NCBI GenBank assembly: GCA_016201825.1
Contig: JACQCD010000036.1
Coordinates: 1 to 45,540 of the forward strand
DNA from: Nitrospirota bacterium
GTDB lineage: Bacteria; Nitrospirota; Nitrospiria; 2-01-FULL-66-17
Direction of reading: 5' to 3'
Length of the DNA stretch: 45,540 bases
Shown: positions 1 through 45,540 of the stretch, piece by piece
How the letters are laid out: the number at the start of each line of letters is the position of its first letter
Numbering within the stretch: the stretch's first letter is position 1
The notes under the pieces: model-generated
The model's database searches: none
Seen by the model: the letters and a program-made list of their open reading frames with translations, nothing else
What the model was told of the DNA's origin: nothing
Position numbers and translations under genes: made by a program

Positions 1-138
1 AACCGCACACGCCGTCATTCCACCCTCGGCTACAAGTCACCCATCCAGTTTATGGAGTCCTGGATCAGTGATCAGCATGAGGAAAAACTGGTAGCATGAA
101 ACTGGCCCGCTGGAAGACGAAAAACAGGGGGAACCTCA
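1..138 (+). mobile_element. 3' end of an IS3-family insertion sequence (transposase OrfB C-terminus plus right end)
   Basis: Frame 1 from base 1 reads in without a start and stops at 97-99. It gives 32 residues containing RRHSTLGYKSPIQFM, the hallmark C-terminal block of IS3-family OrfB (DDE integrase) transposases. About 40 noncoding bases follow, up to a CA dinucleotide at 137-138. At 139 the sequence switches to the interior of an RND pump gene in a clean reading frame. IS3 elements end in ..CA, so 138 is the likely right boundary. The rest of the element, including OrfA and the catalytic DDE residues, lies to the left of the window. What is seen is the OrfB tail and the abrupt junction; the exact terminal repeat is inferred. 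Confidence 0.8.
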
Positions 139-1902
139 GTCCTCTTCATGGGAGGGGTGTTGGGGCGGCTGCTTCACGAGTTTGCCGTGACGATCGTGGC
201 TGCGGTTCTCGTGTCGGGCTTTGTGTCCCTGACCCTGACGCCGATGCTCTGCAGTCGGATGCTGCGTCCTGTGCATGCGCGATCACACGGTCGGCTGTAT
301 GCCGCTTCGGAACGATTGTTCCAAGGAATGCTCCGCGCGTACGAAACCAGTTTAAAGCGCGTCGTCCTCACCCACCGCTTCGCGACGATGGTGGTCTTCG
401 GGCTTCTCCTCATGGCCACCGGATACTTCTTCGTCACCATGCCCAAAGGGTTCATCCCCAGCGAAGATACCGGCATGATCTTCGGCTTCACCCAAGCGGC
501 GCAGGACATCTCCTTCGACTCCATGATGCAGCATCAAAAAGCGGCCGCCGACATTATTAAGCAGGATCCCTCGGTCGAGGCCTTCATGTCCTCCATCGGA
601 GCGAGCGGCCCGAACGCCACGGGCAATACCGGGCGGGTCATTATCCGTTTGAAACCACGCGCCCAGCGCCCGAGCGCGGACGAGGTGATCCAGGGATTGC
701 GTCCGAAGCTGGCGACGATCCCGGGGATCAACACCTTTTTGCAGAACCTCCCGATGATTCGAATCGGGGGAAGGCTCACCCAGAGTCTCTACCAATACAC
801 GCTGCAAGGCGCAAATACGGACGAGCTGTATCACTGGGCCCCCCTCCTTGAGGCCGAGTTGCGAGCGTTGCCCGTCTTTCAGGATGTCACGAGCGACCTC
901 CAGATTACGAACCCCCAGATCACGGTCGAGATCGACCGGGACAAGGCGTCGGCGCTCGGCGTGACCGCGGATCAGATCGAGAGCGCGCTCTATAACGCCT
1001 ATGGGTCGCGCCAAGTGTCCACCATGTACCGGCCCACCAACCAGTACTGGGTCATCATGGAATTGGAACCTCGATATCAGAGCGATCCCGCCGCGCTCGC
1101 GATGCTCTATATCCGCTCGACCAGCGGCCGGCTGGTTCCGTTGAATGCCGTGGCGACGCTGACTCGAACGGTGGGGCCGCTGACCGTGGCTCACCTGGGC
1201 CAACTCCCCGCGGTCACCATTTCCTTCAACCTCGCGTCCGGCGTGTCGCTCAGCGACGCCGTTGCCAAAGTCGACAAGGCCGGTCGCGGGCTGGGCCTTC
1301 CGGCGACGCTCTCTGGAAGCTTCCAAGGAACGGCCCAGGCGTTCCAAGCATCGCTGCAGGGGCTGTGGCTCCTCTTGCTGTTGGCCATCCTGGTCATCTA
1401 CATCGTGCTCGGTATTCTCTACGAGAGCTTCGTTCACCCGATCACCATCCTGTCGGGTCTTCCATCCGCCGCGCTGGGCGCGTTGCTCACGTTGTGGATC
1501 TTCCACGTGGAACTGAACATCTACGGCTTTGTCGGCATCCTCATGCTGTTGGGAATCGTGAAGAAAAATGCGATCATGATGATCGATTTTGCGCTCGAAG
1601 CTCAGCGGAAGGAGGGGAAACCCGCGTTTGAAGCGATTTCAGAAGGCTGTCTGGTCCGATTCCGTCCCATCATGATGACGACCATGGCGGCGTTCATGGG
1701 AACCTTGCCGATTGCACTCGGTCTGGGCGCCGGGGCCGACTCCCGTCGTCCGCTGGGCCTCGCGGTGGTGGGAGGTCTCGTGGTCTCCCAGCTCGTGACG
1801 CTCTACATCACGCCGGTGATTTATCTCTACCTGGAATCGTTCCAAGAAAGACTCGCCCAATGGCGTCGGGTTCGGCGACCCGCGCTCGCCAGCGAACCGT
1901 GA
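139..1902 (+). pseudogene. RND multidrug efflux permease, C-terminal 587 residues; 5' part cut off by the IS element
   Basis: The frame opens directly at the IS junction with VLFMGG, an internal motif of HAE1-type RND pumps that normally lies about 450 residues into a protein of about 1030. The retained part covers the TM5-TM6 region, the second periplasmic porter/docking loop (roughly residues 70-410 of the fragment), and TM7-TM12. The helix with GIVKKNAIMMIDFA and the segment MMTTMAAFMGTLPIALG are typical of the MdtB/MdtC-MuxB branch. The pump would be an inner-membrane proton/drug antiporter working with an adaptor and the TolC-like protein just downstream. The ATG at 148 is an internal methionine, not a native start, because conserved family sequence lies on both sides of it. 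The gene is probably inactive unless the left half is expressed separately, and the adaptor gene is presumably outside the window. Confidence 0.88.
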
Positions 1903-1911
1903 GGTCATGAC

Positions 1912-3243
1912 ATGTGCCGGAACCGTCATCGAATGTATAGTCTCGGTCTTTTCATCCTGCTTCTTGTGTCCGGAGGGGCGCTGGCCGAAGACGTTCCCGG
2001 CACGACCCATGGATTGACGCTGCAAGAGGCCGTGACGATCGCGCTGGACCACCATCCCAACCTGCTCGCTGCGCGGGGAACCGTCCAGGCTCAGACGGCG
2101 CGCGTGGGGGAGGCCAGGGCGAACTTTCTTCCTCACCTTGATTTGACGTCCGATTACACGCGGACCACCTCGAACGTTGCCCCGAGCTCGCGATCGAGCA
2201 GCCTCACCCCATCGACGACCTCGGGATCCTCCAATACCTCGTTCAACAACTACTCCGCGGGGCTCTCGCTTCAGCAGCGAATCTATGATTTCGGGAAGAC
2301 CGGCGCCGAGGTCGCCGCGGCGAACGAGGCGTTGGACGCCACCCGTTGGGACCAGGAAGCCTCTCGACAGAGCGTGGTCTTCAACGTCAAAGGCGCATAT
2401 TTCGGACTGCTCAAAGCGCGGCGCTTGGTTCACGTCGATGAAGAAACAGTGGGCCAGTTCGAGGAACACCTTCGCCAGGTTGAAGGGTTCTATCAAGCCG
2501 GTATCCGCACCCAGTTCGACGTGACGAAGGCGCAGGTCGACCTGACCAATGCCCGGCTCGCGCTGATCACCGCCAGAAACGCGGCGGAAGTGGCTCGGGC
2601 CACGCTGGCCAACGCCATCGGCGTTCCCGATCACCCGATCGGGGAGATTGAAGACGTCTTGGGTTTCGAGAAGGTGGATATTGTGGCCGATGAGGCGATC
2701 AAAGAAGCGCTGGCGCATCGGCCGGAGCTGTTGTCTATTTCCGCGGAACATCGGGCTCGGGAGGCCGCGTTGCGCTCGGCGACACGCAACGACTTTCCCG
2801 TTCTTTCGGGGACCGCGGACTATACGTATCGGGGAGAAGACTTTCCCCTCGCCTGGAACTGGAGCGCGGGTATCAACCTTACGGTTCCCCTTTTCTCGGG
2901 GTATCTGACACGGTCCCAGATCGCCGAGGCTCGCGCCAACCTGGCCGTGGTCGGCGCGAATGAAGAGACCATCCGCCAAACCATTTTGTTGGAAATCCAC
3001 CAGGCCTATTCGAACTTGATCGAGGCTGAGGAACGCGTCCAGACGTCCGCGCTGGTGGTGCGTCAGGCGGAAGAGAACTTGGCCTTGGCCAACGGACGGT
3101 TTCAAGCCGGGGTGGGAGCCTCGGTCGAACGGACCGATGCCCAAGTCCAGCTCACGAACGCCAAAACCGCACAGATTCAAGCCCTGTATGATTATCGGAT
3201 CGACCACGCGCAGATCGAGAAGGCCATGGGGCGGGGAGAATAG
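1912..3243 (+). CDS. TolC-family outer membrane efflux protein
   Basis: This 443-residue protein begins with a Sec signal peptide (hydrophobic LFILLLVSGGALA, cleavage near residue 25). Two repeated outer-membrane-efflux (OEP) domains follow, about residues 35-225 and 240-440, with the alternating coiled-coil pattern and the typical ITLQEAV-like opening (LTLQEAVTIALDHHPNL). TolC proteins form the trimeric outer-membrane exit duct of tripartite pumps, so this is the expected partner of the disrupted RND permease, whose stop lies 9 bp upstream. An alternative start at 1933 (MYSLGLF) would give a more compact signal peptide. A serine/threonine-rich insert sits near residues 82-112. The gene lies just outside the left repeat of the tRNA-Phe islet, so it would originally have been next to that tRNA. 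Confidence 0.92.
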   Translation: MCRNRHRMYSLGLFILLLVSGGALAEDVPGTTHGLTLQEAVTIALDHHPNLLAARGTVQAQTARVGEARANFLPHLDLTSDYTRTTSNVAPSSRSSSLTPSTTSGSSNTSFNNYSAGLSLQQRIYDFGKTGAEVAAANEALDATRWDQEASRQSVVFNVKGAYFGLLKARRLVHVDEETVGQFEEHLRQVEGFYQAGIRTQFDVTKAQVDLTNARLALITARNAAEVARATLANAIGVPDHPIGEIEDVLGFEKVDIVADEAIKEALAHRPELLSISAEHRAREAALRSATRNDFPVLSGTADYTYRGEDFPLAWNWSAGINLTVPLFSGYLTRSQIAEARANLAVVGANEETIRQTILLEIHQAYSNLIEAEERVQTSALVVRQAEENLALANGRFQAGVGASVERTDAQVQLTNAKTAQIQALYDYRIDHAQIEKAMGRGE

Positions 3244-3310
3244 TCCGGCCTTTGAAACGAGTGTGGCAGGCCGAGCCACGATGCGGAGCGACCGATGTCC
3301 CAGCGGAATA

Positions 3311-3358
3311 TCGTGGTGCCGAGGGGGAGAATCGAACTCCCGACACAAGGCTTTTCAG
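3311..3358 (-). repeat. 48-bp partial copy of tRNA-Phe (3' half), probable att site
   Basis: The segment is identical over all 48 bases to 8482-8529, which holds the 3' half of the intact tRNA-Phe gene from the anticodon loop through CCA, plus 3 bp beyond it. The bases just outside differ on both sides. Both copies have the same orientation, so they are direct repeats 5171 bp apart. An att core reaching from the anticodon loop to the tRNA 3' end is the classic footprint of a tyrosine-recombinase element integrated into a tRNA gene. The copy at this end would be the displaced original 3' half. It is not itself a functional tRNA. Confidence 0.85.
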
Positions 3359-3478
3359 CTCCCACGACGACGAATCCTAGATGGGATATTATGATGCGCT
3401 GAAGGCAATTCTCTTGGGGATAATCGATCCGAGGTTCTTGAATAAAAGCAACTTGGAACAGTAACATTTGGGGCGACG

Positions 3479-4150
3479 ATGCGCGTGCTGATTGTCGAAG
3501 ATGATACCAAGGCCGCCGCCTATCTGCGGAAGGGGTTGACGGAAAACGGATTTGTCGTGGATGTCGTTAGCCACGGCGAGGACGGATTACATCTGCTGCT
3601 CACGGCCCAGTACGATCTGGCCCTTCTTGATGTGATGCTCCCGCAACGTGACGGATGGTCCATCCTGGCGGAACTTCGGCGCCGGGGCAAACAAACGCCC
3701 GTCCTGGTACTTACCGCCCGGGATGCCGTCCAAGATCGGGTGAAGGGGCTGGAGCTGGGCGCGGATGACTATTTGGTCAAACCATTTGCGTTCTCGGAAT
3801 GCCTCGCTCGGATTCGGTCCATCCTGCGGCGGGGCCCCGGCCGGCAACCGGAGACTCTGCGCATCGCCGATCTGGAGATCGACCTGCTGCAGCACAAGGC
3901 CGTACGCGGGGGAAAACGACTCGATCTCACGCCCAAGGAGTTCGCCCTGCTCTCGCTGCTTGCCCGCCACAAGGGCGAAGTGCTATCGCGGACCCTGATT
4001 GCCGAACAGGTTTGGGACATGAACTTCGACAGCGATACGAACGTGGTCGATGTGGCGGTCCGCCGGTTGCGGAGCAAGGTGGATGATCCCTGCCCCAAGA
4101 AGCTGATCCATACCGTGCGCGGCGTGGGGTATGTGCTCGATGAGCGCTGA
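3479..4150 (+). CDS. OmpR/CusR-type response regulator
   Basis: This 223-residue protein has an N-terminal receiver domain (about 1-115) with acidic residues D8/D9, phospho-acceptor D51 in LLDVMLP, T79 and K101 in LVKPF. A C-terminal winged-helix DNA-binding domain (about 125-220) contains [19 protein letters not shown] and the recognition-helix stretch [15 protein letters not shown]. The closest recognisable group is the CusR/CopR/PcoR heavy-metal regulators. It overlaps the sensor kinase that follows. Candidate targets are the two near-identical operator modules upstream of the genes at 5711 and 6344, which show 11-bp-spaced GTCA half-sites as expected for this family. That link is inferred from position and motif; metal specificity cannot be read from the sequence. 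Confidence 0.92.
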
Positions 4151-5567
4151 GCCGGCGGGTCGCCCCGTTTCTGCAAGGGCGGTGGCCAGCTCCTGGTCGA
4201 TCACGGCGCGCCTGACGAACCTCTACGCTGTCTCCACCTTTTTGCTGTTGCTTGTGGCAACGATGTTCCTGTACTGGATGCTGAAGGTCGATCTGGAGAT
4301 GGCCGATCGCCAACTGTTGAGTGAACGGGCCGAGATCCTCTGGACGATTCTGCGGGAATATCCTGCGAATCAGAGCGCGCTGGTGGAGGAACTCCGACTG
4401 GGAGCATATGACGCGCGTCTGCTCGATGAAGGAGGGGGAATGTTGCTGGAGACGCCCGGGATGAGCGTGCGTTTTCCCGCCGGGCAGTTTCCGCCGCCGG
4501 CACCGTACGATCGAAGGCCGAAGCCCACGGTTCGCCGGTGGGCTAACGCCGGACAATCGTACCTGATGATGTCCCTTTGGGTGCCGGTGGGGCATGCGGC
4601 CAAGTCGCAGGCGCTTCTGCAGGTTGCGGTCGACGTGTCACGCGAGGATCTCCTCACCGCCGGGTACCGTCGCCGGTTGGCCATGGTCCTGGTCGCGGGG
4701 TTGCTTTTCTCCGCCGGGGCTGGCGCGATCGTGGCCCGGCGGGGCATGCGTCCGTTGACTGAGATCACGCACGCCGCCACCCGCATCAGCGCCACCCAGT
4801 TGCACGAGCGGGTCAATCCGGCCCAATGGCCACGCGAGCTGACGGCGCTGGCGATTGCGTTTGACCAGATGCTCGATCGGTTGGAGGCCTCCTTCGCCAG
4901 GCTCTCGCAGTTTTCCACCGATCTGGCTCATGAATTGCGGACGCCGATCAGCAATCTGGTAGGCGAGGCTGATGTGGCGCTCTCCAAAGTGAGACCACCC
5001 GACGAGTATCGCCGGGTCATCGAATCCAGTCTGGAGGAATTCCACAAGCTCTCCCGGATGATTGACGGCCTGCTCTTCCTGGCCCGGGCGGACCATCCGG
5101 ACACGCAGATTCAACGCGTGGCGCTGGACGCCCGGAAGGAGATCGACGCCGTCCGGGAATTCTATGACGCGATGGCGCAGGAGCAGGGCGTGGCGGTCCT
5201 CTGCGAGGGGGACGCGACGGTGTACGCGGACCCGTCGCTCTTCCGACGGGCTATCAGCAATGTGCTGTCCAATGCGCTGCAGTACACGCCGCGGGGCGGA
5301 CGGGTGCTGATGTCGGTCGCGGCGTCGCCCGATGGCGCGGCGATCGTGTGCGTGAATGACACCGGGTGCGGGATCGAGCCGGAACATTTGCCAAAACTGT
5401 TTGACCGCTTCTACCGGATCGATCGCGCCCGTTCTCACTCGCCTCACAACCTGGGTCTCGGGTTGGCCATCGTGAAGTCCATCCTGGAATTGCACCACGG
5501 GATCGTGACCGTTCAAAGCGAACCGGGCAAAGGCACTACCGTGTCGCTGCAGTTCCCCGTCGGCTGA
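4140..5567 (+). CDS. Membrane sensor histidine kinase, heavy-metal (CusS-like) type
   Basis: This is the cognate kinase of the preceding regulator. Its order is a first membrane helix (about residues 25-48), a periplasmic sensor loop of about 120 residues, a second helix ([18 protein letters not shown]), HAMP, an HisKA domain with the H-box [12 protein letters not shown], then an HATPase domain. The ATPase domain has N-box [12 protein letters not shown]1 DTGCGIEP, F-box FDRFYRID and G2 GLGLAIV. All catalytic boxes are intact. Two in-frame ATGs are possible, 4131 and 4140. The second is chosen because a GGGGT ribosome-binding sequence lies nine bases upstream; both overlap the regulator's stop, so the pair is translationally coupled. 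The periplasmic loop has no obvious methionine/histidine metal cluster, so the copper-type assignment rests only on overall family resemblance. Confidence 0.9.
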
Positions 5568-5587
5568 TTTTCTCGTCACGGCCTTTC

Positions 5588-5641
5588 TGACAAACCTGTC
5601 ATGTCCGTGTCAGGGTCCCGTCAGGTGACCACGGGTAGCAT
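5588..5641 (+). promoter_or_regulatory. Operator-promoter module A (TGACA-N4-TGTCA with GTCA half-sites every 11 bp)
   Basis: The module begins TGACAAACCTGTCA. Half-sites TGTCAT (5597), TGTCAG (5608) and CGTCAG (5619) are each 11 bp apart, one helical turn, as for PhoB/OmpR-family direct repeats. A TAGCAT hexamer at 5636, exactly 48 bp from the module start, can serve as -10. The same layout recurs at 6254 with 27 of 38 operator positions identical. It lies upstream of the BON-domain gene and is a likely site for the islet's own response regulator. Confidence 0.6.
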
Positions 5642-5710
5642 CACACCTGGTCACAGGGGACTAGACACAATCCCGAAACGTTCACCATGCTCACACAAGG
5701 AGGAGTGTCC

Positions 5711-6238
5711 ATGAAGAAACGACATGTCATGGTCAGCCTGGCCGCGGCGTTCATCGTCATCGCGGGCGGAGTGTTTCCGGCGTCCAGTATCGCGTCTCCA
5801 GCTCCAGGGGACCTTTGGATCGTCACGGCATTGGGATCCGTCATGGAACGAGACGGACGACTGACGCCGGGGCAGGTTCGTGCGTCGTGCCACGAGGGCG
5901 TGATCGCGCTGCACGGAACCGTGCCGACGGAGGACGACCGCGGTGCGGCCGAACAACTGGCCCTCCTTATTCCCGGTGTTCGGGGGATCGAGAACGATCT
6001 GTCCGTGGCGGCGGCCGTCGATGGGGACGGCCGCCTGGCCCAGGCGATCCGCGCCACCCTGATGGAGACTCCGTCAATTCAGATCAAAGCGCTGGACGTC
6101 CGCGCCCATGAGGGGGTCGTGACACTGACGGGGGTCGTACAGGAAAGACGACAACGTCGGATGGCGGATCGATTTGTGATGATGACCCCGCACGTCCGCC
6201 AGGTGGTGGATCATCTCACCATCCTGCGCGCGGCCTGA
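5711..6238 (+). CDS. Exported protein with two BON domains (OsmY-like)
   Basis: The product is 175 residues from ATG 5711, chosen over an upstream in-frame ATG at 5687 because AAGGAGG stands 7-8 bases before it and the protein then starts with a clean signal peptide (MKKRHVMVSLAAAFIVIAGG). Two BON-type repeats follow, about residues 40-105 and 108-174, each with the glycine-centred GVI/VALHGTV or GVVTLTGVV strand and a VRGIEN/VRQVVD ending. BON proteins are periplasmic and are thought to bind phospholipid or stabilise the envelope under stress. Module A lies 123 bp upstream, and the gene is followed by a second exported-protein gene with the same operator, suggesting a common regulon under the adjacent two-component system. 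Confidence 0.85.
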   Translation: MKKRHVMVSLAAAFIVIAGGVFPASSIASPAPGDLWIVTALGSVMERDGRLTPGQVRASCHEGVIALHGTVPTEDDRGAAEQLALLIPGVRGIENDLSVAAAVDGDGRLAQAIRATLMETPSIQIKALDVRAHEGVVTLTGVVQERRQRRMADRFVMMTPHVRQVVDHLTILRAA

Positions 6239-6253
6239 CGGGGAACGGGTCGA

Positions 6254-6307
6254 TGACAATCTTGTCATCTGCCCGTCATGTTCCCGACGGTGGCGTAAGG
6301 GTACAGT
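6254..6307 (+). promoter_or_regulatory. Operator-promoter module B, near-copy of module A
   Basis: The module starts TGACAATCTTGTCA. It has GTCAT half-sites at 11-bp spacing, a conserved TTCCCG block, and a GGG-TACAGT hexamer whose first T is exactly 48 bp from the module start, the same geometry as at 5588-5641. It lies 90 bp upstream of the start codon at 6344. Conservation of both motif and spacing argues for a real operator rather than chance. Confidence 0.6.
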
Positions 6308-6343
6308 AGCGACAGAACGAAATTGGGGAAGGAGGTGATTCAC

Positions 6344-6700
6344 ATGAGGCATTTACATAGAGGATGGAGTTTGTTGGCCCTGTTGCTGGCCCTGCTGGCC
6401 ACCGCTCCGGCCATGGCGGCACGCCAGCACTTTCAGGCCATGACGGGACAGATCCAGAAGATCGATGTGGCGGCCGACACCGTCACGGTGGCCAACCTCC
6501 CCGGCACGAAGGAACAGAAGATGACGTTTCACGTGCCGTCTGACGCGAGCATCACGCGCAACGATCAGAAGGTTGCGGTCGTAGCGTTGAAGGAAGGGGA
6601 TCGGGTGACGGTTAAGTACGCCCATGAGAAAGGGCATCTATCTGCCCATTCCATCGCACTCGAGCCGTCCAGCGCCGAGCCAACAAAGCTCGGGAACTAA
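6344..6700 (+). CDS. Small exported protein, CusF/DUF5666-like beta-barrel fold suspected
   Basis: The product is 118 residues from ATG 6344, chosen because a near-perfect ribosome-binding site (GGAAGGAGGTGA) precedes it; an in-frame start at 6323 lies upstream of that site. A signal peptide with an LLALLLALLATAPAMA core ends near residue 25. The mature part reads as a short beta-rich domain: GQIQKIDVAADTVTV, a TFHVPSDASI strand, then LKEGDRVTVKY. This is the pattern of periplasmic CusF/DUF5666-type proteins, where an initial strand, a tested constant and KEGDRV recur. The Met/His ligands of true CusF are not obvious, so copper binding is not claimed. Shared operator logic with the BON gene suggests a stress-response partner. 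Confidence 0.75.
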   Translation: MRHLHRGWSLLALLLALLATAPAMAARQHFQAMTGQIQKIDVAADTVTVANLPGTKEQKMTFHVPSDASITRNDQKVAVVALKEGDRVTVKYAHEKGHLSAHSIALEPSSAEPTKLGN

Positions 6701-6791
6701 AAGACTAAGACCGCCAGAGCGAATGGCCCAGGAGATGGTCCGTGGTTAGACAGGAGGTGATCACGGCAGAAACCGCGGTAGCCGAGCACAG

Positions 6792-6824
6792 GGAGGGGAC
6801 GGCAGGAGGCCACCCCCTCCTTTT
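6792..6824 (+). terminator. Rho-independent terminator
   Basis: GGAGGGG (6792-6798) can pair with CCCCTCC (6814-6820) around a 15-nt loop, directly followed by TTTT. It lies about 90 bp after the stop of the small exported-protein gene and before the next short ORF, a sensible position to end the BON/exported-protein transcripts. The loop is long, so the call is moderate. Confidence 0.5.
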
Positions 6825-6865
6825 ATGCGCGGCGGCCGGAGGTACTGACCGGGGAGGGAAGAGCC

Positions 6866-7069
6866 ATGCGCTGCAAGCTTGAGGGCAAGGAACGGGCGAT
6901 CAGGTTCGTATTGGGTATCAGTCTGCTCATGGTCGCCTTTGCGGTGGGGTTATCCTATGGGCGAGCACCGCCCATCTCTCCGATACGCGCTACTGCCCCC
7001 CAAGGGAGAACGAGCGACAAGGGGTGCGGAGGAGGTAATCAAGGGGCTCAACGGTTTGCTGAAACATGA
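6866..7069 (+). CDS. Short membrane ORF resembling the first half of a DUF2892 (YgaP-like TM) protein
   Basis: The ORF is 67 codons with GGAGGG-type spacing (GGGGAGGGAAGAGCC) before the ATG. The first 30 residues, MRCKLEGKERAIRFVLG then a hydrophobic stretch, look like the opening of DUF2892 inner-membrane proteins (R-hydrophobic-RFVLG followed by a membrane helix). The remainder (after about residue 32) is Gly/Arg/Pro-rich and does not resemble the expected second helix. A RYCP-like piece occurs in the third frame, hinting at a frameshifted or decayed gene. It may be a degraded DUF2892 gene or a genuine single-helix peptide. Confidence 0.4.
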   Translation: MRCKLEGKERAIRFVLGISLLMVAFAVGLSYGRAPPISPIRATAPQGRTSDKGCGGGNQGAQRFAET

Positions 7070-7101
7070 ACATGCATCTAATCGTGGAAGGGAGGTCCAC
7101 C

Positions 7102-8097
7102 ATGATGGCTAGCAAGATGAAGGGGGTTTGCAATCGTGATGAGGTTTCTCGGATGGGGACAACGCAGGAGGCCAATCTCCACAGCGCGGTCGTGTTGGCC
7201 GGCGGCGATGGCCGTCGGCTCGAATCGTTTGTTCGTCGGTTGCGGGGCGATACGCTGCCCAAACAGTACGTCACCCTGTACGGGACACATTCACTACTCG
7301 ATCGGACCTTTGAGCGTGTCGAGCGACTCATTCCGCCGGAACGCATCATGACCGTGGTGAGTCGCAAGCATCTCCGATACGACGACGCACGTCGGCAACT
7401 GGCTCGCCGTCCGAAGGACACCGTGATCGTGCAACCCCAGAACAAAGACACCGCTCCCGGACTGCTGCTGCCGCTTGCCTATTTGCGTAAGCGGTCGGCC
7501 GATGCCCTTGTGGTGGTGCTTCCATCGGACCATTACGTGACGAACGACCGGGTGCTCATGGAGCACGTGGAGACGGCCTTTCGGACCGTCGAGTGCCATC
7601 CGGAGGTGATCGTCCTCCTCGGGGTGAGGCCCGATAATCCGGAACACGACTACGGATATGTGTTGCCGGGTTCCTCGATGGCCGGGGACGAACGATCCGA
7701 CGTTCGTATGGTGTCTCGCTTTATCGAAAAACCATCTCGGCGCATGGCTAAAAATCTCGCTCAGCGAGGCGCCTTGTGGAACACCTCCATCTTCGTGTTT
7801 CGGCTCCAGACGCTCCTGGACCTGATGTGGTGCACCGCCCCTGTCCTCGCTCTCGCCTTCACTGAGATCGCCGAGGCGATTGATACGCCACGAGAACACG
7901 ACGTCATCGAGGCGGTCTATCAAAGACTACCGCCGGTGAATTTTTCTCGGGGCGTCTTGGAGTTGGTCAGCGAGATGTTGCCGTCGCATCTTGCGGTGTT
8001 ACGCGTTGAGGACGGTTCCTGGAGCGACTGGGGCGTTGAACGTCGGATTCTACGCGACCTCCGCACGATGAACGCGTGCATGGAGTTGCCGGCATAA
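7102..8097 (+). CDS. Mannose-1-phosphate guanylyltransferase-like nucleotidyltransferase
   Basis: The product is 331 residues from ATG 7102, selected because AAGGGAGG ends seven bases upstream; an in-frame ATG at 7066 lacks such a site. The nucleotidyltransferase core starts AVVLAGGDGRRL and includes LPKQYVTLYG (the PKQF-type lysine motif of ManC/GMP enzymes), QPQNKDTAPGLLLPL, VVLPSDHYV (metal-binding Asp region), DYGYVLPG, FIEKPS and LWNTSIFVF. This enzyme class makes GDP-mannose from mannose-1-phosphate and GTP in the cytoplasm for glycans. The protein lacks the C-terminal phosphomannose-isomerase domain of bifunctional ManC, and the GxGT loop reads GDGRRL, a mild deviation. No other sugar-nucleotide genes are nearby; the gene sits alone within the tRNA-Phe islet. 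Confidence 0.82.
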   Translation: MMASKMKGVCNRDEVSRMGTTQEANLHSAVVLAGGDGRRLESFVRRLRGDTLPKQYVTLYGTHSLLDRTFERVERLIPPERIMTVVSRKHLRYDDARRQLARRPKDTVIVQPQNKDTAPGLLLPLAYLRKRSADALVVVLPSDHYVTNDRVLMEHVETAFRTVECHPEVIVLLGVRPDNPEHDYGYVLPGSSMAGDERSDVRMVSRFIEKPSRRMAKNLAQRGALWNTSIFVFRLQTLLDLMWCTAPVLALAFTEIAEAIDTPREHDVIEAVYQRLPPVNFSRGVLELVSEMLPSHLAVLRVEDGSWSDWGVERRILRDLRTMNACMELPA

Positions 8098-8317
8098 GGT
8101 CCAGGCCGAGGAAGGCGGGCGCAAGTAGCGAGAGCGCAGTGATGCCTGGGGAGTGGCCTGATGGAGACCCTCCTGACGGCGGGCGGGGGAGGAGTACCGC
8201 CGAGATGGGGTGAGGGATACGAGGTCAGCGCGGGCAGGCACTGTAGATTCCTCCTGAGCGATACGAGGACGGGGGGCCGCCGCTGGCGTCCATCAGGAGG
8301 CAAAGGAGGTGAGGCAC

Positions 8318-8413
8318 ATGTATCTGATCATCGCACTACTCATCGCGACATGCGTGACGTGGGGTGCGGCCATCTGGGCGTCCTTTAAGGAGGATGAGCA
8401 CCCGAAGAAGTGA
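8318..8413 (+). CDS. 31-aa single-helix membrane peptide
   Basis: A short ORF (ATG 8318, TGA 8411-8413) is preceded by AAAGGAGGTGAGGCAC, an almost ideal ribosome-binding site with a seven-base spacer. The peptide is an N-out/N-in hydrophobic helix (about residues 2-22, LIIALLIATCVTWGAAIWA) followed by a short charged tail, FKEDEHPKK. Its size and layout resemble small respiratory-complex or stress peptides, but no family is recognised. It is the gene nearest the intact tRNA-Phe, a position where an integrase would be expected. The 220 bp before it (8098-8317) show no other ORF with a ribosome-binding site. Confidence 0.6.
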   Translation: MYLIIALLIATCVTWGAAIWASFKEDEHPKK

Positions 8414-8481
8414 GCAGAACCGATAGGGATAGATTTATTCGCGTTTTGAAGCTCTCGCAAGATCCGAATGACATCGGCACG

Positions 8482-8529
8482 TCGTGGTGCCGAGGGGGAG
8501 AATCGAACTCCCGACACAAGGCTTTTCAG
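8482..8529 (-). repeat. att-like direct repeat inside tRNA-Phe
   Basis: These 48 bp are identical to 3311-3358. They extend from the anticodon loop through the encoded CCA and three bases past the gene end. Together the two copies bracket the 5.2-kb islet. Confidence 0.85.
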
Positions 8530-8560
8530 GCCTCTGCTCTACCGACTGAGCTACCTCGGC
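8485..8560 (-). tRNA. tRNA-Phe (GAA)
   Basis: On the minus strand a full cloverleaf can be folded. The acceptor GCCGAGG pairs with CCTCGGC, the D-arm is GCTC/GAGC, and the anticodon stem GAGGC/GCCTT carries loop CTGAAAA (anticodon GAA, phenylalanine). A 5-nt variable loop is followed by the T-arm GGGAG-TTCGATT-CTCCC. The CCA end is encoded. The gene is 76 nt long. Its 3' half is duplicated at 3311-3358, marking it as an integration target that remained intact. Confidence 0.97.
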
Positions 8561-8579
8561 CCACAAAAAATGGCCCCGT

Positions 8580-8608
8580 AAAATAGCAAAGCGCCCCCTC
8601 GTTGTCAA
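8580..8608 (-). promoter_or_regulatory. Sigma-70 promoter of tRNA-Phe
   Basis: Read on the minus strand: TTGACA (8608-8603), a 17-bp spacer, then TATTTT (8585-8580). This gives transcription from about 8573, a dozen bases before the mature tRNA 5' end at 8560. The tRNA therefore has its own promoter and does not rely on read-through from metG. Confidence 0.75.
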
Positions 8609-8625
8609 ACGACGGGACAGGGGTT

Positions 8626-8652
8626 GTAGGGGCGTATGGATAGACGCCCCTA
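8626..8652. repeat. GTAGGGG/CCCCTA palindromic intergenic element at the metG stop
   Basis: TAGGGGCGT (8627-8635) and ACGCCCCTA (8644-8652) form a 9-bp stem with an 8-base loop. The right arm supplies the TAG stop of metG (8650-8652 on the minus strand). No T-run follows the stem, so it is not a standard terminator. The same GTAGGGG...CCCCTAC core recurs near 23372 and 35211, identifying a dispersed repeat family. Confidence 0.6.
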
Positions 8653-10551
8653 TTTGATTTTCATGCCGGGTTGGACCGGCTCAACGAATCCGATCAGCGA
8701 CGCGACCTCTTTATCGCCGGCGGCGAGGATCATGCCTTGGGATTCGAGTCCCATCAACTTGGCGGGTTTGAGGTTCGCGACCACGGCGACGAGGCGACCG
8801 ATGAGTGCTTCGGGGTCGTACTTCGTGCCGATACCGGCGAGGACTTGACGGGTCTCGGTGCCCAGGTCGACCTGCAGCTTCAGGAGCTTGCTCGACTTGG
8901 GGACGCGCTCGGCGGCGACGATCTTGCCGACGCGGAGGTCGATCTTGGCGAAATCTTCGATGCCGATCGGTGCGAGCTGGGGAGTCGGTGAAACGGCGAC
9001 GGTTGGTTCAGGTATGTCCATGACGATCCTTACAGGGTGAGGAGTGACGGTTCGAGGGAAGAGCGGCGGCGCTTTGTGGATCGGGTGTCCGGCTTTGAGA
9101 ACGCCCCACGCGGCGGGGCCGCCGTTCGGGACGTCGGCGAGGCCGAGGCTTTCAAAGATCGCGCGCGCTGACTGGGGCATGAACGGCGAAATCAGACGGG
9201 CGATGTGGCGCAGTGTCTCGGCGAGCGTGTAGAGCACGGCGTCCAGGTGCGGCCGCGCGCTCGGGTTCTTGGCGAGCGTCCAGGGCGCCGAGGTTTCGAT
9301 GTAGCGGTTCGCGCGGTTGACGATGATCCAGATTTCCTGCAATGCGCGGTGGAACTGGAAGTCGCGGAGCGAATTGTCCACCTCCCGCGCGGTGGCGGCG
9401 ACCAGCTCCTCGAAATCGTCTTCCGGGCCGGGCTGCGGGACCCGGCTCTCGCAGTACCGTTCGATCATCGTGAGCGTGCGGCTCACGAGGTTGCCGAGGT
9501 CGTTGGCGAGGTCGCTGTTGTAGCGGCCGATGAAGGCGTCGCGCGAGAAGTCGCCGTCATGGCCGAACGGGACTTCGCGAAGCACGAAATACCGGAATGG
9601 GTCAACGCCGAACTCGTCGACCATGGCGCCCGGGTCGACCACGTTGCCCCGGCTCTTCGACATCTTCTCGCCGTTCACCGTCCACCAGCCGTGGGCGTAG
9701 ATCGTGCTCGGCAGGTCGAGGCCGAGCGCCATGAGCAGCGTCGACCAGTACACCGCGTGCGTCGTGAGGATGTCCTTGCCGACGAGGTGGACGTTCGCCG
9801 GCCACCAGCGGGCGAACCGCGCCTCGTCCGTCCCGTACCCGGGAATCGAGATGTAATTGACCAGCGCGTCGACCCACACGTACGTGACGAACGCGTCATC
9901 GAACGGGAAGGGGACGCCCCACGGCAGCCGCGCTCGGGGGCGCGAAATGCAGAGGTCGCCCAGCGGTTGCGCGAGAAATCCCAAGACCTCGTTGCGCCGC
10001 GCCTCCGGCCGGATGAAGTCGGGATGGGTGTCGATGTGGCGGATGAGCCGCTCCCGGTAGCGGCTCATCTTGAAGAAGTAATTCTGCTCGGAGAGCCGTT
10101 CGACGGGGCGGCCACACTCGGGGCATTTGCCGTCGGAGACCTCGTCGTTGGCCCAAAAGCGCTCGTCGGGCAGGCAATACCACCCCTCGTAACTGTGCCG
10201 GTACAGCTCGCCTTGAGCCTGGAGACGCCGGAGGATTTCCTGGACGACGGCGGTGTGGCGCCGCTGGGTCGTGCGCACGAAGTCATCGTTCGAGATGTCG
10301 AGGCGTTTCCAGAGCTGCTCGAAACGGATGACGAGTTCGTCCACGTGTTGCTGAGGCGCGACCCCTCGTTTGGCCGCCGCTTGTTGGACCTTCTGGCCGT
10401 GCTCGTCGGTGCCGGTCAGGAAAAACACGTCCTCGCCGCGGAGTCGGTGATACCGAGCGAGGACGTCGGCGGCGATGGTCGTGTACGCGTGCCCGATGTG
10501 GGGGACGTCGTTCACGTAGTAAATGGGCGTCGTGATGTAGTACGAGCTCAC
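8650..10551 (-). CDS. metG: Methionyl-tRNA synthetase with C-terminal tRNA-binding domain
   Basis: The product is 633 residues from GTG 10551, where family sequence SSYYITTPIYYVNDVPHIGHAYT begins (the HIGH motif is PHIGH). Other marks are a CPEC zinc-knuckle half and the KMSKS loop in GEKMSKSRGNVVDP. An anticodon-binding helical domain follows, and then a separate EMAP-like tRNA-binding domain (about residues 525-633, FAKIDLRVGKIVAAE) that dimerises the enzyme in many bacteria. It charges tRNA-Met with methionine in the cytosol. The open frame continues far upstream only because the DNA is GC-rich; the GTG overlaps the ricT stop in a GTGA, fixing the start. It is the last gene of the tmk-holB-ricT-metG group. 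Confidence 0.96.
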   Translation of the reverse strand: MSSYYITTPIYYVNDVPHIGHAYTTIAADVLARYHRLRGEDVFFLTGTDEHGQKVQQAAAKRGVAPQQHVDELVIRFEQLWKRLDISNDDFVRTTQRRHTAVVQEILRRLQAQGELYRHSYEGWYCLPDERFWANDEVSDGKCPECGRPVERLSEQNYFFKMSRYRERLIRHIDTHPDFIRPEARRNEVLGFLAQPLGDLCISRPRARLPWGVPFPFDDAFVTYVWVDALVNYISIPGYGTDEARFARWWPANVHLVGKDILTTHAVYWSTLLMALGLDLPSTIYAHGWWTVNGEKMSKSRGNVVDPGAMVDEFGVDPFRYFVLREVPFGHDGDFSRDAFIGRYNSDLANDLGNLVSRTLTMIERYCESRVPQPGPEDDFEELVAATAREVDNSLRDFQFHRALQEIWIIVNRANRYIETSAPWTLAKNPSARPHLDAVLYTLAETLRHIARLISPFMPQSARAIFESLGLADVPNGGPAAWGVLKAGHPIHKAPPLFPRTVTPHPVRIVMDIPEPTVAVSPTPQLAPIGIEDFAKIDLRVGKIVAAERVPKSSKLLKLQVDLGTETRQVLAGIGTKYDPEALIGRLVAVVANLKPAKLMGLESQGMILAAGDKEVASLIGFVEPVQPGMKIK

Positions 10552-11216
10552 GCCTGAAGCTGGACCAGTTTCTGTTTCGGCGCCGGACCTTCGTACTCGT
10601 AGGCGAGGCAGCACTTCAGACGGCCGCAGGTGCCGAGCAACTGCGAGTTGTTCACCGGGAGGTTCTGGGCTTTGACCATCTTCGTCGTGACGGGATGGAA
10701 CTTGGTGAGGAACAGCGAGCAGCAGAGCTGGCGCCCGCAACTGCCGACTCCGCCCAGGATGCCGGCTTCGTCCCGCACGCCGATTTGCTTCATTTCGATC
10801 CGCGTCTTGAACTGTCCGGCCAAATCCCTCACCAATCCTCGAAAGTCGACGCGCTGCTCGGCGGAGAACGAGATGACCATTTTGCTCTTGTCGAACAGAA
10901 TCTCCACGTCGGAGAGCCGCATGTCCAGACGGTATTTGGCGATGCCTTCTCGGCAGGCCTCGCGGACCTTCGGTTCGAGCGCCAGGCATTCCTGGATCCG
11001 GGTGTTGTCCCGGTCCGAGGCCTTGCGGGTGATCGGGCGCAGCGAAGGCGTTTCCAGCAGCGGGAGCAGCGGACGAGACGGCGCGCAGACCTTGGCCGGG
11101 GTGAGGGCGCGCTCGGTCTTGACGAGCACCCACTCGTCGCGTTCGAGGTCGAAGTCGGTCGGGTTGTAAAAGTAGAGCCGGCCTTTGTTCCACAATCGGA
11201 TGCCAACGCTGTTCAC
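10548..11216 (-). CDS. ricT: PSP1/RicT-family protein
   Basis: This 222-residue PSP1-domain protein starts at GTG 11216, which overlaps the holB stop (GTGA). Conserved family features include GIRLWNKGRLYFY near the start, the FSAEQRVDFRGLVRDL stretch, and the two cysteine clusters GSCGRQLCC and GTCGRLKCC. In Bacillus RicT/YaaT these belong to a Fe-S-binding complex that modulates RNase Y and phosphorelay. In many phyla the gene sits exactly between holB and metG, as here. The molecular role in this lineage is not established, so the function is stated only at family level. Confidence 0.9.
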   Translation of the reverse strand: MNSVGIRLWNKGRLYFYNPTDFDLERDEWVLVKTERALTPAKVCAPSRPLLPLLETPSLRPITRKASDRDNTRIQECLALEPKVREACREGIAKYRLDMRLSDVEILFDKSKMVISFSAEQRVDFRGLVRDLAGQFKTRIEMKQIGVRDEAGILGGVGSCGRQLCCSLFLTKFHPVTTKMVKAQNLPVNNSQLLGTCGRLKCCLAYEYEGPAPKQKLVQLQA

Positions 11217-12250
11217 GCCGTCTCCTGACGCCGAGGGTGAGTGACGCGACACGAGATGTGCAGCAATGCCACCTCGGCGACCAGTTGCGGATTGAGATTC
11301 CGATGACGCGACGCCCAGACCGCGTGGAGACCCGACGCCAGGTCCGACACGTCGTCGATGGAGAGTCGATCGGCCCACCAGGTGAGATCCGATTGGCGGT
11401 CGGCGTGCAGGACGCGGCCGGGGTCTCGGGTGATCTTCCACGCCAGCACGTCGCGCAGCCAGAGCGAGAGCCAGGCGACGAGCGTCTTGAGCGCTTGTTG
11501 GTCTTTGCCGATGCGCGCGGCGAGATCGAGCAGCGCCACCGTTTTGGCGATCGTCGACGGCGCCCCGACGTCGTCCAGCGACAACGGATCGTCGTCATCG
11601 ATCTGCGCGGCCTCGATGGCGGGCCCGATGTGGCCTTGCGCGCGGATAAACAGCGCGCGGGCGCGGTCGGGCGCCAGGCCAAGGCGACGGATCAGATGAT
11701 CGATGACGGCTCCCTCGCTCGGCGGCGCGCAGCGGACGGCTTGGCAGCGCGAGACCAGGGTGGGGAGCAGGCGTTCGCGCTGCGCGGCGATCAGGACACA
11801 GACGACGTGCGGCGGCGGTTCTTCGAGGAGCTTGAGCAGCGCGTTCGCCGCTTCGAGATTCAGGCGAGAGGCGTCGGGGACAAGCACCACCCGCCGGGAC
11901 GCGAGCAAGGGGCGGTATGGGAGGACCGCCTGCGCGTCGCGGATCTGATCGACGGTGATGACGGTGGCCTCTTGCGGTTCTAGAACCAAAAAATCGGGGT
12001 GCGTGTTCGCGGCGTGATGGCGGCACGACGCGCAGGCCCCGCAGGCCTCCGCCTCGGCGGGAGGTCCCGTCGGGGTCAGGCATTGGATCAGGCGGATCCA
12101 GGCCTCGGCGACGGTCCGCTTGCCGATGCCGTCGTCCCCGTGGAGCAGGTACGCGGCGGCAAGCCGGTCGCGGGCGTACGACGCGCGCAGCCGCGCGATG
12201 GTGTCCGCGTGCCCCACCACGGTCGAGAAGCCCGATGGAGCGCCCGTCAC
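11213..12250 (-). CDS. holB: DNA polymerase III delta' subunit
   Basis: The product is 345 residues from GTG 12250, overlapping the tmk stop as GTGA. This clamp-loader AAA+ protein has a Walker-A-like GDDGIGKRT, a zinc module ACGACASCRHH, DASRLNLEAANALLKLLEEPP (the family's sensor/walker-B neighbourhood), and LVSRCQ (the SRC motif that completes the neighbouring ATP site). The C-terminal collar helices end after residue 330. It loads the beta clamp during replication. The order tmk-holB is widely conserved. The frame extends well upstream inside tmk, but family similarity (GFSTVVGHADTIARL) begins only after the GTG. Confidence 0.93.
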   Translation of the reverse strand: MTGAPSGFSTVVGHADTIARLRASYARDRLAAAYLLHGDDGIGKRTVAEAWIRLIQCLTPTGPPAEAEACGACASCRHHAANTHPDFLVLEPQEATVITVDQIRDAQAVLPYRPLLASRRVVLVPDASRLNLEAANALLKLLEEPPPHVVCVLIAAQRERLLPTLVSRCQAVRCAPPSEGAVIDHLIRRLGLAPDRARALFIRAQGHIGPAIEAAQIDDDDPLSLDDVGAPSTIAKTVALLDLAARIGKDQQALKTLVAWLSLWLRDVLAWKITRDPGRVLHADRQSDLTWWADRLSIDDVSDLASGLHAVWASRHRNLNPQLVAEVALLHISCRVTHPRRQETA

Positions 12251-12921
12251 CGCGCGCTCCGGGTCGGCACGCGTTGGCACAGCGGCTCGACCATGGCGAG
12301 GATCGCCCGCTGAACCTCCTCGACCGGCCGGCCGGCATCGAAGAGACGAATGCGATTCGGCTCGCGCGCAGCGAGGGCGAGATAGCCGTCGCGCACGCGC
12401 TGGTGAAAGCCGGTGGGCTCCAGATCGAGGCGATTGGTCAAGGCCCGGCGGCCGACCCGCCGGAGTCCTTCGTCGACGGGGAGGTCGAGCAGCAGCACCG
12501 CGTCCGGGCGAAGCCCGCCGGTCGCCAGCGCGATCACCGCTTCGACCTCGTCGATCGGCAGCCCGCGGCCGTACGCCTGGTACGCCACGGTCGCTTCGGA
12601 AAAGCGGTCGCACAAGACGATCGCGCCCGATTCGAGGGCGGGGAGGATCACGTGTTCGACGTGCTCGGCGCGGCTGGCTCCGTACAGGAGCAGCTCGGCG
12701 CGGGATGACATGCCGGTGAAGCGGGGATCCAGCACGAGCTGCCGCACCGCTTCGCCGATCGGCGTGCCGCCCGGCTCGCGGGTGGTGACGACGGATACGC
12801 CGCGCTCGGCCAGCGCGCGGCCGAGGGCCGCAAGCTGAGTGGACTTCCCGCTGCCTTCCACCCCTTCAAACGTGATGAAGCGACCGGGTCGCTCGCGGGG
12901 CGATTGCGCGCCCATCGTCAT
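12247..12921 (-). CDS. tmk: Thymidylate kinase
   Basis: The 224-residue enzyme phosphorylates dTMP to dTDP. Seen in sequence: P-loop FEGVEGSGKSTQ, the DR-type motif VLCDRFSEATVAYQAYGRG, TREPGGTPIGEAVR, and LLLDLPVDEGLRRVGRR in the lid region. The ATG at 12921 overlaps the stop of the upstream ATPase gene (ATGA). A second ATG six bases in (MGAQSP) is equally compatible with family length. It sits first among the replication/translation genes after the membrane ATPase. Confidence 0.95.
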   Translation of the reverse strand: MTMGAQSPRERPGRFITFEGVEGSGKSTQLAALGRALAERGVSVVTTREPGGTPIGEAVRQLVLDPRFTGMSSRAELLLYGASRAEHVEHVILPALESGAIVLCDRFSEATVAYQAYGRGLPIDEVEAVIALATGGLRPDAVLLLDLPVDEGLRRVGRRALTNRLDLEPTGFHQRVRDGYLALAAREPNRIRLFDAGRPVEEVQRAILAMVEPLCQRVPTRSAR

Positions 12922-14732
12922 GCCGGGGCCAAGGCGATTTGGACCAAGCCGGGCGATTCGGGCGCCGGGCCGTTGGTCAACACGACGATCTGCCGGTTGG
13001 CTCCGAGCCGGCTCAGCGTGTCGAGCACGATTCGGCGGCTCTTCTGAGGATCCAGTCCGGACAGCGGCTCATCCAACAGCAGCGGGAACCCGAGCCCCGC
13101 GCGCCGCGCGGCCCATTTGCCCAGGACGACCGACAAGCGCGCTTGGAGCGCTTCTCCGTGGCTGAGCTGCTCGATGGGAACCTCGGCGCCGCCGCGTCGG
13201 CGAACCCACACCGCGTTGTCGCGGGTGATGACCGCCTGAAGACGTTCTTCCGAAAGGCGAAGCAAGCAGACGTCGATTTCTGAGGTGTGCGTATCCGGGG
13301 GGACGCCGCTCGTTGCCGTTGGCGGGGATGGGGCCGCGGACGGAGCCGGGGCGGCGTCGGAGGCATCCAAGTCGCGCGTCAAGAGACCGATCGCGTCACG
13401 GAGACTCTCGAGATCGACGTCTTCTCCCGCGTCCTGCATCAGCGCGTCGGCGCGGGTCTTCGCCGCCTGCCACTCGGCCTCGAGGGTTTCGCGCGTGCCC
13501 CCGTCGAGCAGGTTGGCTTCCTCTTGATCGAACCTCGCCTGCTCCCCGGACCATTCCAGCGCGGCCCGGCGCTTGGCTTTGAACGTGTCGGCATCGGGAC
13601 ATCCCGTTTGCGCGATCAGCGCGACCGGGGCCGCGTAGGTCTTTTTGAGGCGCTCTTCGAGGCGCGAGAGCTTTCGGGAAAGCTCGGCCCGCGCGGTCTC
13701 CAGCGATTTTTTCCGGCCGAGGCGGCGAAAGTCGAGGATCAACGACGCGACCAGCAGCGACAAGCCGATGCCGATGCCCGCGAGGCACAGGTAGCGAGTC
13801 CCTCCCCGCAGGGGAACGAACGCCGCGACGAGGAAGGAGACGCCCGTCACGCCGGCACCGACCCAGAAAAGGGGGGTCTTCAACAGGGGATTGGCGTCGG
13901 TCCCGGCAATGCGGCCGGCAAGCGCCCCCGCTTCTTCCTCCAGCGCCGCCCGTTCCTCATCGAGGGCGGGGAGCGCTTTGATGTACCCGTCGAGCAACGC
14001 ATCGAGTTCCTTCGGGCCTTGGAGAAAGGGCGCCATCTCGCCCTTGCGCCCGGACGAGGCCTCGCGCCGCGCGCGCAGAGCGTCCAACGCGGCCAAGCGA
14101 TGGCGCGCTTCCGCTTCTTTCTCCCGCGCCGCGGCCCGCTCGTCGGCGGATTGGGCCAGGCGCTCCGCCTGAGCGAGCTTCGTCCTCAACTCGGCGAGAC
14201 GTTGGACCTTTGCGGCCCGCTCATCGGCGGTCAAGGCGGCGGGGGACGCCGCCACGTTGTGGGTGAAATCGGGGACGTTGGGGACCTCGGGCTCTTCAGC
14301 CGGGTCGGCTGACGTTCTGGGCGACCACGCGGTCAGGGCGCGGACGGCGTCGAGCGACAGGCCGTCGCACTCGGGCTGGAACAGCCGGGCCAGGGTGTCG
14401 GGCTCCGCAGCCATGGGCGCAAACGCTTTCGCGTTCTGGTCCCAACGCTGGATGTGGAACGAATCTTTGGCGAAATCTCTGATCACGCGGTAGATATCTC
14501 CTCCCCGCAGTCGGACCGTGACGGCGGCCTGAGAAGAGCCGTTGGCCCCGGTGAGACCGGAACGGAGAGGCTCGGCGTCGAGGCCGAAGAGCAGGACCTG
14601 GAGACAATCAAACAGGGTGCTCTTCCCTGATCCCGTCCGGCCGTGGATGACGTTCAGGCCGGGTTTCAGCGCCAATTTGGTGACTTGGCGGAAAGATCGG
14701 AGGCCGAAGCAGGCCAGTTCGAGAATGATCAT
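12918..14732 (-). CDS. SMC/YhaN-like ATPase with a transmembrane hairpin between coiled coils
   Basis: The product is 604 residues from ATG 14732 (MIILELACFGLRSF), the point where ABC-type ATPase similarity begins; an in-frame ATG at 14810 adds an unlikely cysteine-rich leader. The N-lobe has Walker A GRTGSGKSTLFD. Two coiled-coil arms (about residues 180-270 and 365-455) flank two closely spaced hydrophobic helices (about 285-345, FWVGAGVTGVSFLVAAFV and LCLAGIGIGLSLLVASLIL). The C-lobe has signature LSHGEALQARL and Walker B FPLLLDEPLSGLD. The heads should thus be tethered to the inner membrane where SbcC/Rad50 proteins have a zinc hook. The nearest recognisable type is YhaN-like. Substrate and role are unknown; linkage to tmk-holB suggests DNA metabolism. 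Confidence 0.8.
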   Translation of the reverse strand: MIILELACFGLRSFRQVTKLALKPGLNVIHGRTGSGKSTLFDCLQVLLFGLDAEPLRSGLTGANGSSQAAVTVRLRGGDIYRVIRDFAKDSFHIQRWDQNAKAFAPMAAEPDTLARLFQPECDGLSLDAVRALTAWSPRTSADPAEEPEVPNVPDFTHNVAASPAALTADERAAKVQRLAELRTKLAQAERLAQSADERAAAREKEAEARHRLAALDALRARREASSGRKGEMAPFLQGPKELDALLDGYIKALPALDEERAALEEEAGALAGRIAGTDANPLLKTPLFWVGAGVTGVSFLVAAFVPLRGGTRYLCLAGIGIGLSLLVASLILDFRRLGRKKSLETARAELSRKLSRLEERLKKTYAAPVALIAQTGCPDADTFKAKRRAALEWSGEQARFDQEEANLLDGGTRETLEAEWQAAKTRADALMQDAGEDVDLESLRDAIGLLTRDLDASDAAPAPSAAPSPPTATSGVPPDTHTSEIDVCLLRLSEERLQAVITRDNAVWVRRRGGAEVPIEQLSHGEALQARLSVVLGKWAARRAGLGFPLLLDEPLSGLDPQKSRRIVLDTLSRLGANRQIVVLTNGPAPESPGLVQIALAPA

Positions 14733-14767
14733 CCAGTGGTCGCGGCACGCCCTAGACAGCGAAGCGA

Positions 14768-14796
14768 ATCCTACGTGACTCCGTTTGAAAATGCAA
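14768..14796 (-). promoter_or_regulatory. Candidate sigma-70 promoter of the ATPase-tmk-holB-ricT-metG operon
   Basis: On the minus strand TTGCAT (14796-14791), a 17-bp spacer and TAGGAT (14773-14768) are found, giving a start near 14760, about 28 bases before the ATG at 14732. It lies in the only noncoding gap upstream of this tightly coupled operon and is divergent from the promoter at 14842. Confidence 0.5.
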
Positions 14797-14841
14797 ATAG
14801 ATGCCGACACGGTTTTTCCGAGCTCGGAAACACGATAATCC

Positions 14842-14870
14842 TTGAATCCCGTTGAAAAACTTAGTAGAGT
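14842..14870 (+). promoter_or_regulatory. Candidate sigma-70 promoter of the DUF502-glmU operon
   Basis: TTGAAT (14842-14847), 17 bp, TAGAGT (14865-14870). Transcription would begin near 14877, so the ATG at 14879 would be leaderless, which supports the internal ATG at 14954 as the start of the DUF502 gene. Confidence 0.45.
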
Positions 14871-14953
14871 GATCCGTTATGAGGAGCCTGGTCGCGCGAC
14901 CGGGCTCCGTGGTATCGAGGGGCAAATTGGCGGGGGCTGCGAGCCTTTTCACG

Positions 14954-15586
14954 ATGGAAATTCGTAGCCGGCTCAAACGGTATCTCGTGGCGGGGCTGTT
15001 GGTAGTGACCCCGTTGTGGGGGACCTTTCTGATCCTCAAGGCCCTGTTTTTCTCGCTGGAAGGGGTGTTGGGGAATCTCCTGCTGACGTATACGCCGTAT
15101 TATATCCCCGGTCTGGGTATCGTGGCGCTGTTCTTGCTTTTGGTGAGCGTGGGGATGATCGCCACCAATATTTTCGGGCGCAAACTCGTCGCCCTCTGGG
15201 AGAACGTCCTCGCCCGGGTGCCGGTCGTCAAAACGATTTACCAGGTGATCAAGGCGGTGGTCGATACCCTGTCCATCCAAAACCGCGATCAGTTCAGCCG
15301 GGTGGTGCTGATCGAATTTCCCCGCAAGGGACATTACTCGATCGCGTTCGTGACGGGAATCACCAAAGGGGAGATCCAGCAGATTACGACCGAACGGTTG
15401 ATCAACGTGTACGTGCCGACCACGCCGAATCCCACGTCCGGTTATTTTTTGTTCGTCCCCGAGAATGAAATCATTCCGCTGACGATGAGCGTCGAAGACG
15501 GCATGAAAATGGTGGTCTCAGGCGGGATGTACACGCCGCCGAACACCGGCGAGCCGGTTCCCACCGCGGCCGGAGACCGACGGTGA
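14954..15586 (+). CDS. DUF502 family membrane protein
   Basis: The product is 210 residues from ATG 14954, where family homology starts (RSRLKRYLVAGLLVVTPLW). The upstream ATG at 14879 is too close to the predicted promoter. Two transmembrane segments (about residues 10-33 and 55-80) are followed by the family's conserved cytoplasmic region: VPVVKTIYQVIKAVVDT, VVLIEFPRKGHYSIAFVTG, and VYVPTTPNPTSGYFLFVP. DUF502 proteins are widespread in bacteria and plants (LIKE-COV) but have no firm biochemical role. The gene overlaps glmU by four bases (GTGA), linking it to peptidoglycan/LPS precursor synthesis. Confidence 0.88.
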   Translation: MEIRSRLKRYLVAGLLVVTPLWGTFLILKALFFSLEGVLGNLLLTYTPYYIPGLGIVALFLLLVSVGMIATNIFGRKLVALWENVLARVPVVKTIYQVIKAVVDTLSIQNRDQFSRVVLIEFPRKGHYSIAFVTGITKGEIQQITTERLINVYVPTTPNPTSGYFLFVPENEIIPLTMSVEDGMKMVVSGGMYTPPNTGEPVPTAAGDRR

Positions 15587-17040
15587 CGGCGGCGCGCCGG
15601 CCGGCGGGCAAGGGCACGGCGGTCGTCATCCTGGCGGCGGGCCGGGGCAAGCGGATGAAGTCCCGCGTGCCCAAGGTCCTCCACCCGGTCGGGGGCCGCC
15701 CGATGTTGGCCTCCGTGTTGGAGTGCGCGGCCGCGCTCAAGCCGAGTCGCACCGTGGTGGTGATCGGGCATCAAGCCGCGGCGGTGCGCGCGTGGATCGG
15801 GGACCGGGCCGAGATCGCGCTGCAAGATCCCCCGCGGGGCACGGGGGACGCGGCGCGGTGCGGACTGAAACGCCTGTCCGGATTCCGCGGCGTCGTGGTG
15901 ATTCTCAACGGGGATACGCCCCTCGTGCGGGCCGAGACCGTCGAACGGCTGGCGGCCGCGCACGGGGTCTCGGGTGCGACGGTCACGCTGGCCACGACGC
16001 GGTTGGCCGATCCCACGGGGTATGGACGCGTGGTGCGCGGTCCCGACGGCGCCGTGACCGGGATCGTCGAAGAGCGCGACGCCGCGCCCGCGCAGCGGCG
16101 GATCGCCGAGATCAACACCGGCCTGTACGCGGTCGAGGCCGACTTCCTCGGTCGGGCGCTGGCTGAATTGTCGGCCGACAACGCGCAGGGCGAATACTAC
16201 TTGACCGACGTCGTCGGCGCGGCGGTCGCCGCGGGACGGACCGTTCAGACGATGGCGGTGGAGGCCGACGAGGTGCAGGGCGTCAACAGCCGGGTTGATC
16301 TGGCGCGGGTCGAGGGGGTGATGCGCGCGCGGGCGTGCCGACGTTGGATGGAGGAGGGGGTGACGATCCTCGATCCCACGCGAACCTGGATCGATGCGAC
16401 GGTGACGATCGGGCCCGACACGGTTCTGGCGCCGGGCGTGTGGTTGGAAGGCGCGACCGCCGTCGGCGCCGGGTGCAGGATCGGGGCGGGCAGCCGCGTG
16501 GCCGCCAGCCGGCTTGGAGACGGGGTGGTGGTCAAGGACTATTGCGTGATCGAAGAGGCTGAAATCGATGACGGCGCATCGGTCGGCCCGTTCGCGCACC
16601 TTCGCCCGGGAAGCATTTTGCGAAGGGACGCCCGGGTCGGCAATTTCGTCGAGATGAAGAACGTCGAGTTGGGCGTCGGCTCGAAGGCCAATCACCTCAG
16701 CTATTTGGGGGATGCGGTGATCGGAGCGCGCGTGAACATCGGGGCGGGCGCGATTACCTGTAACTACGACGGGGTGAAGAAATCTCGGACCGTGATCGAA
16801 GACGGCGTGTTCGTCGGCAGCGACAGTCAATTCGTGGCGCCCGTCCGGGTCGGCAAAGGCGCCGTCATCGCCGCGGGGACGACCGTCACGGAGGATGTGC
16901 CGGCCGATGCGTTGGTCATCGGTCGGACGGCGCAAGTGGTGAAGCCCGGTTGGGCCAAACGGAAGCGGCAGGCTTCGAAGCATCGTCCGGGCGGTTCGCG
17001 AACGCGTGGTGCGCGTCGCGCGGCAACCTCCCGGACATAA
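15583..17040 (+). CDS. glmU: Bifunctional GlcNAc-1-P uridyltransferase / GlcN-1-P acetyltransferase
   Basis: This 485-residue protein makes UDP-GlcNAc, the shared precursor of peptidoglycan and lipopolysaccharide. The N-terminal nucleotidyltransferase (about 1-240) has VVILAAGRGKRMKSRVPKVLH, and the usual GT of the loop reads GK here. It also has NGDTPL and EINTGLYAVEA. The C-terminal left-handed beta-helix (about 260-455) carries hexapeptide repeats, VGNFVEMKN, and VNIGAGAITCNYDG with the acetyltransferase active-site region. A basic, Arg/Lys-rich tail of about 25 residues follows and is not conserved in the family. GTG start 15583 overlaps the DUF502 stop. GlmS, the preceding step's enzyme, is encoded next. 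Confidence 0.96.
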   Translation: MTAARRPAGKGTAVVILAAGRGKRMKSRVPKVLHPVGGRPMLASVLECAAALKPSRTVVVIGHQAAAVRAWIGDRAEIALQDPPRGTGDAARCGLKRLSGFRGVVVILNGDTPLVRAETVERLAAAHGVSGATVTLATTRLADPTGYGRVVRGPDGAVTGIVEERDAAPAQRRIAEINTGLYAVEADFLGRALAELSADNAQGEYYLTDVVGAAVAAGRTVQTMAVEADEVQGVNSRVDLARVEGVMRARACRRWMEEGVTILDPTRTWIDATVTIGPDTVLAPGVWLEGATAVGAGCRIGAGSRVAASRLGDGVVVKDYCVIEEAEIDDGASVGPFAHLRPGSILRRDARVGNFVEMKNVELGVGSKANHLSYLGDAVIGARVNIGAGAITCNYDGVKKSRTVIEDGVFVGSDSQFVAPVRVGKGAVIAAGTTVTEDVPADALVIGRTAQVVKPGWAKRKRQASKHRPGGSRTRGARRAATSRT

Positions 17041-17056
17041 CGAAGGAGAGTCACAC

Positions 17057-18889
17057 GTGTGCGGTGTTATCGGCTATGTCGGCAAACAGCCCGCTGTGCC
17101 GATCTTGATCGACGGATTGCGGCGCCTGGAATACCGAGGATACGACTCGGCGGGCATTGCGTTTCTCCAAGATGGGACGCTGCATCTCAAGCGGGCGGTG
17201 GGTAAGCTGGCCAACCTTGAAGCCTCGTTGGGCGGCGTGGTCTCCACCGGGTCGATCGGGATCGGGCACACGCGGTGGGCCACCCACGGGAGGCCCACCG
17301 AGGAGAACGCCCATCCTCACCGCGCCGGACGCGTGGTGGTCATCCACAACGGGATCATCGAAAACTACCTTTCGCTCAAACGCGAACTCGTCGCCGAGGG
17401 GCGGGTGTTCCTCTCGGAGACCGATACGGAGATCATCGCGCACCTGATCGACCGCGCGATGGGAGAAGGCCAGCCGCTGGATGTCGCGTTCCGCACCGCG
17501 CTCGCGCGATTGAAAGGCTCGTACGCCGTGTGCGCGATGGCCGAGAGCGCCCCCGATCTGTTGGTCGCCGCGCGGCAGGGATGCCCCTTGATCGTGGGCG
17601 TGGGCGACGGCGAGCATTTCATCGCCTCCGACGTCCCGGCGATTTTGTCGCACACCCGTTCGGTGATCTTTCTGGAAGACGGCGACGTCGTGGTCGCGTC
17701 GGCCGGCCGGCTCGCGATCATCGACCGCCAGGGCCGACCGTTGCCCCGAACGCCGGTTCAGATTTCGTGGAGCCCCGCGATGGCGGAAAAGGGCGGCTAC
17801 AAGCACTTCATGCTCAAGGAGATCCACGAGCAACCCCAGGCGCTGATCAACACCATTCAAGGACGCATCTCGCCCGAAACCGGACGGGTCTACGTCAACG
17901 AGATCGGGCTGACTCCCGAACGCCTGCGGACCCTCACCAAGATCACCATCGCGGCGTGCGGCACCTCCTGGCACGCCGGGTTGGTGGGCAAGTTCTTGAT
18001 CGAGACGTTGGCTCGGCTGCCGGTCGAGGTCGATATCGCCTCGGAATACCGGTACCGCGACCCGATCATCGCGCCGACCGAGCTGGTGGTGGGGATCTCC
18101 CAGTCGGGCGAAACCGCCGATACCCTGGGCGCGCTGCGCGAAGCCAAGGCGCGGGGCGCGAGCACGCTCGCGATCTGTAACGTCATGGGCAGCACGATCG
18201 CGCGCGAGGCGGACGGGGTGTTGCAGACGCACGCGGGCCCCGAGATCGGCGTGGCGTCGACGAAGGCATTCACGTGCCAGTTGGTCGCGCTGATCGAGGT
18301 GGCGCTGGCGCTGGGGTACGAGCGCGGACGGCTGGATCCGCAGCGAGGCAAGGCGCTCACCGACGCGCTCGTTCAGTTGCCGGCGCATATCGACGACTGG
18401 TTGCGGCTGTCGGCGAAGGGCGTGGCCGCCATCGCGAAGCAGTTCGCCCATCACAACAATTTTCTGTACCTGGGGCGCGGCATCAATTACCCGATCGCCC
18501 TCGAGGGGGCGCTCAAGCTGAAGGAGATCTCGTACATCCACGCGGAGGGATATCCCGCCGGAGAAATGAAACACGGTCCGATCGCGCTGATCGACGAGGG
18601 CATGCCGGTCGTCGTGCTGGCCCCGCGGGACGTGGCGTACGACAAGGTCATCAACGGTCTCATGGAGGTGAAGGCGCGCGACGGACGGGTGATCGTCGTG
18701 GTGACGGAGGGCGACGACGAGGCGGTGGGCAAGGCCGACGCGTCGATCGCCGTACCCGACCTGAATCCCCTCCTCATGCCGATCATGCTGGCGATCCCGC
18801 TCCAACTCTTGGCGTATTACGTGGCGGTGCTGCGGGGGAGCGATGTGGATCAACCGAGAAATTTGGCGAAGAGCGTGACGGTGGAATGA
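17057..18889 (+). CDS. glmS: Glutamine:fructose-6-phosphate aminotransferase (isomerising)
   Basis: The enzyme converts fructose-6-phosphate and glutamine into glucosamine-6-phosphate. The true start is GTG 17057, since it puts the catalytic cysteine second (M-CGVIGYVG) and GAAGGAGAG is placed correctly upstream; an open ATG at 17006 would bury the N-terminal nucleophile. The 610 residues comprise a glutaminase domain (1-240, with GHTRWATHGRPTEENAHPH) and two SIS sugar-isomerase domains, with CGTSWHAG, ISQSGETADTL and AEGYPAGEMKHGPIALI. The C-terminus ends in KSVTVE as in most homologues. It lies 16 bp after glmU. No glmS ribozyme-like leader fits in the short gap. Confidence 0.97.
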   Translation: MCGVIGYVGKQPAVPILIDGLRRLEYRGYDSAGIAFLQDGTLHLKRAVGKLANLEASLGGVVSTGSIGIGHTRWATHGRPTEENAHPHRAGRVVVIHNGIIENYLSLKRELVAEGRVFLSETDTEIIAHLIDRAMGEGQPLDVAFRTALARLKGSYAVCAMAESAPDLLVAARQGCPLIVGVGDGEHFIASDVPAILSHTRSVIFLEDGDVVVASAGRLAIIDRQGRPLPRTPVQISWSPAMAEKGGYKHFMLKEIHEQPQALINTIQGRISPETGRVYVNEIGLTPERLRTLTKITIAACGTSWHAGLVGKFLIETLARLPVEVDIASEYRYRDPIIAPTELVVGISQSGETADTLGALREAKARGASTLAICNVMGSTIAREADGVLQTHAGPEIGVASTKAFTCQLVALIEVALALGYERGRLDPQRGKALTDALVQLPAHIDDWLRLSAKGVAAIAKQFAHHNNFLYLGRGINYPIALEGALKLKEISYIHAEGYPAGEMKHGPIALIDEGMPVVVLAPRDVAYDKVINGLMEVKARDGRVIVVVTEGDDEAVGKADASIAVPDLNPLLMPIMLAIPLQLLAYYVAVLRGSDVDQPRNLAKSVTVE

Positions 18890-18907
18890 AAAAAAGAAGC
18901 GTGATGC

Positions 18908-21127
18908 ATGAATGATTTGTTGCAGGAGTTGAATCCGCCCCAGCGCGACGCGGTGCTGCACACCGAGGGGCCGCTCTTGATCTTGGCGGGGGCGGGCAGC
19001 GGCAAGACGCGGGTGATCGCGTACCGGATCGCGCATCTGATCTCGTCGGGCGGCGTGCATCCGAGCCAGATCCTCGCGGTGACGTTCACCAATAAGGCCG
19101 CGGGCGAGATGAAGGAGCGCGTGGAACGCCTGCTCGGGCCGTCCGGGCGAGGGGTCTGGGTCAGCACCTTCCATTCCGCGTGCGTCCGGATTCTACGGAC
19201 CCACGCCGAGCGGCTCGGCTATCCGAAGGAGTTCGTCGTCTACGACTCGGGGGATCAATCGTCATTGGTTCGGGAGTGCCTGCACCAGTTGGGGATCAGC
19301 GAGGAGGTCTACAAACCCGCCGCCATCGCGCGTCGGATTTCCGGGCTGAAGAACCAATTGACGACGCCCGAGGTCTTTCGATCCCAGGCCCAGGACTTCG
19401 GGATGGAGGACAAGGTCGCGCAGGTGTACGTGCTCTACCGCGATCGGATGCGGGTCGCCGGCGCGTGGGATTTCGACGATCTTCTCATGCAGACGGTGGC
19501 GTTGTTCGAGCGAGCGCCCGACGTCCTGGAGACCTACCAGCGGCAGTTCCGGTATCTGATGGTGGACGAATACCAGGACACCAACCACGCGCAGTACCGA
19601 CTCATCCGGCTCTTGGCGGGCGAGCGGGCCAACCTCTGCGTGGTGGGCGACGACGATCAGAGCATCTACGCGTTTCGGGGGGCCGACGTCCGCAACATCC
19701 TGGAGTTTGAAAAAGACTTTCCGCGGGCCACGGTCGTCAAGCTCGAGCAAAACTATCGCTCGACCCAGGCGATCTTGGACGCGGCGTCGGCGGTCGTGGA
19801 GAAGAACGGCTCGCGGAAAGGCAAGCGGCTGTGGACCGAACACCTCGGCGGCGAAAAAATCACGGTGGCCAAGCTCGGGGACGAGGAGGCCGAAGCCGCG
19901 TACCTCTGTCGTACGTTGCGCGAGCACCTGCGAACGGGCAAGGTCTACCGCGACTTCGCCGTGCTGTACCGCACGAACGCCCAGTCGCGCGCGATCGAGG
20001 ATCGGCTCCGCAACGACGGCATCCCGTACGTGATCGTGGGGGGCCTGCGGTTTTACGAGCGCAAAGAGGTCAAGGACGTGGTGGCGTATTTGCGCGTGCT
20101 GGCGAATCCATCCGACGAGATCAGCCTCAAGCGGATCATCAACGTGCCGACCCGCGGGATCGGCGCGACCACCGTTGAGCGGGTGGAAACGTACGCGGTG
20201 GAGCGGGGTCTGTCATGGATCGAGGCGCTGCGGATGCTGGCGGCGGACCCGGACCGGCTCGCGGTCGCCTCGCGCCGCTCGATCGATCGGTTTCTCGCGC
20301 TGATCGACGGCCTGCGAGAGATCGCGCGCGAGGGTTCGGTGTCGAAACTCTTGACCGCCACCTTGGAGCGTGTGCGCTATCTCGATTTCTTGCGCGAGGA
20401 GCTGGGACGCGAGGCCGAAGGACGGATCGAAAACATCCAGGAGCTGTTCTCCGCGGTCGAGGAGTTCGAGGAACAATCTGATGAGACGACCTTGGCGGCG
20501 TTCCTTGACCGCGTGGCGCTGGTGTCCGACGTCGACGTCCTGGCGTCCAGCGACGGGGCCGTGCCGTTGATGACCCTGCACTCCGCAAAAGGGTTGGAGT
20601 TTCCCGTGGTGTTCATGGTCGGCCTGGAGGAGGGCCTGTTCCCGCATTCGCGCTCGCTTCAGGATGCCGAGGCGATGGAGGAGGAGCGCCGGCTCTGCTA
20701 CGTGGGGATCACCCGCGCCAAGGAACGGCTGTACCTCACCTACACCACCATGAGGCGGCTCTACGGCTCGATCCAATACAACGCGCCGTCACGGTTTGTC
20801 GAAGAGATCCCCTCCGAGCTGCGACACGAGGTCCCCGTCGACGGCGTCTCGCGTACGGGGGCGCTCCGGCCGCAGGCTGACGGTCCGTCCGCGGATCCCA
20901 GAGTTCGGTTGACGAGCGTTCCGCGTCGCGCCGAGATCAATCCCTATAACCAGGACGTGGTCGACTCGCCCTATCTCGCGGGGGTGAGGGTCCGCCATCC
21001 CGTGTGGGGCGTGGGCACGGTTCAGAAGAGCGAAGGCGTGGGCGACGAAGCCCGCGTGGTGGTGACGTTCCGGTCGGCGGGGACGAAGAAGCTGGCCGTG
21101 AAATACGCGCGATTGGAATTGGCCTAA
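18908..21127 (+). CDS. pcrA: UvrD/PcrA-type SF1A DNA helicase
   Basis: This 739-residue 3'-5' helicase is involved in nucleotide-excision repair and clearing of replication/transcription conflicts. Motifs in order: Q-motif LNPPQRDAV; Walker A LAGAGSGKTRV; TFTNKAAGEMKERV (Ia); VDEYQDTN (II); GDDDQSIYAFRGAD (III); QNYRST (IV); MTLHSAKGLEFPVVF (V); and EEERRLCYVGITRAKERLYL (VI). The last 50 residues form the Tudor-like RNA-polymerase-binding domain typical of PcrA (GVRVRHPVWGVGTV...). The length matches PcrA of Gram-positive bacteria and many other phyla. It begins 18 bp after glmS. Confidence 0.95.
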   Translation: MNDLLQELNPPQRDAVLHTEGPLLILAGAGSGKTRVIAYRIAHLISSGGVHPSQILAVTFTNKAAGEMKERVERLLGPSGRGVWVSTFHSACVRILRTHAERLGYPKEFVVYDSGDQSSLVRECLHQLGISEEVYKPAAIARRISGLKNQLTTPEVFRSQAQDFGMEDKVAQVYVLYRDRMRVAGAWDFDDLLMQTVALFERAPDVLETYQRQFRYLMVDEYQDTNHAQYRLIRLLAGERANLCVVGDDDQSIYAFRGADVRNILEFEKDFPRATVVKLEQNYRSTQAILDAASAVVEKNGSRKGKRLWTEHLGGEKITVAKLGDEEAEAAYLCRTLREHLRTGKVYRDFAVLYRTNAQSRAIEDRLRNDGIPYVIVGGLRFYERKEVKDVVAYLRVLANPSDEISLKRIINVPTRGIGATTVERVETYAVERGLSWIEALRMLAADPDRLAVASRRSIDRFLALIDGLREIAREGSVSKLLTATLERVRYLDFLREELGREAEGRIENIQELFSAVEEFEEQSDETTLAAFLDRVALVSDVDVLASSDGAVPLMTLHSAKGLEFPVVFMVGLEEGLFPHSRSLQDAEAMEEERRLCYVGITRAKERLYLTYTTMRRLYGSIQYNAPSRFVEEIPSELRHEVPVDGVSRTGALRPQADGPSADPRVRLTSVPRRAEINPYNQDVVDSPYLAGVRVRHPVWGVGTVQKSEGVGDEARVVVTFRSAGTKKLAVKYARLELA

Positions 21128-21132
21128 ACGTT

Positions 21133-21420
21133 ATGGAGATCACGCGATCACAGGTCGAGCACGTGGCGAAACTCGCGCGGTTGGCGATTGGGGAGGACGA
21201 GAAGGCCCTCTTCGCGCGCCAGCTCTCCGCGATCTTGACCTACGTCGAAACGCTCAACCGTCTGGACACGTCGAGCGTGGAGCCGACGTCCCACGTCATT
21301 CCCCTCCAGAATGTGTTCCGGGAGGACGAGGTGAAACCGTCGCTGTCCCGCGATCAGGCGCTGGCCAACGCGCCGGATATTGATGGGGGCTGTTTTCGGG
21401 TGCCGAAGATCATCGAATAA
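21133..21420 (+). CDS. gatC: Asp/Glu-tRNA amidotransferase subunit C
   Basis: The 95-residue GatC bridges GatA and GatB in the complex that converts Glu-tRNA(Gln) and Asp-tRNA(Asn) to their amide forms. The ATG at 21133 is chosen by alignment with the family ([19 protein letters not shown]); the open frame upstream lies inside the helicase gene. Conserved features are the amphipathic first helix, [25 protein letters not shown], and the [10 protein letters not shown] segment. It is separated from gatA by panD and cca, a layout seen in several phyla. Confidence 0.95.
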
Positions 21421-21428
21421 GGGGACCG

Positions 21429-21779
21429 ATGCTGCGTTTGATGCTGCGTTCCAAAATTCACCGCGCCACGGTCACTGGGGCGGATCTCGATTACGAGGGG
21501 AGTCTCACGCTCGATGAAGATCTCATCGAGGCGGCGGGGATGTTACCCTACGAGCAGATCATGGTCTCCAACCTCCAAAACGGGGAGCGGTTCGAGACGT
21601 ACGTGATCCCCGGCCCGCGCGGATCGGGGATGGTCTGTTTGAACGGACCCACCGCGCGGAAGGGCATGGTGGGGGACAAGGTGATCATTTTTTGCTACGA
21701 GTACTATTCCGAGGCGGAGCTGGCTCGGTATAAACCGACGATCATCAAGGTCGATGAGAAGAATCGGATCAAAGGATAG
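21429..21779 (+). CDS. panD: Aspartate 1-decarboxylase proenzyme
   Basis: This 116-residue pyruvoyl-dependent enzyme makes beta-alanine from aspartate for pantothenate/CoA synthesis. It self-cleaves between Gly24 and Ser25 in DYEGSLTLD, leaving the pyruvoyl group on the alpha chain. Other conserved points are [10 protein letters not shown], the [20 protein letters not shown] segment, and [17 protein letters not shown]. The full family length is present. It lies 8 bp after gatC, and its stop abuts the CCCTCCCCC hairpin element. Confidence 0.96.
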
Positions 21780-21794
21780 GGACCCCCTCCCTAA

Positions 21795-21815
21795 CCCTCC
21801 CCCTTAGGGGGAGGG
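21795..21815. repeat. CCCTCCCCC-TTA-GGGGGAGGG hairpin between panD and cca
   Basis: A perfect 9-bp GC stem with a 3-base loop is flanked by further C-rich (21783-21791) and G-rich (21816-21829) tracts that could extend the structure. It is a REP-like intergenic element; the G-run at 21822-21829 lies immediately before the cca start and may supply or hide its ribosome-binding site. There is no T-tail. Confidence 0.55.
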
Positions 21816-21834
21816 GAGGGTGGGGGGGGTTTCC

Positions 21835-23331
21835 ATGCAGATCGACGCCTTACAACGACCGGAACTCGGCTTCATCCGCGCGCTGACCAAGCGCTTTGCC
21901 CAGGCCCAAGTGTACCTGGTCGGGGGCGCGGTGCGGGATGCCATGCTGGAACGCGAGACGAAGGATCTCGACTTCGTGGTGCGCGGCGTGCCGGGCGACG
22001 CGCTGGAGCGATTCCTCGGAGGCTTGGGGCGCGTGCATTACGTCGGCAAGACGTTCGGCGTCTACAAGTTCTCGCCCGACGGGTGGGATCCCGCCGAAGC
22101 CATCGACGTCGCCTTGCCGCGCACCGAGCACTCCGAGACCCTGTCCGGCGCGTACCGAGAGTTCGCGGTGCAGTCGGATCCGACGCTGCGCATCGAGGAC
22201 GACCTGGGCCGGCGGGACTTCACGGTCAACGCGATGGCGCTGGACGTCGTCACCGGCGATCTCGTCGATCCGTACGACGGCAAGGGCGATCTGGGCAAGC
22301 GCCGCCTGCGGTCGGTCGGAGACCCCGACCTGCGGTTCGCCGAGGACTACTCCCGGATGCTCAGGGGGTTGAGACTGGCGTGTCAGTTGGATTTTGAGTG
22401 GGAGGCGGGGACGTGGTCCTCGCTGTGTCGGCTGATGCCGCAAATCAATGCCGAGCGGCGCGGGGAGCCGATCGTCCCGCGCGAGACCGTCGGCCGCGAG
22501 CTGGTCCGCGCGTTTGCGGTGAACCCGGTGAAGGCGCTGGATCTCTGGGAAAAGAGCGGCGCCGTCGCGGCCGTGATGCCGGAGCTGTTGCCGATGCGCG
22601 GGTGTCCGCAGCCGCCGAACTATCACGCCGAAGGCGACGTGTGGGTGCATACCCGACTGGCGTTGGAGCGTGTGATGTCCGCGGATTTTTCCGCGGAGTG
22701 GCCGGGCAAACGGCCGGACGCGGAGGTCGTGTTCGCCGTTCTGTTGCACGACGTGGCCAAGCCGGCGACGATCACGACGCCCGAAAAACACGGGACCGAC
22801 CGCATTCGTTTTAACGGCCACGATCACGTCGGGGCGAGGATGGCGAGGCACTTGTGCGAGCGGTTGAAGCTCTCGCAGTTCCCGCGCGAGTCGGCGTGGC
22901 ACATCGACCCGGAGCGAGTGGCCTGGCTGGTGGCCCACCATCTTCTGCTGATCCACGGCGAGATCGCCGAGATGAAGAACTCGACGATCGAGCGGTATTT
23001 TTTCACCGATGCCGAGGCGGGGGAGCAACTCTTGATGGTGATGTGGGCCGACGGCTCGGCGACCGTTCCGGACTCGGGCGTCCCGGATCTCTCGAATTAT
23101 CGCGCGATGCGCGCGCGCATCGCCAAACTCTTGGAGTTGAACCGGGGGCGGACCGGGCTCCCGCCCCCGCTGGTCGACGGTCGGCGGATCATGGCCGAGT
23201 TTGGGATGGCGCCCGGGCCGAACGTGGGCAAGTACCTGGCCCTGGTCCGCGAGGCGCAGTTGGCGGGCGAAGTCACCACGGCCGACGACGCGGTCGCGTG
23301 GCTGCGCCGGCACGCGGGGGCGGCGGCGTGA
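21835..23331 (+). CDS. CCA-adding enzyme / tRNA nucleotidyltransferase with HD domain
   Basis: The product is 498 residues from ATG 21835. The head domain (about 1-150) contains VYLVGGAVRDAMLERETKDLDFVV, with the catalytic DLD pair, and RRDFTVNAMALD. RMLRGLRLACQLDF marks the neck. An HD-type module near residue 300 reads FAVLLHDVAKP, followed by histidines RFNGHDHVGARMARHL. It builds or repairs the 3' CCA end of tRNAs in the cytosol, though tRNA-Phe here already encodes CCA. A poly(A)-polymerase-like specificity cannot be excluded because these subfamilies share all visible motifs. The open frame begins 15 bases earlier at a GTG inside the G-tract hairpin, which is a less likely start. Confidence 0.88.
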   Translation: MQIDALQRPELGFIRALTKRFAQAQVYLVGGAVRDAMLERETKDLDFVVRGVPGDALERFLGGLGRVHYVGKTFGVYKFSPDGWDPAEAIDVALPRTEHSETLSGAYREFAVQSDPTLRIEDDLGRRDFTVNAMALDVVTGDLVDPYDGKGDLGKRRLRSVGDPDLRFAEDYSRMLRGLRLACQLDFEWEAGTWSSLCRLMPQINAERRGEPIVPRETVGRELVRAFAVNPVKALDLWEKSGAVAAVMPELLPMRGCPQPPNYHAEGDVWVHTRLALERVMSADFSAEWPGKRPDAEVVFAVLLHDVAKPATITTPEKHGTDRIRFNGHDHVGARMARHLCERLKLSQFPRESAWHIDPERVAWLVAHHLLLIHGEIAEMKNSTIERYFFTDAEAGEQLLMVMWADGSATVPDSGVPDLSNYRAMRARIAKLLELNRGRTGLPPPLVDGRRIMAEFGMAPGPNVGKYLALVREAQLAGEVTTADDAVAWLRRHAGAAA

Positions 23332-23371
23332 ACACCGGTGGCGTAGGCGGAACAGATTGGGCGGAGCAGAT

Positions 23372-23394
23372 GGGCGTATGCAATACGCCCCTAC
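23372..23394. repeat. GGGCGTAT-GCA-ATACGCCCCTAC palindromic element
   Basis: A perfect 8-bp stem with a 3-base loop lies in the 89-bp gap between cca and gatA, ending in the CCCCTAC shared with the elements at 8626 and 35211. The left arm has lost the matching GTAG end (GCAGATGGGC). Confidence 0.55.
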
Positions 23395-23420
23395 GAGGGC
23401 CGGAAGGATGAGAGGCTGAG

Positions 23421-24887
23421 GTGACGACCGAACTTTGGACGCTGACGATCCACGAGGCCCACGCGCTGCTCAAGGCCCGCACGATCAGTGCGCGGGAACT
23501 GTTGGACGCGGTGGAGACGCGGGTCGCGGCGGTGGAGGGGGAGATTCACGCCTACCTGACCCTCTGCCGGGACGCCGCGCGCGCGCAAGCCGATGCCGCG
23601 GATCGCCGCCTGCGAAGTGGCAAAGACCTCTCGCCGCTGACCGGCATCCCGATTGCGCTCAAGGACAACCTCTGCACGACGGGCGTCAAGACGACCTGTG
23701 CGTCGAAGATTCTGGAAGGGTTTGTCCCGCCCTACGATGCCACGGTGGTCGAGCGCCTGCGCGGGCAGGGGGCGGTCTTTGTCGGGAAGACCAATATGGA
23801 TGAGTTCGCGATGGGATCGTCCACCGAGAATTCGGCGTTCGGCGGGACGAAGAATCCCTGGGATCGCGCGCGCATTCCCGGGGGATCGAGCGGCGGGTCG
23901 GCGTCGGCCGTGGCGGCCGACGAGTGCACGGCCGCGTTGGGGTCCGACACCGGCGGCTCGATCCGCCAGCCTGCGGCGTGCTGCGGGATCGTCGGCTTGA
24001 AACCGACCTACGGTCGCGTGTCGCGCTATGGCCTGATGGCGTTCGCCTCGTCGCTCGACCAGATCGGGCCGTTGACGAAGGACGTGACCGATTGCGCGTG
24101 GATGCTGAACGCGATCGCCGGGCACGACTCGAGCGATTCGACGTCGGCCGCCCTGCCGTGCCCCGATTTTTCCTCGGGCTTGGGACGCGGGGTGCGGGGG
24201 CTGCGGGTCGGAGTCCCGAAGGAGTACTTCATTCCGGGAATGGATTGGTCGGTGGAGGAGGCGGTCAAGGCCGCGATCGCCGTGCTGGAACGCGAGGGCG
24301 CGGTCCCGGTCGAGGTGTCGCTGCCGCATACCGAGTACGCCGTGGCCGTCTACTATCTGCTCGCCACGGCCGAGGCCAGCTCGAATCTCGCGCGGTATGA
24401 CGGCATCCGGTACGGCCATCGCGCCAAGGCGCCGGCGGATCTCTTCGACCTCTACGCCAGGAGTCGGGCGGAGGGATTCGGCCCCGAGGTGAAGCGCCGG
24501 ATCATGCTGGGGACGTACGCGCTCTCGTCGGGCTATTATGACGCCTACTACGCCAAGGCCCAGCACGTGAGGACGCTGATCGCGCAAGATTTCCGCCGCG
24601 CCTTCGAACAGGTCGACGTGATCGCGACCCCGACCGCGCCGACGCCGGCGTTTCGACTCGGGGAGAAGACCCAAGACCCCTTGCAGATGTATCTGTCCGA
24701 CATCTTCACGATCTCGGTCAATCTCGCGGGCGTCCCCGCGCTGTCGATGCCGTGCGGGTTCTCACCCGACGGGTTGCCGATCGGGCTGCAACTCATCGGC
24801 AAGACGTTCGATGAAGAGACCGTGCTGCGCGCGGCGTTCGCGTACGAGCAGGCGACCGAGTGGAAGACGAGGAAGCCGGAGTTCTGA
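23421..24887 (+). CDS. gatA: Asp/Glu-tRNA amidotransferase subunit A (amidase)
   Basis: This 488-residue glutaminase subunit releases ammonia from glutamine for the GatB kinase/transamidase. It carries the amidase-signature Ser-cisSer-Lys triad: the lysine in IALKDNLCT and serines in [14 protein letters not shown] and [16 protein letters not shown]. The start is GTG 23421 ([16 protein letters not shown]...), preceded by GAGAGG. In most genomes with this gene order gatB follows directly; here 1784 bp carrying two foreign-looking genes separate gatA from gatB. Confidence 0.96.
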
Positions 24888-24903
24888 TTGAGAGGGCCTC
24901 ACG

Positions 24904-26067
24904 ATGATCAAGCAGCTTAAGATTAGAGGATATAAGAGTCTCAAGGAACTCGATCTCGAACTAGGGCCGCTCACGGCTTTGATAGGCCCCAATGCCGGAG
25001 GGAAGACCAATCTTTTAGACTTCTTTGCATTTCTGTCCGAGGCTGTGAACGAAAAAATGCAGAAGGCCGTGCCGGACCGGGGGGGATTTCAATCGCTCGT
25101 TTTCGCTGGTGGAGCAGACCGGATCTCGTGGGATCTAGAGTTCGGACCAGTTGGAACACTGGCGTTCGAGGAAAGCGGAATTCGTTATAAAGTGGAACTC
25201 AAAGGTATCCGTCATATGCACACGATCGAATCTGAAGAGCTGACCAAGGACTCGATGCCCTTAGTCACCGCGCGCAAAGGGAAGGCCACCTTTAGGAGAA
25301 TGTCACATCAGGCCTTGAAGAATCTCGATACCACCCCCGAAATGGATTTGATGGACTCTGAGCTTTCTATCGCTCAGGTGAGGGACCCCCAAGCCTATCC
25401 GACACTCGATAGAGTTCGCACCTATATCGCATCATGGACGACCTACGGCAATTTTGACACCAGCATAAATGCGCCTATTCGGCAGGCCCAGTTCGCGGGT
25501 CCTGACAACAGGCTCCTTCCTGACGGAAGTAACCTGACAACGGTCCTTTATCATCTCCGGAATCACTCCGAATATCGAACTGAATATAGTGAAATCTTAG
25601 AGACGTTACGCGTGGCCTATCCACACTTTGAAGAATTAAACTTTCCGGCAGAATCCCAAGGAAAAATTATCCTCCATTGGAAGAGTAAACATTTTAAGCG
25701 GAGTTTTTCTTCGACATTTCTTTCCGATGGGACTCTTCGATTCCTCTGTCTTGTGACGATATTGCTTTCGCCGGACCCACCACCTTTGATCTGCATCGAT
25801 GAGCCTGAGCTGGGATTACACCCGTCCCTTCTTCATCTCATTGCGGATCTTTTGAAGAACGCCGCTGTGCGCACCCAGCTCGTTGTGGCCACCCATAGCC
25901 CGCAGTTAGTAAGTTGTATTGACGCAAAGCAGGTGGCCGTTGTCGAATCCGAACAAGTTGCCACGACGATCAAACGGCTAGCCGACAGACCAGAACTTGA
26001 AAAATGGTTGAAGGATTTCAGCCTTGGTGAGTTGTGGACCATGGGTGAGTTGGGTGGACGTCCTTGA
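24904..26067 (+). CDS. AAA-family (SMC/OLD-like) ATPase, first gene of a candidate defence pair
   Basis: The product is 387 residues. A Walker A P-loop, LIGPNAGGKTN, begins at residue 26 after the opening strand IKQLKIRGYKSLKEL typical of AAA_21/AAA_15 proteins. There is a D-rich middle with no recognised domain. The C-lobe contains the signature-like FLSDGTLRFLCL, Walker B LICIDEPELGLHPSLL, and the His-switch VVATHSPQLV. No zinc hook or nuclease domain is visible. Proteins of this type act with a partner effector in systems such as PARIS, AbiL and Septu. The downstream DUF4276 gene overlaps by a TTGA. Base composition is visibly AT-richer than the flanking gat genes (one 60-base line counted at 23 G+C), a sign of acquisition. 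Confidence 0.88.
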   Translation: MIKQLKIRGYKSLKELDLELGPLTALIGPNAGGKTNLLDFFAFLSEAVNEKMQKAVPDRGGFQSLVFAGGADRISWDLEFGPVGTLAFEESGIRYKVELKGIRHMHTIESEELTKDSMPLVTARKGKATFRRMSHQALKNLDTTPEMDLMDSELSIAQVRDPQAYPTLDRVRTYIASWTTYGNFDTSINAPIRQAQFAGPDNRLLPDGSNLTTVLYHLRNHSEYRTEYSEILETLRVAYPHFEELNFPAESQGKIILHWKSKHFKRSFSSTFLSDGTLRFLCLVTILLSPDPPPLICIDEPELGLHPSLLHLIADLLKNAAVRTQLVVATHSPQLVSCIDAKQVAVVESEQVATTIKRLADRPELEKWLKDFSLGELWTMGELGGRP

Positions 26068-26675
26068 AGGTCGTTCTTTATTGTGAAGGCGAGTCAGAGA
26101 TGCGCATGGTGGACGCAATGTTGAGGCCATTTCTCATAAATTCAGGCTGGCGAGGCCGTTTACATCCCAAAAACATGGAGAACGGTGGAGCGTTTCTTCG
26201 CAAGATCGGTCGGGTGGTTGAGAATACGTTGAGCCTCGGTGAGGCAGACCGTGTATTCGGCCTGATGGATCTGTATGGAACGGTAATCCAATATCCCGCA
26301 GGCCTTCACGTACCGGAAGAGAGGGCGGAATATCTACGAAACCACCTGAAGCGCTTGGTTCCGGAAACTTATCGCCATCATTTTCATCCCCATGTGGCTG
26401 TTCACGAGCTTGAGGCGTGGCTTCTAGCGGATGAGAGCGGTCTGACAGATCGCCTCGGACATTCGGTTCCTCCGTGGCCTAATCCGGAGAATGTCAATTT
26501 TGACAAACCTCCTGCTGACCATGTGAACGAACTATTCCGAAGACATCTGAAAATGGCGTATGGAAAAGCTGTAGACGGAGGTCGGCTCTTTGGGAAGATC
26601 AATCCCAACATCGTGATGAACAAGTGCCCTCACTTCAAGTCGTTCATTGACGACCTTATGACTGCGACGTCATGA
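26064..26675 (+). CDS. DUF4276 (TOPRIM-like) protein, second gene of the candidate defence pair
   Basis: The product is 203 residues from TTG 26064, overlapping the ATPase stop (TTGA). Sequence features match DUF4276: an opening [13 protein letters not shown] with the TOPRIM-type Glu (E8), FGLMDLYGT (D69), and the family's [11 protein letters not shown] block (H114, E115, E117). A conserved glutamate followed by Asp-x-Tyr-Gly is the arrangement of a TOPRIM metal site, so a nuclease-like effector role is plausible but inferred. ATPase+DUF4276 pairs are known in defence islands, comparable in layout to PARIS (DUF4435) and AbiL (RloB-like). Its stop overlaps the gatB ATG (ATGA), so translation of gatB is coupled to this cassette. 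Confidence 0.82.
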
Positions 26676-28131
26676 CAACCACCTCTTCTACCCGAGCTGC
26701 CTACGAGACCATCATCGGGCTGGAGGTCCACGCGCAACTCTTGACGCGATCCAAGATGTTCTGCGGGTGCGCGGCGGCGTTCGGCGCCGCGCCGAACACG
26801 CAGGTGTGCCCCATCTGTCTCGGCATGCCGGGCGTCCTGCCCGTGGTCAACAAGCGGGCGGTGGAGTTTGCCATTCGACTGGGGTTGGCGATGCACTCCC
26901 GGATCGCGACGTCGAGTCGCTTCGCCCGCAAGAATTATTTTTACCCCGATCTCCCCAAGGGGTATCAGATCTCGCAGTACGAGCTGCCGCTGTGCGAGGG
27001 CGGGTGGCTCGACATCGCGGTGGACGAGCAGGCGAAGCGGATCCGCCTGACCCGCGCCCACCTCGAGGAGGATGCCGGGAAGAACCTGCACGACATGGGA
27101 GACGGCGCGAGCCACGTCGACCTGAATCGGGCCGGCACGCCGCTGTTGGAGATCGTCAGCGAGCCGGATCTGCGCTCCTCGGACGAGGCGGTGGCGTACT
27201 TAAAGGCGTTGCGCGAGCTGGTCGTGTATCTCGGCATCTGCGACGGCAATATGGAGGAGGGGAGCTTTCGCTGCGACGCCAACGTGTCGATCCGTCCGCG
27301 CGGAAGCGAGCGGTTCGAGACGCGAGTGGAGTTGAAGAACATCAACTCGTTCCGCTACGTCAAGCGCGCGATCGAGTACGAGGTCGAGCGCCAGATCGGC
27401 GTGGTCGAGGACGGCGGGCGCATCGTGCAGGAGACGCGGCTGTTCGACCCGCAGCGGGGGGTAAGCGTGTCGATGCGCTCCAAGGAAGCGGCGCACGATT
27501 ACCGGTATTTCCCCGACCCCGATCTGGTGCCCATCGCGGCGCCCGAGACCTGGATCGCCGAGATTCGGGCCGCGCTCCCCGAACTGCCCGAGGCCAAGCG
27601 CGCGCGGTTCGTGAGCGAGTATGGGATTGTGCCGTACGACGCGACCGTGTTGACCGGGAGCCGGGCGCTGGCGGATTATTTCGAGGCCGCCATCCGCCAC
27701 GGCGCGCCGCCGAAGACCGCGGCGAATTGGATCATGAGCGAGCTCCTCGCGCAGCTCAATGCCGAGGGGGCCGAGATCGAATCCTGTCGCGTCACGCCCA
27801 AGGCGCTGGCCGCGCTCTTTGCGTTGGTCGACGCGGGGACGATCAGCGGCAAGATCGCGAAGACCGTCTTCGAAGAGATGTACCGGACCGGCGCCGAGCC
27901 GGACGCGGTGGTGGCCGCCAAGGGTCTCGTGCAGGTCAGCGACGTGGATGCGCTCGTCGCGGTGATCGACCGGGTCATCGCCGACTCGCCCAAGGAACTC
28001 GCGCAATACCTATCCGGGAAGGACAAGCTCTTCGGCTTCTTTGTGGGCCAAGTGATGAAGCGCACCGAAGGCAAGGCCAACCCCGGGAAGGTGAACGAGT
28101 TGCTCAAGGCGCGACTGGGCGCCCCGGGCCC

Positions 28132-28135
<4 letters not shown>
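26672..28135 (+). CDS. gatB: Asp/Glu-tRNA amidotransferase subunit B
   Basis: The 487-residue GatB activates the side chain of misacylated Glu-tRNA(Gln)/Asp-tRNA(Asn) with ATP and transfers ammonia from GatA. Conserved features: [23 protein letters not shown] with zinc cysteines, [48 protein letters not shown], and the C-terminal YqeY-like tail domain (about 335-487, with [20 protein letters not shown]). The ATG at 26672 overlaps the preceding DUF4276 stop, and the stop overlaps the cytochrome gene start. The gat operon therefore reads C-panD-cca-A-[cassette]-B. Confidence 0.97.
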
Positions 28136-29894
<1,759 letters not shown>

Positions 29895-29926
29895 GGAGGT
29901 GGGGCGATGATGGGCGGAGGTCATCC

Positions 29927-30310
29927 ATGAACGCGCGAGGACGAAGGAAGGTGCCCCGCGGAGGCCGGTGGTTGCGATCCAACCGGCCGAGGGGTGAGGC
30001 CGCGCGACGGGACCGCCTCGTTCAGGTTTTTACGCTGGCGATCGGACTGCCGTTGCTGGGGTGGTTGGTGGTCACCCTGCTCTTCGGTGGTCACGGTTTC
30101 CTCGCGTCGTCTCGCATGGCCGATCACCACGAACGCTTGAGTCGCGACATCGCGTCGATCGAGGCGGAGAACGCCACGTTGCGCCAGGAGATTGAACGGC
30201 TCAAGAAAGATCCGTTGACGATCGAGGCGCTCGCCAGAGAGCGGTTGGGCATGGGACGGCGGGGCGAAATCGTGTATCGCTTCGACGAACCGTCCGCGGC
30301 GGCGCGGTGA
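29927..30310 (+). CDS. ftsB: Septum formation initiator (FtsB/DivIC) family protein
   Basis: This 127-residue protein has a cytoplasmic basic leader of about 30 residues, one membrane helix (about 38-58, LAIGLPLLGWLVVTLLFGG) and a periplasmic coiled coil (about 70-100, RLSRDIASIEAENATLRQEI). It ends with LKKDPLTIEALARERLGMGRRGEIVYRF, the conserved FtsB tail. FtsB forms a bridge with FtsL and FtsQ in the divisome. ATG 29927 is preceded by GCGGAGG. The leader is longer than in E. coli (which has almost none). The stop overlaps era as GTGA. Confidence 0.9.
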   Translation: MNARGRRKVPRGGRWLRSNRPRGEAARRDRLVQVFTLAIGLPLLGWLVVTLLFGGHGFLASSRMADHHERLSRDIASIEAENATLRQEIERLKKDPLTIEALARERLGMGRRGEIVYRFDEPSAAAR

Positions 30311-31272
30311 GGGTGGCGATGCCCGCCGATCGAGAGCCATCCACGTTCTCCGTTGAACCGCCGACGCCCCCGGTTCAGTCAGGCGGGAGGTTCCGCAGCG
30401 GAACCATCGCCCTGGTGGGCCGGCCCAACGTCGGCAAATCGACCTTAATCAATCGCCTGGTGGGGGAGAAGGTGGCGATCGTCTCGGACGTGCCCCAAAC
30501 CACCAGGACCCGCGTGCTGGGCGTGGTGCACCTGCCCGAGGCGGAACTCGTGTTGCTCGATACGCCGGGGATCCATCGCCCCCGGCACCGCCTCAACGAG
30601 GCCATGCTCCGCGCCGCTCGCGCCGCGCTGGATGAGGCCGACGTGATCTTTTTCCTGATCGACGCGACCGCTCCCCTCGGTCCGGGAGATCGCGCCATCA
30701 TCGATCTGATCCGGCAGCACCGCGCTCCGGTGTTTCTGCTGCTCAACAAGGTCGATCTGGTGGCGAAGCCGCTCGTGCTCCCGCTCATCGACGAGGCCCG
30801 GCGCCTGTTTGAGTTCGCCGAGATCTTCCCGATCTCGGCGAAGGCCGACGCCGATTTTACGGCGCTGCTGCGCGCCGCCGTCTCCCGATTGCCCGAAGGC
30901 GAGGCGGCCTACCCCGAGGACGAATACACCGATCAGACGGTCCGCACGATGGCGACCGAGCTGATCCGGGAAGCCATCCTCCACCGGACGCGCGAGGAGG
31001 TGCCGCACGCGGTCGCGGTGCGCATCGACGAATTCCTGGAGGATGACGCGAAGGCCTTGACGACGATCAAGGCCACGGTCCTGGTCGAGAAGGCGTCGCA
31101 GAAGGCGATTCTCATCGGCGCCGGCGGATCGATGATGAAGCAGGTCGGAGAGGAGGCGCGTAAAGAAGTCGAGCGCCTGCTCGGGCGCCGGCTCTATCTC
31201 TCGCTGTGGGTGGTCGTGGACGAGCACTGGCGGCAAAATACCCGCACGCTTCAGGAATTGGGCTACCTATGA
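30307..31272 (+). CDS. era: GTPase Era
   Basis: Era is a 16S-rRNA maturation and 30S assembly GTPase. From GTG 30307 the protein has 321 residues, about 20 longer than E. coli Era at the N-terminus; an ATG at 30319 is an alternative. GTPase motifs are GRPNVGKSTLIN (G1), VPQTTRTR (G2), DTPGIH (G3), NKVDL (G4) and ISAKAD (G5). The C-terminal KH domain (about 225-315) includes KAILIGAGGSMMKQVGEEAR with the GxxG loop. It overlaps mgtE by four bases (ATGA). Confidence 0.96.
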   Translation: MRVAMPADREPSTFSVEPPTPPVQSGGRFRSGTIALVGRPNVGKSTLINRLVGEKVAIVSDVPQTTRTRVLGVVHLPEAELVLLDTPGIHRPRHRLNEAMLRAARAALDEADVIFFLIDATAPLGPGDRAIIDLIRQHRAPVFLLLNKVDLVAKPLVLPLIDEARRLFEFAEIFPISAKADADFTALLRAAVSRLPEGEAAYPEDEYTDQTVRTMATELIREAILHRTREEVPHAVAVRIDEFLEDDAKALTTIKATVLVEKASQKAILIGAGGSMMKQVGEEARKEVERLLGRRLYLSLWVVVDEHWRQNTRTLQELGYL

Positions 31273-32627
31273 CCGATGCCAAGTTCGACCTGATCGTGGA
31301 GAGCTTCCGGAAGTTTTTGCGCCGGGGCGCGATCACGCACCTCTCCAACATGGTCAACAAGATGCGACCGGCCGACGTCGCCCAGGTGATCCGTCATCTA
31401 CCCGCGGTCCAGGAGCAACGGACGGTGTTCGAGGTGATCCGCGACGTCAAGATGAAGGCGGCGGTCTTGAGCGAGACGGAGGCTCCCATCATGACCCACC
31501 TTCTGCTCGATATGCCGCCGCACGACGTGGTCGGCATCCTGCGCGAATTGGCCTCGGATGATGTGGCCGACATCTTGGGCCACCTGCCCGAGGAAAAGGC
31601 GCAGGACGTCCTGCAATTGATGAAGGTCGAGGAGTCCGAGGAAGTCGAAGATCTCCTCCAGTATCCCGAGGAAACCGCGGGCGGCATCATGACCACGGAG
31701 TTCGTGGCGCTGCCCGAGGAGACGACGGTCAAGGACGCCATCGCCCACCTGCAGGAGACCTCGGCCAAGCAGATGGTGTTCTATCTCTATGTCACCGACG
31801 GCGACGGCCGGCTGGTGGGGGTGGTGTCGCTCCGCCAGCTCCTCACCGTCCACCCGTCCGCGCCGCTCAAGAAGATCATGACCACCGACGTGATCAGCGT
31901 CGTGACGGACGTGGATCAGGAGGAAGTGGCCAAGCTGGTGGCGCGCTATAACATCCTCGCCATTCCGGTGGTCGATAAGGAGAACAAGCTGGTCGGGATC
32001 GTCACGGTGGACGACGTGGTGGACGTCATCCGGGAGGAGGCCACCGAAGACATCCTCAAACTCGCCGGCGCGACCGAAGCGGATTTGTTCCAGATGTCCA
32101 GCCTGCGGGCGGCCAGAATGCGTCTCCCCTGGCTGCTGACCAGCTTGCTCGGGGGGATGGTCAGCGGCGTCGTTCTGTGGTTTTTCCGACCGGCGATCAA
32201 GGACGTGATCGCGCTGGCGAGCTTCATCCCGGTGATCACCGCCATGGGAGGCAACATCGGCCTGCAAACCTCGACGCTGGTCGTGCGGGGACTGGCCACG
32301 GGGCGCATCGAATCCGCGGATCTCCGCGGCGTGTTCTTCAAGGAACTGGCGGTGGGCATGCTGATGGGGACGGTGTGCGGCTTCATCGTCGGCGTGGTCG
32401 GCCATTTGTGGCACGGACCGGCGATGTTGGGCGTGGTGGTGGGCGTGTCGATGTTCGCCGCGATCACGGTCGCGGCGGTCATGGGAACGTTGGTGCCGCT
32501 CCTGCTCCGCCGCATCGGGGTCGATCCGGCGATTTCGTCCGGTCCTTTCGTCACGGCGTCCAATGACATCACCGGGCTGGTCATTTACTTGAGTCTCGCC
32601 ACCGCACTCCTGAGCTACCTCACCTGA
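31269..32627 (+). CDS. mgtE: MgtE-type magnesium transporter
   Basis: The 452-residue channel protein has a cytosolic N domain (about 20-125, PADVAQVIRHLP, LASDDVADILGHL), two CBS domains (about 130-250) that sense Mg2+, a connecting plug helix, and a five-helix membrane region (about 280-450) bearing GGNIGLQTSTLVVRGLATG and the Asp of ASNDITGLVIY that lines the pore. The gate closes when the cytoplasmic domains fill with Mg2+. ATG 31269 overlaps the era stop, an unusual but clear coupling. Confidence 0.94.
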   Translation: MTDAKFDLIVESFRKFLRRGAITHLSNMVNKMRPADVAQVIRHLPAVQEQRTVFEVIRDVKMKAAVLSETEAPIMTHLLLDMPPHDVVGILRELASDDVADILGHLPEEKAQDVLQLMKVEESEEVEDLLQYPEETAGGIMTTEFVALPEETTVKDAIAHLQETSAKQMVFYLYVTDGDGRLVGVVSLRQLLTVHPSAPLKKIMTTDVISVVTDVDQEEVAKLVARYNILAIPVVDKENKLVGIVTVDDVVDVIREEATEDILKLAGATEADLFQMSSLRAARMRLPWLLTSLLGGMVSGVVLWFFRPAIKDVIALASFIPVITAMGGNIGLQTSTLVVRGLATGRIESADLRGVFFKELAVGMLMGTVCGFIVGVVGHLWHGPAMLGVVVGVSMFAAITVAAVMGTLVPLLLRRIGVDPAISSGPFVTASNDITGLVIYLSLATALLSYLT

Positions 32628-32642
32628 GCGCCCCCTCGCCGT

Positions 32643-33467
32643 ATGTTGCTTGAGACTCAAGCGATCGTCCTGGCGGGGCAGAAGCTGGGCGAAGCCGACA
32701 CCCTGGTCACGTTGCTGACCTTCGACCACGGCCTCCTCAAGGGCGTGGCCAAAGGCGCGCGACGAATGAAGAGCCGGTTCGGCAGCGCGCTGCAACCGTT
32801 TTCCTACGGCCAGGCGATCCTCTTCGGGATGCGCCCGACCGTTCTCCGCCGCGTCAACCACGTCGACTCCATCCACTCGTTCCGGGGGTTGCGGGAAGAT
32901 TTCGACCGGATGATGCTGGCCGCGACTATGGCCAATGCCACCCGCACGCTCTTGCCCGAGGAACAGCCGTCGCGCGAAACGTTTGCCCTCCTGCTCCGCG
33001 CCTTTCGGGCCCTGGAGGGCGGCGAAGACGGCGCACGGGTCGTTCTTTTCTTCCTGTTGGCCTTGCTCCGTGTGGCGGGGTACCAGCCGAGAGTGGATCG
33101 CTGTCTCGTCGGCCGGCATCCATTTTCCGATTCGATGAGAGCGCGCGCGACGCGGTGGTTCTTCGTCCCCCAACTGGGGGGGACCGTCTGCGCCTCCTGC
33201 CACGCGGACCTGGCATCGAGCGTCGGTCCGATGGAGCGGCCACCAGCCGTGCCGCTCTCCTCCGGAGCCCACGCCTTCCTTCGGCAGGCCGTTCGGATGC
33301 CGTCGTCGTTGCGGGATCGACTCAAGGTCGACGGGGCCCTCCTCCAGGAAGCGCAGTCGCTGATCGAGGCCTGTCTCGCCGCCCGCGCGCGGCGCGTGAT
33401 CAAGCGACCGATCCCCTTCACGCCAAGGGACGCGGCGCCGGCCGGCATCGGACCCCGTCACGGATGA
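32643..33467 (+). CDS. recO: DNA repair protein RecO
   Basis: The 274-residue RecO helps RecR load RecA onto SSB-coated single strands. An OB-fold (about 1-80) begins LLETQAIVLAGQKLGEADTLVTLLT and includes GVAKGARRMKSRFGSAL. A helical zinc-finger domain follows, where CASCH (about 182-186) is intact but the first CxxC reads CLVGRH, so one zinc ligand may be replaced. The family normally has two CxxC pairs. It sits 15 bp after mgtE and just before the sigma-factor gene. Confidence 0.9.
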   Translation: MLLETQAIVLAGQKLGEADTLVTLLTFDHGLLKGVAKGARRMKSRFGSALQPFSYGQAILFGMRPTVLRRVNHVDSIHSFRGLREDFDRMMLAATMANATRTLLPEEQPSRETFALLLRAFRALEGGEDGARVVLFFLLALLRVAGYQPRVDRCLVGRHPFSDSMRARATRWFFVPQLGGTVCASCHADLASSVGPMERPPAVPLSSGAHAFLRQAVRMPSSLRDRLKVDGALLQEAQSLIEACLAARARRVIKRPIPFTPRDAAPAGIGPRHG

Positions 33468-34121
33468 ATGCGCGGACCCGTCGCGACGTCTAAGTTCGGT
33501 GAGGATGGTGTGAGGTCCCGCGAGGACGGGGGGGAACCGACCGAGGCGCCCGATGACGTCTGGGTCGCCAAAGCCCAGAAAGGCGATTCGAACGCATTCG
33601 GAGAGCTCGTCACCCGCCATCGCCGGCGAGCCTATCAGGTCGCGTTGGGGATGCTGGGCCATCACGATACGGCACTCGATCTGACCCAAGAGGCATTTGT
33701 CCGCGCGTACCAGAGCCTCGCTCACTTTCGAGGGGAGGCGAAGTTTTCCACCTGGTTGCGCCGCATCGTGACGAACGTGTGTCTCGATTATCTGCGAAAG
33801 GCCGAGCATCGCACGCCGACGGCGTCGTACGACGAGGCCCTCGGCGTCGACGATGACGATCCGGACGGTGTGCGATTGGCGAGCACGTTGGAATCGCCGG
33901 ACTCGGGGGTGTGGCGCAAGGAGCTGGGGACGGCGATCGTCGCGGCCATGAACACGCTGACGCCCGAGCAACGCGCGGCGCTGGTTCTGCGCGAGATCGA
34001 GGGGCTCTCCTACGAAGAGATCGCCAAGACCCTCGATTGCGCGACCGGAACCGTGATGTCTCGGTTACACTATGCGAGGAAACGGTTGCAGGTCTTGTTG
34101 CGGGAGCATTACGAGCGGTAG
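33468..34121 (+). CDS. ECF-type RNA polymerase sigma factor (RpoE-like)
   Basis: The 217-residue protein has region 2 (about 40-110, GDSNAFGELVTRHRRRAY, then DLTQEAFVRAYQSLAHFRGEAKFSTWLRRIVTN) and region 4 (about 155-215, LTPEQRAALVLREIEGLSYEEIAKTLDCATGTVMSRLHYARKRL). There is no region 3, which defines the ECF class. It directs transcription of envelope or stress genes when released from its anti-sigma factor, encoded 11 bp downstream. The start at ATG 33468 is adjacent to the recO stop; a GTG at 33511 could trim the unconserved leader. Confidence 0.93.
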   Translation: MRGPVATSKFGEDGVRSREDGGEPTEAPDDVWVAKAQKGDSNAFGELVTRHRRRAYQVALGMLGHHDTALDLTQEAFVRAYQSLAHFRGEAKFSTWLRRIVTNVCLDYLRKAEHRTPTASYDEALGVDDDDPDGVRLASTLESPDSGVWRKELGTAIVAAMNTLTPEQRAALVLREIEGLSYEEIAKTLDCATGTVMSRLHYARKRLQVLLREHYER

Positions 34122-34132
34122 AGCGAGACGTT

Positions 34133-34639
34133 ATGAACCCTCGAGCGTGTGAAACGATTGAGCCTGCGTTGAGCGCGTTGGCCGACCGCGAGCTGTTTGG
34201 AGCCGAGCGCGAGACCGTCGTCGGCCACGTCGCCGTCTGCGAGACCTGCCGCCGGACGCTCGAAGACTACCGCCTCGTCGGGGCGGCGCTTCGAGAAGGG
34301 ATTCAGATCGGCTCGGAGCGAGACCTGTCGGCGATTACGTGGCCGCCTCGCTTGGCGCACGCGCCATCGCCTCCCTTGACTCGATGGCAGCGCCTCATCT
34401 ATGATGTCACGCGCTGGGTTGATCCCTGGCCGGTCTTGGCGGGCGCCGCGGCGTTGATCGCCCTGGTGGTCGGGGTATGGTTGGTCCAACCGGCGCCCTC
34501 GCCCGTCAATATGGTGGAGATCGAACGGGTGGACGCGGAGGGTCCCGTCATGGTGATTCCAGGCAGCGGGGGAAAGATGACGATCATCTGGCTGTTCGAT
34601 GCCGACGACCAACCGGATGTGACCCCCACCCCGATATGA
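34133..34639 (+). CDS. Zinc-finger anti-sigma factor, single-pass membrane protein
   Basis: The product is 168 residues from ATG 34133. The cytoplasmic ZAS domain has the ligand set C6 and H32-xxx-C36-xx-C39 (HVAVCETC) typical of RsrA/ChrR-like anti-sigma factors (zf-HC2). One membrane helix follows (about residues 98-118, VLAGAAALIALVVGVWLV). The C-terminal part, with VMVIPGSGGKMTIIW, is therefore periplasmic and could sense envelope stress or be a proteolysis target. It is coupled to the sigma gene and overlaps the next gene (ATGA). Confidence 0.88.
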   Translation: MNPRACETIEPALSALADRELFGAERETVVGHVAVCETCRRTLEDYRLVGAALREGIQIGSERDLSAITWPPRLAHAPSPPLTRWQRLIYDVTRWVDPWPVLAGAAALIALVVGVWLVQPAPSPVNMVEIERVDAEGPVMVIPGSGGKMTIIWLFDADDQPDVTPTPI

Positions 34640-35088
34640 GACGAACCGCTCCCTCCATTCGGGCGCTCGCCGTTCTGCTCGTCGCCCAGCTCGCGGTGAC
34701 CGGTCTGGGATGGTCTCAAACTCCCGTGAATCTGACCGTGCAGGTCATCCACGCGTCGAACACCGGCACGACCGTCGACCCCGCGCTCGCCAAGATCCGC
34801 TCGCAATTGGGGTCGATGAAATACTCCAGCTACAAGCTGCTTGAAACGCGTCCGTTCTCCACCACCGTCGGGGCTAAACACGCGATGCCGCTCCCCGGCG
34901 GCAAGACCTTGGATCTCTACCCATACGGACTCTCGGGAGGAGGCCTCGAACTCATGGTGACGATCACCGACGGCGCCAAACGACTCCTGGACACGACGTT
35001 TCGATTAGCCAACGGCGCGACGATCCTCGTCGGAGGCCCGGCGTATGCCGACGGCGTGTTGATCGTCGCCATTTCAGGCTCGTTCTAG
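34636..35088 (+). CDS. Exported protein of unknown function in the sigma/anti-sigma operon
   Basis: The product is 150 residues from ATG 34636, overlapping the anti-sigma stop. A signal peptide runs to about residue 27 (LAVLLVAQLAVTGLGWSQ). The mature protein is beta-rich: VNLTVQVIHASNTGTTVDP, LGSMKYSSYKLLETR, and VLIVAISGSF at the end. This looks like a family found after ECF sigma pairs in Nitrospirota and Deltaproteobacteria, though no function is known. The TAG stop is the first triplet of the fold-back element that follows. Operon position suggests a target or co-regulator of the sigma factor. Confidence 0.75.
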   Translation: MRRTAPSIRALAVLLVAQLAVTGLGWSQTPVNLTVQVIHASNTGTTVDPALAKIRSQLGSMKYSSYKLLETRPFSTTVGAKHAMPLPGGKTLDLYPYGLSGGGLELMVTITDGAKRLLDTTFRLANGATILVGGPAYADGVLIVAISGSF

Positions 35089-35331
35089 GAGCCTGTCCAT
35101 GAACCTGGGCGCGCCGAGGGCGCGAATGCTAATCGGCCCGGAGGGACCTTGCAGGTGGCGAAGCAACGGCCATCTGCGGCGTTGTCAGTCGGTCTTGCGT
35201 GCTCACACACGTAGGGGTTCGACATGTCGAACCCCTACCAGGCGCGCAGGACAATGCCAATGGCGATTTCCCAACCGGAGCGCCTTGCATCTGGCCATTG
35301 CTGCGCCACCTCCGGTTCCTGAACAGGCTCC
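35088..35331. mobile_element. MITE-like fold-back element
   Basis: The 244-bp segment has terminal inverted repeats. The left end GGAGCCTGTCCATGAACC matches the reverse complement of the right end GGAGCCTGTTCAGGAACC at 16 of 18 bases. A second inverted pair lies inside: AGGTGGCGAAGCAACGGCC (35153) against the complement of the 35292-35311 region. The left half has about 47 extra bases. A perfect 28-bp palindrome is set near the centre (35211-35238). There is no ORF with a ribosome-binding site. It overlaps the stop of the previous gene. It resembles a nonautonomous transposable element; the matching transposase is not in the window. Confidence 0.5.
35211..35238. repeat. Perfect 28-bp palindrome, GTAGGGG...CCCCTAC family
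   Basis: The sequence starts GTAGGGGTTCGAC and is its own exact reverse complement over 28 bp, the longest member of the GTAGGGG...CCCCTAC family in this window (others at 8626 and 23372). It sits near the middle of the 35088-35331 fold-back element. Confidence 0.7.
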
Positions 35332-35392
35332 AACACCCAAATACGCGGGACCATTCCAGAAAGCGAGTTCAAGCATGTGGGGACACAGCGTG

Positions 35393-36055
35393 ATGCGAAG
35401 ATTTAAACCGGCGACGGGAATCATCGGGGCCCTTGTCATCGCGGGCGTCGCGGGGTGTCAGCCGGGGCAGTACACGGCGAAGCGCCACGCCCCGGGCTAT
35501 CAGCCGCCCCCGTCCCAGAGCCAGCGCACGGTGGCCTTCCACGTCAAGGTCTCGGCGTTGCCGAGTGGACCTTTGACCGAAGGGAAAGCGCCTGACGACG
35601 TGATCGAAGTGGTGCTCCCCGGCCGCGTGTACGGGACGGCGCTCAAGGCGGAACCCGTGGCGAGGCGAGACGACGCCGATCGCAGCATGCCGGAGAAGGC
35701 GTCGGCGTCGGACTTCTCGGCGTTTCGAGCCGGCGACCCGGGGTGGCTTCGCGAGAACTTTGCCGACGAGGACTACTCCCGAATCAAGGGACTCGTGGAA
35801 GATGCCAACACGCGAAAAAATAACCAAGCGCTCTTCAGGGGGTACGGCCGAAAGACGATCGTGGCGCGGTGTACGTACAAAGAGTACGTGTTGTTGTTCG
35901 TTCAATACGATAACGCGAGAGACCAGGGAATTGTCGAGGCGTATCAGAAGGCCAAGAGCGATTGGAAACGGACGATGGCCCTCGCCAATGATGAGACGTT
36001 TGTCGTTCTGCAGAGTGCGTTTCGGGCCGGTGAACTTGTCGAACAGAAGAAGTGA
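35393..36055 (+). CDS. Putative outer-membrane lipoprotein, function unknown
   Basis: The product is 220 residues from ATG 35393 (MRRFKPATGIIGALVIAGVAGC), preceded by GGGGA. A lipobox VAG-C places the acylated cysteine at residue 22. The open frame extends 294 bases upstream through the fold-back element, but that part is unlikely to be coding. The mature protein has a proline-rich linker (GYQPPPSQSQ), a strand-like region (VAFHVKVSALPSGPL) and a C-terminal half with YSRIKGLVEDANTRKNNQALFRGYGRKTIVARC, EYVLLFVQYDN and an ending FRAGELVEQKK. No family is recognised. It follows the sigma-factor operon and probably belongs to the same envelope set. Confidence 0.7.
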   Translation: MRRFKPATGIIGALVIAGVAGCQPGQYTAKRHAPGYQPPPSQSQRTVAFHVKVSALPSGPLTEGKAPDDVIEVVLPGRVYGTALKAEPVARRDDADRSMPEKASASDFSAFRAGDPGWLRENFADEDYSRIKGLVEDANTRKNNQALFRGYGRKTIVARCTYKEYVLLFVQYDNARDQGIVEAYQKAKSDWKRTMALANDETFVVLQSAFRAGELVEQKK

Positions 36056-36160
36056 GTGGTGTCCGCGCCCTTGGCGGGAGGCCCGGCTTGAATAAACGCC
36101 CGGGGTCTTCGTCTGAGATCGTGAGGATGGCAAACGATCGAGATGCCGGGGAGGGCCACC

Positions 36161-36946
36161 ATGGTTGGGAGACGGCTGGTCGGGCTCATGGCGCTGGGTG
36201 CGGCGCTGCTCGTGGGGACGGGACAGGCACGGGCGCATGACGACGAGTGGGGCGTGCCTGATGACGAGTCGATCGAGATGCGCGGTTCGCCAGCGATCGA
36301 GATGCAGGACTTGGACGCGTACGGCGAGTGGGTATGGGTTCCTAACCACGGGCGTGGCTGGCGCCCGCACGTCGAGCACGACTGGCGACCGTATTGGCGC
36401 GGACACTGGGCGTGGAGCAACCAGTGGGTCTGGGTCTCGGCCGATCCGTGGGGCGATCTGCCCTTCCATTACGGCGAGTGGATCTGGTCGTCGCGCGACG
36501 GCTGGGTCTGGATTCCCGGTACCGAGTGGGCTCCGGCCCGCGTCACCTGGATCGTCTCTGGTCCCATTATCGCGTGGGCGCCGATCGGCATCGACGTCTC
36601 GATCGGTTATGACCGGCGCTTCTGGAGTTACGCCGATGCCAGAGCGTTCTCTGGTCCGATCGTCCGCCCCTATCGTGTCCCACCACCGACTCTTCACCTC
36701 CACCATCGAGACCATCACGACATCGCCCGGGTGATCGTCCCCAACCCGGAGGTTCCGCGCAGGGAATTTCGCATCATCACGCCACGCGAACCGATTCGAC
36801 CGTTCGACGGCTCACGGCGCGTGATCGCGCGAGAACGTGGGGCGAGTGAGGAGTTTTCGGACAGCGCAGTCGATTCGGACGCTGATCGGTCCCGAAGTCG
36901 GGACCGCGGGATGGGGAGGGGATTCGAGCGACGGGAGCTGCGGTAA
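36161..36946 (+). CDS. Exported Trp/Tyr-rich protein (DUF6600/YXWGXW type)
   Basis: The product is 261 residues from ATG 36161, chosen for its GGGGAGGG-type site and clean signal peptide (VGRRLVGLMALGAALLVGTGQARA). The central region (about 45-160) is rich in repeated aromatic units: YGEWVWVPN, YWRGHWAWSNQWVWVSADP, HYGEWIWSSRDGWVWIPG and TEWAPARVTW. This G/H-W-V-W repeat is that of DUF6600-like proteins, associated with cell envelope stress systems in several phyla. The C-terminal 90 residues are basic and disordered-looking. No enzymatic motif is visible. It is the last plus-strand gene of the envelope block. Confidence 0.75.
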   Translation: MVGRRLVGLMALGAALLVGTGQARAHDDEWGVPDDESIEMRGSPAIEMQDLDAYGEWVWVPNHGRGWRPHVEHDWRPYWRGHWAWSNQWVWVSADPWGDLPFHYGEWIWSSRDGWVWIPGTEWAPARVTWIVSGPIIAWAPIGIDVSIGYDRRFWSYADARAFSGPIVRPYRVPPPTLHLHHRDHHDIARVIVPNPEVPRREFRIITPREPIRPFDGSRRVIARERGASEEFSDSAVDSDADRSRSRDRGMGRGFERRELR

Positions 36947-36984
36947 GTCAGCCGGTCGAGAAAGGGACGGGGGTAGGGGGAGGT

Positions 36985-38055
36985 TTAAGGCGTTTTAGCC
37001 GGCAGTGTCCGCCCCTGTAGTCTCGCCATCGCGGGGATGCCGAAGAGGCGGAAGCCTCGGAGGGCTTCGGGGGGATGACCGGCGACGCAGACGATGGGCA
37101 CGGTGTCGGCGACGCCCATGATGAGCGGCTTGCCGGAGCGCATCGGGACGCCGTTCACGAGAACGCCGGGCGAGCCCAGCGCGGAGACCAAGTCGGCGAT
37201 GAAATCTCTCCCGGCCACCGCCGTGCCGCCCGCGATGATGATCATCCCGCAATGGGGGAGCGCGGCTTTCAGCGCGCGCAGGAAGATGTCGAAGTCGTCT
37301 CGGATGACGCCGTAGACCTTGGGGATCCCACCTTCTTGCCTGACAAACGCCGAGAGGGCCGGGGTGTTGCAGTCCCAAATCGCACCGGGCGTCAGCCGAG
37401 CGGTGTGAGGGATGACCTCGTTACCGGACCCGAAGATGCCGACGATCGGCCGGGTCGAAACCGGGACAGTGTCCAGACCTTGCGAGGCCAAGAGGCCGAT
37501 CTCGTCCGGCCCCAGACACGTGCCCTTGAGGATCACCACCGTCCCGCGCGTGACGTCACAGCCTTGAGCTTCGACGTTGGCGCCGTCTTGAATGGGACGC
37601 GTGGTTGTCACAGATCGATCCGTCCGCTGAACGTCCCACTGCCGCAGCACGCCGAGCTTGCCTTCGGGAACGGCGCTGCCGGTCGTGACCTCCCACGCGG
37701 TGTTGGGGGCGACCATGTTCGGTGCGGCCTGACCCGGGGCAATCGCTCCCACGATGGCGAACGAGACGGGGTGCGCCTCGGCGGCCGAGGCGGTTTCGTC
37801 GGCGTGGACCAGATACCCCTCGAGAATCGAGCGGGCGTACGGCGGCGAATCGACGGCGGCGGTGATGTCTTCGGCGGTCACGCGTCCCCACGCGTTCTCC
37901 AAGGACACGCGTTCAATCGCGTGAGGGCCGGCTGGAAACGCCTGGAGGAAGGCGTCGAGCGCGGTTTGGACCGGATCCCCCTGGGGGGAGCCGCCCTGTG
38001 GACCAGATGGGGGCGGGCGTTCGGGCATCAGGGATGCGGTCAAGCGGGGGCACAC
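36985..38055 (-). CDS. MoeA-like molybdopterin molybdotransferase, lacking the C-terminal domain IV
   Basis: The product is 356 residues from GTG 38055, or 347 from ATG 38028 (MPERPPP). It has the MoeA fold: PYARSILEGYLVHADET in domain I, IGLLASQGLDTVPVSTRPIVGIFGSGNEVIPH opening domain III, IWDCNTPALSAFVRQEGG, IIIAGGTAVAGRDF in the active-site loop (normally GGvSvGxxD), and SGKPLIMGVADTVPIVCVAGHPP (normally PGNP). It ends there, without the roughly 70-residue domain IV of full-length MoeA (about 400 aa). Motif deviations suggest a specialised or non-canonical member rather than ordinary molybdenum insertase. No other moco genes are nearby. It overlaps the upstream oxidoreductase gene. Confidence 0.78.
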   Translation of the reverse strand: MCPRLTASLMPERPPPSGPQGGSPQGDPVQTALDAFLQAFPAGPHAIERVSLENAWGRVTAEDITAAVDSPPYARSILEGYLVHADETASAAEAHPVSFAIVGAIAPGQAAPNMVAPNTAWEVTTGSAVPEGKLGVLRQWDVQRTDRSVTTTRPIQDGANVEAQGCDVTRGTVVILKGTCLGPDEIGLLASQGLDTVPVSTRPIVGIFGSGNEVIPHTARLTPGAIWDCNTPALSAFVRQEGGIPKVYGVIRDDFDIFLRALKAALPHCGMIIIAGGTAVAGRDFIADLVSALGSPGVLVNGVPMRSGKPLIMGVADTVPIVCVAGHPPEALRGFRLFGIPAMARLQGRTLPAKTP

Positions 38056-39428
38056 TCGGCGCCGCTGACCAACATGCGGCGTCGGCGGATGGCCGCAAGC
38101 ATCTCGTCGTTTGTGGAGTATTTAAATTCTTCGACGCCCGCCTTGGCCGCGTCCTCCCGCTCCGCCTCCGCCAAGAGCGGGAGGTCTTCACGAGTGACGG
38201 CGTCGGGTTGGCGAGACTCCAAGAGCGTCTTGAGTTCCCGGTAAATCTCCCCGAGGCGGGTGTTGGTTTGGGGCTGGCGGATGGCGAGATAGCGCTGGAC
38301 GACCTCGGTGCACCACTCGCCGTCCCGCTTCGCGATACCGACCAGACCTTCGCTGGCCTTGCGCGCCCAGCCTGCGACAAACACACCGTCGAGCGGTTTA
38401 CCGGAACCTTCATCGTAGACTTGGAATAAGGCGTCGTCGGGATCGTTGCCGGACGGGGTGGGGTTGGTGATGAACATCCCGTTCTTGTACGGCAAGCCGA
38501 CGGTGTCATCGACCCGATCGCCGACCGCGAAGATCACGCTGTCGCACCGGATCTCGTCGAACGTCTCGGTGCCTTTTGCGGCCGTGTCGTCGCCCTTGCA
38601 CTCCAAACGGGTATTCTCGACCTCAAGCGCCCGAACGCGGTTCTGCGCATCGACCAACATCCGTCGGGGCGAGGACAAGAAGCGAAAGCGCATCATCGTC
38701 CCGCTGATCGCGGGATCGCACTTTTTAAACTCGCCGACCATGTCGGCGTGGACCTGGTCGGGGTCCTGGCCCACGGCCTCCAGGCGCTCGCGGATGCGAG
38801 TAAACTCTCGCGCGAGCGCGTCCTTGTCGATATTGGAGCAGACGGCGTGGGTTTCCTTGGGGTTGTACTTGCGCTCGGCCGGGCCGCGCCGGACGACGGC
38901 GATGACTTCCTGGACCTTCTTGTGCCGGATCAGCCAGTGCGCGATGTCGATCATGACGTCGCCGATACCGATCACGGCGACGCGCTGCCCGAAATCGAAG
39001 GGTCGCTCGGAAAAGCCGGGAAGTTGATTGTAGTGGTAGACCACGTCCTTGGCGTGGAACACGCCGACCGCGTCGTCGCCCTCCACCCCGATGGTCTTCG
39101 TGCCCTGCGCGCCGGTGGCGAACACGATCGCGTCGGCGCCCAGACCTCGAAGTTCGTCGACCGTCAGTTCCTTATCGCGCCCAACGCTGACGTTGCCGAA
39201 ATAGAAGACGTTCGGCCTGGAGAGGATCTCGCGGTAGGTCTTTTGCAAGCCGGTTCGAAGACGGTGTTTGCTGGGGAAGATGCCGTACTCGGCGAGTCCG
39301 CCGACTTTGCAATCGCGATTGATGATGATCACGCGGTGGCCGTTCTTGGAAAAGAGATTGGCCACCGCCATCCCTGCGGGTCCCGCGCCGACCACCACGA
39401 TGCAATACCCGTCCTGCGCTTGATTCAT
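38040..39428 (-). CDS. FAD/NAD(P)-dependent oxidoreductase (adrenodoxin-reductase / FprA-like)
   Basis: The product is 462 residues from ATG 39428; GGAGCAGGT immediately precedes it, whereas the longer frame to 39476 has no site. The FAD Rossmann motif GAGPAG lies at residues 14-19, and IFPSKHRLRTGL and VRRGPAERKYNPKE follow. The second nucleotide-binding motif reads VIGIGDVMID, where typical FprA proteins have GNGNVALD. YKNGMFITNPTPSG, DGVFVAGWARKASEGLVGIAKRDG and a C-terminal helical extension complete the family pattern. It would reduce ferredoxin or similar with NAD(P)H. It is paired with the MoeA-like gene, a combination whose meaning is unknown. Confidence 0.85.
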   Translation of the reverse strand: MNQAQDGYCIVVVGAGPAGMAVANLFSKNGHRVIIINRDCKVGGLAEYGIFPSKHRLRTGLQKTYREILSRPNVFYFGNVSVGRDKELTVDELRGLGADAIVFATGAQGTKTIGVEGDDAVGVFHAKDVVYHYNQLPGFSERPFDFGQRVAVIGIGDVMIDIAHWLIRHKKVQEVIAVVRRGPAERKYNPKETHAVCSNIDKDALAREFTRIRERLEAVGQDPDQVHADMVGEFKKCDPAISGTMMRFRFLSSPRRMLVDAQNRVRALEVENTRLECKGDDTAAKGTETFDEIRCDSVIFAVGDRVDDTVGLPYKNGMFITNPTPSGNDPDDALFQVYDEGSGKPLDGVFVAGWARKASEGLVGIAKRDGEWCTEVVQRYLAIRQPQTNTRLGEIYRELKTLLESRQPDAVTREDLPLLAEAEREDAAKAGVEEFKYSTNDEMLAAIRRRRMLVSGAECAPA

Positions 39429-39555
39429 ACCTGCTCCGCTTCGGCTTCGTTGAACGGGAAGCCGTTTCCAGATCAAGGGGTCATCACGTTCCGAAGTGCT
39501 TCATCCTAGCCGAGCGGGCGGAACGAAGTCAACGGCAAACATACTTGCAGGGGCT

Positions 39556-39596
39556 AAAAGACCTGGAAGTACGACGGCGAGATAGGTCTTTGGACC
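39556..39596 (-). terminator. Candidate terminator after the propeller gene
   Basis: On the minus strand AAAGACCT and AGGTCTTT can pair (8 bp) around a 19-nt loop, and the second arm runs into TTTT. A shorter overlapping pairing also exists (TAGGTC/GACCTA). It stands a few bases after the stop of the gene at 39608. Confidence 0.4.
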
Positions 39597-39607
39597 TAGA
39601 ACGACCG

Positions 39608-40708
39608 TCACGGGCCGGTGTAGCGGCTGACGCCTCCGTAGGTGCCGAACCACTTGGCCCCGGTGCCGTCGATGACGACCGCGTAGACCGCGTCGTGGTA
39701 GAGACCGTCGGCCGTGGTGAACGTCGTAAAATTCTTTCCGTCGAAGCGGCTGACGCCCGCGTCGGTCGCGATCCACAAGACGCCGCGGCGATCGATCGCA
39801 ATGGAGCCGACCACGTTGCCGGCGAGGCCGTCTCGCGTCGTGTAATTCTTCCAGCGCCGGCCGTCGAACCGGGCGAGCCCGCCTCCCCACGTGCCGAACC
39901 ACTTGACTTGATCGGCGCCAATCGCGACCGCTAAGACGTAGTTGGGATTGTAGTCCGCGGCGGCCTGCTTGTCGGGCTGTTGGTGGTGTGGGCTCGGCGC
40001 GTACGAGGGGCCGGATCGGGACGGATCGGGCGGGAGATCCGCCCCCAGACCGTCGGCGTGGGTCCAGCTCTTCCAACGTTTGCCGTCGTACATCGTGACG
40101 CCGCCTTCGGTGCCGAACCACAACCGGCCCTCGCGGTCGGCCGTCATCGAGTAGACCCACTTATCGGCCAGGCCGTCGGAGGTGGTGTACGTCGTGAAGG
40201 TCTTCCCGTTGTATCGGCTGGCCCCCTTCCAGGTCGCGGCCCAGAGCGTCCCATCGGGTCGAAACATCGTTTGATAGACCCAGAGGTCGCCCACGCCTTC
40301 ACCGGGTTGATACCGGGCATAGGACGCCCGGTAATTCCCGGTGATGCCGACTCCGTACGGTGTATACGTCGTCCAGCGGTCCTTGCCGTCGAAGCGCGTC
40401 AGGCCTCCGCCGTACGTGCCGATCCATGCCTCGCCGTTGGGGCCGACCGTGATGCCCAAGATGACGTTGCTCAGCAGTCCGTCTTTCGTGGTGTACACGC
40501 GGTGCTGCTCGCTGGGAATGTGGAACTTCAGCACGCCGTTGGTGGTGCCGATCCAGATCGAGTCGCCCTGCACGGCCAGGGCACGCACGAGCGCCCCGAT
40601 TCGCCAGCTCGTCCACGGCGCATCGGTCTGGGCCTGGGCGGGGAGGGGAACGGCGAGCAACAGGACAAGACCGAACGGGATGGACCGAGCGATCAGCCTT
40701 CGCCCCAC
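39608..40708 (-). CDS. Exported beta-propeller protein (two-component-regulator propeller repeats)
   Basis: The product is 366 residues from GTG 40708, overlapping nadK by 16 bases. A signal peptide is visible (IPFGLVLLLAVPLPAQA). Repeats of about 45 residues follow the Reg_prop pattern, WIGTTNGVLKF, AWIGTYGGGLTRFDG, LWFGTEGGVTMYDG, KWFGTWGGGLARFDG, LWIATDAGVSRFDG and KWFGTYGGVSRYTG, with intervening YTTKDGL-type turns. The sensor half of hybrid kinases is made of such blades, but here no kinase domain follows, so the protein is a free periplasmic or surface propeller. A Pro/Gln-rich insert (about residues 225-255) interrupts the ring. Ligand unknown. Confidence 0.85.
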   Translation of the reverse strand: MGRRLIARSIPFGLVLLLAVPLPAQAQTDAPWTSWRIGALVRALAVQGDSIWIGTTNGVLKFHIPSEQHRVYTTKDGLLSNVILGITVGPNGEAWIGTYGGGLTRFDGKDRWTTYTPYGVGITGNYRASYARYQPGEGVGDLWVYQTMFRPDGTLWAATWKGASRYNGKTFTTYTTSDGLADKWVYSMTADREGRLWFGTEGGVTMYDGKRWKSWTHADGLGADLPPDPSRSGPSYAPSPHHQQPDKQAAADYNPNYVLAVAIGADQVKWFGTWGGGLARFDGRRWKNYTTRDGLAGNVVGSIAIDRRGVLWIATDAGVSRFDGKNFTTFTTADGLYHDAVYAVVIDGTGAKWFGTYGGVSRYTGP

Positions 40709-41547
40709 TTCAGTTTCTCCCGCAAGATACCGTAGTAATTTTTTTCGGGTGCGCGGATCAGCGTGATCTTGTGGTCGGCGGCTTTGATTTCGATGACGTC
40801 GTCGGGACGCAACGTGAATCCGACCTGGCCGTCGAACGTCACCATCGCGCCGTCTTCACGGCTCGTCATCTTGACCTGGACGGTCGCGTTGCCTGGGATG
40901 ACGATGGGGCGATTGGTCAGCGTGTGGGGGCAGATGGGCGTGAAGACCAGCGCCTCCACCATGGGATTGACGATCGGTCCGCCCGCGGAAAGCGAATACG
41001 CGGTCGAGCCGGTGGGCGTCGCGAGAATCAAGCCGTCGCCCCGCAGCGAGGTGACGAATTGCGAGTTGATGGAGACCTCGAGCCGGATCATGCGCGCGAG
41101 CACGCCCTTGCTGATCACGGTGTCGTTGAGGCTATACGACGAGACGACGCGCTCGCCCTGACGGAATACCTCCGATCGGATCATGAGACGGCTGTCCGGT
41201 GTGCCCTCGGATTTGAAGATCTTCTCGAGGGTGAGGAACACTTCATCCAGGGTCACCTCGGTGAGAAAGCCCAGTCCGCCGAGATTGACGCCCAGAATCG
41301 GCACGTCGCGGTTCTCGATCAACCGCGCGACGCTCAAGAGCGTCCCATCGCCGCCGACCACGATCATGAGGTCCACCATCGGCGGGATCTTCGGTTTCGG
41401 GTAACCCGATTTTGCCCCAATGAGCTCGGCCGTGTCGGTGTCGAGGAAGACTTCCTTCTGGTGCTGACCGAGCCAGGTGACCAACTGCTCGACGATGGGC
41501 TTGGCGTCGTGGTGGTGGTGCTTGGCGATGATCCCGATTTTGTTCAC
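40693..41547 (-). CDS. nadK: NAD kinase
   Basis: This 284-residue enzyme phosphorylates NAD to NADP. The start is GTG 41547, where homology begins (NKIGIIAKHHHH); the open frame upstream is a short nonfamily extension past the promoter. The conserved GGDGT is at residues 65-69 (VVGGDGTLLSVARL). NLGGLGFLTE, SYSLNDTVISKG with the NDxxxxx motif, RGDGLILATPTGSTAYSLSAGGPIV, and the ICPHTLTNRPIVI block are all present. Its promoter (41575-41603) gives a leader of only about 20 nt. Confidence 0.95.
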   Translation of the reverse strand: MNKIGIIAKHHHHDAKPIVEQLVTWLGQHQKEVFLDTDTAELIGAKSGYPKPKIPPMVDLMIVVGGDGTLLSVARLIENRDVPILGVNLGGLGFLTEVTLDEVFLTLEKIFKSEGTPDSRLMIRSEVFRQGERVVSSYSLNDTVISKGVLARMIRLEVSINSQFVTSLRGDGLILATPTGSTAYSLSAGGPIVNPMVEALVFTPICPHTLTNRPIVIPGNATVQVKMTSREDGAMVTFDGQVGFTLRPDDVIEIKAADHKITLIRAPEKNYYGILREKLKWGEG

Positions 41548-41574
41548 GGAAATGGCGGCCCGAAATGAGCACCC

Positions 41575-41603
41575 ATTGTAATTCGACGGCGGAGGCTTGT
41601 CAA
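41575..41603 (-). promoter_or_regulatory. Sigma-70 promoter of nadK
   Basis: Minus strand: TTGACA (41603-41598), a 17-bp spacer and TACAAT (41580-41575). Only one -10 base deviates from consensus. Transcription would start near 41568. Confidence 0.7.
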
Positions 41604-41626
41604 TTTCGACGGCGTTTCCGGTGCAA

Positions 41627-41656
41627 TTGCACGAGCGACTTGGATTCCCGTACAAT
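41627..41656 (+). promoter_or_regulatory. Sigma-70-like promoter of hsp20-lon
   Basis: TTGCAC (41627-41632), an 18-bp spacer, TACAAT (41651-41656). It stands back to back with the nadK promoter, 24 bp away. A start near 41663 leaves a leader of about 67 nt. No CIRCE or sigma-32 box is seen. Confidence 0.55.
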
Positions 41657-41729
41657 ACCTTCCTATTCTTACGTCTCTCACTCAGCACCGCCGCGGCCGA
41701 TCGCGGTCCGGACGAGAAGGAGCTCCACG

Positions 41730-42143
41730 ATGCGCTACCGGCGAATCAGTTATCGCTTTTCCGAGGTCATGACCGGCACGAGAGTTCGGCTCCTCGGGGA
41801 TCCGTGGGCCGTGCTGCCCCGGATGGTGATCGCGAGGCCGCAGTGGCGGCCGGCGGCTGACCTGTACGAAATGCCGGATGCCTTCATCGTAAAGGTCGAG
41901 CTCCCGGGCGTCTCCGAAGACCAAATCGACATCACGGTCTATGAGGACGCGCTGGTCGTGGAGGGGGCCCGGCACTGCGAGTCGCCGGGGAACGCGCGCT
42001 ACCACGGCGCGGAAATTCGTTACGGGCCCTTCCGCTTGGAGGTGGCGCTTCCCTCGGCGATCGACCGGGATCGGGTCACGGCCCGCTACGAAGGCGGTTT
42101 TCTGTGCGCCAGCCTTCCTAAGATCGATCGGAGTCGCCTGTGA
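41730..42143 (+). CDS. Small heat-shock protein (Hsp20/alpha-crystallin)
   Basis: The product is 137 residues from ATG 41730, with AAGGAG nine bases before it. The alpha-crystallin domain (about 42-130) shows ADLYEMPDAFIVKVELPGVSEDQIDITVYEDALVVEG, YHGAEIRYGPFRLEVALPSAID and YEGGFLCASLPK. ATP-independent chaperones of this class hold unfolding proteins. It is short, and the usual IxI/IPI C-terminal motif that drives oligomer assembly is missing; it ends soon after the crystallin core. Its stop overlaps the Lon start (GTGA), making a chaperone-protease operon. Confidence 0.9.
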   Translation: MRYRRISYRFSEVMTGTRVRLLGDPWAVLPRMVIARPQWRPAADLYEMPDAFIVKVELPGVSEDQIDITVYEDALVVEGARHCESPGNARYHGAEIRYGPFRLEVALPSAIDRDRVTARYEGGFLCASLPKIDRSRL

Positions 42144-44530
42144 CCGCCGAACGCTCCGATGAGGATGTCGAACTCACGTTGCCGAATGCGCTGCCCATCC
42201 TGCCGGTCCGCGGGATGGTGCTGTTTCCGATGGCGGTCGCTCCCGTTCTGGTGGGCCAGAGCCGATCGATCCAGTTGATCGATGATGTGATGAAGGGCAA
42301 CCGGCTGATCGCGGTGGTCTGTCAGAAGAATCCCCAGGCGGCGCCCGCGGGACCCGATGATCTCTACCGGGTCGGGACGGCGGCCATGATCCTGCAGTTG
42401 CGACGCAGCGGCGACGGGACGATCCAGCTCATCATTCAGGGGTTGGAGCGGGTCCGTATCAGGGACTTTTCCCAGACCGATCCGTACTTGATCGCCACGA
42501 TCGATCGCGCGAAGGAACCCGACGAGACGGGGATCGAGATCGAAGCGGTGGGCCGGTCGGTGCGTGATCTGTTCCGTCGCTTCCTCAGTATGATGCCGGA
42601 CATTCCCGACGAGGTGGGCCGGGCCGTGGAGCTGCTCGAGGACGTCCGGCAGGTGGCCGCTCTCGTGGCATCGGCGCTGCCGATCGAAACCGCGGTGAAG
42701 CAGGAACTGCTGGAACTGGACTCGGTGGGGACGAAACTGCGCCGCTTGGTGGACATCCTCCAGCACGAAATCGCGGTGCGCGAGCTGGGCAAAAAAATCG
42801 CCACCGAAACCGAAGAGACGATGACCAAAGCGCAGCGGGAGTTCTACCTGCGCGAACAGATGAGGGCGATCCAGAAGGAGCTGGGAGAGGGTGAGGACGG
42901 CGAGCGCGGAGGGGCTCGAGAATTACGCGAACAGCTCGACCGCGCCAACCTCCCCACCGAAGCCCGGCGGGAAGCCGAGCGCGAGTTGGCCCGACTGGAG
43001 CGGACGCCGGCGGCGTCGCCGGAACACGGGATGATCCGCACCTACTTGGAGTGGATGGTCAATCTCCCGTGGAACCGCGTGACCGGCGAGACCATCGACG
43101 GAGACCGCGCCCGCAAGGTGCTGGACGAGGACCACCACGACCTCGAAAAGATCAAGGACCGGATCCTCGAATACCTGTCGGTCAGAAAACTGCGCCACGA
43201 GCGCGGCTTGGAGAAACCCGAGGAGGTCCCGCACGAGCCGATCCTGTGCTTCATCGGCCCGCCCGGCGTCGGCAAGACGAGCCTCGGACAATCGATCGCC
43301 CGCGCGATGGGGAGGCGGTTCGTCCGGATCAGCCTGGGAGGCGTCCACGACGAGGCCGAGATCCGGGGCCATCGGCGGACCTACATCGGCGCGATGCCGG
43401 GCCGGATCATCCAGGCCCTGAGGCGGGGAGAAACGGCCGACCCGGTCTTCATGCTGGACGAGGTGGATAAGCTCGGCGTCGGCATCCACGGCGACCCGGC
43501 GGCCGCGCTCTTGGAGGTGCTCGACCCGGCGCAGAACATGACGTTCGTCGATACCTATCTCAACGTGGCGTTCGATCTGTCCCGGGTGCTCTTCATCTGC
43601 ACCGCGAACACCGAAACCACCATCCCGCCGCCGCTGCTTGACCGAATGGAAATCCTCCGGCTGTCGGGCTACACCGAAGAGGAGAAGCTGCAGATCGCGC
43701 GGAGGTTTCTCCTGGCGCGTCAGTTGGGCGCTCATGGCCTGCGGGAAGACGAGTTGACGGTGAACGATGCCGCGATCCGCGGCGTGATCCGGGGCTACAC
43801 GCGCGAGGCCGGCGTGCGCAACCTCGATCGGGCGCTGGCCACCCTCTGCCGCAAGGTGGCGCGCGAGATCGCCGAACACCGCCGCGACCGCGTGGCCGTC
43901 GAGGCCGACGTGGTGGAAACATTTCTCGGTCCGCCGAAACACTTTTCGGAAACCGCCGAGCGGATCGACCGGCCGGGGGTCGCGACGGGCCTCGCCTGGA
44001 CGCCGACCGGCGGGGAGCTGCTCTTCATCGAAGCCGCGGTGTATCCCGGCAAGCAGAACCGATTGATCCTCACCGGATCGCTCGGCGACGTGATGCGGGA
44101 GTCGGCCCAAGCCGCGCTCTCGTTCGTGCGATCGCGGGCCGAATCGTTGGGGGTGGATCCCACCGCCTTCGACGACAAGGACGTTCATATCCACGTGCCG
44201 TCGGGCGCGATTCCCAAGGACGGACCCTCGGCGGGCGTCACGATGACTACGGCGCTCGCTTCGGCGGTGACCGGCCGACCGGTCCGCGCCGATCTGGCGA
44301 TGACCGGTGAGATCACGCTCCGCGGAAAGATTTTGCCGGTGGGTGGGATCAAGGAGAAGGTGTTGGCCGCGCACCGAGCCGGCATCCATACGATTATCCT
44401 GCCGAAGGGCAACGTCCGCGACCTCGACGAGATTCCGGAGTCGCTGCGCCGCGAGCTGGAGTTCGTGCCGGTGGATACGATGGCCGAGGTCATCCAGCGG
44501 GCGCTGGAGCCCGCGCGGATGACGGTGTAG
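42140..44530 (+). CDS. lon: ATP-dependent protease Lon
   Basis: The 796-residue Lon is a cytosolic AAA+ serine protease for damaged and regulatory proteins. The start is GTG 42140, coupled to hsp20. The N-terminal substrate-binding domain (about 15-210) opens LPNALPILPVRGMVLFPMA. The coiled-coil region includes REFYLREQMRAIQKELGEGE. Walker A GPPGVGKTSLGQSIARAMGR, Walker B VFMLDEVDKL, and the sensor/arginine segments follow. The protease domain has catalytic S697 in PKDGPSAG and K740 in GGIKEKVLAAHRAG, spaced 43 residues apart as in E. coli. Everything expected for an active enzyme is present. Confidence 0.97.
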   Translation: MTAERSDEDVELTLPNALPILPVRGMVLFPMAVAPVLVGQSRSIQLIDDVMKGNRLIAVVCQKNPQAAPAGPDDLYRVGTAAMILQLRRSGDGTIQLIIQGLERVRIRDFSQTDPYLIATIDRAKEPDETGIEIEAVGRSVRDLFRRFLSMMPDIPDEVGRAVELLEDVRQVAALVASALPIETAVKQELLELDSVGTKLRRLVDILQHEIAVRELGKKIATETEETMTKAQREFYLREQMRAIQKELGEGEDGERGGARELREQLDRANLPTEARREAERELARLERTPAASPEHGMIRTYLEWMVNLPWNRVTGETIDGDRARKVLDEDHHDLEKIKDRILEYLSVRKLRHERGLEKPEEVPHEPILCFIGPPGVGKTSLGQSIARAMGRRFVRISLGGVHDEAEIRGHRRTYIGAMPGRIIQALRRGETADPVFMLDEVDKLGVGIHGDPAAALLEVLDPAQNMTFVDTYLNVAFDLSRVLFICTANTETTIPPPLLDRMEILRLSGYTEEEKLQIARRFLLARQLGAHGLREDELTVNDAAIRGVIRGYTREAGVRNLDRALATLCRKVAREIAEHRRDRVAVEADVVETFLGPPKHFSETAERIDRPGVATGLAWTPTGGELLFIEAAVYPGKQNRLILTGSLGDVMRESAQAALSFVRSRAESLGVDPTAFDDKDVHIHVPSGAIPKDGPSAGVTMTTALASAVTGRPVRADLAMTGEITLRGKILPVGGIKEKVLAAHRAGIHTIILPKGNVRDLDEIPESLRRELEFVPVDTMAEVIQRALEPARMTV

Positions 44531-44993
44531 TTGTCGAGCCACGTAAAGCGCCACCGCGCTGTCCTTCCTGCTGCTCCACGCCAGCCAGGCTCTCGGTTTG
44601 CTTACGAGCATCTAACGGTCGCGTCAATTATAGAGTCGAAGCCACAACGGGCTGTGGATAGTCGAACGACGATCTACCTCTGAAAGGCTAGTAAGACGCC
44701 TTAATTTCTATCTGCTTAAATTCATGATAGAAATACGTGCTTAACAAATAGGCAACCCGCTGATTCTCGCGCCAATCACGCCTGATCAGGCAAAATCCGT
44801 AGGGTTATGCCCAACTTATCCACAGAAAATGTGGACGGTGTCCATAACATTTCTACGCCATCATGGATATTGACGATGAATTCTTAGGTTTGTTACAGTA
44901 CGTATTTTCCCCCAATGAGGAACCAATTTTGCCGCACAACGACCAAGTCATCCGGCCCCGCCACCCAGACGTGATGGGCGACTGAAGACCACG
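44531..44993. other. AT-rich intergenic region with DnaA-box-like sites and an inverted repeat
   Basis: This 463-bp gap is notably AT-richer than the rest of the window. It contains TTATCCACA at 44816-44824, the exact E. coli DnaA-box consensus, and TGTGGATAG at 44653-44661 (one mismatch, opposite strand). TCCACA-GAAAA-TGTGGA lies at 44819-44835, a 9-bp inverted repeat ATTTCTATC/GATAGAAAT at 44704-44734, and direct repeats of TGCTTAA at 44713 and 44738. A 40-codon ORF (44863-44985) lacks a ribosome-binding site. Neither dnaA nor dnaN is adjacent, so an origin is not claimed. No clear terminator after lon is seen. Confidence 0.45.
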
Positions 44994-45540
44994 ATGCCCT
45001 TACTTCGCCTCGACAACGTTTCACTGGCGTATGGCCCTCGCCCCCTCCTGGAGGAGGTGCAGCTGGAGATCGACGCCGGAGAGCGGGTCTGCCTGGTGGG
45101 ACGCAACGGCGAAGGCAAGTCCTCGTTACTGCGCATCCTGGGCGGCGAGGTCGTGCCGGATGACGGCACGGTCTGGATGCGACCCGGTACGCGGATCGCC
45201 CATCTGGCGCAGGACGTGGCGCAAGACAGCGGCGAGTCCGTGTTCGACGTGGTGGCAGGCGGGCTGCCGGAGGTGGGCCGGTTGCTCTCCGACTACCATC
45301 ACACCGCCGCGGAGCTGGCGCACACGCAGACCGACGCCGGCGTGCAACGCCTCTCGAACCTCCAGCACGAACTGGAGGCGCGCAAGGGGTGGGAGCTGGA
45401 GCAGCGCGTGCAAGACGTGCTGGCGCGCATGGACCTGGACGGGGAGGCCGCGATACAGACCCTCTCGGGCGGCCGTCGTCGACGCGCGATGCTCGCGCGC
45501 GCGCTGGTGTGCGAGCCGGACGTATTGCTGCTGGACGAGC
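44994..45540 (+). CDS. ABC-F family ATPase (Uup/EttA-like), 5' part
   Basis: The frame begins at ATG 44994 and runs off the right edge (182 codons seen of the family's usual 550-640). The first ATPase domain shows RLDNVSLAYGPRPLLEEV, Walker A VGRNGEGKSSLLRIL, Q-loop region IAHLAQDV, signature TLSGGRRRRAMLARAL, and the start of Walker B, PDVLLLDE, at the window edge. ABC-F proteins have no membrane domain and act on ribosomes (translation factors or antibiotic protection); Uup-like members also bind DNA. The inserted helices between Walker A and signature (about 75-140) are the arm/linker typical of this class. The subgroup cannot be decided without the second domain. Confidence 0.88.
   Translation, partial: MPLLRLDNVSLAYGPRPLLEEVQLEIDAGERVCLVGRNGEGKSSLLRILGGEVVPDDGTVWMRPGTRIAHLAQDVAQDSGESVFDVVAGGLPEVGRLLSDYHHTAAELAHTQTDAGVQRLSNLQHELEARKGWELEQRVQDVLARMDLDGEAAIQTLSGGRRRRAMLARALVCEPDVLLLDE

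Follow-up and report, generated by a model that had tools for sequence, protein, structure and literature searches.

An ATPase–DUF4276 pair of the candidate kind HEC-01, with a predicted Toprim-like partner, between gatA and gatB of a Nitrospirota genome

Several described systems place an ATPase and a Toprim-type effector next to each other or in one chain. PARIS, which has been proposed as a class 4 OLD, consists of the AriA ATPase and the DUF4435 effector AriB; the ATPase holds AriB until a phage trigger releases it (PMC12409363, PMC9122126), and deletion of either gene is not toxic (PMC9122126). AbiL likewise has two genes, the AbiLi ATPase and the RloB-like AbiLii; a relationship between RloB and OLD-Toprim domains has been described (PMC10440598). 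For pairs of AAA and TOPRIM_OLD proteins, experiments have established that the ATPase neutralises the toxin (PMC10440598). OLD nucleases of classes 1 to 3 and GajA (Gabija) carry both parts on a single polypeptide; in the OLD of Burkholderia pseudomallei (BpOLD), metal is bound by E400, E404, D455, D457, T506 and E508 with assistance from K562, and the roles of E400, E404, D455, E508 and K562 were tested by mutation (PMC6755086). HEC stands for Hma-embedded candidate, a designation from a guilt-by-embedding study (Payne et al., 2024, preprint 10.1101/2024.01.29.577857) that we cite by way of PMC12988326; the latter reports several HECs, HEC-06 among them, as active.

Here we compare with these systems a pair of genes found in a stretch of 45,540 nucleotides (the window), which is one whole contig of a Nitrospirota draft genome (2.8 Mb, 89% complete). 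The features are collected in Table 1. Upstream of the pair, which we call the cassette, gatC, a panD-like gene, a cca-like gene and gatA form one run of genes (the panD-like and cca-like names come from reading the ORF translations). The ORF coordinates bear out the initial annotation in placing an ATPase gene and a DUF4276 gene between gatA and gatB. Its description of tight junctions holds for the TTGA and ATGA overlaps but not for the gap after gatA, which was given as 17 bp: 16 bp lie between the gatA stop codon and the ATPase start. Overlaps of 4 nt between the ATPase and DUF4276 genes are common among homologous pairs (many cases), and the TTG start of the DUF4276 gene is supported by the homologous proteins, which start a few residues before a conserved glutamate, E8.

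Table 1. Position of the cassette and its host genes in the window
Feature	Coordinates	Strand	Basis
gatC	21139..21417 (match coordinates)	+	NCBIfam TIGR00135 match over cut-off
gatA, left host gene	23421..24887	+	ORF; 82-83% identity to two nearest relatives
ATPase (HEC-01A), 387 aa, ATG start	24904..26067	+	ORF; Pfam AAA_21 4e-35; PADLOC HEC-01A 1.7e-88
DUF4276 protein (HEC-01B), 203 aa, TTG start	26064..26675	+	Pfam PF14103 2e-26; PADLOC HEC-01B 8.7e-22
TTGA overlap, ATPase stop / DUF4276 start	26064..26067	+	sequence
ATGA overlap, DUF4276 stop / gatB start	26672..26675	+	sequence
gatB, right host gene	26672..28135	+	81-88% identity to nearest relatives

The HEC-01A and HEC-01B models (PADLOC-DB 2.0.0) cover nearly the full length of the two proteins, which are adjacent and in the same order, and the pair is therefore of an already known candidate kind. 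Some homologues of the window pair sit inside Hma-like operons, whereas the window copy stands alone in a tRNA-amidation operon rather than in a defence operon. PARIS and AbiL, initially proposed as the nearest layouts, are thus analogues, and the nearest filing of the pair is HEC-01. With PARIS it shares the division of ATPase and Toprim effector into separate genes, and AriA profiles match the window ATPase; the effector, however, is a DUF4276 protein with no match to DUF4435 in Pfam. With AbiL it shares the two-gene layout of an AAA protein and an OLD-Toprim-like protein. The AbiLi model matches the window ATPase at 1.3e-28, and by predicted fold the DUF4276 protein closely resembles an RloB-like protein, although Pfam finds no RloB family match in the DUF4276 sequence, which sets the pair apart from AbiL and RloAB. 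The OLD nucleases and GajA offer a parallel in fold and residues (among solved sequences the ATPase is nearest to TsOLD, the DUF4276 fold is nearest to the Toprim region of BpOLD, and the acidic and lysine residues run in parallel), but what they hold in one polypeptide is divided here between two ORFs.

The assignment of the DUF4276 protein comes from its predicted structure. An AlphaFold2 model built on a 12-sequence alignment (pLDDT 89.2, pTM 0.83) has the order b1-a1-b2-a2-b3-a3-b4, an alternation of strands and helices that is the Toprim order of elements; E8 directly follows b1, D69 sits where b3 ends and E117 comes after b4. The PDB entry that the model matches best is 6nk8, the C-terminal part of BpOLD with its Toprim (Foldseek TM 0.51/0.52, probability 1.00, with an E-value of only 1.9e-3); the remaining PDB matches among those listed reach TM values of at most 0.38 by query length. 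In the comparison with viral models, an RloB-like protein is the only match among those listed with a TM above 0.5 (0.54/0.52). Sequence and profile searches of PDB chains with the DUF4276 protein returned no relative and no Toprim chain, so the Toprim assignment rests on the fold and the residues.

What, then, do the residues say? Over 26 diverse DUF4276 sequences, E8, E/D12, D69 and E117 are conserved in all 26 and K168 in 25; of the E8/D69 and HELEAWLL signature noted at the outset, E8, D69 and the E117 of HELEAWLL are invariant. The invariant Glu that Toprim domains have after beta-1 is present as E8. The DxD motif after beta-3 is incomplete: among the 26 sequences, 22 have Tyr at position 71 and 3 have Glu, and we therefore use the label 'Toprim-like', with D-x-Y. 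Matched by order and topology rather than by superposed coordinates, E8, E/D12, D69, E117 and K168 would be paralleling E400, E404, D455, E508 and K562 of BpOLD, with D457 replaced by Tyr or Glu. The expectation of a TOPRIM-like fold is in this way upheld by the element order, by 6nk8 as top match and by the conserved acidic and lysine set, a parallel to the two-metal site of OLD, and falls short at the second Asp of DxD. Taken together, the model suggests that the DUF4276 protein is an OLD-type, Toprim-like nuclease.

In the ATPase all nucleotide-binding motifs are intact: Walker A is GPNAGGKT, the ABC-like signature LSDGTLRF, Walker B with the D-loop CIDEPELGLHP and the H-switch ATHS. The two Walker motifs and the switch had been read from the sequence at the outset. 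The protein also has a conserved C-terminal tail. Its AlphaFold2 model (pLDDT 86.6) matches PtuA (Septu, retrons), SMC heads and TsOLD in the PDB, and TsOLD is also its best solved relative by profile.

We now turn to how the cassette relates to its surroundings. It had been described as AT-richer than its neighbours, and this is confirmed by a GC content of 0.504 against 0.639 for the window; GC3 of the two cassette genes is 0.54 and 0.53, compared with 0.60-0.89 in the other genes, and in a comparison within the window the two have the lowest codon-usage scores among 22 genes. The gatA-gatB junction of close relatives is empty: the spacer is 96 bp in a genome of the same genus and 156 bp in one of the same family, non-coding in both. 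The same-genus genome is only 65% complete, yet its junction is intact and empty. A single-protein search with this DUF4276 protein gave no matches in these two genomes or in any of 57 relatives; distant DUF4276 proteins occur elsewhere in the genome in a few members of the class. The nearest relatives are thus found without the pair, its composition differs from that of the host genes, and the comparison fits the clean insertion suggested initially. From the empty sites in two relatives, the 50% GC in a 64% GC contig and the outlying codon usage we conclude that the cassette is an insertion, and the simplest reading is that it was gained in the present lineage rather than lost in both relatives. 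A transposon-like insertion was considered and rejected because the cassette ends have no direct or inverted repeats of at least 6 bases and no target duplication. The empty sites in the two nearest relatives carry C-rich/G-rich inverted repeats (CCCCCCATCCCCCC...GGGGGG), which are absent from the window junction.

Elsewhere in the class, further families have other genes between gatA and gatB, and the spacer is therefore a place that tolerates insertion; it seems to be a recurrent insertion place. Seven such spacers, in several families, hold a gamma-glutamylcyclotransferase-like ORF (MIYFAYGSNMD...), and four in another family hold a membrane protein of about 150 aa. For the pair itself, no gatA or gatB was found near 37 other loci, and we reject a recurrent association with gatAB. 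The placement is striking, but it is one case so far and not a separate kind.

No match over the curated cut-off to GlnRS or AsnRS was found in this genome (of which about 11% is missing); GatCAB is therefore probably essential, being needed, probably, for Gln-tRNA and Asn-tRNA. In the same-family genome AGGAGG stands ahead of the gatB start, and in the window the end of the DUF4276 gene precedes gatB without a clear Shine-Dalgarno sequence. Judging from these sequences, translation of gatB is likely coupled to the DUF4276 gene. The cassette would have inserted cleanly between gatA and gatB and would use the transcription of the gat operon, and ribosomes terminating at the stop of the DUF4276 gene would probably reinitiate to translate gatB. 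With empty sites in its kin, the locus cleanly illustrates the insertion of a candidate defence cassette into an operon that is probably essential.

How general is the pair? DUF4276 occurs in about one in seven sampled genomes of the phylum (54/396), on plasmids and on viral contigs, and no mention of it was found in the literature searched. Thirty DUF4276 loci of the phylum were fetched; setting aside the window and one locus cut by a contig end leaves 28 assessable, and in 27 of them a homologous ATPase adjoins DUF4276. The ATPase is also present in all 20 larger DUF4276 regions. Used as bait on named genomes, the ATPase gives 11 best hits, all adjoined by a DUF4276 match (weak in L070 and L073, frame-shifted in L066), from Myxococcota, Pseudomonadota, Lentisphaerota, Bacteroidota, Acidobacteriota, Chloroflexota, Campylobacterota and Cyanobacteriota; these came from an alignment query, a single-sequence query of the named genomes having given no matches. 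Two viral contigs carry the pair, and no fused ORF was found among the fetched loci. The pairing is near-obligate. In the ATPase tree, phyla, plasmids and viral contigs are intermixed, which points to horizontal spread. Among plasmid records, 217 have ATPase matches, which we rejected as a count of pairs: in the one enterobacterial case looked at, the ATPase is split and DUF4276 is missing (a HEC-01A-like ATPase on a conjugative plasmid, L162 5001-6101), and since most of the 217 come from such enterobacterial genera, the number probably overstates complete pairs.

The company kept by the homologues varies. One copy, on an Ideonella plasmid, is flanked by a helicase and methyltransferase on one side and by an Mrr gene on the other; another, on a plasmid of Aeromonas, has an SNF2 gene and a methyltransferase as its neighbours; a third is next to VapBC on a small plasmid of Acinetobacter. 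Pairs in the window's own phylum are mostly solitary, beside ordinary genes such as hisD (by Pfam), radA and an aminotransferase (by eye). Restriction-modification genes appear a few times in 100 pair neighbours versus none in 100 controls of the same phylum, in a crude test in which length alone defined the ORFs and families, not distinct genes, were tallied. Defence genes are thus slightly commoner near pairs than in control stretches, a weak signal: of the two things that a search of neighbours was expected to bring out, the pairing recurs, but enrichment of defence genes in the phylum is weak. Around the window copy no other recognised defence genes were found, and at this locus it is not embedded in an Hma or other defence operon.

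On balance, the interpretation as a candidate defence pair is supported, and we think it probable that the cassette is a solitary, horizontally acquired copy of candidate HEC-01, most likely a split OLD-type nuclease that blocks phage; the defence role, nuclease activity, substrate, trigger and coupling are what we infer from comparison. The ATPase would be an ATP-bound sensor or scaffold that senses infection, and the DUF4276 protein a Toprim-fold, metal-dependent nuclease kept inactive or licensed by the ATPase. When a phage infects, this nuclease would cut nucleic acid, either DNA as in OLD and Gabija or tRNA as in PARIS, and phage growth would be blocked, probably with harm to the host cell. 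What is added here is the Toprim-like assignment with named residues together with the demonstrated empty sites; with evidence for a Toprim-like effector in a split OLD-type pair, HEC-01 acquires a mechanism that can be tested at these residues. A more specific version, in which the cassette persists by sitting ahead of the start of the essential gatB and carrying its translation, and in which the effector cuts tRNA like AriB, strikes us as a long shot; if true, a defence that targets tRNA would be linked to an operon for tRNA charging.

Three other accounts of the cassette deserve weighing. It could behave as a toxin-antitoxin-like addiction module, with a toxic Toprim DUF4276 protein neutralised by the ATPase, kept by the harm of its loss and by coupling to gatB, and with phage defence secondary or absent. 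AAA-neutralised TOPRIM_OLD toxins are experimentally known (PMC10440598), the tight overlap with the ATPase gene first suits such a module, and so do the solitary copies beside ordinary genes and the one beside VapBC on a small plasmid. We nevertheless hold this account to be rather unlikely, given that the PARIS genes can be deleted singly without toxicity (PMC9122126) and that homologous pairs on the Ideonella and Aeromonas plasmids lie inside restriction-type operons.

A housekeeping role, in which an OLD-like ATPase and a Toprim RNase were co-opted into the gatC-panD-cca-gatA-gatB run, for instance for tRNA quality control, would make sense of the cca-like and gatCAB genes in the same run. 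The Toprim RNases M5 and AriB act on structured RNA (PMC12409363), and the archaeal OLD-class ATPase Cran1 is reported to have a role in the cell cycle. Such a role is nonetheless very doubtful in view of the empty site in the same-genus and same-family genomes, a protein unmatched in 57 relatives, the lack of gatA or gatB near the 37 other loci and the foreign composition of the cassette. Equally improbable, in our estimate, is cargo without present function, be it a recent insertion on its way to decay or a join made in assembly. Only one draft genome (89% complete) carries the cassette here, and another member of the class has a homologous DUF4276 gene that is already broken (L057, G051:C92:28715-29358, where a stop codon interrupts DUF4276 in a decayed pair and the ATPase is open). 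Against this account, neither ORF is disrupted, every conserved motif is present and the overlaps are exact; gatA and gatB, which share a contig, also have their matches in the same relatives, at 81-88%.

Further ATPase genes were seen at two places. In the cyanobacterial genome named Paraprochloron, two HEC-01A-like ATPases lie on the minus strand beside the divergent pair (L070, 1649-3091 and 3886-5061). Within the window, an ORF of 630 aa lies at 12918-14810 on the minus strand; its N-terminus is of the AAA_23/SMC type, and its matches to the mad3 and LmuB profiles are weak.
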